This document shows, one piece after another, positions 1 to 64,000 of a DNA stretch of 64,000 bases (positions are counted from its first letter, which is position 1; each line of letters begins with the position of its first letter). The notes below the pieces were generated by a model. The model did no database searches, had not been told where the DNA came from, and saw only the letters and a list, made by a program, of their open reading frames with translations. Position numbers and translations under genes: made by a program. This DNA is from Massilia sp. 9I (GTDB lineage Bacteria > Pseudomonadota > Gammaproteobacteria > Burkholderiales > Burkholderiaceae_D): contig NZ_LR733275.1 in assembly GCF_902506415.1 (NCBI RefSeq), positions 3,687,617-3,751,616 of the forward strand, given 5' to 3'.

Positions 1-94
1 AAGCTGTAAGCTTTGCGTGCGCCATCGCCAGTGGGGCTGTCAGGGTAGCTGCGGCAAAGACGCATGCTGCTACGATTTTTTGAACTGTTTTCAT
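1..94 (-). CDS. copC: CopC-type periplasmic copper-binding protein (5' part only)
   Basis: Only the first 31 codons are in the window. They encode a typical signal peptide (MKTVQKIVAACVF... ending ALA/AMA) followed by HAKLTA. In CopC proteins the mature chain starts with a His that is a Cu(II) ligand, and 'AMA-HAKL' fits this exactly. It is the last visible gene of the leftward copper operon, 31 bp after the NTF2-like gene. Family assignment rests on the signal-peptide junction and the context; the rest of the protein lies to the left of the window. Confidence 0.7.
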   Translation of the reverse strand, partial: MKTVQKIVAACVFAAATLTAPLAMAHAKLTA

Positions 95-124
95 GTTTGA
101 CCTCTATGTCTATGTAGGTTTTGG

Positions 125-553
125 TTACTTAGCTTTACGGGAAGACCAGTGAACATGCGTTATGAGCCACTTGTCGCCCTGCTTTTCCAGTACGGCAGTC
201 TCTGTCCCAAACGAGTGGACGTTCGTTCCTTTGAACTTGCCCTTTGTCTCCGTCTCGCGTGTGACGATGGCGATATTCCCCTCAACTCGCTCGTTCTGGC
301 GAATGACTGTCTGGCTCGTCGCTTTAGCAAAGGCCATGTCACTTGGCAGATGGTGGCCAGCATATTCGTCGCGTGAACGCTCGACGTAACCGGATTCGAA
401 AATCTGGATAGTCGGGGAGAGGAAAGCAGTAGCCGCGTCGGCCTTCCCCGCTGACAGCGCGTTATGGAACGCAGAGACGGTTTCGAGTGGAGTCGCAGCG
501 AATGCCTGGAGGGACGTAGCAGAGAGCAAGAGGGCAAAAATTGTTTGGCGCAT
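125..553 (-). CDS. secreted NTF2-like (SnoaL/DUF4440 type) protein
   Basis: 142 aa with a clear signal peptide (about 20 residues, ending QAFA-A). The mature part has the SnoaL/DUF4440 pattern: helix starting TPLETVSAFHNAL, then alternating strands finishing with an ITHVHWS segment, the usual last strand of these cone-shaped domains. Such small periplasmic proteins are common passengers of copper-resistance operons, but no enzymatic role can be read from the sequence. It sits between the DUF305 gene and copC on the same strand, so it is probably co-transcribed with them. Confidence 0.75.
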   Translation of the reverse strand: MRQTIFALLLSATSLQAFAATPLETVSAFHNALSAGKADAATAFLSPTIQIFESGYVERSRDEYAGHHLPSDMAFAKATSQTVIRQNERVEGNIAIVTRETETKGKFKGTNVHSFGTETAVLEKQGDKWLITHVHWSSRKAK

Positions 554-644
554 AGATTTTTATATGTCTGTAATGGTTGGGATAGCCCGACAAGCCGATT
601 TTCGATTACTAGACTTGTCGTGCTCTTAACTACTCTCGAACTTC

Positions 645-1265
645 TTACTTCTTCGGCGCTGCCCAAGATTTTTTCATCTCGGCCATGTGCGCCACTTCCT
701 TCTTCTGCATTTCAACGAGCTTGTTCGCAAACTCCTTGACTTCGGCATGTTGAAGTTTTGGCGCTGCAGTTTGGGCCATCTTGATGGCGCCCTTGTGGTG
801 CTGGCTCATCATGTCCACGAACAGCCGGTCGAACTGTTCACCCTTGGCGGAAGTCAGCTTTTCGCTCGACATCCCTTTCATCGACTCCGGCATCCCTGCC
901 ATCTTCATGTTCATCGCCTCGGGCTTGCCGGCATACCACTGCTCTTTCCATCCCTTGAGCTGGGCAATCTCTTTTTCCTGCTCGGCCATCATCTTCTTGG
1001 CCATATCCTTGAGGTGTTGGCTATCTGAGCGACTCTCGACCAGGCTGGCCATATGCATTGCCATCTGATGGTGCATTGCCATCGTGTCCAAAAACTGCTG
1101 TTCGTAGGGCGCTTTTGCGGCGTTCGGTGAGCTCTTGTGCATCGAGTGCATATTCGCCATGTCGTGTCCGGCGCCGCCGTGCGAGCCACTTTGATGCTGT
1201 GGCATAGCACTTGCGGACATAGCAATGAACGCGAACGAAGCGACTGCAATTTTCGAGATTTTCAT
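645..1265 (-). CDS. DUF305 family secreted His/Met-rich protein
   Basis: 206 aa. The start at 1265 is chosen because AAGGAG lies 6 nt upstream; an upstream in-frame start would add 11 residues without a better site. A signal peptide (MKISKIAVASFAFIAMSASA) is followed by a His/Met/Gly-rich linker and two copies of the DUF305 motif, DTMAMHHQMAMHMA and DMMSQHHKGAIKMAQ. The domain is a ferritin-like four-helix bundle; family members often accompany copper oxidases, and the Met/His content suggests copper binding. It belongs to the copper operon, between the CusF-like and NTF2-like genes. Confidence 0.85.
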   Translation of the reverse strand: MKISKIAVASFAFIAMSASAMPQHQSGSHGGAGHDMANMHSMHKSSPNAAKAPYEQQFLDTMAMHHQMAMHMASLVESRSDSQHLKDMAKKMMAEQEKEIAQLKGWKEQWYAGKPEAMNMKMAGMPESMKGMSSEKLTSAKGEQFDRLFVDMMSQHHKGAIKMAQTAAPKLQHAEVKEFANKLVEMQKKEVAHMAEMKKSWAAPKK

Positions 1266-1357
1266 ATTTACTCCTTGGTTGGTTGCAAACATACTCATCC
1301 CCCTTACGGCCAGCGTCGGCGCTGAGTTAGGACGACGACGCCGTCTACTGCTCTGAC

Positions 1358-1708
1358 TTAGTTTTGAACTGCCAACTGCGTGACGACGTATCGTCCCTCA
1401 AGCTTTTCGGCGACAAACTTGATTTTGTCGCCTGCTTTGAGCGCATCGAGAGCTGAGACATCCTTCACACCAAACACCATCGTCATGCCTGGCATGCCCA
1501 GGTTTTCAAGCGGGCCATGTTTGATGGTGAGGCGACCGGTGTCTTTATCCACCTTCTTGACTTCGCCATCGGACATGGTCGTTTCTTGGCCAGCGACAGC
1601 AGTAGCTGCGTGATTTCCGTGGTCATGCGTTTGAGCCATGACGCTATTGAAGGCGGTCAGCGCGAACGTAGCTGCAGCGAAGTGGGTGACGATTTTTGCG
1701 ATTTTCAT
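1358..1708 (-). CDS. CusF-like periplasmic copper-binding protein
   Basis: 116 aa. The ATG at 1708 is preferred over an upstream TTG because GAAGAG sits about 7 nt in front of it. It has a signal peptide (to about residue 25), a short His-rich stretch (THDHGNHAA), then the CusF beta-barrel signature: GEVKKVDKDTGRLTIKHG, the strongly conserved LGMPGMTMVF segment that supplies Met ligands, and DKIKFVAEK. CusF proteins deliver periplasmic Cu(I)/Ag(I) to RND efflux pumps. No CusA/CusB genes are visible here, so its partner is either off-window or the oxidase and TolC-like protein of this operon. Confidence 0.88.
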   Translation of the reverse strand: MKIAKIVTHFAAATFALTAFNSVMAQTHDHGNHAATAVAGQETTMSDGEVKKVDKDTGRLTIKHGPLENLGMPGMTMVFGVKDVSALDALKAGDKIKFVAEKLEGRYVVTQLAVQN

Positions 1709-1802
1709 TGGTATCTCTTCTTTCAATTTAGTTAGCGGACGTTTGCTGACCGCCAGTTACGACTTCCGATTCGGTTAACTTACTCAGCAATCCTATTGCC
1801 GG

Positions 1803-3194
1803 TCAGTGCCCGGAGTGGCCCGACGGTTTGCGGACGTTAAACTCTACGTTCTGCGCCGGCTTCGGCGCAGGCATGGACTGCCCGCCGGCGGACGTACTCC
1901 TAACCGCTTCAGGCGGGGCGCCATTCCATTCATAGGCTAGGGTTCCGGCTGGGTGCTTGTACCACCCCGGGTCGCTGTAATCTCCTCGCTTTTGGTCTTT
2001 ACGAACCTTCATCACGGTAAACATGCCGCCCATTTCGACGCCGCCGAAGGGGCCTTGGCCACCCATCATCGGAAGAGTGTTTTCCGGCAGTGGCATCTCC
2101 ATTTCGCCCATAGACCCGCCCGTAGAGCCCATTGCCATGTAGTCCGGAATGATTGAACTAATCTTCTTCGCAGCGTCGCGCTGGGAGACGCCAATCATGG
2201 TTGGGATGTCGTGGCCCATGGCGTTCATGGTGTGATGAGACTTATGGCAGTGGAATGCCCAGTCACCAGGGTTATTCGCGACAAACTCGATGGCACGCAT
2301 CTGGCCCACGCCAACGTCAACGGTCACTTCTGGCCAACGCGACTCCGGCCGGGTCCAACCACCGTCCGTGCCGGTCACTTCGAATTCGTGCCCGTGCAGG
2401 TGAATCGGGTGATTGGTCATCGTCAGGTTGCCGAAGCGAATACGCACACGCTCACCCTGGCGCGCGACCATCGTGTCGATACCTGGGAAGACGCGACTGT
2501 TGAACGTGAACAAATTAAAGTCCAGCATTGTCGAGGTCTTCGGGACGAAGCTTCCTGGCTCAATGTCGTAGCTACCAAGCAGGAATACGTAATCGCGGTC
2601 GACTTTCATGAAGTTGGGATTCTTCGGGTGGGTCACCCAAAAGCCCATCATCCCCATGGCCATCTGCACCATTTCGTCGGCATGCGGGTGGTACATGAAC
2701 GTGCCGGGCCGCTTAGCCTCAAACTCGTACACCATCGTCTTGCCGGGCTGGATGCCTTTTTGCGTCAAACCGGTAACACCATCCATACCATTTGGCAGTG
2801 GTTGACCATGCCAGTGGATGCTGGTGTGCTCCGGCAGGCGGTTGGTCACAAAAATACGAACACGGTCACCTTCTACCACTTCGATGGTCGGCCCTGGTGA
2901 GGCGCCGTTATACCCCCAAAGGTTTGCTTTCATGCCAGGCGCAAACTCACGAACAACCGGCTCAGCAACCAGATGGAACTCCTTGACACCGTTGTTCATG
3001 CGCCATGGGAGCGACCACCCGTTGAGCGTCACAACCGGATTGTAAGGACGGCCATTCGGTGGCGGTGGTGGAACCTGCGTCGCTGCGCTCTGCATGATTA
3101 CTGCTTCCGGGAGGGATGCTGCGCCGACTCGACTGACCACCCCGGCCCCAACCAGTGCCGCCGCACCGGTAAACAAATCTCTACGTGAAACCAT
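1803..3194 (-). CDS. multicopper oxidase (CopA-like, Tat-exported)
   Basis: 463 aa cupredoxin protein. The N-terminus has a twin-arginine motif (SRRDLF) and a hydrophobic stretch, so it is exported folded via Tat. Four copper-binding motifs are present in order: IHWHG, YHPHAD, HPIHLHGHEF and FHCHKSHH. A Met-rich loop near the C-terminus (MGSTGGSMGEMEMPLP) is typical of oxidases that handle Cu(I). Expected role: periplasmic oxidation of Cu(I) to the less toxic Cu(II). It lies 13 bp downstream of the TolC-like gene and is followed by the CusF-like gene. It is shorter than classical PcoA/CopA (about 600 aa). Confidence 0.9.
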   Translation of the reverse strand: MVSRRDLFTGAAALVGAGVVSRVGAASLPEAVIMQSAATQVPPPPPNGRPYNPVVTLNGWSLPWRMNNGVKEFHLVAEPVVREFAPGMKANLWGYNGASPGPTIEVVEGDRVRIFVTNRLPEHTSIHWHGQPLPNGMDGVTGLTQKGIQPGKTMVYEFEAKRPGTFMYHPHADEMVQMAMGMMGFWVTHPKNPNFMKVDRDYVFLLGSYDIEPGSFVPKTSTMLDFNLFTFNSRVFPGIDTMVARQGERVRIRFGNLTMTNHPIHLHGHEFEVTGTDGGWTRPESRWPEVTVDVGVGQMRAIEFVANNPGDWAFHCHKSHHTMNAMGHDIPTMIGVSQRDAAKKISSIIPDYMAMGSTGGSMGEMEMPLPENTLPMMGGQGPFGGVEMGGMFTVMKVRKDQKRGDYSDPGWYKHPAGTLAYEWNGAPPEAVRSTSAGGQSMPAPKPAQNVEFNVRKPSGHSGH

Positions 3195-3207
3195 CTCAAC
3201 TCTCCAA

Positions 3208-4626
3208 TTAATGTTCAGCCGCTAGCGCGGAGCTCGACGCTGTAACGGTTGGCCGCGAAACGGCCCCGCCGCTGCCATTTATGGCGGCCTGCAGCTCCGT
3301 CTCTGCAATCCAGAAATCTCGTTGCGCTTCAATGGCGCCGTTGACGCTCGTGATTTGGTCGCGCGAGTCAGCCAGCAACTCGAAAACGCTGGCGAGCATC
3401 CCGTTGTAGCGAAGGAGGACCTCTTCCGAAATCTGCTTCCTTAACGGGACTACCTCATCGCGATAGTGTTTGGCGACGTCATAGGTCGTGCGGTATGCCG
3501 AGTACGCTTCGCGCACTTCCGAGCGCGCGCGAACAGCAGCGTCGGCGGTACGATTGACAGAGAGCATGTACGTTGCCTTCGCACGAGCACGTCGAGACCC
3601 GCCCCAGTCAAAGATAGGTAACTCGAGCGATATTTCGTAGCCGTTCTCCCGAGGCGCCCCGGTAATGCTCTTGTTGGCGTATCCAGCGTCCAGGACATTG
3701 ATAAAGCCTGTAGCGTTTGTCAGACCCAGCGACCGAGCGGTAGCGTCAACGTCCCGCTTGGCAATCTGGATGTCGAGTCTCTGCTCCATTGCAAGAGCCT
3801 CGAGCGCTCCCGGTTCATTTGGCTTTTGTGGGAGGTCTGGAAGACGGTCGGGAATCTTAAAGTTGACGTTTGAACCCCAGAGGCCTAATAACCTGACAAG
3901 TTGCTCACGTGTTGCCGTAGAAGCGTGGCGGGCGCGGGCATACTGCGTCGTTGCCTCCGCATAGAAAGCCTGCTCACGTGCCCTGTCCAGTTTGCTCCAG
4001 TTGCCAACCTTGGCTTGCTCCTGCGCGAGCTGGGCTCCAGCCTCGGCTGAAGTCACTACTTGGCTCATAAATTTCTCTGTCTGAGCAGCTGCCACGGCGC
4101 TGAAGTACGCACGACGGGTTTCGCTAGCCAAGCGCACTGCTTCTGACGCAGCGGTCAGCTTGGCTTGTTCAAACCGGCCACGTTCAATATTGCTTCGCAG
4201 TGGAATAGTCACCAGACCAATCAGGTCAAACATCACGCTACGTTCAATTTCAACCTCGTCGCCGCCACGCATCCGGCTAAACGAAAAGCCCGGGTTACGC
4301 ATACGGCCGGCCTGGACAAAGTCGGCTTCGGATACACCGAGCTCAGCGAGCGAAGCTTGAAGGCCGCGGTTGTTGAGCAATGCAATCTGCACCGCAGAGT
4401 CAGGCGTCAAAGGCGCTGCCAGGAGCTTGGAGACTTGGGCAGAGCTAGCCTGCGCGTCGCTGTCGGTTCTTTCGCCGGCCACTCCAAAGCCGATACGGGG
4501 CTGCGTCAACTTCGAGACGTCGCTCGCCCCGCCGTCATTGGACAACGTCGAACATCCGGCTAAAACCGATACGGCCAGCAAGAGAGTGGAAGTCTTGAGT
4601 AATGGTGTGAAAACGATAGGCGTCAT
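3208..4626 (-). CDS. TolC/CusC-type outer-membrane lipoprotein
   Basis: 472 aa. A lipobox (VLAGC, Cys about residue 25) makes it a lipid-anchored outer-membrane factor as in CusC/CzcC. The rest is the usual duplicated helical-barrel architecture, with AVQIALLNNRGLQASLAELGVSEAD-type first repeat helices and long coiled-coil segments rich in Ala, Gln and Arg. It starts by a 4-nt overlap with the stop of the HxGH-repeat gene (ATGA), so the two are translationally coupled. In these loci the protein is the exit duct for copper, but no RND pump or membrane-fusion gene is next to it. Confidence 0.88.
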   Translation of the reverse strand: MTPIVFTPLLKTSTLLLAVSVLAGCSTLSNDGGASDVSKLTQPRIGFGVAGERTDSDAQASSAQVSKLLAAPLTPDSAVQIALLNNRGLQASLAELGVSEADFVQAGRMRNPGFSFSRMRGGDEVEIERSVMFDLIGLVTIPLRSNIERGRFEQAKLTAASEAVRLASETRRAYFSAVAAAQTEKFMSQVVTSAEAGAQLAQEQAKVGNWSKLDRAREQAFYAEATTQYARARHASTATREQLVRLLGLWGSNVNFKIPDRLPDLPQKPNEPGALEALAMEQRLDIQIAKRDVDATARSLGLTNATGFINVLDAGYANKSITGAPRENGYEISLELPIFDWGGSRRARAKATYMLSVNRTADAAVRARSEVREAYSAYRTTYDVAKHYRDEVVPLRKQISEEVLLRYNGMLASVFELLADSRDQITSVNGAIEAQRDFWIAETELQAAINGSGGAVSRPTVTASSSALAAEH

Positions 4627-5315
4627 TTCTTCGTCTCTTTTCCTTGTTGCTGATGCTGTTCATGCGACGCTTCATTCGCCGCACCCTTTGCAGGGGCTGG
4701 GCGAGTAGCATTGGCCGGCATTTTTTCCTGGCCCATCTGGTGTCCTGCATGAGGGTCGGGCTTTGGCACCGGCGCCATCCGGTGCCCGGCGTGTGGGTCA
4801 GGCTTAGTCATTGGTGCCGTCTGGTGCCCTGCGTGGGGGTCGTGCTTTACCACCGGTGCCATTTGATGGCCTGTATGCGCTGCCGGCGAACGTTGGCCAG
4901 TCGGGGCCGCTGGAGCGATAGCTTGAGCTGGCATCTGATGACCCGCATGGGGGGGCTGGCCAGTCGGTTCGGATGGTGTTCCGTGGCCGGCATGGGCGCC
5001 CGAAGTCGCGCCTTGAGTCAGCATCGTGTGGCCACTGTGGCTCCCTGCACCCTGCGCTGCTGGCGCGTGGTCCGCGTGAGCGCCACCGTGCATACCCTCA
5101 CTCGCGACGGTAGCGTTTGCCTCTTTCCAAACTTTGTCAGGCGAGACGTTATCCGTAGCAACCGGTATGTAAGTAGAGAAAGCGGACGTGTACGTCGTTT
5201 GTGAAACCTGCGCAGCCGGGTCGGCCGCTTTGAGTGAAGCTGGTGGCTCGCCGGCGATGGCCGCGAACGAAGTTACGGCTACCGCACTGGCGGCAACAAA
5301 ACATTTGGAGAACAT
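4623..5315 (-). CDS. secreted HxGH-repeat protein, probable copper sink
   Basis: 230 aa with signal peptide MFSKCFVAASAVAV...IAG. Residues ~40-70 form a short conserved-looking segment (TYTSAFSTYIP...VWKEAN) of the kind seen in small proteins encoded beside TolC genes of copper loci. The remainder is low-complexity: seven HxGH units (HSGH, HAGH, HTGH), several within a repeating block MAPVxKxDPHAGHQ, plus HGGAHADH. The tail is Lys/Glu/Gln-rich. His pairs and Met next to each unit suggest Cu(I)/Cu(II) binding. It overlaps the TolC-like gene by 4 nt. No enzymatic domain is visible. Confidence 0.75.
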   Translation of the reverse strand: MFSKCFVAASAVAVTSFAAIAGEPPASLKAADPAAQVSQTTYTSAFSTYIPVATDNVSPDKVWKEANATVASEGMHGGAHADHAPAAQGAGSHSGHTMLTQGATSGAHAGHGTPSEPTGQPPHAGHQMPAQAIAPAAPTGQRSPAAHTGHQMAPVVKHDPHAGHQTAPMTKPDPHAGHRMAPVPKPDPHAGHQMGQEKMPANATRPAPAKGAANEASHEQHQQQGKETKK

Positions 5316-5412
5316 AGTCGTCCCATAATCGAAAGTAGACGCGCAGCAGTAATGCGCGACAAAAGCACAACGGAATACGAGCGAGTACGCGCGTCGTTGC
5401 TACCAAAAACGA

Positions 5413-5850
5413 TTAAGCGGCGAGATGCCGAGGGGGACGTTCGAGACTGTCGGGAATGAAACCGGCCACGAGAGTAGAGCCAAAGGTCACATAAACCTCA
5501 GCGCTATTGAAGGAAGGCTTAAAGGCCAACAATTGCGGTGGTGCAACAGCACAAACAAAGCACGCAGCACAAGCGCTGCATGACCCGTGATTGGGTGGTT
5601 CGGAAGTGTCGTTACTTTGGTCGGCTGAGGAGACCATCTCTGGGCACTCTTCCTCATTACCGGACTGCTGGGCCATCACGGCATCATGTGAACTTGCCGA
5701 AGCTTCGCCGTGGTCCATTGACGCCACTGCAACCATGGTCATACCCTGATGACCAGAATTGCACGTGCGCAGTACGTTTGCCGCGAATGCCTGAAAGGGC
5801 ATCACGGCAATCAGCAGCCATAGCAAGTAGGTTTTCAGGGTTCGATTCAT
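5413..5850 (-). CDS. small secreted Cys/His-rich protein, first gene of the copper operon
   Basis: 145 aa from the ATG at 5850 (an upstream extension of 27 residues would run through the promoter described below, so it is rejected). Signal peptide MNRTLKTYLLWLLIAVMPFQAFA; then Met/His-containing segments, an acidic middle and a Cys cluster CSACAACFVC. The C-terminal GFIPDSLERPPR resembles the tail of DUF2946-like proteins common in copper loci. A role in periplasmic metal binding is inferred from composition and from being first behind the CueR-type promoter. Confidence 0.65.
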   Translation of the reverse strand: MNRTLKTYLLWLLIAVMPFQAFAANVLRTCNSGHQGMTMVAVASMDHGEASASSHDAVMAQQSGNEEECPEMVSSADQSNDTSEPPNHGSCSACAACFVCAVAPPQLLAFKPSFNSAEVYVTFGSTLVAGFIPDSLERPPRHLAA

Positions 5851-5900
5851 TGGCTGAGAGTGTAGCACGGTCGTTTGTATCGTCAAGGCGACCCAAACGA

Positions 5901-5931
5901 ACGATACAGCTTCCAACAGTGGGAAGGTCAA
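5901..5931 (-). promoter_or_regulatory. MerR/CueR-type copper promoter and operator
   Basis: On the minus strand, -35 TTGACC (5931-5926) and -10 TATCGT (5906-5901) are separated by 19 bp, the elongated spacing that MerR-family activators need. The spacer region contains ACCTTCCCACTGTTGGAAGCT (21 bp, 5928-5908), a dyad almost identical in layout to the known E. coli copA/CueR box. It points at the copper operon, 51 bp before its first start codon. No cueR gene is visible in the window, so the regulator must act in trans. Confidence 0.85.
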
Positions 5932-5959
5932 GCGAAATCGCGAACTAGACCGGAGTTGC

Positions 5960-5986
5960 CATTATTGCAAACAGAAAGCAATAATG
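5960..5986. promoter_or_regulatory. 9-bp inverted repeat between divergent genes
   Basis: CATTATTGC (5960-5968) and GCAATAATG (5978-5986) are perfect inverted copies with a 9-nt spacer, lying between the copper promoter and the rightward Cys-repeat gene. It could be an operator for the rightward gene; there is no T-run to make it a terminator. Confidence 0.4.
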
Positions 5987-6047
5987 CTGAGCAATAGAAT
6001 CCTGCGCCTTCGCATTTATTTACAACATTCCAGCATCATCCAAACTA

Positions 6048-7090
6048 ATGAACCTCATCCGCCTCGTGCTTTCACTGCTGCTTCTCGTGTCAGCACACGC
6101 ACGCGCGCAGGATGCGAAACTCAGCCAGAACTACCGCTTGCGTGAAGCTGGCTACTCAAGTTGTGACATCTCCCTCCTAGACGCGCGACAGCTCGAACTA
6201 GTGCGCCGGGCTGCCCTGGCACGAAATTTCCGGTATTGCGACAGAGGGTACGCTCGCTGTGACATGACGATGCTGACAGAACATCAGCGAGCTCAAGTTG
6301 ATGCATCGGCCCAGGCAAAGAAGTTCCGCTACTGCGATAGCGGTTACAGCAGCTGCAACCAATCCCTCCTAACGCGTTCACAGCAAGCCCAAGTCAGCGA
6401 GTCGCAACTGCAACTGAAAGCGCAACTTCCGCAACTGCGATAGTGGCTACTCTGCCTGTGACTCAACATTGCTGACTGAACAGCAGCGTGACCAAGTCAC
6501 GGTCTCGACCTTGAACCGAAATTTCAGGAGCTGCAATAGTGGTTATTCTGGTTGCGATGTATCGCTCATGACAGCGGAGCAGCGCAGGCAAGCGGAGGCG
6601 TCTCGACTTAACCCGCAACTTCCGAAAATGTAATAGTGGATACTCTTCGTGCGATACTCATCTGCTTACCGACACCCAGCGCACTGCCATTGAAGAATCT
6701 GCAGTTCGACGGAATGCGTACAACTGTCAAAAGGGATTCAGCACCTGTATTAATACCGTCCGCCCCTCCGAGGCGCTATCTTCGGCGCTTGGACAGCGAG
6801 GGAATGCAGGGTATGCCCACGCTACTAGCGCCTACGGCACTAATGTCCAGCGGTCGTCGTATGAGAGGGCTGAAAGCTCAACCGCCAGGCTCGAGGCACC
6901 AACTTCTGCTTCTATCTCAAGCATCTCTCGACGACCGGCACTGCTGGCCCCGAGCGGCCCTTCTTGCGCTGAGAATGGCTCTTGCGCCGGGGACATTAGC
7001 GCGACAACCTTGAGACCCAAGACGACGCACGTCAGCGGTTACACGAGACGTGATGGCACGTACGTTCCCAGGCACTACCGCAGCAAGTAA
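6048..7090 (+). pseudogene. secreted Cys-repeat protein gene with two +1 frameshifts
   Basis: The reading frame opens with a signal peptide (MNLIRLVLSLLLLVSAHARA) and then tandem modules of about 37 residues with pattern (R/K)(N/K)FRxCxSGYxxCDxxLLTxxQRxxV. The frame ends at 6443, but the repeat continues in the next frame from 6421 (RNFRNCDSGYSACD) to 6640, and in the third frame from 6614 (RNFRKCNSGYSSCD) to the stop at 7090. The last part is Ser/Ala-rich and ends HVSGYTRRDGTYVPRHYRSK, a C-terminal motif seen in many secreted bacterial proteins. Each break equals one extra base (a G near 6420, a C near 6612-6614). Function unknown; either decayed or affected by sequencing indels. Confidence 0.75.
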
Positions 7091-7419
7091 GCCATCATTT
7101 CTTAGAACGCGAAACCAAAGCTCGGATTCCCGAATCGACTGCATTAGGTAGCTTCGTTCCTTCTGGAAGTCAACTGTGGGCCGTGCAGTGGAAGTCTAAC
7201 AACCGCTCGTATAACTCGAAAATGCAAAGGCGCCAAGTGCAAGCGGCTTTGCCTTGACCTCGGTAAAAAGCAGGTGGTACGGTGAAGAGGCGTCTCATTT
7301 CCGGTTGCCTTCCGCTTACTCGACATGTCACACAAGGTCATCGGGAGTCGTTCGCCAGTCATTGAATCGCGCCGTAATTGCTCACGCCGAGCCCTACCAT
7401 CCTACGAAAGAGAGTCGAT
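7091..7419. other. 329-bp stretch without a recognisable gene
   Basis: No convincing coding frame, RNA gene or strong hairpin was seen here. Short open frames on both strands lack ribosome-binding sites and known motifs. Confidence 0.5.
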
Positions 7420-7806
7420 GTGCGAACTTCCCAAGCTGCAGGCCGAGAGCTACATCCGGATTTCCCTAATGAGCCAATTGTTGGCGCAATAAGCGGCGCG
7501 CAGCACAAAGTATTGCTGCACCGCGGCGACAATGGAACGTATCAAATTCCTCGACGGTCACATGAAGAAATCATGCGCCGTTTTGAAGCGGCGGACGACC
7601 TCGTCAGTCAGTTGGTCACGTATTTCAAGCGTAAAAAAGCAGAGTTTCCAGAATGGACTGATGAGAAAAATTTAGAGCGGATTCGTCTGGCGGTGATTCG
7701 GAAAGTTCAGCAGGGGGAGTGGCCCTATACGCAAAGCGAACAGAAGTGGATTTTGGACCGCCTCCGCGAGCGAAGCTTGGAACTAGATTATGGACAAACA
7801 AAGTAG
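7420..7806 (+). CDS. conserved-looking hypothetical protein with GAQxK motif
   Basis: 128 aa from GTG at 7420 (purine-rich GAAAGAGAG just upstream; a TTG at 7378 is an alternative). Near residue 20-30 is ISGAQHKVLLHR, then a basic helical part (DLVSQLVTYFKRKKAEFPEWT, LERIRLAVIRKVQQGEW, EQKWILDRLRERS). I recall similar small proteins of unknown function in Burkholderiales with a GAQxK segment followed by 'EWT..LERI...W..S..EQ.WI'. The GAQxK string is reminiscent of HipA N-termini, but the kinase domain is absent. No function is assigned. Confidence 0.5.
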   Translation: MRTSQAAGRELHPDFPNEPIVGAISGAQHKVLLHRGDNGTYQIPRRSHEEIMRRFEAADDLVSQLVTYFKRKKAEFPEWTDEKNLERIRLAVIRKVQQGEWPYTQSEQKWILDRLRERSLELDYGQTK

Positions 7807-7994
7807 TTCCTGAACGCCCCGTCGTCAGAGCAAGGTCGTGGAGACGCATAAGGTGTCATAGATAAGTTACCACTCCGGGAAAAGGGTGGAAAACTGTCCT
7901 ACTAGGACACTTTTGTCCGGCGTCCCGGCTGAGCACGTTTCGCCACCGAAGCGTAACATCGACAACAACAAATGGGCACGCAGCGGGCTCGTAC

Positions 7995-8258
7995 TCACCA
8001 TTCCGGCTCATTCTGCAACTCGCCGTTGTCTCGCTCCGCGAGGTGGAGTTCCAGTCCAACAGCCGCGGACCACATAAGAAGCTGTCTGAAGCTAATGTCG
8101 TCTGGGTTCTTCTCCAGATACGAGATGCGGTTCTGACTTAGGCATACACGGTGACCTACCTGTGCTTGAGTAAGTTTGCATTGCTTGCGTGCCGCCACAA
8201 GCAACTGACCGAGTTGAGCTGCGGTTACAAGCCTAAAGGAGGAGGGGAGCAGTGGCAT
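7995..8258 (-). CDS. HipB-like XRE-family repressor, orphan
   Basis: 87 aa. A helix-turn-helix of the Cro/C1 type fills the middle: LGQLLVAARKQCKLTQAQVGHRV, then SQNRISYLEKNPDDISFRQLLMW, and a HipB-like tail GLELHLAERD. HipB is the antitoxin/autorepressor of HipA kinases. No hipA follows: downstream there are only 188 bp before the next gene. The start at 8258 lies directly below a palindromic operator that overlaps its own promoter, consistent with autoregulation. It may be the remnant of a toxin-antitoxin pair or a free-standing regulator. Confidence 0.75.
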   Translation of the reverse strand: MPLLPSSFRLVTAAQLGQLLVAARKQCKLTQAQVGHRVCLSQNRISYLEKNPDDISFRQLLMWSAAVGLELHLAERDNGELQNEPEW

Positions 8259-8261
8259 AAA

Positions 8262-8314
8262 AATATCCGTATATCAGCTATTCTCAGATTAGCCGATATA
8301 CGGATATTATGCAA
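8262..8314 (-). promoter_or_regulatory. operator palindrome overlapping the hipB-like promoter
   Basis: Left arm AATATCCGTATATCAGCTA (8262-8280) and right arm TAGCCGATATACGGATATT (8290-8308) match at 18 of 19 positions with a 9-bp spacer. On the minus strand a -35 TTGCAT (8314-8309) and -10 TAATCT (8291-8286) are 17 bp apart, so the right arm fills the promoter spacer. Both arms contain TATCC/GGATA half-sites as in known HipB operators. Confidence 0.8.
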
Positions 8315-8472
8315 ACCCTTAACAGCCCCAGAGAGGTAGGGGAGTAAGCGTCACTATTATGCTCAGCTGAGCCAGCGCACTGCCGACACTGCGGAACGGG
8401 AGGTGACGGTTCTTGGTGTTCCTGACGTATGTACGCACCTAGACCTTAAAGTGCAATGACGTCCTGCGGAGG

Positions 8473-8736
8473 CTAGGGTCGCACCTCGTCCGTACGAACA
8501 ATCGCCAGCTCGACTGCGCTGATGAACTCTGCGGTTGAAATCCCTAAAGCATTGCACCAAGCACGCAACTCTATGACGTCCAATCGACGCTGCCCGCCTT
8601 CGCACTTGCTGATGAAGACTTGTGTAACGTTCAGCTTCGCTGCGATGTCAACTTGAGTAAGGCCAGCACGCTCCCGCGTCTCCCGAAGAACCTTAAGCAT
8701 GACACTGTACTCTTGCGTATAAATAGTTTTTTCCAT
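8473..8736 (-). CDS. XRE-family transcriptional regulator
   Basis: 87 aa from ATG at 8736 (longer in-frame extension would cross the palindromes upstream and lacks homology). Cro/C1-type HTH: LRETRERAGLTQVDIAAKLNVTQVFISKCEGGQRRLDVIELRAW, followed by a short helix. This is the compact single-domain form found in phages, islands and toxin-antitoxin loci. Target unknown; the palindrome at 8794-8805 is a likely self-operator. Confidence 0.8.
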   Translation of the reverse strand: MEKTIYTQEYSVMLKVLRETRERAGLTQVDIAAKLNVTQVFISKCEGGQRRLDVIELRAWCNALGISTAEFISAVELAIVRTDEVRP

Positions 8737-8793
8737 TGTGTGCGTAGCTGGCCGAAGGTAACAGCTTGCACGGCACGAGAAAATAGTCCAAAA

Positions 8794-8821
8794 TGGAATA
8801 TTCCAAGATAGAATATTATCT
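8794..8821. promoter_or_regulatory. palindromic site upstream of XRE gene
   Basis: TGGAATATTCCA (8794-8805) is a perfect 12-bp palindrome and is followed by an imperfect one around a second GAATATT (8806-8821). It lies 58 bp upstream of the XRE start codon, a position suited to an autoregulatory operator. The assignment to this regulator is inferred. Confidence 0.45.
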
Positions 8822-8962
8822 GGAGGGGTGGTTGCAATTTTGTCAAATGGCCCGAACAACTACTGCCTCTACTCATATGCACGAGTCTGCTGTTATCAGC
8901 GTCTGCCTCCGGGCGGCGTGCAGCGACCACTGAATAGCCTGCCACGTTAAACAGAAGAGACA

Positions 8963-9319
8963 ATGAAGATTACTTCTCAGTACCTCCATATGCCAGGGAT
9001 GTCAGATGACGCGAAGAAGGGTCTCCACGCCGCGGTCGCGTACGCTGAGAAAAACCCAGAAACTCGTGTCCACATGATGTCGCTTGCAGATTTTTGTCGT
9101 CTCGCGAAACTACCAGAAGCTACGCCTCGGGAGAAAATCGTCTCTATCATGTCCGAGACTAGGCGTGCCACTGCATCCGTCCGGGTAGTCGAAAGTTCTT
9201 GTAAACCAAAGAAGTTACTACTAAGCGGAAGCTGGCCAGTATTCCTCTCAGTTTTCATTACAGCGACACATGTGTCTTTCGAGGTTAGTCGATATATGTG
9301 GCAAAAAATTTTGCGTTAA
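8963..9319 (+). CDS. small hypothetical protein, possible Rep_3-like winged helix
   Basis: 118 aa, ATG preceded by AAGAGA. Layout: helix (SDDAKKGLHAAVAYAEKNP), MMSLADFCRLAKLP, helix EKIVSIMSETRRATASV, strands KKLLLSGSWPVFLSVFI and THVSFEVSRYMWQKI. This order (helix, 'L..f..l..lp', 'i...l...r.a.v', 'sgsWpvf', 'vsFevs..mw') resembles one winged-helix half of Rep_3-type plasmid initiators. If so it is a half-size version. This is a pattern-based guess; no catalytic residue or second domain is present. Confidence 0.4.
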   Translation: MKITSQYLHMPGMSDDAKKGLHAAVAYAEKNPETRVHMMSLADFCRLAKLPEATPREKIVSIMSETRRATASVRVVESSCKPKKLLLSGSWPVFLSVFITATHVSFEVSRYMWQKILR

Positions 9320-9370
9320 TTGATTTGCTTTAAAAACTTTAAAATTCAAAAAAATGGTGGTGACTATCTG

Positions 9371-11101
9371 TTAGCTAGCCTCGCTCTGCTTACGCAGATA
9401 TTCTCTTGAGGCTTGAACTAATGGCTGAATACATTTATACGCGCTGGGATAATCTTCTTCACGTAAAAGATTGAACTTCTCCATTAGGCGGGTTTCGCTA
9501 TCGTTGTTGCCGAGTTTTATCGAGGCAGGCAAGCCTTCTTCGATTCCAACAATTAGTTGCTGCCCAGGTACCTTATTTCGGAATATAAACTCTGTTACTA
9601 TCGGTCGATTGATTTCATCCTGTGCTTTTTGATGCGGAGAATCGATGACCAACGGTGGAATAATTCCTTTGGAATATTTTGCGGCGGTATGGGAGAGAGC
9701 AAAATAATAGGCTAACACTGCACGCGGTCCCCCACTTCCGCCCTGCTGTGGTTTTCTGCTTACAGGCCCTGACCGTTTGCTAAGCGAAGCTGGCACTTCA
9801 AGTTGAGTAGCGAAATTGGAATAGCACGAGTTAAAATATTCTTTAACGTTTTTTGCGTGTTTCTTGTCTTCGAGCCCTGCTAGGCTAATTTGAAGAGCTT
9901 CAATGCTTTTCATTAAATTTACTACGGAAGTATCAACCTCGGAATTCTGCGCGTCGATAAGTGAGAAGGCTCGGTCAACGCCTGCTCGGTCAATTATATC
10001 CCTTAGTTTAATCTGGTTCTTTTCTATATCCAGATAGTTATCTAATCTCTGTGCCTTGTCGTGCACTCTAAGTATGTCAAGCTGAGCTTCTTCGAGATTC
10101 TTCTCTGCTTTTTTTACGCGGCCAACCAAAGATTGTCTGAGCTGACGTAATTCGTCGGCTTCAGCTTCAAGTTTTAAGCGTTCAGAAAATGAGTTTATAT
10201 GCTCAGTTCCACATGTAGGACACTCGATTGAAGCGCCAACTTTAAATGATTCCAAAAATTGCATGTCTTCAGAGTGTGAAAGCAAAGCATCTTCCGCTAA
10301 CTGAACTTGAGCCAGCAGAGAGTCTCTTGTCGCGGTAGCTTCGGCTACGCGTCCCATAAGCGCGTCTTGCCGTACCGCTAAGTCACTTGCATGAGCTTCG
10401 AATTCTCTCAATTCTCGTCTAAATGAGATAGCGTCTAAGTGCCATGGCACGGACGGGAACTGCTTTGCTAGCTTATCGCGCGTTCCTGTCAAAACTCGTT
10501 GTTCAGTGCGTGCGTCTTCGAGCTCATGTTTCCTCTCAGATAACTGACCAAATTTTCGCCAATATTCTGAAGAGCGAATGCCGAGGGCTAACTCAATTGT
10601 TGGAACGTCCCACTGTCTAAACTCACCAAGTGACTGGAATGTTCTCCACGGAGCATCCCAGCTTCCATCCTGGTCAATATAGAAAGGAACAAAAAAGAAT
10701 GCGGGACGAGCTTTGCGAACCTCATTAGTTTGATTCGCCGTCAGGACTAGACCGAAGTCTAGTAGGTCAGACATTTTTTCTCTAAGCTCGCTTTCGTCGC
10801 TTACAACCCAGATAACGGAACCGGTAGCGTCAAACAAACTGAAGATTCCCGCACTGCGGAGCATGGTGTAGGCGGTGTCCCCAATTTGAAACTCCACCGC
10901 TGTGGCGGCGTTTTTATCCCATTCGTTTCCGAAGGGGCGAACATTGCATCCGAAAGCAAAAAATAACGAGCGCGAAATGGTAGATTTACCCGTGTGATTT
11001 GTCCCTACGATTGCGTTCGAGTTCACTTCGAACTTGACTATTCGCGCTTTCCGACTTGTTTCGGATAGAAGAAAGAGTCTGTTGAATTGGAAGTTTTTCA
11101 T
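9371..11101 (-). CDS. SMC/Rad50-like ATPase with zinc-hook CxxC (LmuB-like)
   Basis: 576 aa. Walker A GTNHTGKST at residues 33-41; two long coiled-coil stretches (about 180-280 and 300-420) flank CPTCG (Cys294, Cys297), the zinc-hook layout of Rad50. An ABC signature-like GGSGGPRAVLA lies near 454-464 and Walker B LVIDSPHQ at 484-491, with Ser in place of the common catalytic Glu position as in several conflict-system ATPases (DUF3732-like). The start overlaps the stop of the nuclease gene (TAATG), so the two are coupled. Pairing with a DUF4297-type nuclease matches the Lamassu/LmuA-LmuB and ABC-three-component defence families. Expected role: sensing aberrant DNA and licensing the nuclease. 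Confidence 0.8.
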   Translation of the reverse strand: MKNFQFNRLFLLSETSRKARIVKFEVNSNAIVGTNHTGKSTISRSLFFAFGCNVRPFGNEWDKNAATAVEFQIGDTAYTMLRSAGIFSLFDATGSVIWVVSDESELREKMSDLLDFGLVLTANQTNEVRKARPAFFFVPFYIDQDGSWDAPWRTFQSLGEFRQWDVPTIELALGIRSSEYWRKFGQLSERKHELEDARTEQRVLTGTRDKLAKQFPSVPWHLDAISFRRELREFEAHASDLAVRQDALMGRVAEATATRDSLLAQVQLAEDALLSHSEDMQFLESFKVGASIECPTCGTEHINSFSERLKLEAEADELRQLRQSLVGRVKKAEKNLEEAQLDILRVHDKAQRLDNYLDIEKNQIKLRDIIDRAGVDRAFSLIDAQNSEVDTSVVNLMKSIEALQISLAGLEDKKHAKNVKEYFNSCYSNFATQLEVPASLSKRSGPVSRKPQQGGSGGPRAVLAYYFALSHTAAKYSKGIIPPLVIDSPHQKAQDEINRPIVTEFIFRNKVPGQQLIVGIEEGLPASIKLGNNDSETRLMEKFNLLREEDYPSAYKCIQPLVQASREYLRKQSEAS

Positions 11102-12339
11102 TAGATTTGGTTCGTAAATTGCGAACTAAGCGCCGGAGGTTCTTGGTCGACATATATGATGGCAAGTAAGGCGATGGCAGAAATTGTGTTATCGCTAGGG
11201 AGCGAGATTTTGGATGTCTGTTTACTCTCGACCAACGCTGCTTCTACATGACTTATAATTTCCAAATAGCTGTTACAGTCGACGTATGTCCTGGCGGCCT
11301 GCACCGCGGTTTCCCAGTTAAGCGCTTCCTTAGCGTCCGGCTGACGTACCAATTGTATTTGGAGTCGACTGGCCTGAGCACGTAGCCGGTCTGCAGCTCT
11401 CGCGGCCATCCCTTCTTTTTTTAGCCCGTCGATTACCATGTCGAGGTTTTCAGTCGCGTTCCGGGTTGCAGCATGCGACATGACGATGTTGGTGAACTGT
11501 GTTCTAGTGAAACCTTTTCGCGCCAGAATTTCGGAAAGTGAGCTAATTATGCCAGGCGGGCCGGAGAGCGTTGAGAAAATAGATAGTAGTTGTTCTTGCA
11601 ATCTTCCAGATATATTCGGAAGGGTTGGATGGTTTTTTGCTAGCATTTCGTCAATCATTCCGCGTACTGTTTCTCGCATCGCCGCAGGAATAACTTTTGA
11701 TTGCTCAAGTGATATATTTGAGAGATGAGGCAAGGTTGTAACACCAAGCTCTTTGCACAGCTTTTCTTTAACGTACTCGACTTCATCAGTGTGGAGTGTG
11801 TCTAGTGGCAAGACTGTGTTGGCCTGCGCTAAAGCCCCAGCTGAGTCTTTTACATCAAATGCTGCATTCGAGATAAAAATTCCAGATGTTTTAACTGTGG
11901 AAGAAAGCTTTTCTACGCATAGATGCAGCTTCCCAAGCGGTGATTTCGCACCAAGTTTTTTTGGGGTAGAAGATTTTTTCTTCTTTTTTTCTGGTGCTGC
12001 GCCTGGTATTACGTCTGGTATAGTAGGCGAGTCACTGCTGCTCTTGTCTTCACGACACAGCGCGGCTTTGCTCCACGTTCCACGTGACTTCTTTTTAACT
12101 TGGACGAGCTTTGCGCTCGTAGGATACTTCGAGGAGTCGATTAAAGCTATATCTTGAAGATATTCAAAAATCACAACATAGTCGTTATGATTTTCACGCT
12201 CCATTTGGATTATAAATGCCATTGCCAAATAGCGGGCGTAATCTACACCTTCATTATTATTTTCTCCGCCAATTTCGCAAATCGATGGGTCGACCAAAAG
12301 CCCGGCCCAGTTGTCCAGATGCGAAGCTGTTGAATTCAT
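11101..12339 (-). CDS. DUF4297/Cap4-like nuclease (LmuA-like effector)
   Basis: 412 aa from ATG at 12339 (AAGGGA just upstream; a TTG 14 codons earlier is weaker). The N-terminal third reads as a PD-(D/E)xK nuclease of the DUF4297 type: GVDYARYLAMAFII, then VVIFEYLQDIAL (Glu59, Asp63) and KLVQVKKK (Gln80, Lys82). A Lys-rich linker (about residues 117-132) separates it from an all-helical C-terminal region without a recognised fold. In Lamassu-Cap4 and related systems this protein cuts DNA when activated by its SMC-like partner. Codon use and base composition are markedly less GC-rich than the downstream chromosome. Confidence 0.72.
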   Translation of the reverse strand: MNSTASHLDNWAGLLVDPSICEIGGENNNEGVDYARYLAMAFIIQMERENHNDYVVIFEYLQDIALIDSSKYPTSAKLVQVKKKSRGTWSKAALCREDKSSSDSPTIPDVIPGAAPEKKKKKSSTPKKLGAKSPLGKLHLCVEKLSSTVKTSGIFISNAAFDVKDSAGALAQANTVLPLDTLHTDEVEYVKEKLCKELGVTTLPHLSNISLEQSKVIPAAMRETVRGMIDEMLAKNHPTLPNISGRLQEQLLSIFSTLSGPPGIISSLSEILARKGFTRTQFTNIVMSHAATRNATENLDMVIDGLKKEGMAARAADRLRAQASRLQIQLVRQPDAKEALNWETAVQAARTYVDCNSYLEIISHVEAALVESKQTSKISLPSDNTISAIALLAIIYVDQEPPALSSQFTNQI

Positions 12340-12892
12340 GGGGTCCCTTAATTTCCTTGGGTTGGCAAGTTGGTCAGCCAAAACTTAAGAACTATCATCT
12401 ATAGAGGTCCGTTGAAGTTGAGTTCCTGGCTGCGCAGCCGTACCGCCCACAGGTGGCTATAGCAACTAGCTTCTTGCGCCTGATGCCTTGTTAAAGCGCA
12501 GACTAGCCTGGAGACAAATGAGTCTGGCAAGCTGCACTCACGTAGGTTCGTAAAAACTCTAAGTTGCATAAGTGGAATTACAACATATGTTACTCCTGCT
12601 GTGCAGTATTTAGTAGCTGCCAGTAACTGCAGAGCACGCTCGGCCTGTTGGGACTGACCTTCAGCACGCATGGCCTAGGTGTGCGTCATGGGCGAGCAGT
12701 GCGCTACCGTCAAGGCGATTGACCTCGGTCAGCTTAATTAACTATGCTGTGTTTCCGTGGCGCATTCGAAAGAACACGATGAATCGTCAACTGTTACCTG
12801 ATTTGTGAGCACTTCCTCAAACTGTTACCCCGGAAGGCATGCAAGGTTCTCCTATGACAGGATGGAGGTAACAGTTACCATGTCGTAAGAGT
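12340..12892. other. non-coding stretch to the island/rtcB junction
   Basis: 553 bp without a supportable gene. The first part contains the promoter region of the nuclease gene (a TATAGA-like -10 around 12395-12403 on the minus strand). The last 110 bp hold three copies of a 10-bp repeat and end where rtcB homology begins. Confidence 0.5.
12789..12879. repeat. AACTGTTACC repeats at the island end
   Basis: AACTGTTACC occurs at 12789-12798 and 12820-12829 on the plus strand and at 12876-12867 on the minus strand, where it is part of the perfect palindrome GGTAACAGTTACC (12867-12879). Multiple spaced copies of a short motif within 100 bp next to a gene break resemble transposase-binding repeats at the ends of Tn7/Tn5053/Mu-type elements. 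That reading is inferred; no transposase gene is in the window. Confidence 0.5.
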
Positions 12893-13888
12893 GGGTGCGG
12901 CATGATGGCGGCCAAGACCACCCTGCGCGCAGCCGACCTGCCCGACAACCTGCACGGCCTGCGCAGCGCCATCGAACAGGCGGTGCCGCATGGCATGTCG
13001 CCCAAGACGCGCAACCATAAGGGACGCGACGTCGGCTCCTGGAACAATCCGCCACCACCGGTCGACGCCGCCTGGGCCAGGCTGAAGGGCGAGTTCGACG
13101 AGATCTGCCGCAAATATCCGAAGCTGCGCGGCACCAACAACTACAAGCACCTGGGAACATTGGGGAGTGGTAACCACTTCGTCGAGGTCTGCCTGGACGA
13201 AGAGGGCTTCGTCTGGGTGATGCTGCACTCCGGCTCGCGCGGGGTCGGCAATGCGATCGGCACCCACTTCATCGAGCTGGCGCGCCAGGACATGCGGCGT
13301 CACCAGGTCAGCCTGCCGGACCAGGACCTGGCCTACCTCGAGGAAGGCACCGAGCACTACGACGATTACGTGGAAGCGGTCGGCTGGGCCCAGAAGTTCG
13401 CGCGCATCAACCGTGAAGTGATGATGCACAACGTAATTCGCGCGATGCGCGAGGTCATCCCGCTAGCCTTCGAAACGCATGTGGAGGCAGTCAATTGCCA
13501 CCACAACTATGTGCAGAAGGAGAAGCACTTCGGCAAGGATGTCTTCGTCACGCGTAAGGGCGCGGTATCGGCTCGTGAAGGCGAGCTCGGCATCATCCCG
13601 GGATCGATGGGCGCCAAAAGCTTCATCGTGCGCGGCAAGGGAAATCCGGAAAGCTTCAACAGCTGCAGCCATGGCGCCGGGCGCGTGATGAGCCGCACCG
13701 AGGCTAAGCGCCGCTTCACGAAAGCCGACGTCGAGCGCGCCACGCAAGGCGTGGAATCACGCAAGGACGAAGGCGTGATCGATGAGATCCCGATGGCCTA
13801 CAAGGACATCGACGCCGTCATGCATGCCCAGCGCGACTTGGTCGAGGTCGTGCACACTCTCAAGCAGATCGTGTGCGTGAAGGGTTGA
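12893..13888 (+). pseudogene. rtcB: RtcB RNA ligase, N-terminus removed by island junction
   Basis: From codon GGG at 12893 the frame encodes the C-terminal ~330 residues of RtcB: GCGMMA, TNNYKHLGTLGSGNHFVEVC, MLHSGSRGVGNAIG, NCHHNYVQKE, VTRKGAVSAREGELGIIPGSMG, CSHGAGRVMSR (with the guanylylated His) and the C-terminal VCVKG. Full-length RtcB is about 408 aa; the first ~80 residues, including the metal-binding Asp of the VDIGCGM motif, are missing because unrelated AT-richer DNA precedes 12893. An ATG at 12902 could still give a 328-aa product but it would lack that ligand. RtcB joins 2',3'-cyclic-phosphate and 5'-OH RNA ends; this copy is probably inactive. Confidence 0.9.
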
Positions 13889-14507
13889 GGATGTGCAGGA
13901 ACTCGGCCGGCGTGCCAAACTCGCGGTCCGGCGCCGCCCGCCGCAGGGCCTCGATCGGCGCATAGCCCCAGCTCACGGCGCCGAAGGCCACACCGGCCTT
14001 GCGCGCCGCCTCGGCATCCATCGCCTGGTCGCCCACGTACAGCGCGTGCTCCGCCGCGACGGACGCGCGCCTGACCACCTTGCGGATGCGTCCCGCCTTG
14101 CCGAAGATCGACATCCCGCATTCATAGTGCCCGAACAGGCTGCTGAGCTGCGGGCCCAGCACCGTGCGCACGTTCTGCTCCGAATTGGAGGACACGATGG
14201 CGAGGCGCACGCCTTCGCGGTCCAGTCTCAGCAAGGCTTCGCGGACGCCCTCGAACAGCGGGATGCGCGCCGCGTTCTCGCGCATCAGGCCGATGAAGCT
14301 GCGCGAGGCCAGCGGCAGCTTCCAGGCCGGCATGCCGACGTGGCGCATGATGGCGCGGGTGTCGTGGTGGCGCAGGTCCTGGGCTTCGTCCGCGCCCACG
14401 TGCCGGAAGCCGTGCAGGTCGGCGATCTGGTTGAACACGCTGATGAAAAAAGGGAAGGAATCGGCCAGCGTGCCGTCGAAGTCGAAAATGGCAAGGCGGT
14501 AGGACAT
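13860..14507 (-). CDS. HAD-superfamily phosphatase (Gph-like)
   Basis: 215 aa. Motif I FDFDGTLADS (nucleophile Asp and acid Asp), motif II IVSSNS, a conserved Lys (GKAGRIRKVV) and motif III YVGDQAMDAEAARKAG define a subfamily IA HAD hydrolase with a helical cap between residues 20 and 90. Substrate unknown; phosphoglycolate- or nucleotide-type substrates are usual. Its 3' end overlaps the 3' end of rtcB by 29 bp in convergent orientation. Confidence 0.85.
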   Translation of the reverse strand: MSYRLAIFDFDGTLADSFPFFISVFNQIADLHGFRHVGADEAQDLRHHDTRAIMRHVGMPAWKLPLASRSFIGLMRENAARIPLFEGVREALLRLDREGVRLAIVSSNSEQNVRTVLGPQLSSLFGHYECGMSIFGKAGRIRKVVRRASVAAEHALYVGDQAMDAEAARKAGVAFGAVSWGYAPIEALRRAAPDREFGTPAEFLHILNPSRTRSA

Positions 14508-14675
14508 GGCAGTATCGTCGCGTTGTTCGCGCCGATTATAGGGGCGCCGGGATGGATGTGTTGTTATCTTGCCTGTTCAGAATCGATTTTCGGTAGATGT
14601 CTTGAGTATACGAAAGTTTCCTGACAGAATTTTACGCATTGCGCCCGTGGGGCAGCTCTCCCAAACCGACAACAC

Positions 14676-16628
14676 ATGATCCAGAACGCCGACGACTACT
14701 TCGACATGGCGCGCTCCTCGGCGCCCCTTCCCGTGAACCAGGCCTCGCAGGCGGTGCCGGAAGTGGTCGACGCCAACGGCGACGGCATCAAGGACATCCT
14801 CACCTTCGGCGCCTACTACCCCTTCAATGGCAGCGGCGCCAGCGCAACCGGCCAGCCGGCCCTGCTTATGCTCGGCAATGGCGACGGCACCTACAGGCCG
14901 GCGCCGAGCGGCATGCTGCCGGCGAGCTTCACCACCATCCACCCGCGCGAAGTGATCCAGGCCGACTTCAACAAGGATGGCCTGATGGACTTGTTCGTGG
15001 CCGACCACGGCTACGACGCCGAGCCCTTCCCGGGCGCACAGAACAAGCTCTTGCTGGGCAAGGCCGGCGGCGGCTACATCGATGCCAGCGCCAACCTGCC
15101 GCAGGTAAGCGACTACACCCACAGCGCGACGGTGGGCGACATCAACCGCGACGGCAATCTCGACCTGTTCGTCGGTAACCTGAGTAGCCCGGCCAGCCCG
15201 ACCGAGTCCTATGTGCTGTTCGGCGACGGGACCGGCAAATTCACCCGCTCCGACGCCGGCCTGCCGGTCGCTTCGGGCGGCCTGCTGAATCGCCAGAACG
15301 GCGGCTTCGGCTTCACCGCCTCGCTGCTGACGGACCTGAACGGCGACGGCCGGCTCGACCTCGTGCTGGGCAACGACGGCAACCCGTACAACCGCGAGCA
15401 CCGCTCGCTGGTGTACTGGAACACCGGCAGCGGCTTCTCCGCTTCCGCGACGAGCTTCCTGCCGCAGGGCTACTTCGGCGACTTCCGTATCGTGCACGAC
15501 ATCGCGGCGATGGACATCGATGGCGACGGCGACCAGGACCTGCTGCTGCTGTCGTCCGAATCGACGCCGAACACCGCCTATGCCGACGGCTGGTCGCTCG
15601 AGGTGGTGCGCAACGACGGCGGCAGCTTCGTCGACGCCACCCTCGATCACTTCAAGGCCGCCGACAGCCGCGAGGGCCTGCCCAACCAGGACAGCAACAT
15701 CGGCGCCAGCCAGTTCATCCGCCTGATGGACGTGAACGGCGACGGCAGCAAGGACATCGTCGTCACCCAGTTCATGAACGACCTGCCGAGCGCGAATACG
15801 CCGATCGTCTGGACCAACGACGGCTTCGGCCACTTCGAGGTGGCGCTGCGCGCCGGCCAGTTGACCGCGCTGGCCAACGATCAGTATTTCGTCGGCCCCT
15901 TCAGCCTGCCGGTAGAGACGGCCAAGGGCTTGAGCTTCAGCGGCATCAACGTGTACCAGGGAACGGTGTACGCCAATACGGCGCTGGCGGTGAAGGCGCT
16001 GCCGCCGGCCGCCACCATCACCGCCACCGCGCGCAACGACGCCATCACCCAGAACGCGGCCAGCAACAGCATCGACGGCGGCGCCGGGCGCGACAAGGTG
16101 GTGTACACGAAAACCGCGGCCGGCTACCAGGTCACGATGAAGGACGGCGTCGCCACCGTGCGCGACCTGTCCGGCGCCGACGGCACCGATACCCTGGTCA
16201 ACGTCGAGCGCGTGCAGTTCGGCGACACCGCGGTCGCGCTGGACATCGGCGGCACCGCCGGCCAGGCCTACCGCATCTACCAGGCCGCCTTCGCGCGCAC
16301 CCCGGACCTGCCGGGCCTCGGCTACTGGCTGGCGATGATGGACAACGGCCAGTCGCTCGGCTCCGTCGCCAGCGGCTTCGTCACCTCGAAGGAATTCCGC
16401 GACGTGTACGGCGCCAGTCCGTCGAACCGCGAGATCGTCGAGAAGTTCTACCTGAACGTGCTGCAGCGCCCCGGCGAAAAGGCCGGCGTCGATTACTGGA
16501 CCGAGGTCCTCGACAAGCACCAGGCCACGCTGGCCGACGTGCTGGCCGGCTTCAGCGAAAGCGGCGAGAACCAGGCCGCGCTGGTCGGTGTCATGGCCAA
16601 CGGCGTCGCCTACACGCCTTACGGCTGA
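14676..16628 (+). CDS. FG-GAP/VCBS repeat protein with C-terminal DUF4214
   Basis: 650 aa. Residues ~25-440 contain FG-GAP/VCBS-type beta-propeller repeats, each with a calcium-binding loop such as DANGDGIKD, DFNKDGLMD, DINRDGNLD, DLNGDGRLD, DIDGDGDQD, DVNGDGSKD. Residues ~455-530 look like a single RTX/haemolysin-type unit (NSIDGGAGRDKVVY ... NVERVQFGDT). The C-terminus has a DUF4214 domain (AYRIYQAAFARTPDLPGLGYWL, EKFYLNVLQRPGEKAGVDYW). There is no N-terminal signal peptide; with the C-terminal DUF4214 this suggests type I secretion. The start ATG at 14676 lacks a good ribosome site, so it is uncertain. Confidence 0.85.
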   Translation: MIQNADDYFDMARSSAPLPVNQASQAVPEVVDANGDGIKDILTFGAYYPFNGSGASATGQPALLMLGNGDGTYRPAPSGMLPASFTTIHPREVIQADFNKDGLMDLFVADHGYDAEPFPGAQNKLLLGKAGGGYIDASANLPQVSDYTHSATVGDINRDGNLDLFVGNLSSPASPTESYVLFGDGTGKFTRSDAGLPVASGGLLNRQNGGFGFTASLLTDLNGDGRLDLVLGNDGNPYNREHRSLVYWNTGSGFSASATSFLPQGYFGDFRIVHDIAAMDIDGDGDQDLLLLSSESTPNTAYADGWSLEVVRNDGGSFVDATLDHFKAADSREGLPNQDSNIGASQFIRLMDVNGDGSKDIVVTQFMNDLPSANTPIVWTNDGFGHFEVALRAGQLTALANDQYFVGPFSLPVETAKGLSFSGINVYQGTVYANTALAVKALPPAATITATARNDAITQNAASNSIDGGAGRDKVVYTKTAAGYQVTMKDGVATVRDLSGADGTDTLVNVERVQFGDTAVALDIGGTAGQAYRIYQAAFARTPDLPGLGYWLAMMDNGQSLGSVASGFVTSKEFRDVYGASPSNREIVEKFYLNVLQRPGEKAGVDYWTEVLDKHQATLADVLAGFSESGENQAALVGVMANGVAYTPYG

Positions 16629-16637
16629 TCGCTTGGC

Positions 16638-17378
16638 TCAGGCGGTGCCGCCGTTGGCGCGCAGCACCTGGCCATTGATCCAGCCGGATTCCTCGCTGAC
16701 CAGGAAGGACACGATGCGCGCGATGTCGTCCGGCTCGCCCAGGCGTTCGAGCGGCGGCAGCTTGGCGAAGTGCTCGATCTGTTCCTGGGTCTTCCCGGAG
16801 AAGAACAGCTCGGTTGCCACCGGCCCCGGCGCCACCGTGTTGACGCGGATGCGGCGTCCGCGCAGCTCCTTGGCGAACACCCCCGACATCGCTTCCACCG
16901 CCGCCTTGCTGGCGCTGTAGATCGCGTAGCCGGGCAGCTTCATGGCCAGCACGGTGGTCGAGAAGTTGACGATGCGCCCGCCGTCGTTCAGGCGGCGCGC
17001 CGCTTCGCGCAGGGTGTTGAAGGTGCCCTGCACGTTGACGCCGAAGGTCTGGGCGAACAGCTCGTCCGAGGTTTCGGCCAGCGGCATCGTCTTGAGCACG
17101 CCCGCATTGTTGACGAGGACGTCGACCTTGCCCAGTTCGCGTTCGGTCGTGTCGAACAGCGCGCGCACCTCGTCCGCATTGGCGACGTCGGCCTTGACCG
17201 CGATCGCGCTGTGGCCGGTCGCGTGCAGGGTCGCCACCACGCGCTGGGCCTCGCCTTCGTTGCTGGCGTAGTTGACGACCACCTGGTAACCGTCCTCGGC
17301 CAGGCGCTGGGCGAGGGCGGCGCCGATGCCGCGCGAGGCGCCGGTGACGATGGCGACCGGTTTGCGATCCTGGTTCAT
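16638..17378 (-). CDS. SDR-family oxidoreductase
   Basis: 246 aa from the ATG at 17378 behind AGGAGG. Classical short-chain dehydrogenase: TGASRGIG (residues 12-19) for NAD(P) binding, NNAG (90-93), catalytic Tyr154 and Lys158 in YSASK, and the C-terminal GQVLRANGGTA. It is closest in feel to the 3-oxoacyl-ACP-reductase-like group. The product ends 10 bp from the convergent FG-GAP gene. Substrate cannot be inferred. Confidence 0.88.
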   Translation of the reverse strand: MNQDRKPVAIVTGASRGIGAALAQRLAEDGYQVVVNYASNEGEAQRVVATLHATGHSAIAVKADVANADEVRALFDTTERELGKVDVLVNNAGVLKTMPLAETSDELFAQTFGVNVQGTFNTLREAARRLNDGGRIVNFSTTVLAMKLPGYAIYSASKAAVEAMSGVFAKELRGRRIRVNTVAPGPVATELFFSGKTQEQIEHFAKLPPLERLGEPDDIARIVSFLVSEESGWINGQVLRANGGTA

Positions 17379-17497
17379 GCTTCCTCCTGTGTGGTGAGTG
17401 GATGGATGCATGATGAACCATTATCCGAAAAAGATAATTAGCAGCTGGGAAGCAAGATTATTCCGCTTGCTTCAACAATGGCGTGGATGCGAAGGCG

Positions 17498-17962
17498 TCA
17501 GCACAGGCCCGCGGGACCCATCACGCAAGTGGTGGCCACGCGCCGCCGCTCGATGTACTCGGGCCGCGTCACCGTCGCCGGGTCTTCGGAGGGGCAGGAG
17601 CCTCCGCCGTTGCAGGCGAAAGCCTCCAGCTGCACCGTGCGCTTCAGCACCGCGGCGCCGGTGCTGTCTTCGCCTTCCTTGAAGGTGGTGGCCTTGCACA
17701 GCACCGTGACACGGAAACCGCTGTCGGCGACGAAGTCGGTCAGCGTCGTACTGGCAGCGCAATTGCCATTGCGCAGCTGGTAGAAGCCCCATTCGATGCC
17801 GCCGCGAGCAGCCAGGCTGGCGCGCGCGCCCAACAGCGAACTGTTGACCGTGGCCTGCTGGGTGTTCGACAGGCGCAGCAGGGCGACGCAGACCAGGGCC
17901 ACCACGATCAACAGGACCACCGCGGCGATGTAGGCGAAGCCGGACTGGCGCGGGCGCGTCAT
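17498..17962 (-). CDS. mshP: MshP-like pilus assembly protein
   Basis: 154 aa. The N-terminus is short and basic, then a single hydrophobic helix after GFAYIAAVVLLIVVALV; the Glu at position 5 of type IV prepilins is absent, as in MshP/PilX-like proteins. The exported part has Cys residues near the C-terminus. Its ATG overlaps the stop of the mshO-like gene (ATGA). Last gene of the five-gene operon. Role: accessory component of MSHA-type (type IVa-like) pilus assembly. Confidence 0.7.
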   Translation of the reverse strand: MTRPRQSGFAYIAAVVLLIVVALVCVALLRLSNTQQATVNSSLLGARASLAARGGIEWGFYQLRNGNCAASTTLTDFVADSGFRVTVLCKATTFKEGEDSTGAAVLKRTVQLEAFACNGGGSCPSEDPATVTRPEYIERRRVATTCVMGPAGLC

Positions 17963-18804
17963 GGCACGTTGCTCACGTGGGCGCCGAGGGTTAGCGCGCT
18001 CGATTCGCCGCCGTCGGCCAGGGTCAGCTGCAGCTGGACGAAGCCGCTCTGCTGGGTCGCGCCCTGGTTGGGAGAATATGTGAACTCGCACCTGGCCACG
18101 TTCGAGGCCAGCAGCGGCGAGTTGGCCGGGACGGCGCAGCTCTGGACTGCGGCGATGTTGCGGGTGACCCGGTACAGACTGCCCTGGCCCTTGCCGTCCA
18201 CCAGCCCCGCACCGGTACAGACGTAGCTCACCGCCTGCTCGCCGCCCGGCACCACCACAAAGCGGCCGTCCTCGTAGCCGAAAGGGATGCGCGTGGCCGA
18301 GACCTTCAGGCGGTGCACGCCTTTCCAGGCATCGGCGCCGGTATGATCGGTCACTTCGATGATCGTGGAAACGTTGGTCTTGTTGTAGACGTCGCCCGGA
18401 TTCAGGTTACCGATCACGACCAGGTCGTTCGCGGCCGGGCGCGTGGTGAAGGGCGTCATCACGTCGAACTCGGTGGCCGGCTTGTCGTAGTCGAGCGCGG
18501 CCTCGCCGCCTGCCTGGCTGACGTCCGGACCGGCGCGAAAGCGTCCGCCGTCGATGGTCGGCACCAGCTCGAGGCACTGGGCATTCGCCAGCCGCAGCGA
18601 GTTCGGCACCCCGGCGCGCACTTCGGTGACGATGCGGCGCAGCGCCGTATCCGCCTGGTCGGTCAGCGCGGCGCGCTTGCCTACCGCAAGGTAGCCTTGA
18701 ATCGTCGGCCGCAGCTGCATCGCGAAGATCGCGCCGATGGCGCCGATCAGCACGATCACGATCACCAGCTCGACTAGGGTGACACCGCGCTGCCGGCCTA
18801 CCAT
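17959..18804 (-). CDS. mshO: MshO-like prepilin
   Basis: 281 aa; the ATG at 18804 has GGAGG 8 nt upstream and is preferred to one five codons earlier. Type III prepilin signal: [21 protein letters not shown], cleaved after Gly, with Glu5. The long globular part fits the PulJ/MshO class of minor pilins. Its start overlaps the end of the mshD-like gene by 7 bp and its end overlaps mshP. Confidence 0.78.
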   Translation of the reverse strand: MVGRQRGVTLVELVIVIVLIGAIGAIFAMQLRPTIQGYLAVGKRAALTDQADTALRRIVTEVRAGVPNSLRLANAQCLELVPTIDGGRFRAGPDVSQAGGEAALDYDKPATEFDVMTPFTTRPAANDLVVIGNLNPGDVYNKTNVSTIIEVTDHTGADAWKGVHRLKVSATRIPFGYEDGRFVVVPGGEQAVSYVCTGAGLVDGKGQGSLYRVTRNIAAVQSCAVPANSPLLASNVARCEFTYSPNQGATQQSGFVQLQLTLADGGESSALTLGAHVSNVP

Positions 18805-19271
18805 GGCTTGGTCCTCCATCCGTTGAGCGTCAGCTGCTCGGCGCCGTGGGTGACGGTCACCGTAACGCGCAGGGCGTCGGCCGCGGCAATGCCGCCGATT
18901 GCCACGTTGTTGACGCGCACGCTGACATTGTAGGTTCCGAGGCCGTCGATCACGTCGCCGTCCAGGTTGCGGATGCCGGTGCTGGTGTAGCCGGGCAGGG
19001 CATCGTCCGTGGTGTCGTAGTCGCGCACGTCGTTGAACTGGGCGCGGGTCGGCGCCGCCACCTCGTTGTCGGCGGCGTTGAAGGGCTTGAGCAGGACTTC
19101 CTCCATCATGCTCTCGCCGATGGCCAGCATCTGCTGGGTGACCACGGGATCGGCACTGGCGCGGTTGGCGCGCGTGAAGGCCGCCACCAGGCCACCCAGC
19201 GCGGCGCTGATGATGACGATCGCGATCACCAGCTCCACTAGGGTGACCCCGGCCATGCGCCTACTGGACAT
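18798..19271 (-). CDS. mshD: MshD-like prepilin
   Basis: 157 aa. Prepilin signal [20 protein letters not shown] with Glu5, then a helix and a segment [14 protein letters not shown] that is characteristic of MshD/PilV-like minor pilins. Overlaps the upstream mshC-like gene by 11 bp and the downstream mshO-like gene by 7 bp. Expected to be part of the pilus tip or initiation complex. Confidence 0.78.
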
Positions 19272-19728
19272 AGCCGGTGCTCCCTTCGAACACGATCGTC
19301 CGGCGCGGGTTGTTGTCCAGGCTGATCACCACGCTGCCGCGCATCGCGTTGCGGCCCGCGATATCGCTCGTAATCAGGCCGTTCGGCTGGAAGTACATGG
19401 TGTGGGCCGATGCCGCCACGCCGCCGGCGCTGGTGCTGTAATTGTCGCCGAGGGCGAGGCTGCAGGCGCCTTCGTTCGCCTTGGTCGCCTGGCGCAGGGT
19501 GACCGCGGTCGCCGCCACGCTCACGCACACCAGGCGGCGGTGCGCGACGGCGGTCTTCTGCGCGGTGCGCAGCGCGCTCACGACTTCGTCGCCGAAGGTG
19601 GCGGCGGCGAAGCTGTTGTCGCCCATGAGCCTGGGCACGCCGATGGCGGCCAGCACGCCGATCAAGACCATGACCATGATCAGCTCGACCATCGTGAAGC
19701 CGCGCGCATGCCGGGGAAAGTGCGTCAA
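19261..19728 (-). CDS. mshC: MshC/GspH-like prepilin, TTG start
   Basis: 155 aa. The prepilin signal [20 protein letters not shown] begins only 9 residues after a TTG codon at 19728; this TTG overlaps the TGA of the mshQ-like gene (TTGA), the same coupling seen elsewhere in the operon, so TTG is taken as start. The globular domain is GspH/FimT-like ([35 protein letters not shown]). Minor pseudopilin-like component of the MSHA machinery. Confidence 0.75.
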
Positions 19729-22616
19729 TTGAACACCTCGCGCACGTGGATGATGCGGCGGTTTTCCGGCGTGTAGACCCCGAAGGTGGCGCGTCCCGAG
19801 GGATCGCGCGCCATGGTGCCGCCGCAGCCGGTGACGACAGGGCGCAGCCACGGCTTGTTGGCGGCGTTGGTGGCCAGGCCGGTGCCGACGGTGTTGCCGA
19901 TGCAGGTATTGTCTTGCAAGAAGCTGCCGAGGTTGACCGCGATCTCGACCGGACCGGGGCCACCCGCGCTCACGCTCAGGTTGAAGGCGGCCGCGCCGTT
20001 CACCAGCATCAAGGGGTCGGCAAAGGTGGCGGAGACCGCCATGCCGGAGACGGTCGGCTTGAGCGCGAATGCACCGCGCGGGATGGTGGTGAAGCCGTCG
20101 TCGCCATTGAGCAACCAGCTCTTGCCGGTCCAGTACTCGGCGGTGACGGGAATCGACAGGTTCGCCTTCAGGCCGCCGAAGCGGCTGCCGATGCGCAGGC
20201 GGCCGGTGCGGATCTGGGGAATGGCCGCTTCGGCGCCGGCGGGGGCCGAGGACACGACATCCGTGCCGGCAGGCTTTCCGTTGCTGGCACGCAGGCGGAC
20301 CTGGGTGGGAGCGTTCGGCCACGTGTTAAAGGTGTACTTTGGCTTGACCGGAGTAGCACTGGACGTAACGCCGTTCTCGAACTGCGCCGCGGTAATGGCC
20401 GCATCGGCCAGCACGCCGGGCGCGGTGGCGAATGCGACGCCATCCTTGTCCACTGCTGTGAGGGTAAGGGCTTCGCTAAGCGCCAGGCTGTTCGTGTAGT
20501 TGAGCGTGACCGCGCCAGCCTTGTTCATCGCGCTTACCCTGAGCGGGAAAGGCTCGCCCGAGTAGTAGAAGCCTCGGGTATCCGCCAGCTCGACTTTGAA
20601 GTAGGCCGGGATGAAGGGGCCGACCTTGCCGCTGCAGCTTCCGGCAGCGGCAGTGTTTGTCGTGTTTGCGACTTTGAGGCCGGAGCCGAGAAAGTCGGTC
20701 AGACTGACCTTCAGGTCGATATGGCCGACGTCAGACCAAGTGGCTTTCAGCGCGGCGACGCCGTCGGTAAAAGCTGGCGAGGCCGGCGCAACGGTCCCCA
20801 GACTACCGCCCTGCTTGTGGCAGTCGACACCGAGTGCGACGGCATGATTGACCCCGCTCGCACTGTTCAGGTCTGCGGTGTCGAAATTCGGCGTGGTCGC
20901 GCCGGCAACGTTGCGCGCGGTGAGCTTGAGATCGAATTCAGCGCCGGCGCGGATAGTGCCGGTGGCCGGCTCGATCAGGAAGGAAGCGGGCGCGGTAACT
21001 ATCTTGCCTTCGCCTTTGGCCACGCCCTTCTGGTTGTCGAGCAGCGCATTCAGGGTCACCTCGCCGGCGTCGGCGTACTTGACAGGCAACTGCGCGATGC
21101 CATTCATGTTGAACGAGGTGCTGATAGTCTTTGCTGCGGCGGTGGCGCCCGATGCGGCACACGACAGCGACTGGCCGCCCAGCGCCACCGGCAGCGTTCC
21201 GGTCTTCGGCTTGCTGTAGTTGCAGCTGTACTGAACGTCGTGGGCCACGCCCTGGAATGCGGCGATGCATGCGGTGTTGTCGTCGTTCGCCTTCACCGCC
21301 GCCACCATGGCGAGGATGTTGTCCGTGGCTGCCGGATGTGGAGAAACGGTCAGCTTGAGTTTGGCGCCGCCGGAAAAGTTCATCACGCAGCTGTTGCTGT
21401 TGTTGTCCGAGCGGTAGCAGGCCAGGCCGGTGTCGGGGGCTAGGGTCAACTCACTCAGGCCGAACGTTACCGCGCCCGCTGCGATGCGTGTCGCATTGAC
21501 TACTACCGAGCCGGCGTTCTCGGCAATCGTGAACGCATCGCCGGTGCCGGTCAGTCTGCCCGAGACCGTCCCAGCGAAATGGGGCGCGGTGCAGGTCGCG
21601 TTGGCGCACGCGGTAACGGTGATCTTCTCCGGCAGGCAGGTGTCGCCCTGGCCGTCATGGGTGATCAGGAAATGGTGCGGCGTCTTGGGCGACGGGGCTT
21701 CACAGGTCGGTCCGTTGGTCTTGTTGACCGCGTAGCCGCTGTTGTTGGTCACGCAGTCACACTTGTTCTTGGCCGTGCCGTTCTTGCAGTAGATGATGCC
21801 GGAGACCCGGCCATGATATTCGAGCCGCGCCGTGTTCACGTAGGCCGAGCCGTCGATCAGGGCCTCGGACGATTCGAGGACCAGGCTGCCGGTATCGACG
21901 GTGCCGGTCACCGTGCTGCCGGAGGCCAGGCTGAACGACGTGGTGGCGGTGACGTTGCCGGTGATCTTCACGGGGGCCGAGGTGGTGATGATGGTGCCGC
22001 TGATGTCGCCCTTGATGGTGGCGTAGGAGCCGATGGCGATCGAGGTCTTGGACGTCAGGTTGCCGTTGATCGTGATCGCATCCGTCCCCAGGCTCATGTC
22101 GTTGGCCGTGATGTCGGCCGACAGCGACTGCTTCAGGTCGCCCATCGAGAACTTGCCGCCGACGTCGATGAAGCTGCCGTCCGCGACCTTCAGGTTGGGT
22201 GGATTGATGCCCTTGATGTCGAGGTTGCCCGTCACGACGAGCCTGGAGCCGGCCTGCATCGTCAGGCCCTGGTTGTAGGTGACGGTAACGCTGGTAGTGA
22301 CCTTCAGGGTGTAGCCGGAGCCGATGACCACCGCATCGTCCCAGTCCAGGTAGGCCGGGTAAGGACAGGTATAGACCTTGTTCGACAGGGTGCAGGTGTC
22401 GACCGCGCCGCCGGCGAAGGTGTACACCGTGGCCTGCGCCATGCCGCTTCCCAGCAGTGTCGTCAGGAAGAAGGCGAACGCCGGCAGCCAGCGCGCCAAT
22501 GCGCGGCGGCGGCGCAAGGCGCCGCCCGCGAACAGAAGGGCGAAGAAGGACGGAAAGGACACGGCTCGGCCTGCGTCAAAGCATCGATGTCCCGAAGTGT
22601 GCATCAGATACAGCAT
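19725..22616 (-). CDS. mshQ: MshQ-like large exported protein (DUF6701)
   Basis: 963 aa. A positively charged stretch ([10 protein letters not shown]) and a hydrophobic segment ending GMAQA form the export signal at about residue 35-62, unusually far from the first ATG, so the true start may be further in. Residues ~65-300 are repetitive, Thr/Ser/Gly-rich beta-helix-like; the middle has many Cys pairs; the C-terminal ~400 residues match the DUF6701 region of MshQ ([55 protein letters not shown]). It precedes the minor pilins here, whereas MshQ usually ends the cluster. Confidence 0.78.
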
Positions 22617-22682
22617 TGCAACAATGAATTTTTCACTGTAGCAATACTTTTATATGCACCAATGCAACAGTCTCGCGCTACC

Positions 22683-24362
22683 TCAGGCTGCGATCGCCGT
22701 CTCTTCCGTGCCGGCAATCGCCAGGTGGCGGTTCACCGCCGACAGCACCGCGCGGAACGAGGCCGTCACGATATTGCTGTCGATGCCGACCCCGAACAGG
22801 GTCTGGCCGCTGCCCACGCGCAGTTCGACGTAGCAGGCGGCGCGCGCGTCGGCGCCGCGGCCGATCGCATGCTCGTGGTAGTCCATCACGCGCACGTCCA
22901 GGCCGAGCGCGTTCACGAAGGCGTCGATCGGGCCGTTGCCGCGCCCCTCGAAGGCCTGCGGCGCGTGGTGGCGCGCCAGGTTCAGGGAAATCTGCACGCC
23001 CTGCGCGCTGTCTTCCACCATGCGGTGCGATACGTAATCGTAAGGCGTGCCTTGTTCCAGGTATTCGCGCGAGAACAGCGCGTGGATGTCGGCGGCGGCG
23101 ACTTCGCGGCCGGTGGCGTCGGCCATGCGCTGCACCGCGCGTGAGAACTCGATCTGCAGGCGGCGCGGCAGCTCCAGGCCATACTCCTGCTGCAGCAGGT
23201 AGGCCATGCCGCCCTTGCCTGACTGGCTGTTGACGCGGATGACGGCGTCGTAGCTGCGTCCCAGGTCGGCCGGGTCGATCGGCAGGTAGGGCACTTCCCA
23301 GATCGCATCAGGTTTCTGCACCGCGAAGCCCTTCTTGATGGCGTCCTGGTGCGAGCCGGAGAAGGCAGTGAACACCAGGTCGCCCGCATACGGATGGCGC
23401 GGGTGCACCGGCAGCTGGTTGCATTCCTCCACCAGCTGGCGCACCGCGTCGATGTCCGAGAAGTCCAGGCCCGGGTCGATGCCCTGGGTGTAGAGGTTCA
23501 TGGCGAGCGTCACCAGGTCGACGTTGCCGGTGCGTTCGCCATTGCCGAACAGGCAGCCCTCGACGCGGTCGGCGCCGGCCATCACCGCCAGCTCGGCCGC
23601 CGCCACCGCAGTGCCGCGGTCGTTGTGCGGGTGCACGCTGATGACGAGGGCTTCGCGCCGCTCGAGGTGGCGGCACATCCACTCGATCTGGTCGGCGTAG
23701 ACGTTGGGCGTGCTGGCTTCCACGGTGGACGGCAGGTTGACGATCATCTTGTTCTCGATGGTCGGCTGCCACACGCTGCTGACGGCATCCACGATCTGCT
23801 TCGAGAAATCGAGCTCGGTGGTGGAGAAGGATTCGGGCGAGTATTCCAGGCCCCAGCGGGTCTGCGGATGGCCTGCTACCAGCTCCTTGATCAGCCGGGT
23901 GCCCTTGACGGCGATCTGCACGATCTCCTCGCGTTCCATGCCGAACACCACCCGGCGGAACACCGGCGCCACCGAGTTGTAGACGTGGACGATGGCCTGC
24001 TTCGCCCCGGCGGCAGCTTCCACCGTACGGCGGATCAGTTCGTCGCGCGCCTGGGTCAGCACGATGATGGTGACGTCGTCCGGAATGCGGTTCTCTTCTA
24101 CCAGCATGCGCACGAAGTCGAAGTCGGTCTGCGAAGCCGAAGGGAAGCCGACCTCGATCTCCTTGATGCCGATCTTCACCAGCATCTCGAAGAAGCGCAG
24201 CTTCTTCTCCGGGCTCATCGGCTCGATCAGGGCCTGGTTACCGTCGCGCAGGTCGGTGCTCATCCAGATCGGCGGGCGGGTAATGCTGCGGCTCGGCCAC
24301 TGGCGGTCAGCCAGCTGGACGGCAGGGAAAGGACGGTATTTGGCGGCGGGATTCTTCAACAT
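22683..24362 (-). CDS. leuA: 2-isopropylmalate synthase
   Basis: 559 aa. Catalyses condensation of acetyl-CoA with 2-oxoisovalerate, the first step of leucine biosynthesis. HMGL-like TIM barrel: [11 protein letters not shown] near residues 35-45, metal-binding HPHNDRGTA, and the C-terminal LeuA allosteric domain (residues ~430-550) that binds leucine for feedback inhibition. The [13 protein letters not shown] start and ~560-aa length mark the long ('yeast-type') LeuA subfamily. AGGAGC precedes the ATG by 7 nt. Two short leader ORFs lie in the ~340-nt transcript leader, so leucine-dependent control by translation of the leader is likely. Confidence 0.95.
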
Positions 24363-24444
24363 TTCGTTTGCTCCTGATTGCGTGACACGACGGGCCCTGT
24401 GGGGGCGGTGGTGTGGCGGCAGGCTGCCGGGCGGGCCACGAACG

Positions 24445-24561
24445 CTAGGCCCGGCAACCGGTCGGTAGCTTTAGCAGCAGACGAAACTGGGCGCGCGAAG
24501 CTTCCGGCAGGGTAGCGCCGGTGGTGGAGAACGACTGGGAGTGGAACGGAATCTTGGACAT
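24445..24561 (-). CDS. second small leader ORF upstream of leuA
   Basis: 38 codons, [15 protein letters not shown]...[14 protein letters not shown], with AAGGA upstream of the ATG. Near its end it carries codons CTG CTG CTA AAG CTA, a run of Leu around a single Lys. Its last codons lie in the 5' arm of a possible hairpin (TGCCGGGC ... GCCCGGCA). It ends 82 nt before the leuA start. Whether it is translated is inferred only from its start site and Leu run. Confidence 0.45.
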
Positions 24562-24620
24562 CGGTGCAACTTTCCTTGACTGCTTGGGGACCGGCGGAGA
24601 GCCGGGACGTACGGCGTGGA

Positions 24621-24701
24621 TTACGCGCGTAGTAGCAGGGCAGCCAGCGCTAGCGCGCCGGCGGCAGGTAGGGAAGTCGACAGATGCAGGTGGAAAGACA
24701 T
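24621..24701 (-). CDS. leuA leader peptide (leuL-like), Leu-rich
   Basis: 26 codons encoding a peptide with 8 Leu (MSFHLHLSTSLP...LALAALLLRA). Four of the Leu codons are CTA, rarely used in this GC-rich genome. The ORF begins only about 8 nt downstream of a -10 element, so its mRNA would be nearly leaderless. Composition, position and rare codons are those of an attenuation leader sensing charged tRNA-Leu. No clear intrinsic terminator with a T-run was found before leuA, so the mechanism (attenuation, Rho, or translational coupling) is open. Confidence 0.65.
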   Translation of the reverse strand: MSFHLHLSTSLPAAGALALAALLLRA

Positions 24702-24709
24702 GCGATCCA

Positions 24710-24738
24710 CTCTAAAAGAAGAGCGGATGGCGTGTCAA
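24710..24738 (-). promoter_or_regulatory. leuA leader promoter
   Basis: Minus strand: perfect -35 TTGACA (24738-24733) and -10 TTAGAG or TTTAGA (about 24716-24710) at 16-17 bp spacing, directly in front of the leader ORF at 24701. Confidence 0.65.
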
Positions 24739-24764
24739 GCAAATATTTGTGCGGTGCGGAATAC

Positions 24765-25553
24765 TTACAGGCGCTCCAGCAGCGCCGGCAGCTCCTTGAT
24801 GAAGGCGTCGCGCACGCGCAGGCCGGCGCGGGCGCCGTTCTCACGTTTGGCATCCTGCACCAGGCGCACGAACACCACCGTGCGCTTGCCGTTGGTGGTC
24901 CAGCCCACCAGCCAGCCATGCGGCTGCATGCCCGGCTCCGAGCCGGTGCCGGTCTTGGCGTACAGGTCCCAGCCGTTGCGCAGCATCGGGTAGCGCATGA
25001 TCGACGCGGTCATGTCGACCGCCTTGCGCGACACCGGCAGGGTGCGGGTGACCAGCTTACGCAGGAACACGGCCTGCTCGTCCGGCGAGATCTTCAATGA
25101 GCTGCTCAGCCAGGCCTGGCTCAGGCCGTCCGCCTTGCCCGGGTTGCCGGAGGCGTCGCGGTTGCCGTAGTCGAAGCGGTCGATGTACGACTGGAAGCGC
25201 TCGGCGCCCAGGCGCGTGATGAGCTGCTGCGAATACCAGACCACGGACAGCTTCATCCACGCGGCCGGATCGGTCGCGGTGCGCCATTCCGGCAGCCAGT
25301 CGACGTAGCCAGCGCGAAAAGGCAGCAGCGGGTTTTGCTCGTCCACCAGGATGCCGCTGTCGTAGCCCATCAGGCTGATCGCCACCTTGAAAGTCGAGGC
25401 CGGAGACACGCGCTGCTCGCACTGGCCGTCGCGCACCAGCGTCTTGCCAGTGTCGGCGTCCACCAGCAGGGTGCAGCGGATCGCGCCCTGGCCTGCAGCG
25501 GGAAGCGCCGCGCCAGCTAGCAGCGCCAGCGCCATCAGGGATTTCAAGTGCAT
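24765..25553 (-). CDS. class D (OXA-type) beta-lactamase
   Basis: 262 aa from ATG at 25553 behind GGAGG. Signal peptide to about residue 21. All class D motifs are present: STFK (Ser53-Lys56; the Lys is normally carboxylated), SVV (103-105), YGN (129-131), W in SQAWLSSSLKIS, and KTGTG (200-204). It hydrolyses beta-lactams in the periplasm. It lies between the leuA leader promoter and infA, with no mobile-element traces, so it looks like a resident chromosomal enzyme. Substrate range cannot be predicted. Confidence 0.9.
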   Translation of the reverse strand: MHLKSLMALALLAGAALPAAGQGAIRCTLLVDADTGKTLVRDGQCEQRVSPASTFKVAISLMGYDSGILVDEQNPLLPFRAGYVDWLPEWRTATDPAAWMKLSVVWYSQQLITRLGAERFQSYIDRFDYGNRDASGNPGKADGLSQAWLSSSLKISPDEQAVFLRKLVTRTLPVSRKAVDMTASIMRYPMLRNGWDLYAKTGTGSEPGMQPHGWLVGWTTNGKRTVVFVRLVQDAKRENGARAGLRVRDAFIKELPALLERL

Positions 25554-25907
25554 CGAGCCTCCATCAAAAGATGCAGTATAGCAATTTTGCAACATTCGGC
25601 GCGCCGGCCAAACCGGGCCCTTTCTGCAGGGAAGCACCATAAGTGATATACTGGCGGTCTGTCGTCGAAGCAGCGCTTCCGACTTCCTCCCGGCCCCGCA
25701 GTTGAACGCACACCGCGCCGCCGCCCAAGCCTCCGCCACCGTCCTGCACCGCAGCGGTCCGCGCGCTTCCTTCTCTCCACCCTGGCCACGGTCAGGCCAG
25801 CACGAGCACCACTACCCACGCCGCCATGCTTTTCCGGGCGGTGCGACCGACGATTCAGCGACCCGCGCGCCGTGCGGGCCGTCATCCACGCATTAGGAGA
25901 ATTAGCA
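25554..25907 (+). promoter_or_regulatory. promoter and long leader of infA
   Basis: 354 bp between divergent genes. An extended -10, TGATATACT, lies at 25644-25652 on the plus strand, which would start the infA mRNA near 25660 and give a ~250-nt leader. The leader is GC-rich and without a convincing ORF; long leaders are typical of cold-shock-controlled genes, but this is inference. Confidence 0.45.
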
Positions 25908-26171
25908 ATGGCCAAAGAAGAACTGATCGAAATGAACGGACTCGTGTCCGAAATCCTGCCTGAGATGCGTTTCCGCGTTAACCTCGAAAACGGTCACCAG
26001 CTGATCGCCTACACCTCGGGCCGCATGAAGAAGAACCACATCCGCATCATCGCGGGCGACCGCGTCACCCTCGAGATGTCGCCGTACGACCTGAACAAGG
26101 GCCGTATCACCTTCCGCCACATCGAGAACCGCGGTCCTTCGGGTCCGCGTCCGGCTCCGCGCCGCCGCTGA
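25908..26171 (+). CDS. infA: translation initiation factor IF-1 (long paralogue)
   Basis: 87 aa, ATG behind TAGGAGA. S1-type OB fold: [66 protein letters not shown], plus a basic Pro/Arg tail. IF-1 binds the 30S A site during initiation. Betaproteobacteria often have a 72-aa IF-1 in the ribosomal protein cluster and a second ~87-aa copy elsewhere; length and location indicate this is the second one. Confidence 0.93.
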
Positions 26172-26257
26172 TCCAGCTCAGCCTGCGCAATGCAGGCGCG
26201 CGCTTCCTGCAATGGAAGCGCGCATAATGGCTCCCTCATCCGACATGGGAGCAAGCG

Positions 26258-27439
26258 ATGGACGCGTTCCTGGGTTTCCTGGCCGATGGCCTGACGAGCA
26301 CATCCTTCCTGGGCATTGTCGCCTGGACGCTGCTCACCACCCACGTAACCATCGTCGCCGTCACCGTCTACCTGCACCGCCACCAGGCGCACCGCGCGCT
26401 CTCGCTGCATCCCATGGTGGCGCACTTCTTCCGTTTCTGGCTGTGGCTGACCACCGGCATGGTGACGCGCGAATGGGTCGCCATCCACCGCCGCCACCAC
26501 GCCCACTGCGAACGTCCCGGTGACCCGCACAGCCCGCGCCAGGCGGGCCTCTCCACCGTGCTGCTGCGCGGGGCCGAGCTGTACCGCAGCGCCAGCCGCG
26601 ACCTTGACTCCATCGCGCATTATTCCGCCGGCTGTCCGGACGACTGGATCGAACGCCGCTTGTACGGCCGCTTCAGCTGGCAGGGCGTGGGCCTGCTGCT
26701 CATCATCGACGTGGCGCTGTTCGGCATCGTCGGGCTGTCGGTCTGGGGCATCCAGATGCTGTGGATCCCGGTGCTGGCGGCGGGCGTCATCAACGGCGCC
26801 GGGCACGCCATCGGCTACCGCAACTTCGACTGCCAGGAAGCCGCGACCAATATCGTGCCGCTGGGCCTCCTGATCGGCGGCGAAGAGCTGCACAACAACC
26901 ATCACACCTTCGTCACCTCGGCCAAGCTGTCCGTCAAATGGTACGAGTTCGACATCGGCTGGATGTACATCCGGCTGCTGCAGGCGCTCGGCCTGGCGCG
27001 GGCGCGGCCGCTGCCGGCGCCACCCGGCATCCGCTACCGCCATGCGCAGGTCGACGCCGCCACGCTGCGCGCCGTGCTGGCCAACCGTGCGCGCGTGATG
27101 GCGGCGCTGACCGCGCGCCTCAAGCCCGTGTGGCGGCGCGAGCTGCGCAGCCTCCCGCTGGCCGCGGGTCTCAACCGCAAGGCCGCGCTGCGCCTGCTGA
27201 GCCGCGATCCGGGCTACCTGGACGGGGATGAAGCGGGCCGGCTGGGCGGCCTGCTGGCGTCCAGCGACTACTTGCGCCGGGTGCAGGCCCTGCGCGAGCA
27301 GCTGGCCCAGCTGTGGCACCGTTCGCTGGCCAGCGAGGAGCAGCTGCTGGAGGCCTTGAGCGCCTGGTGCGCCAAGGCGGCGGCGGACAAGTGCGCCCAC
27401 ATGCGCGCGTTTGCGGCGGAGTTGCGGGGGTATGCGTAA
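26258..27439 (+). CDS. membrane fatty-acid desaturase
   Basis: 393 aa. Three His boxes of the acyl-lipid/acyl-CoA desaturase family: HRHQAH (40-45), HRRHH (77-81) and HNNHH (212-216), which hold the di-iron centre; hydrophobic segments at ~18-38, 52-70, 145-180. The ~150-residue C-terminal extension is Arg/Ala/Leu-rich and helical. Expected to introduce a double bond into acyl chains of membrane lipids. It follows infA by 86 bp on the same strand. Confidence 0.9.
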   Translation: MDAFLGFLADGLTSTSFLGIVAWTLLTTHVTIVAVTVYLHRHQAHRALSLHPMVAHFFRFWLWLTTGMVTREWVAIHRRHHAHCERPGDPHSPRQAGLSTVLLRGAELYRSASRDLDSIAHYSAGCPDDWIERRLYGRFSWQGVGLLLIIDVALFGIVGLSVWGIQMLWIPVLAAGVINGAGHAIGYRNFDCQEAATNIVPLGLLIGGEELHNNHHTFVTSAKLSVKWYEFDIGWMYIRLLQALGLARARPLPAPPGIRYRHAQVDAATLRAVLANRARVMAALTARLKPVWRRELRSLPLAAGLNRKAALRLLSRDPGYLDGDEAGRLGGLLASSDYLRRVQALREQLAQLWHRSLASEEQLLEALSAWCAKAAADKCAHMRAFAAELRGYA

Positions 27440-27519
27440 GCGCCCGGTTCAACGGTGCTGGCAACAAGCATGATCGGCCTTACAATGTTGCTATCCTAAA
27501 AAGAGGTGAGCGACGATCC

Positions 27520-29172
27520 ATGGCCCATATCCATCCTGCCGGCTGGCGCGAGATGTCCGTCACCGGTTCCGCCGCACGTGAAATCGAAACCCTGACGCTG
27601 CTCGAGAAGCGCCTGTCCGACACGCCCTACGAGATTTACCACGGCGTCCACTGGACCAATGTCGAACACGGCTTCTCGGCCTACGGCGACATCGACTTCA
27701 TCATCGTGGCGCCGAACGGCAGGCTGCTCCTGATCGAACAGATTGCCGGCTTCCTCAACGAATCCAAGGACGGCCTGGTGAAGAACTACCAGGGCAAGCC
27801 GCGCAAGATCCGCCACCAGATCCTGCACACCATCGAGGGCTTCGCCAAGCGCTACCAGGGCGAGCTGTCGATCGACTACCTGCTGTACTGCCCCGACTAC
27901 ATCGTCAAGGACCCGCAGCAGGCCGGCATCGACCCCAGCCACATCATCGACGCCACCAACAAGGGCCGCCTGGGCGCGAAGATCCGCGAGATCCTGCCGC
28001 TCACCCCGCGCACCGAGGAGTTCGACCGCGTCACGCGCTACCTCGGCGACACCCTGAGCCTGCGCCCCGACCCGAGCTCGATGATCGGCTGCGCCACCAG
28101 CATGGTGACGCGCCTGTCCGGCGGCCTGGCCACCTGGGCGCGCCGGCTCGAGTTTTCACCTTTCCGCCTGCGCGTGATGGGCACCGCCGGCAGCGGCAAG
28201 ACCCAGCTGGCGCTGGCCGAGTACACCGCCGCCATCGATGCCGGCCTGCGCCCGCTCTACGTCTGCTTCAACCGCCCGCTGGCCGACCATATCGAACGCC
28301 TGGTGCCCGCCGGGGGCCGGGTGGCCAACTTCCACGAGCTGTGCGACGCCTGGCTGCGCGCGCAGGGGAAGACGCCGGACTACGGCTCGCCCACCGTGTG
28401 GGCCGACATCGAGGGCGTGCTGGCCTCGGCCGACCTGCCCGAGACCTGGCAGTACGACGTCGTCATCGTCGACGAGGGCCAGGACTTCACGACCACCTGG
28501 CGCGACATCGTGCTGCGCATGCTGAAGGAGGGCGGGCGCGCGATCTGGCTGGAAGACCCGGACCAGAACCTGTATGGCAAGGAGATGGTGCCGCTGCCCG
28601 ACTGGGTGGTGCTGCACTCGAACACCAACTACCGCAGCCCGCGCGAGGTGGTGCAGATGCTCGGGTCGATCGGCGCCGTCAGCCAGCCGGTGGAGGCGGG
28701 CAGCCCGTTCAAGGGCGCCGACATCGAAGAACTCACCTACCCGGAAGGCGACCTTGAGGCCATGCTGTCGCAGACCCGGCGCGCCGTCACCCTGTGCCTG
28801 GCCGCCGGCTTCGGGCGCACCGACATCGCGATCTGCTCCTTCCGCGGGCGCGAAAAATCGGCCATCCTCAAGCTCGATAAACTGAGCGACGCCCACACGC
28901 TGCGCTCCTTCACCGGCGCCTACGACCTGTTCGGCAACCCGGTATTCCGCGAGGGAGGATTGCTGGCCGAATCGGTGTACCGCTTCAAGGGCCAGTCGGC
29001 GCCGGCGCTGATCTTCACCGAGATCGATTTCGACGAGATGGATGAACCCACGCTGCGCAAACTCTTCGTGGGCATGACGCGCGCGCGCCTGAAGCTGGTG
29101 CTGGTGATGAGCGAGCGCGCCTCGGTGCAGTTCCTCGACCGCATGAGCGGCGGCGTGGACCTCAAGGTGTAA
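27520..29172 (+). CDS. NERD-domain UvrD-like helicase
   Basis: 550 aa from ATG at 27520 (AGAGGTGAG upstream). N-terminal nuclease-related domain (NERD, ~15-130): GDIDFIIVAPNGRLLLIEQIAG. The usual NERD ending is 'iEvKg'; here E73-Q74-I75 replaces E-x-K, so the catalytic Lys is missing. The helicase part follows: Walker A GTAGSGKT (221-228), DEGQDF Walker B, NTNYRSP, and the C-terminal FKGQSAPALIFTEID and LFVGMTRARLKLVLV motifs of superfamily 1 helicases. Probable DNA-processing ATPase; nuclease activity doubtful. Confidence 0.85.
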   Translation: MAHIHPAGWREMSVTGSAAREIETLTLLEKRLSDTPYEIYHGVHWTNVEHGFSAYGDIDFIIVAPNGRLLLIEQIAGFLNESKDGLVKNYQGKPRKIRHQILHTIEGFAKRYQGELSIDYLLYCPDYIVKDPQQAGIDPSHIIDATNKGRLGAKIREILPLTPRTEEFDRVTRYLGDTLSLRPDPSSMIGCATSMVTRLSGGLATWARRLEFSPFRLRVMGTAGSGKTQLALAEYTAAIDAGLRPLYVCFNRPLADHIERLVPAGGRVANFHELCDAWLRAQGKTPDYGSPTVWADIEGVLASADLPETWQYDVVIVDEGQDFTTTWRDIVLRMLKEGGRAIWLEDPDQNLYGKEMVPLPDWVVLHSNTNYRSPREVVQMLGSIGAVSQPVEAGSPFKGADIEELTYPEGDLEAMLSQTRRAVTLCLAAGFGRTDIAICSFRGREKSAILKLDKLSDAHTLRSFTGAYDLFGNPVFREGGLLAESVYRFKGQSAPALIFTEIDFDEMDEPTLRKLFVGMTRARLKLVLVMSERASVQFLDRMSGGVDLKV

Positions 29173-30277
29173 GGCTGGCGGCCAGCGCGCGGAATACGCC
29201 GTTCGCATGCCGCCCGCTCCCCGCTTCGTTGTAGCCGCCGGCCGTGATCACCACGACCAGATCGAGCGCGGGCACGACGAACAGGCGCTGCCCGCCGTTG
29301 CCGACAGCCGCATGCCAGCGGTGCCGGCCGCCCAGCGCCTCCACCGTCCCGCTCCACCACTGGTAACCGTACTGCAGGCCGTCGCCGGTCTCCACGCGCG
29401 GCGCCAGGGATTCGTCGATCCATGCCGCCGGCACGATCTGCCTGCCCTGCCATTGGCCGCGCTGCAGCACCAGCTGGCCGATCCTCAAAAGGTCGCGCGG
29501 GCGCATGCGCAGGCCGGCGAAGGCCATCGGACGGCCGCGCAGGTCGGTCTGCCATTCCCAATCCGTGATGCCGAGTGGCGCGAACAGCTTGTGACGGGCA
29601 TATTCCGTCACGGGCATGCCGGTGCGCCGCGCCAGGATGTCGGCCAGCACCGCGGTGGCGCCGCCGTTGTAGTTGAAGCCGTTCGAGGCCGCCAGCGGCC
29701 GGTCGAACAGGTAGCGCGCCTGCGAGCTGCGCCAGTACAGGCCGGTCTCGTCGTTGCCCATCCCATAGCGAATTGGCTCTTCCCACGCCAGGCCGCTGGT
29801 CATGGTGAACAGCTGGCGCAGCGTGATCGCCCCGCGGCCCCCGGTCTTGAGGTCGGCCAGTTCCGGATACAGGTCGAGCACGGGCGTATCCAGGCCTGGC
29901 GTGCGCCCCTCAGCCTGTGCGATACCCCACAACAGGCTGGTGACGGACTTGCTGACCGAACGCAGGTCGTGGCGCGTGTCCGCATCGAACTGCACGGTGC
30001 GCGCGAACAGCGACCAGATCGAGCGGTCCTTGCCCGCGTAGTAGCGCTCCACGACGAGGGCACCGTGGCGCATGACGAGGATCGCATGCACGTTGGCGCC
30101 GTCGCTTAGCGACGCATCCAGCACCCGGCACAGCGCCTGCGGCGCAAAGCCCGCCGCCGCGATGGAGGCCGTGTCGCAGGCCGGCATCGGCGCGGACCAC
30201 ACTGCGGGAGCGGCCAGCGCCAGCGCGAGGAAGCACGCACGCATGCGTGCAATGGGCGAATCCGGTAGCGTCTTCAT
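29162..30277 (-). CDS. serine hydrolase, beta-lactamase-like (class C fold)
   Basis: 371 aa. Signal peptide to about residue 28, then the PBP/beta-lactamase fold: SVSK (nucleophile Ser and Lys) in RHDLRSVSKSVTS, YNG in NGFNYNGG, and a C-terminal HAAVGNGGQRLFVVP near the KTG-equivalent position. GGAGG precedes the ATG. Members include esterases and peptidases, so no resistance role is claimed. Overlaps the convergent helicase gene by 11 bp. Confidence 0.85.
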   Translation of the reverse strand: MKTLPDSPIARMRACFLALALAAPAVWSAPMPACDTASIAAAGFAPQALCRVLDASLSDGANVHAILVMRHGALVVERYYAGKDRSIWSLFARTVQFDADTRHDLRSVSKSVTSLLWGIAQAEGRTPGLDTPVLDLYPELADLKTGGRGAITLRQLFTMTSGLAWEEPIRYGMGNDETGLYWRSSQARYLFDRPLAASNGFNYNGGATAVLADILARRTGMPVTEYARHKLFAPLGITDWEWQTDLRGRPMAFAGLRMRPRDLLRIGQLVLQRGQWQGRQIVPAAWIDESLAPRVETGDGLQYGYQWWSGTVEALGGRHRWHAAVGNGGQRLFVVPALDLVVVITAGGYNEAGSGRHANGVFRALAASLTP

Positions 30278-30352
30278 GTGGGCCTCCGTGGTTGCGAGCT
30301 GCGGCTATTGGAGCACGCCGGTTTCAAGACCGACACCGGGAATGGAGCGAAG

Positions 30353-31351
30353 TCAGGCAATGCGTGTGTGAACCGGCCCCGTTTGCGGATGAGATGCGCA
30401 TGAGCGCTTCGCGCGGAAGAACTCCCAGGCCGCTTCCGCCACCTCCAGGTCGGCGTTCTGCAGGCCGGTCAGCCAGTTGATGAAGCGCGGGTAGCGCTTC
30501 AGCCGGCTCGGCTCCGCGTGGCCGGCGCCGTCGATGCGGTACAGGCCCACCTGCATGCCGCTTGGGTCCTGCCCCCACATGCTGCGGGTGACGCTGGTGC
30601 GGCCGCGCGGGTCGCTTGGAGCGACCCGCACGACCTCCGGCGTATCGGGCAGCCCGGCCAGTTCACGCCAGGCGCGCACGCTGTCTTCGATGCCACGCAC
30701 CGGTTCGATGAACCAGGGCGCGTACCGGTGCTTGCCGCCGTGGTAGGGGATCAGCGGGTCCGCCGTGCAGCCGAACACCAGCGCGGGCAGCGGCGTGGTG
30801 GGCTCCGGGCAGCGGCCGGGCGGTGGCATCCCCGCCAGCACCACCGAGAACGCCGCCAGCCGCTGCGGGATCTCGGCGGCCGCGCGATAGGCCATCCAGC
30901 CGCCGCGCGAGACGCCGATCAGGTAGACGCGGCCAGGGTCGACATCGTGGTGGGCAAGCGCGTGGTCGATCAGTGCCCCGATGAAGCCGACGTCGTCCTT
31001 GCGGGCCACGCGCTCACTCGCCGCGAAGCAGTCGCTCCAGCCGCCCTTGCCGGCATCCGGCGCGATCACCACCAGGCCGTCGCGCGCCGCGATCTCGAGA
31101 AACACGGACAGCGGCGACGGCGGAAAGGCCTGGCCCAACACCTGCTGCGCCGACGCGCCGGCGCCGTGCAGAATCACGACCAGCGGCCGTCCGCCGGGGC
31201 TGGAACCTGGCGGCGCCGCAACCAGGTAGCGGCGCGCGCCTTCCGGACGCGCCAGCGTGGCAGCCACGGGCACGAGGCCAGGACGCATGCTGTCGCTGCT
31301 GCCGCGCAGGACGGCATCGAGGTGTGCTTTGACGCTGGCATAACCGGGCAT
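30353..31351 (-). CDS. alpha/beta hydrolase, PHB-depolymerase/esterase-like
   Basis: 332 aa from ATG at 31351; a GTG 15 codons upstream is an alternative, and neither has a strong ribosome site. Motifs: LVVILHGAGA (oxyanion loop), nucleophile elbow GVSRGG, a conserved FGCTADPLIPYHGG with the acidic residue, and DGAGHAEP with the catalytic His. The arrangement is that of LpqC/feruloyl-esterase-like proteins (COG3509). No signal peptide, so probably cytoplasmic. Confidence 0.75.
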   Translation of the reverse strand: MPGYASVKAHLDAVLRGSSDSMRPGLVPVAATLARPEGARRYLVAAPPGSSPGGRPLVVILHGAGASAQQVLGQAFPPSPLSVFLEIAARDGLVVIAPDAGKGGWSDCFAASERVARKDDVGFIGALIDHALAHHDVDPGRVYLIGVSRGGWMAYRAAAEIPQRLAAFSVVLAGMPPPGRCPEPTTPLPALVFGCTADPLIPYHGGKHRYAPWFIEPVRGIEDSVRAWRELAGLPDTPEVVRVAPSDPRGRTSVTRSMWGQDPSGMQVGLYRIDGAGHAEPSRLKRYPRFINWLTGLQNADLEVAEAAWEFFRAKRSCASHPQTGPVHTRIA

Positions 31352-31535
31352 GGACAGGGTTCGCTTGTTTGAATTGGCGATATTGAACCACACCACTTTC
31401 TCAAGCGGATAGAAAGCGGCGAGAAGATGCAGGATGCATGCGTGAAGCTTGATTCATGCTGAGAGCATGGACATCGCGCCGGTCCGGGCGCTGCTTCCGT
31501 GCTAGCATTTTGCCCATTGCAGCCTGGAGATAACG

Positions 31536-32630
31536 ATGAAACGACCGGTTCTTGGCACGTCCGCGCGCCCGCGCCTCAAGCTCTTCGGCGCATCGGCACT
31601 GATGCTGCTGCTGACGGCCTGCGGCGACCATCCGCCCAAGGACGACGACGAGGAACAGCCGCCGCCGCCCGCGCAGCAAGCCATCACCATCGTCGCCGGC
31701 AGCGCCACGGATGCAGGCAGCGCCAACGGCAGCGGCACGGCGGCGCGCTTCAACACCCCCAGCGGCATCGCCATCGACTCCGCCGGCAACCTGTACGTGG
31801 CCGACTCCGGCAACGATTTGATCCGCAAGATCACGCCGGCGGGCGCCGTCACCACCCTGGCCGGTGCCGTCAATTCGAACCAGTACGTCGACGGCGCGGG
31901 CGACCGTGCCCGCTTCGTCGAACCGCTGGCGCTGGCGATCGACAGCAACGGCACCCTGTACGTCACGGACGACATGCGCATCCGCAGCGTCGCAAGCAAC
32001 GGCCAGGTCGGCACGTATGCGACCATCCCGGTGGGCAGCAACGTCACCGCGGCCAGCATGCCGGCGGTCAAACCGAAAGGAATCGCGGTCGATCCGCGCG
32101 GCCAGTTGCTGGTGACCAACGGCCTGAGCACGCGCCGCTTCGCGGGCGGCACCGTCATGCTGGAAGGGCCGGAAGTGGCCCAGGACCTGATGGGCACGCG
32201 CAACCCGGAGGCGCGCGGTGTCGCGACGGACAGCAGCAGCAACGTTTACGTGTTCGACCTGCAGCGCACCATCAGCCGCACCAACAGCGCCACGATCGCC
32301 ACGATGAACGTCCTGAACCGGCTGGCCGGTTCGCCGAACGCGCGCGGTGCAGCCAACGGCAGCGCCAGTGCGGCCAGTTTCGAAGAGGTGGTGGCCCTGA
32401 CGGTGGACCCGCAGGGCAATGTCTACGCGGCCGACGCGGTCAACAACCTGGTGCGCAGGATCACGCCGGCGGGCGTGGTGTCAACGGTGGCCGGCACCGC
32501 GCGCAGCGCCACGCTGCAGGCCGGGAACCTGCCCGGCACGCTGGCGCCGCTGCGCGGCATTACCAATGACGGCAAGGGCAACCTCTACGCGACCTCGGGC
32601 AACGCGGTCATCAAGATCAAGCTGCCCTGA
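31536..32630 (+). CDS. NHL-repeat lipoprotein
   Basis: 364 aa; GGAGAT upstream of the ATG. Lipoprotein signal ending LLLTACGD (Cys about residue 29), an acidic/Pro linker, then NHL-type beta-propeller repeats such as FNTPSGIAIDSAGNLYVADSGNDLIRKITPAG, repeated near VALTVDPQGNVYAADAVNN. Propellers of this kind bind ligands or act as lyases; function is not predictable here. Confidence 0.85.
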   Translation: MKRPVLGTSARPRLKLFGASALMLLLTACGDHPPKDDDEEQPPPPAQQAITIVAGSATDAGSANGSGTAARFNTPSGIAIDSAGNLYVADSGNDLIRKITPAGAVTTLAGAVNSNQYVDGAGDRARFVEPLALAIDSNGTLYVTDDMRIRSVASNGQVGTYATIPVGSNVTAASMPAVKPKGIAVDPRGQLLVTNGLSTRRFAGGTVMLEGPEVAQDLMGTRNPEARGVATDSSSNVYVFDLQRTISRTNSATIATMNVLNRLAGSPNARGAANGSASAASFEEVVALTVDPQGNVYAADAVNNLVRRITPAGVVSTVAGTARSATLQAGNLPGTLAPLRGITNDGKGNLYATSGNAVIKIKLP

Positions 32631-32642
32631 GCCAGGGCAGGA

Positions 32643-33185
32643 TCAGTGGCCGATGGCGGCAGTGGCGACGCCCTGCGCCACGCTGCTCTTGCTGGTGGTG
32701 GTAGTGAGCGCGAACAGTGGCTTGCGCTCGGACTTATCCGTGCTCCACTCGTAGGCAACGGTGCTCTTGACGCCGTCCGGTCCCTTGTCCGAGGTATTGC
32801 GCTTGCGCTCGGCGCGGAAGGGTTCAGGCGCCTTGCCCACCACCTTCTCGAACATCGCCTGGGCCGTCGCGGCCGGCACCGTCTTGGCGTACAGCGCGCA
32901 CAGGTTCTTGTCCGAATGGACCACCAGCACGAACTGCCCGTGCTTGCTCGGCACCGACCAGGCGCCGCCCTTGGCGCCCTGCAGGAACATCGCCGCCGCC
33001 TCCGCGGGGAGCTGCGGCAGGGGCGCGAGCTGCTTGCGCAGGCCGTCGAAGTCGTGCAGGTACTTCAGGCAGTGCGAGGAATAGATGTCCATGAAGGCCG
33101 CGGCCTGCTGTTCGGGCGCGGCGAGTGCGATAGTAGAAACCAAAATCCCTCCGAGTGTGGTGGCGGCTCGATGAAGAAGTCGCAT
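32643..33185 (-). CDS. secreted protein of unknown function (NMCC_0638-like)
   Basis: 180 aa with signal peptide to about residue 22. The mature part has a Cys-containing helix (YSSHCLKYL), FLQGAKGGAWSVPSKHGQFVLVVHSDKNLCALYAKTV and a C-terminal strand-rich part. The pattern 'C...L..f...g.aW.....g.y.l.....g.C.v' resembles small exported NMCC_0638-family proteins. Function unknown. Confidence 0.55.
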   Translation of the reverse strand: MRLLHRAATTLGGILVSTIALAAPEQQAAAFMDIYSSHCLKYLHDFDGLRKQLAPLPQLPAEAAAMFLQGAKGGAWSVPSKHGQFVLVVHSDKNLCALYAKTVPAATAQAMFEKVVGKAPEPFRAERKRNTSDKGPDGVKSTVAYEWSTDKSERKPLFALTTTTSKSSVAQGVATAAIGH

Positions 33186-33282
33186 CGGTGCGTGCTCCGG
33201 CTGGTTGCTGATGGGTCTTACTATAGCAACTCAGCCTGGAAAACCGGGCTTGCCTCAGGCAAACGTACGCGAGGGGACGGAC

Positions 33283-33849
33283 ATGGCACGCAGGTATATG
33301 AAGCAGGATGTTCCACTGGAAAAGATTCGGCGCTATCTGGAGCCGGGGCCGATCGTGCTCGTCAGTTCAAGCTGGGAAGGGGAGCGCAACATCATGACCA
33401 TGGGCTGGCACATGGTCATGGAGTTTTCACCCTCGCTCGTGGGCTGTGTGATTGCATCGAGTAACCACAGTTTCGAGCTGGTGCGGCAAAGCCGCCAGTG
33501 CGTGATCAATCTGCCGACGACGGCGCTGCTGGATGCGGTGGTCGGCATCGGCACCACGTCCGGCAGCGAGATCGACAAGTTCGAGCGCTTCGACCTGACG
33601 CCGGAGACGATGGAAGGCGTCGATGCGCCGGCCATTCGCGAATGCCATGCGCACTTCGCCTGCCGGCTGCACGACGACAGCCTGGTGGACAAGTACAACT
33701 TCTTCATCTGGGAAGTGATCGCCGCGCGGGCGGCAAGGACGCCGAAGCATCCGGAGACGCTTCACTACACCGGCGACGGGGTGTTCATGGTGGCGGGGAA
33801 GGTGGTCAGCCGCCGCTCGGCGGCTTTGCTTTCTATGGAGCCCCGATAG
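33283..33849 (+). CDS. flavin reductase family (FMN-binding split barrel) protein
   Basis: 188 aa from ATG at 33283 behind GAGGGG. Flavin reductase-like fold: PGPIVLVSSSWEGERNIMTMGWHMVMEFSPSLVGCVIASSNHSFELVRQS, and CVINLP, then HYTGDGVFMVAGKVVS. Such proteins bind FMN and supply reduced flavin or act on small substrates. No partner monooxygenase adjoins it. Confidence 0.85.
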   Translation: MARRYMKQDVPLEKIRRYLEPGPIVLVSSSWEGERNIMTMGWHMVMEFSPSLVGCVIASSNHSFELVRQSRQCVINLPTTALLDAVVGIGTTSGSEIDKFERFDLTPETMEGVDAPAIRECHAHFACRLHDDSLVDKYNFFIWEVIAARAARTPKHPETLHYTGDGVFMVAGKVVSRRSAALLSMEPR

Positions 33850-34014
33850 TTAAGCGCCCGTAACCCAGCTGCATAAGAAAGTCCTATTTTGAGGTCATAG
33901 AACAACACGAAGTTTTAGCACCCACGACTGCGTGTAGAATCTGTTCAATATCTTTAGTGCAACAGTAGCGAACCTGAGCTATTGATTGCCTAGCTGAGTG
34001 AGGACAGGCGATAC

Positions 34015-35214
34015 ATGGAAACGATTGTAAAAAGCGATGCAGAAAATGATGAACAACGTGCGGATCCAATTGAACTTGCTCGCGCATTCGTTAAATCTAC
34101 AGTGCAGATCCCGGCATTGAACAGCGCACTATCACAAGAAATAAAAAATAAGATCAAACATTCAGATCAGTGGCTAGATCGGTTCACTCGTGTCGGGGAT
34201 TTGCTCTACTATCTGCAGCGCTTCAATGCGGCAAAGAATGATCCAATCTATCAGGAAATCAAGAAGCACGGATTGGAGACATTCGAGGATATCGTCGGAA
34301 AATTTGAGGAAAGATTCCAGCCTTGGGCGAACGATTGCTTGAAAATCAGCGACTTTGTGATCGGGCAGCAATATCCTGTTCATGACATTTTAATACTGGC
34401 TCGAAATTATGATACCCGAGCGGGAGGCATGTTTGTACTGGAGGCAAATGATGAGCCCGTTGCAGTCATTATTAAGGCCACTTTGTCCGAAGGACGTTAT
34501 CCAAATGAGTGGATTCAGAGCGGTGAGATTCTGAAATATTATCTCAAAAGTATTTCTGGTAAGTTCGGTCTGCACTTTAAGCCGAATAAGGCGATTAAGG
34601 ATAACCCAGATATTCCGGTTGTTACCTTTACGCGAGATTCTGAGACTGCTCCATTTATCTTCCGTGGCGTATTTAATTATGTTGATCTCGTAGAGGAAGA
34701 TGAAGGTAGAAAGGCATTCAAACTCCGGAGGGTCAGTGAAGTATCAAATGCGACTGTAATGAGCTTTGAACAAGTCCAGGAAAAATTGGAGAAGGGTGTT
34801 CGGAAATCTAAAGAGAGAACACGCAGTGAAAGGCTAAAGCGTCTTGCCACGGCGCCGAAGCGCCCGATTTCTTATTCGGTCAAAACTACCGCATTTTTGA
34901 GAAATCCGGACGTCATTGCAGAGGTGCTGTATCGAGCGCAAGGAATTTGCGAAAGCTGTGTCAAACCAGCTCCATTTTTGCGTAGCTCAAATGAAGAGCC
35001 GTATTTGGAAGTGCACCATCGACTGCCGTTATCGCAGGGTGGTGAGGATACAATTGAAAACGCTATTGCTCTTTGCCCAAACTGCCACAGAGAGAGACAC
35101 TTTGGTTCGTTGTATGCGATGAAAGCTACCACCTCGACTCATGGGGGGAAAGTTTCACTTAATCAGGTGGGAATGTCACTGATGCATACGAAGATCGCAA
35201 TCGCTGAAGATTAA
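34015..35214 (+). CDS. HNH endonuclease with N-terminal reader-like domain, candidate type IV restriction enzyme
   Basis: 399 aa, AT-richer than both neighbours. The C-terminus (~310-365) is a McrA-type HNH with zinc ligands: CESC (312-315), EVHH (332-335), LCPNCHRERH (353-362). Residues ~115-240 look like a PUA/SRA-type fold: GGMFVLE, AVIIKATLSEGRYPNEW, HFKPNKAI, FIFRGVFNYVDLVEED, the order seen in modified-base readers. The N-terminal 100 residues are helical. Fusion of a base-reading domain to HNH is typical of modification-dependent restriction enzymes, but the reader assignment is inferential. There is no methylase nearby. Confidence 0.7.
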   Translation: METIVKSDAENDEQRADPIELARAFVKSTVQIPALNSALSQEIKNKIKHSDQWLDRFTRVGDLLYYLQRFNAAKNDPIYQEIKKHGLETFEDIVGKFEERFQPWANDCLKISDFVIGQQYPVHDILILARNYDTRAGGMFVLEANDEPVAVIIKATLSEGRYPNEWIQSGEILKYYLKSISGKFGLHFKPNKAIKDNPDIPVVTFTRDSETAPFIFRGVFNYVDLVEEDEGRKAFKLRRVSEVSNATVMSFEQVQEKLEKGVRKSKERTRSERLKRLATAPKRPISYSVKTTAFLRNPDVIAEVLYRAQGICESCVKPAPFLRSSNEEPYLEVHHRLPLSQGGEDTIENAIALCPNCHRERHFGSLYAMKATTSTHGGKVSLNQVGMSLMHTKIAIAED

Positions 35215-35333
35215 TTCAGTTAGTGTTCACTGGCCTAATGCAATAAGATTTGTCGCACGTGGTCTTGAAGAGCGATGTCATTAGACTGAAAATATCTTAC
35301 ACATTGGGAACAGTGATTTGATACGATCGTGGA

Positions 35334-36620
35334 ATGATCACTATCACTGCTAATAAAGTTGTACCACAACGCATCCGTCGCCGTCAGGCCTTAGCACTCG
35401 TGCTGCTGGTCGTAACTGGTGTCATCAACTATCTTGATCGGGCCACTCTTGCGGTCGCCAACGAGTTCATTCGCGCCGACCTTGATCTTTCGCTCAGCCA
35501 AATGGGGGTGTTGCTCTCAGCGTTCTCCTGGAGCTACGCGCTATGCCAGCTTCCAGTTGGGGCGCTTGTCGACAAGATCGGTCCACGCTGGCTGCTTGGC
35601 GCGGGTCTGGTGCTGTGGTCGCTGGCGCAAACTGCAGGCGGCCTGGTGTCGAGCTTCGGCTGGTTTGTATTGGCGCGGATCGTGCTCGGTATCGGTGAGG
35701 CGCCGCAATTCCCGGCGGCGGCACGGGTCGTCAGCAACTGGTTTCCGCTGCGGGCGCGCGGGACGCCCACCGGCATCTATAACTCCGCGTCGCCACTCGG
35801 ATTTGCGCTCGCGCCCTTGTGCTTGTCACCCTTGATTGCCGCAACCAGCTGGCACTGGGCTTTCTTCGTCACGGGCGCGCTGGGCGTCGTCGCGGCCGTA
35901 GTCTGGGTCATGCTGTATCGCGATCCGGTACGGGAGGAATTGTCGGAAGCCGAACGCGCTTACCTGGATGAAGGCCAGAGTCTCGAAGCCGCTCCGAAGG
36001 CGGGATTCGCATCGTGGCGTGCACTTTTCCGCCACCGCGCTACCTGGGGCATGCTGCTTGGCTTCTTTGGCTCGGTCTACCTGAACTGGGTCTTCCTGAC
36101 CTGGCTGCCCGGTTACCTGCGCACCGAGCGCCACATGGACGTGGCCTACGTCGGCATTGCAGCCACGATTCCCTTCGTGTGCGGATTTGCCGGCGCCCTG
36201 GTGGCAGGCTGGGCTTCCGACCGGATCACCCGGCACGCTTCATCTGCCGTGACCGGTCGCCGGACGGCGGTGGTGCTGGCTATGCTGGGCATGGTGGCGT
36301 TCACGATTCCAGCGGCGCTGGTCGAGAGCAATACCGCAGCCATCGCCTGCATCTCGGTCGTCATCTTCCTCGCCAACGCGGCATCGGCCTGTTCGTGGTC
36401 GCTCGCCACTGCGGTGGCGCCGCGCAGCCGCGTTGCCTCACTTGGCGCGATCCAGAACTTTGGCGGGTTTATTGGCGGAGCCTTGGCGCCGATCTTCACC
36501 GGGTACATCGCGCAAAGCTGGTCCTTCGTGCCAGCCTTGCTGACTGGCGCGGGCATCGCTTTCCTTGGGGCGATGTCATATCAGTTCCTGGTTGTTCGCC
36601 CAATCCCTGAGCACGAGTAA
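35334..36620 (+). CDS. MFS transporter (ACS-like)
   Basis: 428 aa, twelve hydrophobic segments. Motifs of the anion:cation symporter family: GVINYLDRATLAVANEFI at helix 1, and the MFS loop DKIGPRWLLGAGL between helices 2 and 3, RIVLGIGEAPQFPAAARVVSNWFP. Family members take up organic acids such as galactarate, hexuronates or phthalate. No catabolic genes adjoin, so the substrate is unknown. Confidence 0.88.
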   Translation: MITITANKVVPQRIRRRQALALVLLVVTGVINYLDRATLAVANEFIRADLDLSLSQMGVLLSAFSWSYALCQLPVGALVDKIGPRWLLGAGLVLWSLAQTAGGLVSSFGWFVLARIVLGIGEAPQFPAAARVVSNWFPLRARGTPTGIYNSASPLGFALAPLCLSPLIAATSWHWAFFVTGALGVVAAVVWVMLYRDPVREELSEAERAYLDEGQSLEAAPKAGFASWRALFRHRATWGMLLGFFGSVYLNWVFLTWLPGYLRTERHMDVAYVGIAATIPFVCGFAGALVAGWASDRITRHASSAVTGRRTAVVLAMLGMVAFTIPAALVESNTAAIACISVVIFLANAASACSWSLATAVAPRSRVASLGAIQNFGGFIGGALAPIFTGYIAQSWSFVPALLTGAGIAFLGAMSYQFLVVRPIPEHE

Positions 36621-36752
36621 GCTCATGCTACACGGAGCGCTAGGCGGTTCCGAATGTTGACGCTTTAGGCACTGTTGGCAAGACTGTGTTCAAACGCAAC
36701 GTGCTCCATACAAGGCTCATCTTTAATAGTGAGTCTCGTTAATGGAGCGAGC

Positions 36753-37380
36753 ATGACTAAAAAGCCGACGGACGGCCGAGACAAAAAGGCTGCGCCAGGA
36801 CCAAGCTTGGAACTCAGCGGACGTGATTGGGTTTCCCGATATCGCGGATCGGAAGATCTTCAAGATCTGCGGCTGCCGTTTCGAGACCACGCGGAAGCGT
36901 TCATTGACGCCTTACGTGCCGCTGGGGCGACGGTGACTATCAACGCGACTTTCCGGCCCCCGAAGCGTGCTTACTTGATGCATTGGTCGTGGAAGATCAA
37001 TAAGAGTCGCATCTCTGCAAAAAATGTACCTGCGATGGATGGGGTACCCATATCGTGGGAACACTGTGATCGGGATGGTGAATACTCGGACGCCGACTCT
37101 GTTGCAGCGGCGCGATATGGTCCGGGGATTTGACATGGTGCGGCTGGGTGTCGCACCCTCACTCCGATCGCGGCACACCGTTGGATGCGGCATCGATATG
37201 AGCATTAACTGGTCTGGAGACCTGCTGATACGCGATGCATACGGCGAACTCATCGATATCGACAGGTTGCCGCGCACAGGCATGAACCGTGAGCTTCATC
37301 GTGTGGGTGCAAGCTACGGCGTCATCAAGTACAACCGCAATGGTCGTGATGACGCACATTGGTCCGACACGGGAGCATAA
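36753..37380 (+). pseudogene. M15-type peptidase gene with a +1 frameshift
   Basis: GGAG precedes the ATG at 36753. Frame 1 runs to 37133: basic N-terminus, then NATFRPPKRAYLMHWSWKINK and a run to DADSVAAAR; the conserved continuation (DMVRGFDMVRLGVAPSLRSRH) appears in the next frame from about 37112 to the stop at 37380, with SRHTVGCGIDMSINW (zinc His and Asp) and DDAHWS (second His). These are the M15 D-Ala-D-Ala carboxypeptidase-like motifs. One extra base around 37105-37114 explains the break. The rejoined protein would be about 208 aa. Confidence 0.75.
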
Positions 37381-37382
37381 CG

Positions 37383-37682
37383 ATGCGAACTACAACCAAA
37401 ACAGTGGTTGCCGCCTTTCTGTTTAGTCTTGGTTCGGTGAGCGCGGCGGAACCCAAGCTTCCCGCCGATGTTGCCAAGTATGTGAAACAGCGTGACGGAT
37501 GTGAGCATTTCCGAGGGGAGTTCCCGGACCCGCCAGACGAAAAGCGCATGCGGGAAGTCGAACGGGAAATCCGAAAGCTCTGCACCGGAACCGACAAGAA
37601 GCTTGCGCAGCTGAAGCGCAAGTATGCAAAGAATCAAGCAGTGCTGAAACGTCTGAGCGAGTATGAGGAAGACATCGAGTAG
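37383..37682 (+). CDS. small secreted protein with conserved Cys pair
   Basis: 99 aa, starting 3 nt after the peptidase gene stop, so co-transcribed. Signal peptide to about residue 22, then DGCEHFRGEFPDPPDEKR, REIRKLCTGTDKKLAQLKRKYAKNQAVLKRLSEYE. The pattern CxHFRGE...RxxxIxKLCxGTDxxLxxLxxxYxxxxxVLxxL is familiar from uncharacterised exported proteins in proteobacteria. Function unknown; the pairing with the peptidase is suggestive of a related envelope role. Confidence 0.6.
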   Translation: MRTTTKTVVAAFLFSLGSVSAAEPKLPADVAKYVKQRDGCEHFRGEFPDPPDEKRMREVEREIRKLCTGTDKKLAQLKRKYAKNQAVLKRLSEYEEDIE

Positions 37683-37708
37683 TTCGTGCTGATAGAGCAT
37701 ACAAATAA

Positions 37709-37733
37709 AAACGGCCTCACGAAGAGGCCGTTT
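37709..37733. terminator. bidirectional intrinsic terminator
   Basis: AAACGGCCTC (37709-37718), loop ACGAA, GAGGCCGTTT (37724-37733): perfect 10-bp stem with A/T flanks on both sides, between convergent genes (secreted protein and gyrB). Confidence 0.88.
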
Positions 37734-37752
37734 GCTTTGAAACGCAGAGCGC

Positions 37753-40377
<2,625 letters not shown>

Positions 40378-40406
40378 CTATCTCGGGCGTGTCGGCTGCT
40401 CGCTGA

Positions 40407-41513
40407 TTAGATCCGCATCGGCATGACGACGTACTTGAAGTCGCCATTCTCGGGAATCGAGATCAGCGCCGACGAATTCGAATCGCCCAGCGCGATGTTC
40501 ACCTGGTCGCACTTGAGATTGTTCAGCACGTCGAGCAGGTAGGTCACGTTGAAGCCGATGTCGATGGTGTCGCCGCCGTAGTCGATCTCGAGTTCTTCGA
40601 CCGCCTCTTCCTGGTCGGCGTTGGTCGAGCTGATCTTCATGACGCCCGGCTCGATGATGCAGCGCACGCCCTTGAACTTATCGCTGGTCATGATGGCGGC
40701 GCGCTGCAGCGAACGCAGCAGCTCGTCGCGGCCGATGGTGAACTCGTTCTTGTAACCCTTCGGGATCACGCGGGTGTAGTCAGGGAACTTGCCCTCAACC
40801 AGCTTCGAGACCAGCTCGATGTCGGCGAAGGTCAGCTTCACCTGCGAGGCGGCGATATCGAGACGCACTTCCTCGTCGCTTTCTTCCAGCAGGCGCTGCA
40901 GTTCGATGATGGTCTTGCGCGGGATGATCACTTCCTGGCGCTCGAAGGACTGCTCGGTCTCCACCTGGCAGAAGGCCAGGCGGTGGCCGTCGGTCGCCAC
41001 GGCGATGATGTTCTGGCCGTCCAGCACCAGCAGCAGGCCGTTCAGGTAATAGCGGATATCCTGCTGGGCCATCGAGAAGTGCACCATGTTGAACAGGTGC
41101 TTCAGCGTCTTCTGCGGCAGGGTGACGGTGGCGTTGTAGCTGTCGGCCACCGACACGGTCGGGAATTCTTCCGCGGCCAGGGTCTGCAGGGCGAAGCGCG
41201 ACTTGCCGCTCTGGACGGCCAGGCGCTTGTTCTGCAGGGTCATGGTGACGTCGCCCGATTCTGGCAGCGCGCGCAGGATGTCCAGCAGCTTGCGCGCCGC
41301 CACCGTGGTGCCGGTCACGTCGTCGCCCGAACCGATGTTCGCGAGCGTGGTGATCTGGACTTCGGTGTCGGTCGAGAGGAACGAGACGCTTTCGCCGTCC
41401 TTGCGAATGAGGATATTGGCCAGAATCGGCATAGTGTGCCGACGCTCGACAATACCGCTCACGATCTGCAGTGGCCGGAGAAGCGTGTCTCGGGTGGTTT
41501 TGACCAGTTGCAT
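40407..41513 (-). CDS. dnaN: DNA polymerase III beta sliding clamp
   Basis: 368 aa, the usual clamp length. Three repeats of the clamp fold; MQLVKTTRDTLLRPLQIVSGIVERRHTMPILANILI at the N-terminus and the C-terminal FKYVVMPMRI are family hallmarks. The ring tethers DNA polymerase III to DNA. It lies 140 bp downstream of dnaA and 152 bp upstream of gyrB. Confidence 0.97.
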   Translation of the reverse strand: MQLVKTTRDTLLRPLQIVSGIVERRHTMPILANILIRKDGESVSFLSTDTEVQITTLANIGSGDDVTGTTVAARKLLDILRALPESGDVTMTLQNKRLAVQSGKSRFALQTLAAEEFPTVSVADSYNATVTLPQKTLKHLFNMVHFSMAQQDIRYYLNGLLLVLDGQNIIAVATDGHRLAFCQVETEQSFERQEVIIPRKTIIELQRLLEESDEEVRLDIAASQVKLTFADIELVSKLVEGKFPDYTRVIPKGYKNEFTIGRDELLRSLQRAAIMTSDKFKGVRCIIEPGVMKISSTNADQEEAVEELEIDYGGDTIDIGFNVTYLLDVLNNLKCDQVNIALGDSNSSALISIPENGDFKYVVMPMRI

Positions 41514-41628
41514 AGATATCCTCAGTTAATAATTATTAATGGTCTTATTGCTCTAACACTATTTTGCCAATTGCCGGGGATTAACACAAACTCCCCCGAA
41601 TATTGGGCCGAATCCCGGTTTTCGTAGG

Positions 41629-41649
41629 GTGGGCGGGTTTCCCGCCCAC
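41629..41649. repeat. GTGGGCGGG palindrome downstream of dnaA
   Basis: GTGGGCGGG, loop TTT, CCCGCCCAC: perfect 9-bp stem, 4 bp after the dnaA stop. A near-identical unit occurs at 51138-51168, in both cases in a TCGTAG(G/C)GTGGGCGGG context, so this is a dispersed REP-like element that may double as a terminator. Confidence 0.65.
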
Positions 41650-41653
41650 GCGG

Positions 41654-43057
41654 TCAGCCTTTCAGCGTCTGCTCCAACACATGCAGCTCATGGTTGCACT
41701 CGGCATTCTTCTGGCGGTCCTGCGCGATCTTGCGCACCGCATGCAGCACGGTGGTGTGATCGCGCCCGCCGAACAGCTCGCCGATCTCCGGCAGGCTCTT
41801 CTGGGTCAGCTCCTTGGCCAGGTACATCGCGATCTGGCGCGGGCGGGCGATGTTCGCCGGGCGGCGCTTGGAATACATGTCCGCCACCTTGATGTTGAAG
41901 AAGTCCGCCACCGTCTTCTGGATGTTCTCCACCGAGATCTGGCGGTTCTGCACCGACAGCAGATCCTTGAGGGCTTCCTTCACCACGTCGATGGTGATGT
42001 CCTTGCCGTGGAAGCGCGAGTAGGCCAGGATCTTGCGCAGCGCGCCTTCCAGCTCGCGCACGTTCGAGCGCAAATGTTTCGCTACGAAGAAGGCCACGTC
42101 GTCCGACAGGGTCACGCTTTCCGACTGCGCCTTCTTGAGCAGGATCGCCACGCGCATTTCCAGCTCCGGCGGCTCGATCGCCACCGTCAGGCCGGAGTCG
42201 AAGCGCGAGATCAGGCGGTCGTCCATACCGGTGATCTCCTTCGGATAGGTATCCGAAGTGATGATGATCTGCTTCTTGGCCGCGATCAGCGCCTCGAACG
42301 CATAGAAGAACTCTTCCTGCGTGCGGCTCTTGCCGCCGAAGAACTGGATATCGTCGATCAGCAGCATGTCGAGCGAATGGTAGTAATGCTTGAAGTCGTC
42401 GAAGCCCTTGCGCTGGTAGGCGGTGACGACGTCGCGCACGTACTGCTCGGCGTGGATGTAGCGGATGCGCGCGTTCGGGTTGTCGGCCATGACCTGGTTG
42501 CCGATCGCATGGATCAGGTGGGTCTTACCGAGGCCGACGCCGCCGTAGAAGAACAGCGGGTTGTACGAGACGCCCGGGTTATTGGCAACCTGGATCGCGG
42601 CGGCGCGCGCCAGCTGGTTGGCCTTACCGGTCACGAAGCTGTCGAAAGTCAGGTCCGTGTTGATGCGGCTCTGCTCGCGCTTGGGCGAGTTGGCGATGTT
42701 CACGTTGCCCTGGCTCGGAGACGGTTCGGCAGGGCGGGGCGCATTGAAATCAGGCGCCGCGCCGCCTTCGCCGGCGCCGGCCGTGGCGGGACCCGCCGGC
42801 TTCTTGGCCGGGCTGTTCTTCGGGTCGAGCACGAACTGCACCTCGACCGGGGCTTCCCAGTACTGGCAGGCGAGCTCGGTGATGCGGGTGGCGAACTGCG
42901 TCTTGACCCAGTCGAGCTTGAACCGGTTCGGTGCGGCGATGCGCAGCTTGCCGTCCTCGTAATCGAGGACGACCAGCGATTTGATCCACGCACTGTATTG
43001 CTGCGGCGTCAGCTCGAGTTCCAGTTGCGCGGAACAGGTCTGCCAAAAATTTTCCAT
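41654..43057 (-). CDS. dnaA: chromosomal replication initiator DnaA
   Basis: 467 aa. Domain I at the N-terminus ([25 protein letters not shown]), a Pro/Ala-rich domain II (~100-135), AAA+ domain III with Walker [16 protein letters not shown] and Walker B LLIDDIQF, and domain IV DNA-binding helix-turn-helix with the DnaA signature [22 protein letters not shown]. It binds DnaA boxes and opens oriC. Divergent from rpmH across the origin-like region. Confidence 0.97.
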
Positions 43058-43106
43058 ACTTCGCTAATTGATACGTAACACGCTATTTTACCTGTCTCTG
43101 CCAAAG

Positions 43107-43115
43107 TTATCCACA
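43107..43115 (+). promoter_or_regulatory. DnaA box
   Basis: Exact consensus TTATCCACA between the dnaA start and the palindrome. Confidence 0.8.
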
Positions 43116-43118
43116 GGC

Positions 43119-43233
43119 CACTTCGAAAAACCTGCTGCGCGTTGCACTGGCGGTTTGCGATGCTCGCTGTACTCCTCGTACAGCTGCGCTTCTCAACCAC
43201 CATTGCTGCCGCTCGCGACGGTTTTTCGAAGTG
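43119..43233. repeat. 115-bp concentric palindrome
   Basis: Outer arms CACTTCGAAAAACC (43119-43132) and GGTTTTTCGAAGTG (43220-43233) are perfect 14-bp complements. Inner arms GCTGTAC (43166-43172) and GTACAGC (43178-43184) are also perfect and share nearly the same centre (43175-43176); the sequence between them is partly complementary (GGCGGTTTGCGATGC against GGTGGTTGAGAAGCG on the other strand). The unit could fold as one long hairpin. Confidence 0.75.
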
Positions 43234-43516
43234 TCCCGAGGGTTGGGCCCATAATTTTCAACCGAAACCGCATGACGCAGGCTCATCAGGAAACAACAGC
43301 ATTCTTGACAGCTGGACTGCAAATCGTGTCTAATTCAGGGTTCCCCGTCCGTGCGCCATATCAAGCTGACATCGTCGGCACAAGGTTGTCCGGGCGAAAA
43401 CGAGTATCCCTGTGGCGTGACGCTGGCTTAACCATCTGCGAACTGTCATTGGCGACGAATCCTGACACGACGTCAGACCCGATTTTGCACTTACTTTTGC
43501 TTTAAGCGAGACCACC

Positions 43517-43651
43517 ATGAAACGTACTTACCAACCTTCCGTCGTCCGTCGCAAGCGTACGCACGGCTTCCGCGCACGTATGGCTACCCGTGGTGGCCGT
43601 CAAGTCCTGAACGCCCGCCGCGCCAAGGGCCGCAAGCGCCTGGCTGTCTAA
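43517..43651 (+). CDS. rpmH: 50S ribosomal protein L34
   Basis: 44 aa, the standard L34: [20 protein letters not shown] ... [12 protein letters not shown], strongly basic. First gene of the rightward rpmH-rnpA-yidD-yidC series. Confidence 0.97.
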
Positions 43652-43684
43652 GTTCCTTAGACCAGCAGATCGACGCGGTCGGCC

Positions 43685-44080
43685 ATGACAGGCGAGGGTT
43701 CGCACGACTTCGCGCGCGTTCGGCGTATCGTTAAAACGGATGAGTTTTCATCCGTTTTTCGTTTGCGGCCGACGCAAAAATCCGCGCATTTCGTGCTCTA
43801 CACCCGACCATCGACCTTGCCGCACGCGCGGCTGGGCGTCGTCGCGGCCAAGCGCTTCGCACCGCGCGCCGTCACCCGCAATACGATCAAGCGCGTCACG
43901 CGCGAAGTATTCCGCACCAACCAGCTCCAGCCGGTCGATTGCATCGTGCGCCTGTCGCGCCCGGTCAACGGCAAGGACGGGCCGGCCACCACGCGCGCCC
44001 TGAAAAAAGAGCTGCGCGCCGAGCTCACGCGCCTGTTCGCTTCGCAGCGACCACGCCGCCCTGCGCCGCCCTCACCATGA
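43685..44080 (+). CDS. rnpA: ribonuclease P protein component
   Basis: 131 aa. Basic RNA-binding protein that assists the catalytic RNA in 5' maturation of tRNAs. RNR motif AVTRNTIKRVTREVFR present; FSSVFRLRPTQKSAHFVLY at the N-terminus. Its stop overlaps the start of yidD (ATGA). Confidence 0.93.
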   Translation: MTGEGSHDFARVRRIVKTDEFSSVFRLRPTQKSAHFVLYTRPSTLPHARLGVVAAKRFAPRAVTRNTIKRVTREVFRTNQLQPVDCIVRLSRPVNGKDGPATTRALKKELRAELTRLFASQRPRRPAPPSP

Positions 44081-44343
44081 AGACGCTGCTGGTCTGGTTC
44101 CTTCGCGGCTACCAGCTGCTGCTGTCCCCGCTCCTCGGGCAGAAATGCCGTTTCTACCCGACCTGCTCCAACTATGCGATCGAAGCGCTGCGCGTCCATG
44201 GCGCCGCACGCGGTTCGCTGCTGGCTGCGCGCCGTGTGTGCCGCTGCCATCCGTGGAACCCGGGCGGCGTCGACTTCGTCCCGCCGGCCGCGGACCAGCA
44301 CAAGCAACCTCCACCAGCCGCTCGCGGTTGTAACCACTCCTGA
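44077..44343 (+). CDS. yidD: membrane protein insertion efficiency factor YidD
   Basis: 88 aa. Family signature CRFYPTCSNYAIEAL and CRCHPWNPGGVDFVP; N-terminal amphipathic helix LLVWFLRGYQLLLSPLLG. Assists YidC-dependent insertion. Overlaps rnpA by 4 nt and ends 10 nt before yidC. Confidence 0.95.
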   Translation: MKTLLVWFLRGYQLLLSPLLGQKCRFYPTCSNYAIEALRVHGAARGSLLAARRVCRCHPWNPGGVDFVPPAADQHKQPPPAARGCNHS

Positions 44344-44353
44344 CTAGACTCCA

Positions 44354-46027
44354 ATGGAACTCAATAAACGTACCGTCCTGTGGATCGTGTTCGCCATTTC
44401 CCTGATTGTTCTCTGGAACAACTGGATGGTGGCCAACGGTAAGCAGTCACTGTTCTCGCCGGCGCCGCCGGCCGCCCAGGTGGCGCAGCAGCAACCGAAG
44501 CCGAACGACGTGCCGGCCGCCGCGCAAGCGGGCGCCGCCGCCGTGCCGGGCGCTCCGGTTGTCCCGGGCGCCGCGCCAGCCGCAGCCGCGCCGGTCAGCC
44601 AGCGCGTCACCGTCACCACCGACGTGGTGAAGGCCGACATCGACACCCTCGGCGGCGTCATCAAGCGCCTCGAACTGCTGAAGTTCGCGGACCACTTCGA
44701 CAAGACCAAGAACCAGGTGCTGTTCAACGTCGGCGGTCCGAACACCTATCTCGGCCAGACCGGCCTGATCGGCTCGACCCCGGCCGGCGTCCTGCCGAAC
44801 CACCAGACCCCGTTCACGGTCCGCGGCGGCGCGCCGACCCGTGACGCCAACGGCAACGTGCAACTGGTGCTGGACGCGGAGCAGGGCGGCGTGCGCCTGA
44901 CCAAGACCTTCACCTTCCGTAAGGGCGACTACACCATTGGCGTGCGCCATGACGTGACCAACCTGTCGCAGGCGCCGGTCCAGCCATCGCTCTACCTGCA
45001 GCTGCAGCACGACGGCAACAAGCCGGCCAACGACTCGTGGTTCATGTCGAGCTACACCGGCCCGACCCTGTACACCGCGGAAGACAAGTACCAGAAGCTG
45101 ACCTTCGAGGAAATCGAGAAGGGCAAGGCGACCCACTCGACCAAGGCCAACAACGGCTGGGTCGCGATCTCGCAGCACTTCTTCGTCTCGGCCTTCATCC
45201 CGGCCGACAAGGCGCAGCGCGACATCTTCACCAAGAAGATCGCCACCAACCTGTACGCGATCGGCACCGTGCAGCCGCTGGGCAGCGTGGCGCCGGGCGC
45301 CACCGTCTCGACCGAGTCGCGCCTGTATTCGGGCCCGCAGGACGAAAAGACCCTGGAAACCATCACGCCGGGCCTGGAGCTGGTGAAGGACTACGGCATG
45401 CTGACCATCATCGCCAAGCCGATCTTCTTCGTGATGGACCACCTGCACGCGCTGCTGGGTAACTGGGGCTGGACCATCGTCGCCCTGACCGTCCTGATCA
45501 AGCTGGCCTTCTTCCCGCTGTCGGCGGCCGGCTACCGCAGCATGGCCAAGATGCGCGTGGTGACGCCGAAGATGCAGGCGATCCGCGAGCGCTACAAGAA
45601 CGACCCGCAGAAGATGCAGCAGGCCACCATGGAGCTGTACAAGACCGAGAAGATCAACCCGCTGGGCGGCTGCCTGCCGATCCTGGTGCAGATGCCGGTG
45701 TTCTTCGCCCTGTACTGGGTGCTGCAGTCGTCGGTCGAGATGCGCGGCGCGCCGTGGATCCTGTGGATCACCGACCTCACCCAGCGCGATCCGTACTTCA
45801 TCCTGCCGATCATCTACGCGATTTCGATGTACATCACCACCAAGCTGAACCCGCAGCCGGCCGATCCGGTGCAGGCGAAGATGATGCTGTTCATGCCGCT
45901 AGCGTTCTCGGTGATCTTCGTGTTCTTCCCGTCGGGACTGGTGCTCTACTGGGTGGTCAACAACATCCTGTCGATCGCCCAGCAGTGGGTCATCACCAAG
46001 AAGTTCGAGACCGGCGCGGCGAAGTAA
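44354..46027 (+). CDS. yidC: membrane protein insertase YidC
   Basis: 557 aa. First transmembrane helix at residues 7-23, a large periplasmic beta-sandwich domain preceded by an Ala/Pro-rich linker, then the conserved five-helix insertase core ([75 protein letters not shown]). Inserts and folds inner-membrane proteins with or without SecYEG. Confidence 0.97.
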
Positions 46028-46047
46028 GTCTCTTCCGGTCTCACCCG

Positions 46048-46074
46048 AAAGCCCGCGTCCGCGCGGGCTTTTTT
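46048..46074 (+). terminator. intrinsic terminator after yidC
   Basis: AAAGCCCGCG, loop TCCG, CGCGGGCTTT followed by more T (46048-46074): strong GC stem with a T-run, 21 bp beyond the yidC stop and just before mnmE. Confidence 0.92.
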
Positions 46075-46094
46075 ACATCCTTTACAATCGCCCC

Positions 46095-47471
46095 ATGAAA
46101 CTCGACACCTCTCCCATCGCCGCCATCGCCACCGCCCCCGGCCGCGGCGGCATCGGCGTCGTGCGCGCCTCCGGTAAGGCGCTCGTCGCGCTGATCGACG
46201 CCCTGTTCCCGGGCGTGAAGCTGGCTCCGCGCCACGCCACCTATATCCCCTTCAAGGCAGCGAACGGCGACGTGATCGACCAGGGCCTGGCCATGTATTT
46301 TCCCGGCCCGCATTCCTATACCGGCGAAGACGTGCTCGAACTGCACGGCCACGGTGGCCCGGTGGTGCTGCAGATGCTGCTCGCCCGCGTGCTCGAAGCG
46401 GGCGGCCCGCTCGGCCTGCGCCTGGCCGAGCCGGGCGAGTTCACCCGCCGCGCCTTCCTGAACGACAAGCTGGACCTGGCCCAGGCCGAAGCGGTGGCCG
46501 ACCTGATCGACGCCTCCACCGAAGCCGCCGCCAGGTCGGCTTCGCAATCGCTGTCGGGCGCGTTCTCGCAGGTGGTGCACCACCTGGTCGACCAGACCAT
46601 CAATCTGCGCATGCTGGTCGAGGCCACCCTCGACTTCCCGGAAGAGGAGATCGACTTCCTCGAGAAGTCGAATGCGCGCGGCCAGCTGGCCGGCATCATC
46701 GAGGCGCTGGAGAACGTGTTCCGCCAGGCGGCGCAAGGCGCGCTGCTGCGCGAAGGCCTGAACGTGGTGCTGGTCGGCCAGCCGAACGTCGGCAAGTCGT
46801 CGCTGCTGAACGCCCTGGCCGGCGCGGACGTCGCGATCGTCACGCCGATCGCCGGCACCACGCGCGACAAGGTCACCGAGACCATCCAGATCGAAGGCAT
46901 CCCGCTCAACATCATCGACACCGCCGGCATCCGCACTGACGAAGGCATCGATGTCGTGGAGCGCATCGGCATCGAACGCACCTGGGGCGAAGTCGGCAAG
47001 GCCGACGTGATCCTGCACCTGCTGGACGCCAACCTGGGCCCGAGCGCGGAGGATGAGAAGATCGTCGCCGCGTTCCCGCAGGGCGTGCCGGTGGTGCGCA
47101 TCTGGAACAAGATCGACCTGTCCGGCCACAAGCCTTCGATGGACGTGTCGCCCGACGCCACCCATTTGTACCTGTCGGCGCACGAGAAGCTCGGCATCGA
47201 CCTGCTGCGCGCCGAGCTGCTGCGCATCGCCGGCTGGCAGCAGACCGGCGAATCGCTCTACCTGGCGCGCGAACGCCACCTGATCGCGCTGCGCGCCGCG
47301 CGCGAGCACCTGGAGCTGGCGCGCCAGCATGCGATGCAGGACGACCAGTCGCTCGACCTGTTCGCCGAGGAGTTGCGCCTGGCGCAGGACCAGCTCTCCA
47401 GCATCACCGGGCAGTTCACGCCGGACGATTTGCTGGGCGTGATCTTCAGCCGCTTCTGCATCGGGAAATAA
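46095..47471 (+). CDS. mnmE: tRNA modification GTPase MnmE
   Basis: 458 aa. N-terminal folate-binding domain ([23 protein letters not shown]), helical domain, inserted G domain with [28 protein letters not shown] and NKID, and the C-terminal FCIGK with its essential Cys. With MnmG it makes the 5-carboxymethylaminomethyl modification of wobble uridine. An intrinsic terminator separates it from yidC. Confidence 0.97.
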
Positions 47472-47549
47472 CGGGGGAAGAGCGTATCGTCACGGTCCAG
47501 CCTGTAGTGGCGTGCTAGGCTTGCCCTACGGACTGTACTGGAGAACAAC

Positions 47550-48122
47550 ATGACGAAGACACCCGTTTTGAATCGGCGCCGGATGATGGGCGCGGGCCTG
47601 GCGCTTGCCGCCTGCACGCTGCTGTCCTCCTGCGCCAGCCTGGTCGGCCCGCGCAAGGTCGAACTACCCCTGCACAAGCTGCAGGCCGGCCTCGAGCGCC
47701 GCTTCCCCATGAACAACCGCCTGCTGCAGGTGTTCGACATCCGCCTGTCGCGGCCGCAGCTGTCGATCCAGCCGGAAGCCGATCGGGTAGCGTTAGAGCT
47801 GGACGCCTCGGTCTCGCCCCCCTTCGCACGCGACGCCTGGAGCGGCAGCCTGGCCTTTTCCGGCCGCCTCTACGTCGATCCCGGCCGCCCGGCTGTGATG
47901 ATGGCAGAGCCGCGGGTCGACCGCATCGTGGTCGGCGCCAGCCCCGAGACCGAGCGCCAGCTAGCGCGCGTGGCCAGTACCCTGATCGACACCGTGGTGC
48001 GCGACACCCCGGTCTACACCTTCAACCCGGACGACCTGCGCTACGCAGGCGTGCAGTACATCCCGACTCGCATCGAAACCACACGCTCTGGTTTGCTCGT
48101 AACGCTGGAGCCGGCGAAGTAG
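47550..48122 (+). CDS. DUF1439 family lipoprotein
   Basis: 190 aa. Basic N-terminus with RRRMMGAG, hydrophobic stretch, lipobox LLSSCASL (Cys about residue 28). The mature region resembles DUF1439/YceB (KLQAGLERRFPMNNRLLQVFDIRLSRPQL, repeated beta strands), a tubular lipid-binding-like fold. Probably outer-membrane anchored; function unknown. Confidence 0.75.
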   Translation: MTKTPVLNRRRMMGAGLALAACTLLSSCASLVGPRKVELPLHKLQAGLERRFPMNNRLLQVFDIRLSRPQLSIQPEADRVALELDASVSPPFARDAWSGSLAFSGRLYVDPGRPAVMMAEPRVDRIVVGASPETERQLARVASTLIDTVVRDTPVYTFNPDDLRYAGVQYIPTRIETTRSGLLVTLEPAK

Positions 48123-48412
48123 TTTTTCCGCCACGTACACGGCCTCAAGCGCGGAAATTAGCGATACGCTATTATTTTTGCGAACGATCGCAGGATGCGA
48201 TGTAAGTCTTTGGAGGAATTGTTGTTCCAAAGTCGAATCAACAGTTCAGGATTGCAGAGCCAGTCCATTCGGCGCACACTGAGACGAGTGAATTGGCACT
48301 GAACTGCCGTGGCGCGAACCCGCCGCGGTCCGCGCTTGAGGTTTCTCATGGGCACGATGTTCCGCTGAAGTAATCTTGGTTGGACTTCAGTCTGTCGTGT
48401 AGGGGGTGGATC

Positions 48413-48625
48413 TTGGAAACGACACAGGAAAGTTTTCCCGAGAACGGGCTGGCGACCGAGCCAGTGCTCGCAGCGGTTGCCGTACCCTCCGTCATGCCAT
48501 CGCGGGCCAGCCTGCCTGCGAAAGGATCGTGCTGGTACTGCGAGAAACCGCTCGACAGCGTGCGCCGTTTCTGCGGCAAGACCTGCGCCGATTCGTTCGA
48601 CGAGGAAGCGGAGTTTACCCGCTAG
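48413..48625 (+). CDS. small Cys-rich zinc-ribbon-like protein
   Basis: 70 aa if TTG at 48413 (behind AGGGGGTGG) is the start. The C-terminus has CWYCEKPLDSVRRFCGKTC, two CxxC-type pairs as in a treble-clef/zinc ribbon, then an acidic tail. It overlaps the convergent Hpt gene by 11 bp. Start and function uncertain. Confidence 0.5.
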   Translation: METTQESFPENGLATEPVLAAVAVPSVMPSRASLPAKGSCWYCEKPLDSVRRFCGKTCADSFDEEAEFTR

Positions 48626-49232
48626 GCTGGCGCCCTCCGTGGGCGTCGAGCACGCGCAGGGCTCGTTCGTAGTCGAACGCGGCCATCGCCGTCTCCAGTT
48701 CCGTCATGCGCGCCGCACCCAGCCGGATGCGCAGACCGGCGCGCTTCTCCGCCATGAACCGTTGGGCGCCGCTGTCGCCGACGTCGAGCAGCGCGCACAG
48801 GCGCGCCAGCTCGCTGTCGTTTAATCCCGCCTCGATCGGGGCAGGGCCGCCGCCGGATGCGGCAATCTGGGCATCCACCTGCGCCATCACGCGCGCCAGC
48901 TCGGCCTCCAGCCGGTCGACCAGCGCGGCGTTCGCGTGGGTGCCGCTGCGCAGCAGCTGTTCCATCTCCACCGCGAGCGCGCGCAGGCCGCGCGCCTCGA
49001 TCATCGCCGCCGCGCCCTTCAGGGTATGGGCGATGCGGTGCGCCAGGGTCAGGTCCCCAAGGGCGAGGGCGGCGCGCAGGCGCGCCACATTGCCGGCGTA
49101 CTCGGAACGGAAACGGGAAAGGACGCGCAGGTACATCGCCGCGTCGCCCATCATGCGATCGAGCCCCGCGGCGGTGTCGAGCGCCGGCTCCAGGCCGGCG
49201 CCGCTACTGATGGCGGAGGGGAGTCCGCTCAC
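48615..49232 (-). CDS. Hpt (histidine phosphotransfer) domain protein
   Basis: 205 aa, GTG start overlapping the stop of the CAP lipoprotein gene (GTGA). Residues ~30-120 are a four-helix Hpt domain with phospho-His in AHRIAHTLKGAAAMIEA. The C-terminal ~80 residues form a second helical region of less obvious identity (LNDSELARLCALLDVGDSGAQRFM). Acts as a relay in multi-step phosphorelays; its kinase and regulator are not adjacent. Confidence 0.8.
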   Translation of the reverse strand: MSGLPSAISSGAGLEPALDTAAGLDRMMGDAAMYLRVLSRFRSEYAGNVARLRAALALGDLTLAHRIAHTLKGAAAMIEARGLRALAVEMEQLLRSGTHANAALVDRLEAELARVMAQVDAQIAASGGGPAPIEAGLNDSELARLCALLDVGDSGAQRFMAEKRAGLRIRLGAARMTELETAMAAFDYERALRVLDAHGGRQPSG

Positions 49233-50203
49233 CGCGTCGTGAACGACCAGTCGCGCGTGATCGGAGCGCCGTTCACCGTGCCGGCGAAGCTGACGTCGTA
49301 GGTGGTGGCGCTCTTCAAGGGCGCCAGCGGGACGATCGCGATGGCGGTACGCTTGCTCGGGTCGGTCGACGAGGCGACCATCTGTACCTGCAGGTTGCTG
49401 CCGCCGCGCGGACGCACGGTGAAGGTCTGCATCGTTACCGGGGCGTCGATGTTGGCGTGCACGCTGATCGGATAGCCAACTTCATTGATGCCCTGGACCG
49501 GATCCGGGTCTTCGCTGTCGCTGAAGAAGTTCGGCGTCACGCCGGTCTGGCCGCTGAAAGGCCAGATGACGATGGCGTTGGCGGCGATGCCGGGACCGAA
49601 GCCGTTGCGGGTCGCGAAGTCGGCGGTGAAATAGTTGTAGCGGCTCGAGGAGGTGGCGGCGCCGGTGCCGATCTCGCGGAACTTCGGCTCGAACATCACG
49701 AAGCGGTGGAAGATCGCGGTGATCAGCTCCTCGGCCATGTAGAAGCCGCTGCCGTTGGTCGTGCCCGAGATCACCTCGCCATACGCATAGCCGTTGACCG
49801 GAATGGTATAGCCGGCCGCATTCAGGCGGTCCTTCAGCGTCACGCCGGTGAAGCCCGGATTGCCCGTCTTCTGGTCGTGGCTCATCACGTTATTCGTGCG
49901 CAGGTACTCGGAATGGCCCAGCGCCGCATTATTGATCAGCACATTCTCGGTCACGGTCGGCACACCGAGCTGGGCGCGGCGGTAGTTGATCCAGTTGCGG
50001 CCATCGACGGCGATGTTGCCGACCGAGACAGGCGCGTTATCGCCCGGCACCGCGCTCGGCGTGGCCGGCGTCTGGTTGCTTCCGGACGGGGTGACGCTTA
50101 CGCCCGTGCTGTCGCTGTCGGTGCCGCCGCCACCGCAAGCGGCCAGGGTCGATGCGGCCACCAATGCGGCAATGAGGGAACGCCAGCGCGGCATATAGCT
50201 CAT
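49229..50203 (-). CDS. CAP-domain lipoprotein
   Basis: 324 aa from ATG at 50203 (AGGAG 7 nt upstream). Lipobox LAACGGGG (Cys about 23), Ser/Thr/Pro linker, CAP/SCP-like domain (~65-215): WINYRRAQLGVPTVTENVLINNAALGHSEYLRTNNVMSHDQ, then AEELITAIFHRFVMFEPKFREIG. The last ~100 residues form a beta-rich Ig-like domain ending DVSFAGTVNGAPITRDWSF. Envelope-anchored; role unknown. Confidence 0.8.
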   Translation of the reverse strand: MSYMPRWRSLIAALVAASTLAACGGGGTDSDSTGVSVTPSGSNQTPATPSAVPGDNAPVSVGNIAVDGRNWINYRRAQLGVPTVTENVLINNAALGHSEYLRTNNVMSHDQKTGNPGFTGVTLKDRLNAAGYTIPVNGYAYGEVISGTTNGSGFYMAEELITAIFHRFVMFEPKFREIGTGAATSSSRYNYFTADFATRNGFGPGIAANAIVIWPFSGQTGVTPNFFSDSEDPDPVQGINEVGYPISVHANIDAPVTMQTFTVRPRGGSNLQVQMVASSTDPSKRTAIAIVPLAPLKSATTYDVSFAGTVNGAPITRDWSFTTR

Positions 50204-50312
50204 ATTACAACTCCTGTCAATACTGAAAATGAAGCGACATTCTAGAGCAAAACACCGCACCATGCCCGCTGCGGTGTTGCGCGACGCCAGCTTATTTCGC
50301 TCCCTGTAGAAT

Positions 50313-51131
50313 ATGGCATCGTCCCTATTGCCGAGTCGCCAATTGTCGCAACCTAAGCCCACCAGCCGCGAACGCCTCGCGCGCGCCAAGTTCGCCCTGC
50401 CCAGTTTCGTGACGCTGCTGTCGATTGCCTGCGGCTTCGGCAGCATCGTGATCTCGGTCGACAATGCGCACGTCGGCGCCCCGTCGGACTACCGGCTGGC
50501 CGCGATCCTGCTGGTGCTGGCCGGCGTGTTCGATGCGCTCGACGGCTTCGTGGCGCGCGCCACCAATACCCAGTCCAGCTTCGGCGTGCAGCTCGACTCG
50601 ATCGCCGACGTGATGAACTTCGGCTGCGCGCCGGGCCTCCTGCTGTATTGCTATGGCTTCGCGCAGCAGAGTGCCGCGCACCCGACCCTGGTGCGCATGG
50701 GCGGCCTGGCCTGCTTCATCTTCGTCACCTGCGGCGCGCTGCGCCTGGCGCGCTTCAACGTGATGGTCGGCCGCACCGACCCGCGCTACTTCGTCGGCAT
50801 GCCGATCACCGCCGGCGCGGCCTGCGTGGCCTCGGTGGTGGTGGCCTGGCCCGATCCGGCGACCACCATGGCGCAATGCTTCGCGATCATCGCCCTGATG
50901 GTGGCGGTGGGCACGCTGATGGTCTCGACCATCCGCTTCCCGAGCTCGAAGCACCCGCGCGGCAAGGTGATGCTGGCGCTGCTGGCCGTGTGCGCGGTGC
51001 TGCTCGCGGTGCTGCAGACGCGCTTCTTCGTGCTGTTCTTCCTGCTGTACGTGAGTGCGACCTTGCTGCTCAACATCGCATGGCGCACCGGCTGGCGCGG
51101 CATCGCACCGCCCAAGGTCTATGAAGACTAA
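50313..51131 (+). CDS. pssA: CDP-diacylglycerol-serine O-phosphatidyltransferase
   Basis: 272 aa. Makes phosphatidylserine, the precursor of phosphatidylethanolamine. The CDP-alcohol phosphotransferase motif is exact: D77-G78-x2-A81-R82-x8-G91-x3-D95-x3-D99. About eight transmembrane helices. A TAGAAT sequence at 50304-50309 just before the ATG looks like a -10, so translation might begin at TTG 50343 instead. Confidence 0.9.
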   Translation: MASSLLPSRQLSQPKPTSRERLARAKFALPSFVTLLSIACGFGSIVISVDNAHVGAPSDYRLAAILLVLAGVFDALDGFVARATNTQSSFGVQLDSIADVMNFGCAPGLLLYCYGFAQQSAAHPTLVRMGGLACFIFVTCGALRLARFNVMVGRTDPRYFVGMPITAGAACVASVVVAWPDPATTMAQCFAIIALMVAVGTLMVSTIRFPSSKHPRGKVMLALLAVCAVLLAVLQTRFFVLFFLLYVSATLLLNIAWRTGWRGIAPPKVYED

Positions 51132-51137
51132 GGCTTC

Positions 51138-51168
51138 GTAGCGTGGGCGGGTCTCCCGCCCACGCTAC
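51138..51168. repeat. GTGGGCGGG palindrome, second copy
   Basis: GTAGCGTGGGCGGG (51138-51151) and CCCGCCCACGCTAC (51155-51168) are perfect 14-bp complements with a TCT loop, 6 bp beyond the pssA stop and reaching into the end of the convergent regulator gene. Same core as the unit at 41629-41649. May terminate transcription from both sides. Confidence 0.7.
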
Positions 51169-51476
51169 GCAAACTTATCGAGCATCGCCGCCAGGTGCGC
51201 CGCGCGCGCCTGCGCTTCCTCCAGGTCGGCGGCATTGCCGGTCTGGGTCTGGACCGCGCCGGCCAGCAGCTGCACGAAGGAGCGGTCGAGCGCCTTGCGC
51301 GCCGCCGCCATCTGCTGGGCCACGGCATCCACGTCCGCGGGCCCGGCCGCCAGCGCCACCAGTTTCTGCACCCCGCGCAGCTGGCCTTCGATGCGCGCCA
51401 GCCGGTTCAGCAGGTCCTTCTTCTGCTGGGCGGTGAGGGCGCTGCCCTCGACGATCTTGAGCGGGGTGTCGGCCAT
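51165..51476 (-). CDS. CsoR/FrmR-family regulator without canonical ligands
   Basis: 103 aa. The DUF156 fold is clear: LLNRLARIEGQLRGVQKLV, AAARKALDRSFVQLLAG. In this family Cys, His and Cys ligands (around the 'C-x-DV' of helix 2 and 'H...C' of helix 3) bind copper, nickel or formaldehyde adducts; here the corresponding positions read GPADVD and LLAGAVQTQTG, with no Cys in the whole protein. It probably represses the adjacent aldo/keto reductase gene or itself, but senses something else. Confidence 0.75.
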   Translation of the reverse strand: MADTPLKIVEGSALTAQQKKDLLNRLARIEGQLRGVQKLVALAAGPADVDAVAQQMAAARKALDRSFVQLLAGAVQTQTGNAADLEEAQARAAHLAAMLDKFA

Positions 51477-51487
51477 GGCGCTCGGGC

Positions 51488-52414
51488 CTACGCCACTTCG
51501 TGACCGCGCGCCGCGCGCAGGATGCGGAACCAGTCGCCGCGTTCGAGCTGGAAGCGGGTTCCCGCCACCGCTTCGCGGATCGCTTCGAAGCGCCCGGTGC
51601 CGGTGAGCGGGATCGGGCGGCTCGGCAGCTGCATGATCCAGGCGAACAGCACGCTGGCGAAAGGCTGTTCCATGCGCTCGGCGATTTCCTGGATCACGCT
51701 GCGCACTTCCGATGCGCGCGCATCGCTTGACGTGAACAGGCGGCCGCCCCCCAGCGGCGACCACACCATCGGCGCGATGCGCAGGTCCTGCATGCCGTCG
51801 AAGGTCTGGTCGAACATCGGGGCGGTGTACATCGGCGAGAACTCGACCTGGTTGGTGGCGAGCGGCACGCGGCGGTTCAGGCACTCGAACTGGTGGCGCG
51901 TGAAGTTCGACACGCCGACGTGGCGCACCTTGCCGGCCTGCTGCAGGCGGGTGAAGGCCTCGGCGATCTCGTCGAAGTCCATCAGCGGATCGGGACGGTG
52001 GATCAGCAGCAGGTCGAGGTAGTCGGTCCCCAGCTGGCGCAGCGATTCCTCGCATGATGCGACGATGTGCGCCGCCGTGGTGTCGTAGTGCTGGATGGCG
52101 TGCTGCGGGCGCTTCTGCGAGATCAGCTTGATGCCGCACTTGCTCACCAGTTCAATGCGCGCGCGCAGCGAAGGCTGGGCGCGCAGGGCTTCGCCGAACA
52201 CGCCCTCCACGCCGTAGTCGCCGTAGATGTCGGCGTGGTCAAACGAGGTGACGCCCAGTTCGATGCACTGCTCGATGAAGGCGACGCGCTGCGCCACCGG
52301 CATGCCCCATTCGTTCATGCGCCACATGCCGGCCACGATGCGCGAGAGTTCGAGTCCGCCCTCGCGCGTGGCGATGCGGGGGCAGTGCAGGTCGGCGGGC
52401 AGGGGGTGGGTCAT
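51488..52414 (-). CDS. aldo/keto reductase
   Basis: 308 aa TIM-barrel NADPH oxidoreductase. Conserved: FDHADIYGDYGVEGVFGEAL (catalytic Asp and Tyr), VSKCGIKL (catalytic Lys), LLLIHRPDPL (catalytic His region), GVSNFTRHQF, WSPLGGGRLF. It resembles YdhF-type enzymes. Its stop is 11 bp upstream of the CsoR-like gene start, so the two are probably one transcript. Confidence 0.9.
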   Translation of the reverse strand: MTHPLPADLHCPRIATREGGLELSRIVAGMWRMNEWGMPVAQRVAFIEQCIELGVTSFDHADIYGDYGVEGVFGEALRAQPSLRARIELVSKCGIKLISQKRPQHAIQHYDTTAAHIVASCEESLRQLGTDYLDLLLIHRPDPLMDFDEIAEAFTRLQQAGKVRHVGVSNFTRHQFECLNRRVPLATNQVEFSPMYTAPMFDQTFDGMQDLRIAPMVWSPLGGGRLFTSSDARASEVRSVIQEIAERMEQPFASVLFAWIMQLPSRPIPLTGTGRFEAIREAVAGTRFQLERGDWFRILRAARGHEVA

Positions 52415-52468
52415 CGCGGTGGGTCCTTGGTGTGAATGGCACGATTATAGCGGGGCATGCAAAAACAA

Positions 52469-52502
52469 AAAGCCCGCCCGGCTTCTCGCACGGGCGGGCT
52501 TT
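52469..52502 (-). terminator. intrinsic terminator of the carboxypeptidase gene
   Basis: On the minus strand AAAGCCCGCCCG (52502-52491) pairs with CGGGCGGGCTTT (52480-52469) with a 10-nt loop, followed by a T-rich run toward 52461. It lies 20 bp after the carboxypeptidase stop. Confidence 0.88.
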
Positions 52503-52522
52503 CATGAGGGGCTGGCGCCGGA

Positions 52523-53668
52523 TTACTGCATCCAGAGACGCATCGAATCCCAGGCGCGGCCGAAGATGCTTGCTTCCTGCACTTCGTCCAGCGTCACGAT
52601 CGGCAGCGCGATCAGCGGCTTGCCGTCGACCATCATCTTCACCGAGCCGACCTGCGCATTGCGCGCCAGCGGGGCGACCAGCGGGTCCTTGCGCTCGAGG
52701 ACCGGCTTCATCTTGCCTGCCACGCCCTTCGGCACCGTCACCAGCACGTCACGGGTGAAGCCGAGCTTCACGGTCGATTCCGAGCCTTTCCACACCGGCA
52801 CGGTCTGCACTGCCTGGCCCTTCGAATACAGCTTGACGGTGTCGAAGTTCTGGAAGCCCCAGTTCAGCAGCTTCTGGCTTTCCTGCGTACGCACCGAATC
52901 CGAGGCGGTGCCCAGCACCACCGAGATCAGGCGGCGCTGGCCGGCGTTGCCGTTCGGGCGACGCGCCGAGGCGATCATGCTGTAGCCCGAGGACTCGGTG
53001 TGGCCGGTCTTCATGCCGTCCACGGTCGGATCCAGCCACAGCAGGCGGTTGCGGTTCTGCTGGGTGATCTTGTTGTAGGTGAACTGCTTGATCGAGTCGA
53101 TCTTGTAGAACTCCGGGAAGTCCTTGATCACGTTCGCGGCCAGGATCGACAGGTCGCTCGCGGTCGAGTAGTTGTTCGCATCCGGCAGGCCGTGCGGGTT
53201 GGCCCAGCGGGTGTTCTTCATGCCCATGCGCTGCGCTTCGCGGTTCATCAGGGTGGCGAAGGTGCCTTCGTCGCCCGCCACCGCTTCCGCCAGCGCCACC
53301 GCGGCGTCGTTACCCGACTGGATCATCAGGCCGTGCAGCAGGTCGTCGACCGACACCGGCGTGGCCGGATCGATGAACATCTTCGAGCTGCTGCCGTCGA
53401 CTTTCCAGGCGCGGGTCGAGACGTTCACCATCGTGTTCAGCGTCAGGCGCTTGTCGCGGATCGCGGCGAAGGTCACGTAGGCCGTCATGACCTTGGTGAG
53501 CGAAGCCGGTTCGATGCGCGCGTGCGGATCCTGCGCCGCGATGACCTGGCCGCTGGTCGCGTCGAGCAGCAGCCACGACTTGGCTGCGATGGTCGGTGCC
53601 GGCACGGTCTGTGCGCTGGCCGAAGCCATCAGCAGGCTGGCGGCCACGGCCGCTAACAGTTTTTTCAT
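52523..53668 (-). CDS. D-alanyl-D-alanine carboxypeptidase (PBP5/6 family)
   Basis: 381 aa. Signal peptide MKKLLAAVAASLLMASASAQ fixes the start at 53668. Active site SLTK (Ser56, Lys59), SGN (118-120) and KTG (220-222). The C-terminal domain (~275-380) and the terminal amphipathic helix ASIFGRAWDSMRLWMQ, which anchors it to the periplasmic face of the membrane, are complete. Trims peptidoglycan pentapeptides. Confidence 0.93.
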   Translation of the reverse strand: MKKLLAAVAASLLMASASAQTVPAPTIAAKSWLLLDATSGQVIAAQDPHARIEPASLTKVMTAYVTFAAIRDKRLTLNTMVNVSTRAWKVDGSSSKMFIDPATPVSVDDLLHGLMIQSGNDAAVALAEAVAGDEGTFATLMNREAQRMGMKNTRWANPHGLPDANNYSTASDLSILAANVIKDFPEFYKIDSIKQFTYNKITQQNRNRLLWLDPTVDGMKTGHTESSGYSMIASARRPNGNAGQRRLISVVLGTASDSVRTQESQKLLNWGFQNFDTVKLYSKGQAVQTVPVWKGSESTVKLGFTRDVLVTVPKGVAGKMKPVLERKDPLVAPLARNAQVGSVKMMVDGKPLIALPIVTLDEVQEASIFGRAWDSMRLWMQ

Positions 53669-53768
53669 GGGAGATAAGCCTGTAAAAAATGCCAATGCAG
53701 TAGTGCGCAAGGCAACACCGTCAAGTATTGCCTTGGAAGAAGAGCCTAATTATTGCACAGCGCTGGCG

Positions 53769-54398
53769 TCAAATGTCACGCCGCCACATTTCTACGACAA
53801 GATTTTTAATGTGGCCGAGCTTGCGGTGGAAGAAGTGGTCGGCGCCCGGGATCACGGTCACCGGGATGTCGAGCGGGCGCGCCCAGTCGAACACTTCCTG
53901 CAGCGTGATCGTATCGTCAAGTTCGCCGTGGATCAGGATGGTGTCCGCGGGTACCGGCGGCATCGGCCACTTGCCGGCGGCGGTGCCGACCAGCACCAGG
54001 CGCTCGGCCGGGCGGCCCTCCGCAATCAGGCGCTGCTGGAACTGGGCCTGCACGAAGGTGCCGAAGGAGAAGCCCGACAGCGCGACCGGCAGGCCCGGAT
54101 ACTGTTCGGTCATGTGCTGGTACATGACCTCCATGTCGTCCACCTCGCCGCGGCCGTCGTCATGCACGCCTTCCGACTCGCCCACGCCGCGGAAGTTGAA
54201 GCGCGCGGTGGCGTAGCCGAGGTTGACGAAGGTGCGCGCCAGGGTCTGGGCCACCTTGTTCTCCATGGTGCCGCCGTACAGCGGGTGCGGGTGCGCCACC
54301 AGGGCGATGCCGCGCGGGGCGGCTTCCGGCAGGTCGAGGATGCACTGCATCTTGCCGGCGCGGCCGTCGAGGGTAAACTTGTGGGAGTACTTGTTCAT
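53769..54398 (-). CDS. alpha/beta hydrolase (COG2945-like)
   Basis: 209 aa. HPHPLYGGTMENKV near the N-terminus, FNFRGVGESEG, nucleophile elbow GFSFG, ILIHGELDDT with the acidic residue, and GADHFFH with the catalytic His. This short serine hydrolase group is common in betaproteobacteria; its substrate is unknown. It lies 21 bp after the ferredoxin-like gene on the same strand. Confidence 0.85.
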   Translation of the reverse strand: MNKYSHKFTLDGRAGKMQCILDLPEAAPRGIALVAHPHPLYGGTMENKVAQTLARTFVNLGYATARFNFRGVGESEGVHDDGRGEVDDMEVMYQHMTEQYPGLPVALSGFSFGTFVQAQFQQRLIAEGRPAERLVLVGTAAGKWPMPPVPADTILIHGELDDTITLQEVFDWARPLDIPVTVIPGADHFFHRKLGHIKNLVVEMWRRDI

Positions 54399-54419
54399 TG
54401 CGGCTTGCTCTACTTGTAA

Positions 54420-54749
54420 TCAGATTTTCAGGCGTTCCACGACCTGGCCGCCCACCAGGTGGGTGTCGATGATGTCGTCGATGTCGGCCGTGTCCACGTA
54501 GGTGTACCAGGTGCCTTCCGGGTAGACCACGAGCACCGGGCCTTCCTCGCAGCGGTCCAGGCAGCCGGACTGGTTGATGCGCACCTTGCCTTCGCCGTTC
54601 AGGCCGAGTTCCTTGATGCGTTTCTTGGCGTGCTTCTGTGCTTTCTCGGCGCCGCATTTGCCGCAGCTCTGGCGGGCATCCTTGCCTTCACGCTCGTTCA
54701 TGCAAAAGAAGACGTGGTGCTTGTAAAAGGGTTTGGCGTCGTCGTTCAT
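54420..54749 (-). CDS. thioredoxin-like [2Fe-2S] ferredoxin
   Basis: 109 aa. Thioredoxin-fold 2Fe-2S pattern: HHVFFCMNEREGKDARQSCGKCGAE, then VRINQSGCLDRCEEGPVLVVYPEGTWY. The four Cys ligands are those in FFCMN, SCGKC, and GCLDRC. Likely an electron carrier of unknown partner. It precedes the hydrolase gene and follows the VanZ gene with a 49-bp gap. Confidence 0.88.
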   Translation of the reverse strand: MNDDAKPFYKHHVFFCMNEREGKDARQSCGKCGAEKAQKHAKKRIKELGLNGEGKVRINQSGCLDRCEEGPVLVVYPEGTWYTYVDTADIDDIIDTHLVGGQVVERLKI

Positions 54750-54798
54750 GTCGGTCTCGTCAAATGGTGGCGCAGGCGCAAGGCGCCATGATACGGCA

Positions 54799-55977
54799 TC
54801 ACGCCCCGTCGGGCGCGCCGGGTCGCGGCTCCTGGCGGTTCAGCTTGTGCGAGGGCAGCAGCAGGAACCACAGTGCGAAGAAGGGCCACAGCAGGGACAG
54901 GAACTGGGCCGCGCCATTAAAGTTCAGGAACTTCCCCTGCACCCAGCCCTGCAGGGTGGAGACGAAGTAGGGATTCACCGGGATCGTGTTCACCACGATC
55001 AGGCTCAGGACCAGCGTCACCACCGCCAGCCGGCGCTGGGCCACCTGGGGCGCGAATACCAGGCCGGCCAGCATGATCAGGCCGATGATGAAGCCGCCCT
55101 CGGCGCCCGGCGTCACCCACACGAAAGCGTTATCGGGCCGGAACAGCAGCGAGCTGGCCAGGGTCTTGAGCAGCAGCGCGGTGGCGAGGAAGACCACCAT
55201 CAGGAGAAAACGCGGGGCGTTGCGGCGCACCAGGCACATCAGGGTCAGCACGGCGCCGGTCATGCCGCAGGCCGTGATGATGGTCTCGGACAGCCAGTAC
55301 TGCTCCACCGTCATGACGGTGTCCGGGCGCAGCATGCTGACCAGGTCGATCTCGGTATCGAACCAGCGCGACAGCCATTCCGAGATGATGGGCAGCACCT
55401 GGCCGTGGCCGAACAGATAGCTTTGCGGGTAGATCTGCGCCAGCGGCCACAGCGCCACCAATACCAGGCCCTGGCTGGCGTAGGGCGCGAACCAGCGCCG
55501 GCGCAGCTGGAACAGGCGGCTGCGGTCGAGCAGGCCGGGGGCCCACCATGCGCCGAGGATGGCGCCCAGCAGGCAGCCGCCGGCATTCGTGAACAGGTCG
55601 AGGTTGGACGGCACGCGGCTGGGCAGGAAGTTCTGCACTGTTTCCATCGTGAGCGTCACCAGCACGCCGGCGACGGCCGCCAGCAGCACCGCCCAGATGC
55701 CGCGGATGCGCGGATACATCGACAGCACCAGCAGCATGCCGAGCGGGGCGTAGCCGAAGATGTTGACGCCGACGTCGAAGCCGGTCCAGTAGCGCTGCTT
55801 GACCAGGTTGAGGAAGGTGAACAGGGGCAGGCCGCTGTCGCGCCAGCCCGAGAACGGGTACCAGCTGGCGTAGATAATCAGGAGCAGGTAGGCCAGCAGC
55901 GCCGCGCGCGAGATGGGCGAGCCGCGTCCTTCACGCGGACGCTCGCGCTGCTCGACGCTGACGCTCGATTTGGTCAT
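54799..55977 (-). CDS. VanZ-family membrane protein
   Basis: 392 aa, ten or so transmembrane segments. VanZ-like motif in the N-terminal half: YASWYPFSGW, NIFGYAPLGMLLVLS, and ETVQNFLPSRVPSNLDLFTNAGGCLLGAILG. Function of VanZ proteins is poorly known (some affect teicoplanin susceptibility). Its ATG overlaps the stop of the PqiC-like lipoprotein gene by 4 nt, so it belongs to the Mla-like operon. Confidence 0.82.
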   Translation of the reverse strand: MTKSSVSVEQRERPREGRGSPISRAALLAYLLLIIYASWYPFSGWRDSGLPLFTFLNLVKQRYWTGFDVGVNIFGYAPLGMLLVLSMYPRIRGIWAVLLAAVAGVLVTLTMETVQNFLPSRVPSNLDLFTNAGGCLLGAILGAWWAPGLLDRSRLFQLRRRWFAPYASQGLVLVALWPLAQIYPQSYLFGHGQVLPIISEWLSRWFDTEIDLVSMLRPDTVMTVEQYWLSETIITACGMTGAVLTLMCLVRRNAPRFLLMVVFLATALLLKTLASSLLFRPDNAFVWVTPGAEGGFIIGLIMLAGLVFAPQVAQRRLAVVTLVLSLIVVNTIPVNPYFVSTLQGWVQGKFLNFNGAAQFLSLLWPFFALWFLLLPSHKLNRQEPRPGAPDGA

Positions 55978-56597
55978 CGTTTCCGGGTGTCGACCGTCGC
56001 CAGCCAGGCCAGGATGTCGGCGGCGAGGGCGTCGGTGCTGGCGGCCAGCGCCCGTGCGCCGCCCGGCGCATCGGCGCTCGGTGAGGACGTGGTGCGCGTG
56101 AAGCTGCGCTGGTCGAGCAGGCGGTGGTCGCTGAACAGCGAGGCGCGCAGGGTGATCTGGCCTTCGCTCTGCGCTACGCCGGTGAAGGCATGCACGAAGT
56201 CGTCGACTTCCACGCGCAGCAGCGGCACGTTGGTGGAAGCGTCGGTGCTTGAGAGCACCTTCATGCCGGACTGCGCCAGGCGCGTCTTGACGCGCTGGGT
56301 CAGCATCTGCAGCGGGTTGCTGGCCCAGCGGCTGTTGGCATAGGTGCGGGCCTGCAGCGCATCGGCGTAGTTCAGGCGGTAGTACATGCGCTCGTTCTCG
56401 AGGGCGGCGGGGCCGGTGGCGTCCATCACGACCAGGGCCGGCATGCCGGCCGGGGCGGTGGCGGCCTGTTGCGTCATGGCGGCGGGACCGAAATCGTAGG
56501 TGGTGCTTTCCTGGGCCTTGTTGCTGGCGCAGCCGGCCAGCACGAGGGTCACGGCGAGAGCGATAAAGGAGCGGTATGCGGTCACGTTGGTCCTCAT
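55974..56597 (-). CDS. PqiC/YmbA-type ABC-transport auxiliary lipoprotein
   Basis: 207 aa. Lipobox LVLAGCAS (Cys about 23). The mature domain (TYDFGPAA, LVVMDATGPAALENERMYYRLNYADALQARTYANSRWASNPLQML) is the DUF330/PqiC fold. In other systems this outer-membrane-anchored protein docks an MCE tunnel. It overlaps the MCE gene (ATGA) and the VanZ gene. Confidence 0.85.
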   Translation of the reverse strand: MRTNVTAYRSFIALAVTLVLAGCASNKAQESTTYDFGPAAMTQQAATAPAGMPALVVMDATGPAALENERMYYRLNYADALQARTYANSRWASNPLQMLTQRVKTRLAQSGMKVLSSTDASTNVPLLRVEVDDFVHAFTGVAQSEGQITLRASLFSDHRLLDQRSFTRTTSSPSADAPGGARALAASTDALAADILAWLATVDTRKR

Positions 56598-57541
56598 TTG
56601 GTCGGTGGCACGAAGCCCGGTTCGCCCGGTCCCGGCTGGGCGCTCGGCGCGCCGAACAGGATGCCCTGCGGGCGGTCGGACAGCGAAGTCGCGGTGCGCT
56701 TCACGGCGCGCAGGGCGCCGCGCGCCTCGTCGGTCATCTGGACGACGTGCGGCAGGGTTTCGAGTTCGAGGTTGCTGGTGGCCGACTGCAACGAGCCGAT
56801 CGCGCCGTTCAGGCGTTCGATCGGGCCGTCCGGCTGCTGCAGGCGGACGGCGAGCTGCTTATAGCTGTCGGCGGTGGTGTCGACGCTGGCCGCGGCCGCA
56901 TCGAAGGAAGTCAGGCTGCGATCGAGCTTGGCCGCCAGCGCCGGCAGGCGCTCGATGGTCGGGTCGAGCTTTTGCGGGATGGCGGCGTAGGCGTCGGCGG
57001 CCTTGCCGATGCTATCAAAAGCGCCGACGATGGTCTTCTGGTTCTCGGGGCCCAGCATCTTGTCCAGGCTCTCGGTGATCTTTTCGGTGCGCTCGAGGAT
57101 GGCCAGGCCGCGCTTTTCCAGCTGGTCGAGCAGGCCCGGACGCAGCGGGATGCGCGCCGGATGGTCTTCGCGCGCGGCCAGGCGCGGAGAACCGGTGCGG
57201 TCGTCGTCGAGCTGGATGAAGGCGATCCCGGTCACGCCCTGGTAGCCGAGCGAGGCGAAGGTAGTGGTGGTGATCGGCGAATCCTTCTCGACCGACAGCC
57301 GGATCAGGATCTGGCCCGTCACGCGCGGGTCGAACACGATCTCTTCGACCCGGCCCACCTCCAGGCCGCGGTAGCGCACCGTGGCCTGCGGGTTCAGGCC
57401 CGGGATCGACTGCGTGGTGACGATCTCGTAAGGCAGCAGCTCGGTGCGGTCGCGGTTGAACCACAGACCGGCCAGCACCGCGGCAATCACCAGGGCGATC
57501 GTGAACACGCCTGTCATCAGGGCATATGACCTGTTTTCCAT
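56594..57541 (-). CDS. MlaD-family MCE protein
   Basis: 315 aa. One N-terminal transmembrane helix (about 8-26), a single MCE domain (~35-125: LLPYEIVTTQSIPGLNPQATVRYRGLEVGRV, FASLGYQGVTGIAFIQLDDD), then a long helical region with repeated heptads. It forms the periplasmic ring that shuttles phospholipids. Starts 2 nt after the ATPase gene. Confidence 0.9.
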   Translation of the reverse strand: MENRSYALMTGVFTIALVIAAVLAGLWFNRDRTELLPYEIVTTQSIPGLNPQATVRYRGLEVGRVEEIVFDPRVTGQILIRLSVEKDSPITTTTFASLGYQGVTGIAFIQLDDDRTGSPRLAAREDHPARIPLRPGLLDQLEKRGLAILERTEKITESLDKMLGPENQKTIVGAFDSIGKAADAYAAIPQKLDPTIERLPALAAKLDRSLTSFDAAAASVDTTADSYKQLAVRLQQPDGPIERLNGAIGSLQSATSNLELETLPHVVQMTDEARGALRAVKRTATSLSDRPQGILFGAPSAQPGPGEPGFVPPTK

Positions 57542-57543
57542 AC

Positions 57544-58398
57544 TCAGTCCTCCGAATCGTTCTGGGCCTGGCGCTCTTCGAGCACTTCCAGCGCCCGCTG
57601 GCCGCGCGGGCCCAGGAAAAAGTGTTTGATGAAGGGATGCTGGACCCGCAGCACGTCGCAGGCCGGCCCCACCGCGAGCACATGCTTCTCCGCCAGCACC
57701 GCGATGCGCGACGAGAGGGCGAACAGCGTGTCGAGGTCGTGGGTGACCATCACCACGGTCAGCTTCAGTTCACTGTGCAGGGTCTGGATCAGCGCCACGA
57801 AGGAGTCCGACAGATCGGGATCCAGGCCCGCTGTGGGTTCGTCCAGGAACAATAGCTGCGGTTCGAGCGCCAGGGCGCGCGCCAGGGCCACGCGCTTGAT
57901 CATCCCGCCCGACAGGTCGGACGGCATCTTGTTGGCGTGCTCGGGGCCCAGGCCCACCATGTCCATCTTGAGCAGCACCGCGTCGCGGATCACGTCCTCG
58001 GGCAGCGAACGCAATTCGCGCATCGGGAAGGCGATGTTGTCGAACACGGTCAGGGCCGAGTACAGCGCGCCCTGCTGGAACAGCATGCCCCAGTGGTTGC
58101 GCATGCGCTGCAGTTGCTGGGCGTCGGCCGCGGTGATGTCCTGGCCGAAGACCTTCACGCAGCCTTCCGAGGGGCGTTCCAGGCCCAGCATCTGGCGCAG
58201 CAGCACGGTCTTGCCGGTGCCGGAGCCGCCGACGATGGTCAGGATTTCGCCGGCGTAGATGTCGAGGTTCAGGTCCTGGTGCACCACGGTGCGGCCGAAG
58301 CGCGTCCACAGCTTGCGGATCTCGACCACCGGCGGCCCGACGTCTTCCTCGGGTCGCTTGTTCAGGCGTTGCGGCTGCCGGTTTTTGGTATCTGCCAT
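57544..58398 (-). CDS. MlaF-type ABC transporter ATPase
   Basis: 284 aa from ATG at 58398, which shares a base with the stop of the permease gene (TGATG). Walker A GGSGTGKT, signature LSGGMIKRVALARAL, Walker B LLFLDEPTAGLDP, H-loop VTHD. Drives lipid movement across the envelope with the MlaE-like permease. Confidence 0.93.
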   Translation of the reverse strand: MADTKNRQPQRLNKRPEEDVGPPVVEIRKLWTRFGRTVVHQDLNLDIYAGEILTIVGGSGTGKTVLLRQMLGLERPSEGCVKVFGQDITAADAQQLQRMRNHWGMLFQQGALYSALTVFDNIAFPMRELRSLPEDVIRDAVLLKMDMVGLGPEHANKMPSDLSGGMIKRVALARALALEPQLLFLDEPTAGLDPDLSDSFVALIQTLHSELKLTVVMVTHDLDTLFALSSRIAVLAEKHVLAVGPACDVLRVQHPFIKHFFLGPRGQRALEVLEERQAQNDSED

Positions 58399-59537
58399 CA
58401 GAACCCCACACCGTTGAAGATGATGGCGAACACCGCATCGGCCAGGATCACCACGGTGATCGCGGTGACCACGGCGGTGGTGGTGCCGCGGCCCAGGCTT
58501 TCGGTGTTCGGCTCGATGCGCAGGCCGAAGTGGCAGGACACCAGCGCGATCAGCATGCCGAACACGCAACCCTTGAGCAGGCCAATGGTGTAGTTCACCA
58601 CCGGCACCGCATCCGGCAGCTTCTGCACGAAGTAGCGGAACGACAGGCCCAGCTCGATCTTGGCCGAGACCATGCCGCCGATCAGGGCCATGGCGTCGGT
58701 CCACACCACCAGCAGCGGCATCGAGATCGCCAGCGCGATCACCTTCGGCATGATCAGGCGCTGGCCGTGCGAAATGCCCATCACCAGCATGGCGTCGAGT
58801 TCTTCGGTCACCCGCATCACGCCCAGCTGCGCCGTGATGGAGGAACCGGAACGGCCCGCCACCAGGATCGCCGCCAGCAGCGGCCCCAGCTCGCGGATCA
58901 CGGACATGCCCAGGATATTGACGATGTAGATGTCGCCGCCGAACATGCGCAGCTGCTGCGACGACAGGAAGGAGAGCACGATCCCGATCAGGAAGCCGAC
59001 CATGGCCGTGATGCCGAGCGCCTGGAAGCCGGAATGGTAGATGTTCGCCGAGATCTCGCGCCAGGGGCCGGCCACCGGGCGCCGGATGAAGCGGCCGATG
59101 TCGATCATTAGCTGGCCGATCAGGCCCACAAAAGCCCGCAAGTGCTCGAAGAAGGTAAGGATGCCGCCGCCCAGCACGATCAGCCAGTTCAGCGGGCTGA
59201 CGCGGTGGCGCGGCAGCTTGATGGCGCTGGCCTTCTCGATGCGGCCGAACAGCTCTTCGTGGTTGGGATCGAGCGTCAGGCGCGCGGGGCGCTGCTTGCC
59301 CCAGGCGTTCCAGAACATCTGGGCGCCGACGTGATCGAGCCGCTCAATCCCGGACAGGTCCCACGCCAGGGTGTTCTTGTTTTTCAGGGCGCGTAGGGTG
59401 CGCGTGATCGCCTTCAGCACGCCCTTCTGCGACAGGGTGTGCACCTGCCATACGCCACTCGCCATGACAGACTGGCCCGCGCTGTCGGCGGGCCCGGGAT
59501 GCTGGATGGTTAATATTGGCGCATTTTCAATCTGCAT
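58398..59537 (-). CDS. MlaE-type permease with N-terminal STAS-like domain
   Basis: 379 aa. Residues ~1-105 form a STAS-like domain (LAWDLSGIERLDHVGAQMFWNAWG) fused to the MlaE permease core (YHSGFQALGITAMVGFLIGIVLSFLSSQQL, LGPLLAAILVAGRSGSSITAQLGVMRVTEELDAMLVMGI). In E. coli the STAS partner MlaB is a separate protein; fusion is common in betaproteobacteria. First gene of the five-gene operon 59537-54799. Confidence 0.92.
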   Translation of the reverse strand: MQIENAPILTIQHPGPADSAGQSVMASGVWQVHTLSQKGVLKAITRTLRALKNKNTLAWDLSGIERLDHVGAQMFWNAWGKQRPARLTLDPNHEELFGRIEKASAIKLPRHRVSPLNWLIVLGGGILTFFEHLRAFVGLIGQLMIDIGRFIRRPVAGPWREISANIYHSGFQALGITAMVGFLIGIVLSFLSSQQLRMFGGDIYIVNILGMSVIRELGPLLAAILVAGRSGSSITAQLGVMRVTEELDAMLVMGISHGQRLIMPKVIALAISMPLLVVWTDAMALIGGMVSAKIELGLSFRYFVQKLPDAVPVVNYTIGLLKGCVFGMLIALVSCHFGLRIEPNTESLGRGTTTAVVTAITVVILADAVFAIIFNGVGF

Positions 59538-59606
59538 TGCGCCAGTGTAAAAGAGAATCGTTATCGCTGCTACACGCTATCTAACAGAGTGCGGCTGCTC
59601 GTCCTG

Positions 59607-61091
59607 TCAGGCGGCCAGATGGCGTACCTGCCGTTCCGGCGCCGCCGCTACCGGCTTTGGTGCGTGGACCGTGTCGACCTTGCCCGCGTAGTCCGAGGCC
59701 AGCAGCGCCGCCGCTTCCGCGCGTTCCATGCCGCGCAGCTGCAGCCATTCCTGCACCAGCTTGGCCAGTTTTTCGAGTGCGATGCGGTGGGTGGCATCCG
59801 TCTTTGTGTAGACCCAATCCGAAAAGGCCATGAAATTGTCGAACGGGGCCTCGCCCAGCAGCACCCGCGTGGTGTTGGCGAAGCGGCCCGAGTTGGCGAC
59901 CAGGTCCCAGTAGCGGGCGAAGCGCACCAGGCGCTGCATGGTCGGGAAGTCGACCTGGCTGGTGGCCAGCACGGTATACGGCGGATAAGGGTCGTAGACC
60001 ATGCCGAAGGGCTCGGTGTGGCGGATGATCGGGGTGCCGCGCAGGCGCTTGAGGATGCCGAACTGGATCTCCTGGGCGCCGAGTTTGACCAATTGGTCAA
60101 ATCCGCGCGCGAAGCTGGCCACGTCCTCGCCCGGCAGTCCGGCGATCAGGTCCACGTGCAGGTGGGTGGTCGAGTGCTCGGTCAGCCAGCGGATGTTGTC
60201 GGCGGCCTTGGCATTGTCCTGGCGCCGGCTGACCAGTGCCTGGACCTCCGGGTTGAAACTCTGGATGCCGATCTCGAACTGCAGCGCGCCCGGCGGGAAC
60301 CTGGCGATAGTCTCCTTGAGCGCTTCCGGCAGGTGGTCGGGGACCAGCTCGAAGTGGGCATAGACCGGGTCGTTCGGATTCGCCGCGAGTTTATCGAGGA
60401 AGAACTGCATGATGCGCAGGCTGGTCTTGACGTTCAGGTTGAAGGTGCGGTCGACGAACTTGAACAGGCGCGCGCCGCGTGCATACAGCGTTTCCATCTC
60501 GGCGAGGAATGCGTCGAGCGGGAAGGGCCAGGCGGTCTTGTCGAGCGAGGACAGGCAGAACTCGCACTTGAACGGACAGCCGCGCGAGGCTTCCACGTAC
60601 AGGGTGCGGTGGGCGATGTCCTCATCACTGTATAAAGAATAGGGCAGGGCGATCTCCGCCATCGGCGGCTGCACGCCGGCGTGCACCTTCATCAGGGGCT
60701 TCGGGCCATTCAGGATCTCGCCGCAGAGCTTGGGGAAGGTGACGTCGCCCCAGCCGGTGACCACGTAGTCGGCCAGGCGCACGATCTCCTGCTCGCCCGT
60801 CTCGTGCGAGACCTCGGGGCCGCCCAGCACGATCGTCACCTGCGGCGCGACCCGCTTGAGCATCGCCACCAGGCGGGTGGTCTCTTCGACGTTCCAGATA
60901 TAGACGCCCAGGCCGACGATGCGCGGCTGATGCGCCAGGATGCGCTCGACCAGGTCGCTGGTCTTGGCACCGATGACGAATTCCTGGATCCGGGTCTGGG
61001 CTTGCAGGGCGCCCATGTTCGCCAGCAGGTAACGCAGGCCGAGCGAGGCGTGCGTGTAGCGGGCGTTGAGGGTGGAAAGCAGGATGGTCAT
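59607..61091 (-). CDS. B12-binding radical SAM protein (DUF4080)
   Basis: 494 aa. N-terminal cobalamin-binding-like Rossmann domain (ILSTLNARYTHASLGLRYLLANM, IVGLGVYIWN, IVLGGPEVSH), then radical SAM cluster motif C172-x3-C176-x2-C179, GIQSFNPEVQALVSRRQ, and a C-terminal DUF4080 region. Substrate unknown; relatives include methyltransferases and ring-modifying enzymes. Independent of its neighbours. Confidence 0.9.
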   Translation of the reverse strand: MTILLSTLNARYTHASLGLRYLLANMGALQAQTRIQEFVIGAKTSDLVERILAHQPRIVGLGVYIWNVEETTRLVAMLKRVAPQVTIVLGGPEVSHETGEQEIVRLADYVVTGWGDVTFPKLCGEILNGPKPLMKVHAGVQPPMAEIALPYSLYSDEDIAHRTLYVEASRGCPFKCEFCLSSLDKTAWPFPLDAFLAEMETLYARGARLFKFVDRTFNLNVKTSLRIMQFFLDKLAANPNDPVYAHFELVPDHLPEALKETIARFPPGALQFEIGIQSFNPEVQALVSRRQDNAKAADNIRWLTEHSTTHLHVDLIAGLPGEDVASFARGFDQLVKLGAQEIQFGILKRLRGTPIIRHTEPFGMVYDPYPPYTVLATSQVDFPTMQRLVRFARYWDLVANSGRFANTTRVLLGEAPFDNFMAFSDWVYTKTDATHRIALEKLAKLVQEWLQLRGMERAEAAALLASDYAGKVDTVHAPKPVAAAPERQVRHLAA

Positions 61092-61175
61092 GATGGCAGG
61101 CGGGGCGAGGCAAAGACCTCATTTTACTGCGCTACGGCGGCGCAGCGCTCAAGGACTTCCTGCTCGCCGTAAACG

Positions 61176-61212
61176 CAGGAAGCCGCCGCGGCTTGCGCCG
61201 GGCGGCTTCCTG
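61176..61212. terminator. hairpin between OmpA-family and radical SAM genes
   Basis: CAGGAAGCCGCC (61176-61187) and GGCGGCTTCCTG (61201-61212) are perfect complements with a 13-nt loop, 14 bp after the ompA-like stop. There is no T-run, so it may act with Rho or as an mRNA 3'-end stabiliser. Confidence 0.6.
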
Positions 61213-61226
61213 TCCGTCATTCCAGA

Positions 61227-62396
61227 TTACTTGTTGACGGTGCGGGTACCGACCACTTCGATGGTCACGCGGCGGTTCTTGGCGCGGCCTTCGGCGGTGG
61301 CGTTGTCGGCGACCGGCTGGCTCTCGCCCTTGCCTTCGGTGTACAGGCGCGCCGGGTCCAGGCCCTTCGACACCATGTAAGCCTTGACGGCTTCGGCGCG
61401 GCGCAGCGACAGCTTCTGGTTGTAGGCGTCGGTGCCGACCGAGTCGGTGTGGCCGACGGCGATCATGACTTCGGTGTTCAGGCCTTCCAGTTTCGACATG
61501 AACTCGTCCAGTGCCGCCCGGCCTTCCGGCTTGACGATCGCCTTGTCGAAGTCGAACAGGGCTTCAGCTGCGATCGAGACCTTTTCCGAGGTCGGGACCG
61601 GCTGCGGTGCCGGCTGGGCCGGCTCGGCGACTGGCGCCGGGGCCGGAGCGACTTCGACCGGTGCCGGCGGCACGTAGGCGGCCTTGGCCGGACGGCCGAA
61701 CTTGTAGACCAGGCTCAGCGAGGTCATGTGGACGTCGCCATTGTTCTGTACGGCGTCGGTCACGCGGTAGCGCTCGATCTCGGCGCGCAGTGCCAGCGCT
61801 TCGGTGAACTTGTACTCGGCGCCCAGGCCCAGCTTGGCGTGGCGGCGGCCTTCGTGCGGCGGGTTCGGGCCGCTGACGGCGTTCAGGACGTTGCCGCTGT
61901 AGTGGGTCGTCGCACGGGCGTACTGCACGCCGGCGCGGGCCAGCAGCGAGAAGCGCTCGGACAGCGGCAGTTGGCCGACCAGGTCGAGGTTCACGCCGCG
62001 GAACTTGGTTTCGCCGTGCAGCATGCGGTTGTTGGTGGTCATCGCGTCGAAGCTGAATTCGCCCAGGTCGAAATAGCCTGCTTCGACGGCGAAGTAGCGG
62101 TTGAACTGCTTACCGAGGAACAGCTTGTAGCCGGTGTCCTTGTTGTCGGCGTTGAAGCCGGTCAGCGGCAGGCCGGCGCCGGACATGCGGCGCGCCAGGT
62201 CGTTGTTATAGATCTTGGCACGGGTACGGCCGACTCCCGCACCCATGTACCAGGCGCTGTTGGCCCAGTCCGGGTTCACGAAAGCCGAGTCGGCCTGCAC
62301 CGGCTGGGTAGTGGTGTCCTGGGGCGCAGCGTGGGCGCTCATGATGGTTGCGCAGGCCAGTGCGATCGATGCGGCGAGAGTCTTCGGAGTGTTCAT
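61227..62396 (-). CDS. OmpA-family outer-membrane protein
   Basis: 389 aa. Signal peptide to about residue 23, an eight-stranded OmpA-type barrel (~45-230: NSAWYMGAGVGRTRAKI, FAVEAGYFDLGEFSFDAM, LGLGAEYKFTEALALRAEIERYRV), an Ala/Pro linker, and a C-terminal OmpA/MotB peptidoglycan-binding domain (ALFDFDKAIVKPEGRAALDEFM, VGHTDSVGTDAYNQKLSLRRAEAVKAYMVSKGL). Links the outer membrane to peptidoglycan. Confidence 0.93.
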   Translation of the reverse strand: MNTPKTLAASIALACATIMSAHAAPQDTTTQPVQADSAFVNPDWANSAWYMGAGVGRTRAKIYNNDLARRMSGAGLPLTGFNADNKDTGYKLFLGKQFNRYFAVEAGYFDLGEFSFDAMTTNNRMLHGETKFRGVNLDLVGQLPLSERFSLLARAGVQYARATTHYSGNVLNAVSGPNPPHEGRRHAKLGLGAEYKFTEALALRAEIERYRVTDAVQNNGDVHMTSLSLVYKFGRPAKAAYVPPAPVEVAPAPAPVAEPAQPAPQPVPTSEKVSIAAEALFDFDKAIVKPEGRAALDEFMSKLEGLNTEVMIAVGHTDSVGTDAYNQKLSLRRAEAVKAYMVSKGLDPARLYTEGKGESQPVADNATAEGRAKNRRVTIEVVGTRTVNK

Positions 62397-62657
62397 TGTT
62401 TTATCTTCGAAATGTAGTTGCAGGTAATGACCGCGGTAAAAGGCGTGGTCATGGCTGAGGTCTCAAGTATTACCTTTCGGCATGATGCTTACCGTTAGGT
62501 AACTCGCATAACTTGCAATATTCTCGAAATAACAACGCCGTGTTCGGCTCCGCTTTTTTCTCATCCATTTATGGGAACTGCATATCGTGCGGGCAATGCT
62601 TCGGGGTTAAAGTGATGCGCTCATCTTTATATGGCGTAATGACGCAGAAAGGTTCCC

Positions 62658-64000
62658 ATGCAAGGCCGCACTACCGCATTCCCGCTTCCTGTCAAGCTGA
62701 TGTTCGGCTCGGCGCTCGCACTGGCGCTGGCCGCCTGCGGCCGCGGCGAGGAAGAGACCTTGCAGGCGTCAACCATGTCGTCGACCGCCGCCAGCATTTC
62801 GTCCTCTCCGCGCATCAAGGTCGACGTCGCGCGCACCAGCCACGGCGTGCCGCATGTGCGCGCCACCGATTTCCGTAGCCTGGCCTATGGCCTGGCCTAT
62901 GCCTACGCCCAGGACAACGTCTGCATGTTCGCCGACTCGGTGCTGACCGTGCGCGGCGAGCGCTCGCGCTGGTTCGGCGCCGAAGCGCGTCCGCGCCAGC
63001 GCACCGGCGACGAGTATGGCGGCGGCAGCGGCTTCATGGATCTGAAGAACGGCGACAGCGACTTCTTCTTCAAGGGCTATCTCGACATCGACCAGCTGCG
63101 CGCGGGCTACACCTCCGGCCCATCCGAGCCGCGCCAGCTGCTCGAAGGCTTCGTCGAGGGCTACAACCGCTACCTCAAGGATTACGGCAGCAAGCTGCCG
63201 GCCGCCTGCGCCGGCGCCAAGTGGGTCAAGCCGATCAGCTTCGACGACATGGCCCTGGTGGTCGCCGAGAAGGCGCTGCATGCTTCCGGCCAGGTCTTCG
63301 CCGCCGACTTCGTGGCCGGCGGCCGCGTGCCCGGCGCGCCGGTACAGCTGGCCAAGCTGGCGCCGCGCAAGCTCGACACCAGCACCCTGGTGGCCCAGCT
63401 AGACAAGCTCAACAACCAGGGCATCGGCAGTAATGCGCTGGCGGTCGGCAAGGACTTGTCCAGCAACGGCCGCGGCCTGCTGCTGGGGAATCCGCACTTC
63501 CCGTGGACGACCTCGGACCGCTTCTACCAGGCGCACCTGACGGTCCCGGGCCGTTATGACGCCATGGGCGTGATCATCGGCGGCGTGCCGGCGATCGTCA
63601 TCGGCTTCAACAAGGACGTAGCCTGGAGCCACACGGTCACCACCGCTTACCACTTCAACACCTTCCGCCTGGCGCTGGATGCCACCGACCCGACCGGTAC
63701 TACCTATCTGTATGACGGGCAGCGCCGCAAGATGACGTCCAAGACCGTCACGGTCGAGGCCCTGCAGGCCGACGGTTCGCTGGCCCGCACCAGCAAGTCC
63801 TTCTACTTCAGCCATCAGGGCGCGGTGATCGTTCGTCCGGAGGCGGGCCTGACCTGGACCTCGCAGGCCGCCTTCGTGCTGGCCGACCCGAACCGCAACA
63901 ACACCCGCATGCTGGAGCAGTGGCTGGGCATCGGCCAGTCCGGCAGCGTGCGCGAGCTGAAGGCCTCGCTCGACAAGGTGGTGGGTCTGCCATGGGTGAA
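62658..64000 (+). CDS. penicillin/acyl-homoserine-lactone acylase (3' end outside window)
   Basis: 447 codons in view, open to the window edge. AAAGG precedes the ATG. Lipoprotein-like signal (LALAAC, Cys27), alpha-subunit region (KVDVARTSHGVPHVRATDFRSLAYGLAYAYAQDN), then the spacer and N-terminal nucleophile at GSNA (Ser258) followed by GRGLLLGNPHFPW. This is an Ntn-hydrolase precursor that cleaves itself into alpha and beta chains. Substrate class (penicillin, AHL, or other amides) cannot be decided from this part. Confidence 0.88.
   Translation, partial: MQGRTTAFPLPVKLMFGSALALALAACGRGEEETLQASTMSSTAASISSSPRIKVDVARTSHGVPHVRATDFRSLAYGLAYAYAQDNVCMFADSVLTVRGERSRWFGAEARPRQRTGDEYGGGSGFMDLKNGDSDFFFKGYLDIDQLRAGYTSGPSEPRQLLEGFVEGYNRYLKDYGSKLPAACAGAKWVKPISFDDMALVVAEKALHASGQVFAADFVAGGRVPGAPVQLAKLAPRKLDTSTLVAQLDKLNNQGIGSNALAVGKDLSSNGRGLLLGNPHFPWTTSDRFYQAHLTVPGRYDAMGVIIGGVPAIVIGFNKDVAWSHTVTTAYHFNTFRLALDATDPTGTTYLYDGQRRKMTSKTVTVEALQADGSLARTSKSFYFSHQGAVIVRPEAGLTWTSQAAFVLADPNRNNTRMLEQWLGIGQSGSVRELKASLDKVVGLPWV

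Follow-up and report, generated by a model that had tools for sequence, protein, structure and literature searches.

The leuA gene of Massilia sp. 9I is likely to be governed by a leucine-responsive, ribosome-mediated attenuator that would comprise two successive leader peptides and lack an intrinsic terminator, as judged from its sequence and from those of its relatives. That the leader is a leucine sensor is strongly implied by its codon content and arrangement, and ribosomes would probably sense leucine shortage through it and switch leuA on. In the window, by which we mean the whole 64,000-nucleotide stretch of DNA analyzed, leuA (22683-24362, minus strand) encodes a 2-isopropylmalate synthase of 559 aa, recognized by NF002991 and TIGR00970 above cut-off; its Shine-Dalgarno sequence is AGGAG (24371-24375), as read from the window, and all leader features described below lie on the same minus strand. 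A class D beta-lactamase gene (24765-25553; NF000270 above cut-off), likewise on the minus strand, terminates shortly before the leuA promoter. On the plus strand, infA (IF-1, TIGR00008; 25908-26171) is followed by a gene for a DesA-family fatty acid desaturase (NF049918; 26258-27439).

The leuA promoter and its adjoining leader ORF

The promoter reads TTGACA-18-TAGAGT on the minus strand and matches the consensus at 10/12 positions, with the -35 hexamer at 24733-24738 and the -10 hexamer, placed by the scan and by reading the sequence, at 24709-24714; it is the one promoter-like site in a scan of 24300-25200, where 0.1 were expected. ORF1 (24621-24701), a putative leaderless leader peptide MSFHLHLSTSLPAAGALALAALLLRA delineated from the ORF list, promoter geometry and codon counts, opens with an ATG at 24701 and extends over 26 codons to a TAA ending at 24621, its eight Leu codons comprising four CTG and four CTA and its 3′ end reading CTG CTA CTA CGC GCG TAA. 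The sequence-only reading had already pointed to a perfect TTGACA ahead of a 26-codon ORF with eight Leu, four of them CTA, and both statements were confirmed on the minus-strand sequence; the closeness of the ATG to the -10 hexamer, put there at about 8 nt, likewise held, the exact figure being 7 nt.

This arrangement recurs among relatives. All 79 of the first-collected leaders, a set gathered by DNA similarity whose members are related rather than independent, carry the same TTGACA, a spacing of 17-18 nt, TAnAnT or TAnATT, an ATG 5-7 nt further on and a Leu-rich ORF, the peptides of which often end in LLRA or LARA. A promoter with at least 10/12 matches and an ATG 5-8 nt past its -10 hexamer was found in 92 of 147 deduplicated leaders as opposed to 2 of 2940 mononucleotide-shuffled ones. 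Among 103 tandem-type leaders, two of which (L183 and L193) are likely spurious ORF1 calls, the distance from the -10 hexamer to the ATG is 6 nt in 68, 7 nt in 33 and 5 or 8 nt in one each. Given where sigma-70 promoters usually initiate, an ATG 6-7 nt past the -10 hexamer predicts that the first RNA base is the A of the ORF1 ATG or its neighbor. A leaderless 5′ end of the RNA is thus predicted from promoter geometry, the distance being 6-7 nt in 101/103 tandem-type leaders.

Codon usage sets the leader ORFs further apart from the gene they precede. Leu makes up 30% of ORF1 on average, and CTA accounts for 53.5% of 821 Leu codons in ORF1 and 62.5% of 571 in the tails of the second leader ORF, ORF2, as compared with 0.4% of the 5066 in the stretches of leuA that the same loci contain. 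GC-rich DNA readily yields short Leu-rich ORFs, and a chance ORF near a promoter might on that ground be invoked; given the conserved geometry, codon bias, reading frame and covariation, however, this explanation is untenable, and the comparison of leaders confirms that ORF1 does not stand beside the promoter by chance.

Leaders fall into two types, 102 tandem ones with both ORF1 and ORF2 and 47 others without a promoter-defined ORF1. The latter, a few of which are cut short, come mostly from other lineages (Alcaligenaceae, Cupriavidus, Lautropia and others); by the criterion applied none of the 47 has a separate CTA-rich ORF, and one of them, L114, shows a CTG-rich ORF1 by eye. In 23 of 46 non-tandem leaders the single ORF starts 5-9 nt past a TATGnTnGACT-like element, a purely descriptive count, the pattern having been drawn up after viewing the sequences. 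In three leaders from other orders of the class (L243, L246 and L247) inspection by eye showed Leu codons at the end of ORF1 as well, and after them a hairpin whose loop contains the ORF1 stop, a layout like that of ORF2.

The proposal of a Leu leader peptide at the extreme 5′ end of a nearly leaderless leuA mRNA is consequently supported by comparative geometry and CTA bias. It was nevertheless incomplete, as it missed what proved to be the more widespread half of the element, namely ORF2 (24561-24445) and a pseudoknot (24459-24413).

A second leader ORF and a covarying pseudoknot

Between the two ORFs lies a CCGGC-loop-GCCGG hairpin (24591-24605), identified by alignment and present in 53/102 tandem leaders versus 26/2040 shuffles; pairing of this hairpin with the pseudoknot stem S1 was considered and rejected, no covariation being visible by eye. 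ORF2 (24445-24561) encodes a putative second leader peptide of 38 residues with the tail CTG CTG CTA AAG CTA and a TAG stop in the S1 loop, and is preceded by the Shine-Dalgarno sequence AAGGAAAG (24570-24577), supported by the window sequence, the alignment and Shine-Dalgarno counts: an ATG led by such a sequence between ORF1 and S1 falls in the Leu frame in 67/102 tandem leaders and in another frame in none, the other 35 having no such ATG in any frame. The Leu codons ahead of S1 share a single frame in 146/147 leaders (L023, L107 and L114 were unplaced in this count out of 150, and L107 and L114 were later placed by hand to give 149), and the last eight codons of that frame contain 3.84 Leu, against 0.20 and 0.18 in the other two frames. 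Furthermore, the first base of the last ORF2 Leu codon is exactly 9 nt ahead of S1 in 145/149 leaders.

The ORF2-frame stop is found at S1+12 in 115, at S1+18 in 18 and elsewhere in 14 of 147 leaders, and where TAG has become TCG a substitute stop usually follows two codons later, as judged by eye. In four leaders (L051, L052, L055 and L126) the stop lies past the loop, yet upstream of leuA, and in five others (L106, L108, L114, L119 and L153), from three genomes of other families of the order, one genome of another order of the class and one Chromatiales MAG, ORF2 continues past the pseudoknot to a TGA that shares bases with the leuA start in the form ATGTTGA. L112 was excluded from this group on account of a misplaced leuA start and a frame change in its leuA match; in this locus (genome G475) the match changes frame near the N-terminus and the ORF2 frame enters the leuA ATG, through either a sequencing error or a real change.

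In the window the pseudoknot, which is of the H type, consists of the S1 5′ arm GGTTGCCGGGC (24449-24459), which begins 9 nt past the point where the last Leu codon starts; the S2 5′ arm GTGGC (24435-24439) inside the S1 loop; the S1 3′ arm GCCCGGCAGCC (24422-24432), pairing with 24459-24449; and the S2 3′ arm GCCAC (24413-24417), pairing with 24435-24439. Both helices were assigned by covariation. From the 79 leaders, 74 cores were obtained (L056 and L023 were missed, duplicates were removed and the range of L006 was lengthened by hand), of which 73 were then kept: S1 is paired in 99.3% and S2 in 100% of cells, double changes occur in 5 of 14 pairs, and as good a result was reached by 0/500 shuffles on four measures and by 1/500 on the fifth. 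A more diverse alignment, of which 81 of 90 leaders were used after excluding L116, L111, L113, L073, L060 and near-identical rows, gave 97.9% (S1) and 95.6% (S2) paired cells, double changes in 9 of 15 pairs and 38 double-change cells versus 6.7 in shuffles, with 0/500 shuffles as good on any measure; 16 of the 81 sequences are unpaired at one S1 position, and sliding the S1/S2 partners out of register abolishes the covariation signal.

The loop pentamer provides a direct view of S2. GTGGC is accompanied by a downstream GCCAC in 127/131 leaders, while ten leaders with a variant pentamer carry their own complement in all ten cases (GCGGC-GCCGC in seven, GCGAC-GTCGC in two and CTGGC-GCCAG in one) and GCCAC in just one. 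By way of background, the same 40 nt of the 131 GTGGC leaders contain GCCGC in 36, GTCGC in 20 and GCCAG in three. The variant pairs arise in separate lineages, with relatedness inflating their counts, and 8 of the 149 leaders (L060, L073, L102, L103, L105, L107, L119 and L120) lack a pentamer of the form sought. It is important to note that leaders bearing GTGGCAGTT were often given the wrong arms by the first automatic S1/S2 finder, and that the counts come from its replacement. On this comparative evidence the pseudoknot is conserved, with strong covariation.

A high degree of S1 sequence conservation would also be expected were the pseudoknot to bind a protein or small molecule with the ORFs being incidental, and a regulatory protein has been proposed for the actinobacterial LEU element in the available part of its description (PMC1262725). 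We nonetheless regard this explanation as very improbable: CTA usage of 62.5% versus 0.4%, a single Leu frame in 146/147 and the 9-nt spacing in 145/149 leaders together argue that selection acts on the translation of Leu codons. A programmed, pseudoknot-stimulated frameshift from ORF2 into leuA appears more improbable still. The pseudoknot does follow the end of the last Leu codon after 6 nt, a distance at which frameshift stimulators operate, but no slippery heptamer was seen by eye in the window tail and the S1-to-leuA distance is uniform modulo 3 (50/49/50 of 149 leaders), on which ground the frameshift into leuA was rejected.

Further candidates within the ORFs were considered and set aside. 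Peptide-specific arrest finds no support in ORF2, the N-terminal part of which is unconserved and the residue before the last Leu variable, the last residues being confounded with S1, and searches of three leader peptides against NCBIfam and Pfam returned no matches. In Massilia-type leaders the ORF1 5′ region CATCTGTCGACTTCC (24672-24686, minus strand) is partly complementary to the ORF2 ribosome-binding site (24561-24577), with -21.7 kcal/mol in the window versus -16.5 for shuffles; the pairing is weak overall, with a mean z of only -1.28 over 102 leaders, and is missing in several genera, and as a conserved switch it was discarded and kept as a lead. No structure emerged when the region spanning ORF1 and ORF2 was subjected to consensus folding across 62 leaders.

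Several individual leaders depart from the common layout. In L024 (genome G006) ORF2 has 71 codons, about twice the usual, and still ends in LVIGCRA at S1. In L111 (genus g42) the pseudoknot and ORF1 are intact and no Leu-rich ORF2 tail precedes the pseudoknot; many g42 genomes receive lower scores from the second covariance model (R2, below). In L023, from the same-genus genome G011, the promoter, ORF1 and the start of ORF2 remain, neither a Leu tail of ORF2 nor an S1 motif was found, and a palindrome with 13-nt arms GGGGTCnGAGCCC lies at 1806-1844 of that locus, between ORF2 and leuA; this leader offers a natural test of what ORF1 does alone.

Distribution of the element

A DNA search of 41 genomes returned matches in the window's own genome and in 24/24 same-genus genomes, the closest being G003 at 88% identity, and in 0/16 from other families of the order; in one of the same-genus genomes (G024) the match is short and the locus is without leuA. 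An alignment of the matches displays a conserved promoter, ORF1, the CCGGC/GCCGG hairpin, a second ATG headed by a Shine-Dalgarno sequence, and a block of very high conservation upstream of leuA. This block alone matches 60/245 family genomes by DNA search, and of the resulting 61 loci (L029-L089) the four weakest, among them the sole matches for G167 and G192, lack leuA.

A pattern scan brought up at least 118 stretches in named genomes, with the matches listed including Massilia, Duganella, Rugamonas, Herbaspirillum, Noviherbaspirillum, Herminiimonas, Collimonas and Glaciimonas, as well as Achromobacter, Alcaligenes, Castellaniella, Pusillimonas, Pigmentiphaga, Cupriavidus, Ralstonia sp., Lautropia, a Chromatiales MAG and others. 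Seen over all searches, the layout is shared by many beta-proteobacteria and by some gamma-proteobacteria. A leuA start is found within 600 nt downstream in 115 of the 118 listed loci (78/80 and 37/38); the leader statistics use the 80 loci L121-L200, the other 38 having been examined for leuA only. Two of the three exceptions, L136 and L186, hold just 51 and 89 nt past the match, and the third, L206 from a Planctomycetota MAG, fits the roughly one chance match expected.

The first covariance model, R1, matched 26/399 genomes of the order (18/158 genera) and 5/229 of the class, and all of the 25 loci L096-L120 except L115 carry leuA; G493 has two copies of the element, each before a leuA-like gene. 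Its successor R2 matched 139/195 genomes and 20/34 genera of the family, exactly once per genome, 10/329 genomes of the class and 4/199 of the phylum, where one weak match (L250) is without leuA. Nine of the class matches lie outside the order, all nine before leuA, and six of these (L243-L248) were not part of R2. The model was built with leaders of genomes that were later searched, so that some of its matches arise by construction. Its misses include two same-genus genomes, G011 and G218, and, as stricter filters were applied in both the R1 and R2 searches, missing matches do not prove the element absent. All leader sequences are related to one another and their counts are not counts of independent events. 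Taken as they stand, the comparisons indicate that the element is specific to leuA leaders.

Predicted mechanism, output and relation to known attenuators

Among the features that define an attenuator, a short ORF with pathway codons is found on the sequence side (Leu and CTA enrichment, a single frame and a Shine-Dalgarno-led ATG in 67/102), and a conserved RNA structure is suitably placed for an effect of ribosome position, from which we infer the switching itself. We propose that the RNA begins with the A of the ORF1 ATG or immediately beside it, with ORF1 translated as a leaderless message, and that ORF2 is initiated from its own Shine-Dalgarno sequence. When charged tRNA-Leu is scarce, a ribosome would stall on the Leu codons, its front edge meeting the base of S1, and leave the pseudoknot largely folded; if its reach is taken as 13 nt from the A-site codon, a ribosome holding the last ORF2 Leu codon in its A site would extend 4 nt into S1 in 130/132 leaders, and most of S1 and all of S2 would consequently be free to fold. 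When leucine is plentiful, the ribosome would go on to the stop codon in the S1 loop, where it must open S1, and would then open S2 as well and leave. The folded pseudoknot would permit leuA expression, whereas the opened and vacated leader would be subject to early transcription termination, with Rho acting in the linker upstream of leuA as the likeliest agent, and ORF1 would constitute a second checkpoint farther upstream. The direction of control, on at low leucine, is deduced from the role of LeuA.

How the ribosome's position would be converted into leuA output is where the alternatives diverge. A classical attenuator, in which S1 or the GTGGC/GCCAC helix terminates transcription in some state, is improbable: a GC-rich hairpin with a T-run between leader ORF and gene is not found in 24300-25200, where the scan returned 0 intrinsic-terminator-like sites with 0.6 expected, and no T-run follows S1 or S2 in the window, in agreement with the sequence-only reading's statement that an intrinsic attenuator with a T-run is lacking. 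TTTT does occur within 17 nt past S2 in 26/147 leaders, for example in Cupriavidus L125, and some lineages might therefore use an intrinsic terminator. The S2 3′ arm of L096, L125 and L131 (two Cupriavidus and one other genome of the order) is immediately followed by an extended run of pyrimidines, for instance CCCTTTTTCCGTTTTTC, which is possibly a rut site or a terminator tract.

Translational control, in which initiation at leuA would depend on the pseudoknot and on translation of ORF2, either through coupling or through elongating ribosomes that pass over the leuA start, is the main rival, and we hold it to be unlikely but of greater weight than the others. It draws on the five leaders in which the ORF2 TGA overlaps the leuA start, and translational coupling fits those leaders better than Rho does; a common leuA start ATGTTGA together with one frame would, however, produce the same overlap, which makes it weaker evidence than a designed one. 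In the window and most relatives, moreover, ORF2 ends well upstream of leuA: S1 and leuA are a median of 104 nt apart (range 73-223, 149 leaders), in the three frame relations 50, 49 and 50 times. The computed accessibility of the leuA ribosome-binding site averages 0.56 with the ribosome stalled and 0.53 with it at the stop, the site being more open by over 0.1 in the stalled state in 29/132 leaders and in the opposite sense in 10/132. Sequestering of this site was rejected as an explanation on account of these nearly identical means, which speak for transcriptional control.

Rho termination is accordingly the output we favor, as well as the weakest step of the proposal. The linker up to the leuA ribosome-binding site (24376-24412) is a candidate rut region that tends to be C-rich and G-poor in relatives, and this frequent bias, along with the lack of a T-run in the window, makes Rho the likeliest terminator. 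C is at least twice G in 68/125 linkers compared with 657/2460 matched-length pieces from the 200 nt before S1, which are largely coding; an unmatched comparison (63/118 vs. 3/145) had overstated the C-over-G bias, which shrinks with matched lengths. Against the Rho step, which draws on the missing T-run and on a twofold bias over largely coding control pieces, stands the linker, which at 48 nt on average is short for a rut site. Against the attenuator reading as a whole stand L111, with its pseudoknot but no Leu tail, and L023, with ORF1 and an ORF2 start but no S1 motif.

Comparison with known systems places the leader apart from each. Rfam covariance models matched the element neither in the window (E up to 1) nor in nine loci (E up to 0.5), sub-threshold matches falling outside it. 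The Leu leader of gammaproteobacteria, typified by E. coli leuL and presumably Rfam RF00512, likewise has a leader ORF with Leu codons ahead of a gene for Leu biosynthesis; the window element differs in its two ORFs, predicted leaderless first ORF, pseudoknot and absence of a T-run terminator.

The actinobacterial LEU element, as far as the available part of its description goes (PMC1262725), comes closer, as it too has a leader ORF containing Leu codons, a conserved pseudoknot upstream of leuA and no clear terminator. The Leu codons of that element form base pairs with the Shine-Dalgarno sequence of leuA, whereas those of the present leader lie outside S1 and S2, the tail CUGCUGCUAAAGCUA offers by eye no CUCC to AGGAG, the ORF stop is mostly in the pseudoknot loop, and the phylum is a different one; a pseudoknot in the leuA leader is thus common to both, though differently placed.

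A precedent for a leaderless leader peptide is provided by Sinorhizobium meliloti trpL/rnTrpL, for another amino acid (Trp), gene and lineage, where the accessible portions of the reports describe a leader mRNA that begins with ATG and a translated leaderless attenuator ORF (PMC7298713, PMC10117765). The Salmonella speF leader, in turn, combines regulatory codons, stop-codon-dependent folding and Rho termination without an intrinsic terminator; it responds to arginine/ornithine, is 500 nt long, and in the part of the account at hand no such pseudoknot is described (PMC6386406). The tandem attenuators of Salmonella mgtCBR, as partly available (PMC3641672), likewise place two short ORFs in one leader, before another gene, a likeness in the number of ORFs.

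A literature search, drawn from partial listings with thin coverage of subscription journals, found no account of this leader. Proteobacterial attenuators were reportedly surveyed by Vitreschak and others in 2004. In the available main text of another survey, of terminator-type attenuators, the word leucine is absent (PMC2965389). What looks new is that a predicted leaderless first leader ORF, a second Leu ORF and a pseudoknot loop containing a stop codon occur together.

More tentatively, and with somewhat less than even confidence, we suggest that these leaders may represent a widespread terminator-less proteobacterial class in which a pseudoknot 9 nt past the last Leu codon, with the ORF stop in its loop, gauges ribosome position, such that a parked ribosome would mean a folded pseudoknot and read-through and a finished one an opened pseudoknot and Rho termination, often preceded by a leaderless Leu leader peptide that would add a checkpoint at the first transcribed base. 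The compensatory pairs, fixed spacing and CTA codons lend themselves to simple and direct mutational tests, and a new RNA family could be built up from the covariance model. The leader also offers a test of leaderless leader-peptide function in attenuators and of pseudoknot attenuation without an intrinsic terminator. If the reading is true, it would provide a concrete regulatory RNA for leuA in a large group made up of Oxalobacteraceae, Alcaligenaceae, Cupriavidus and some other orders of the class.
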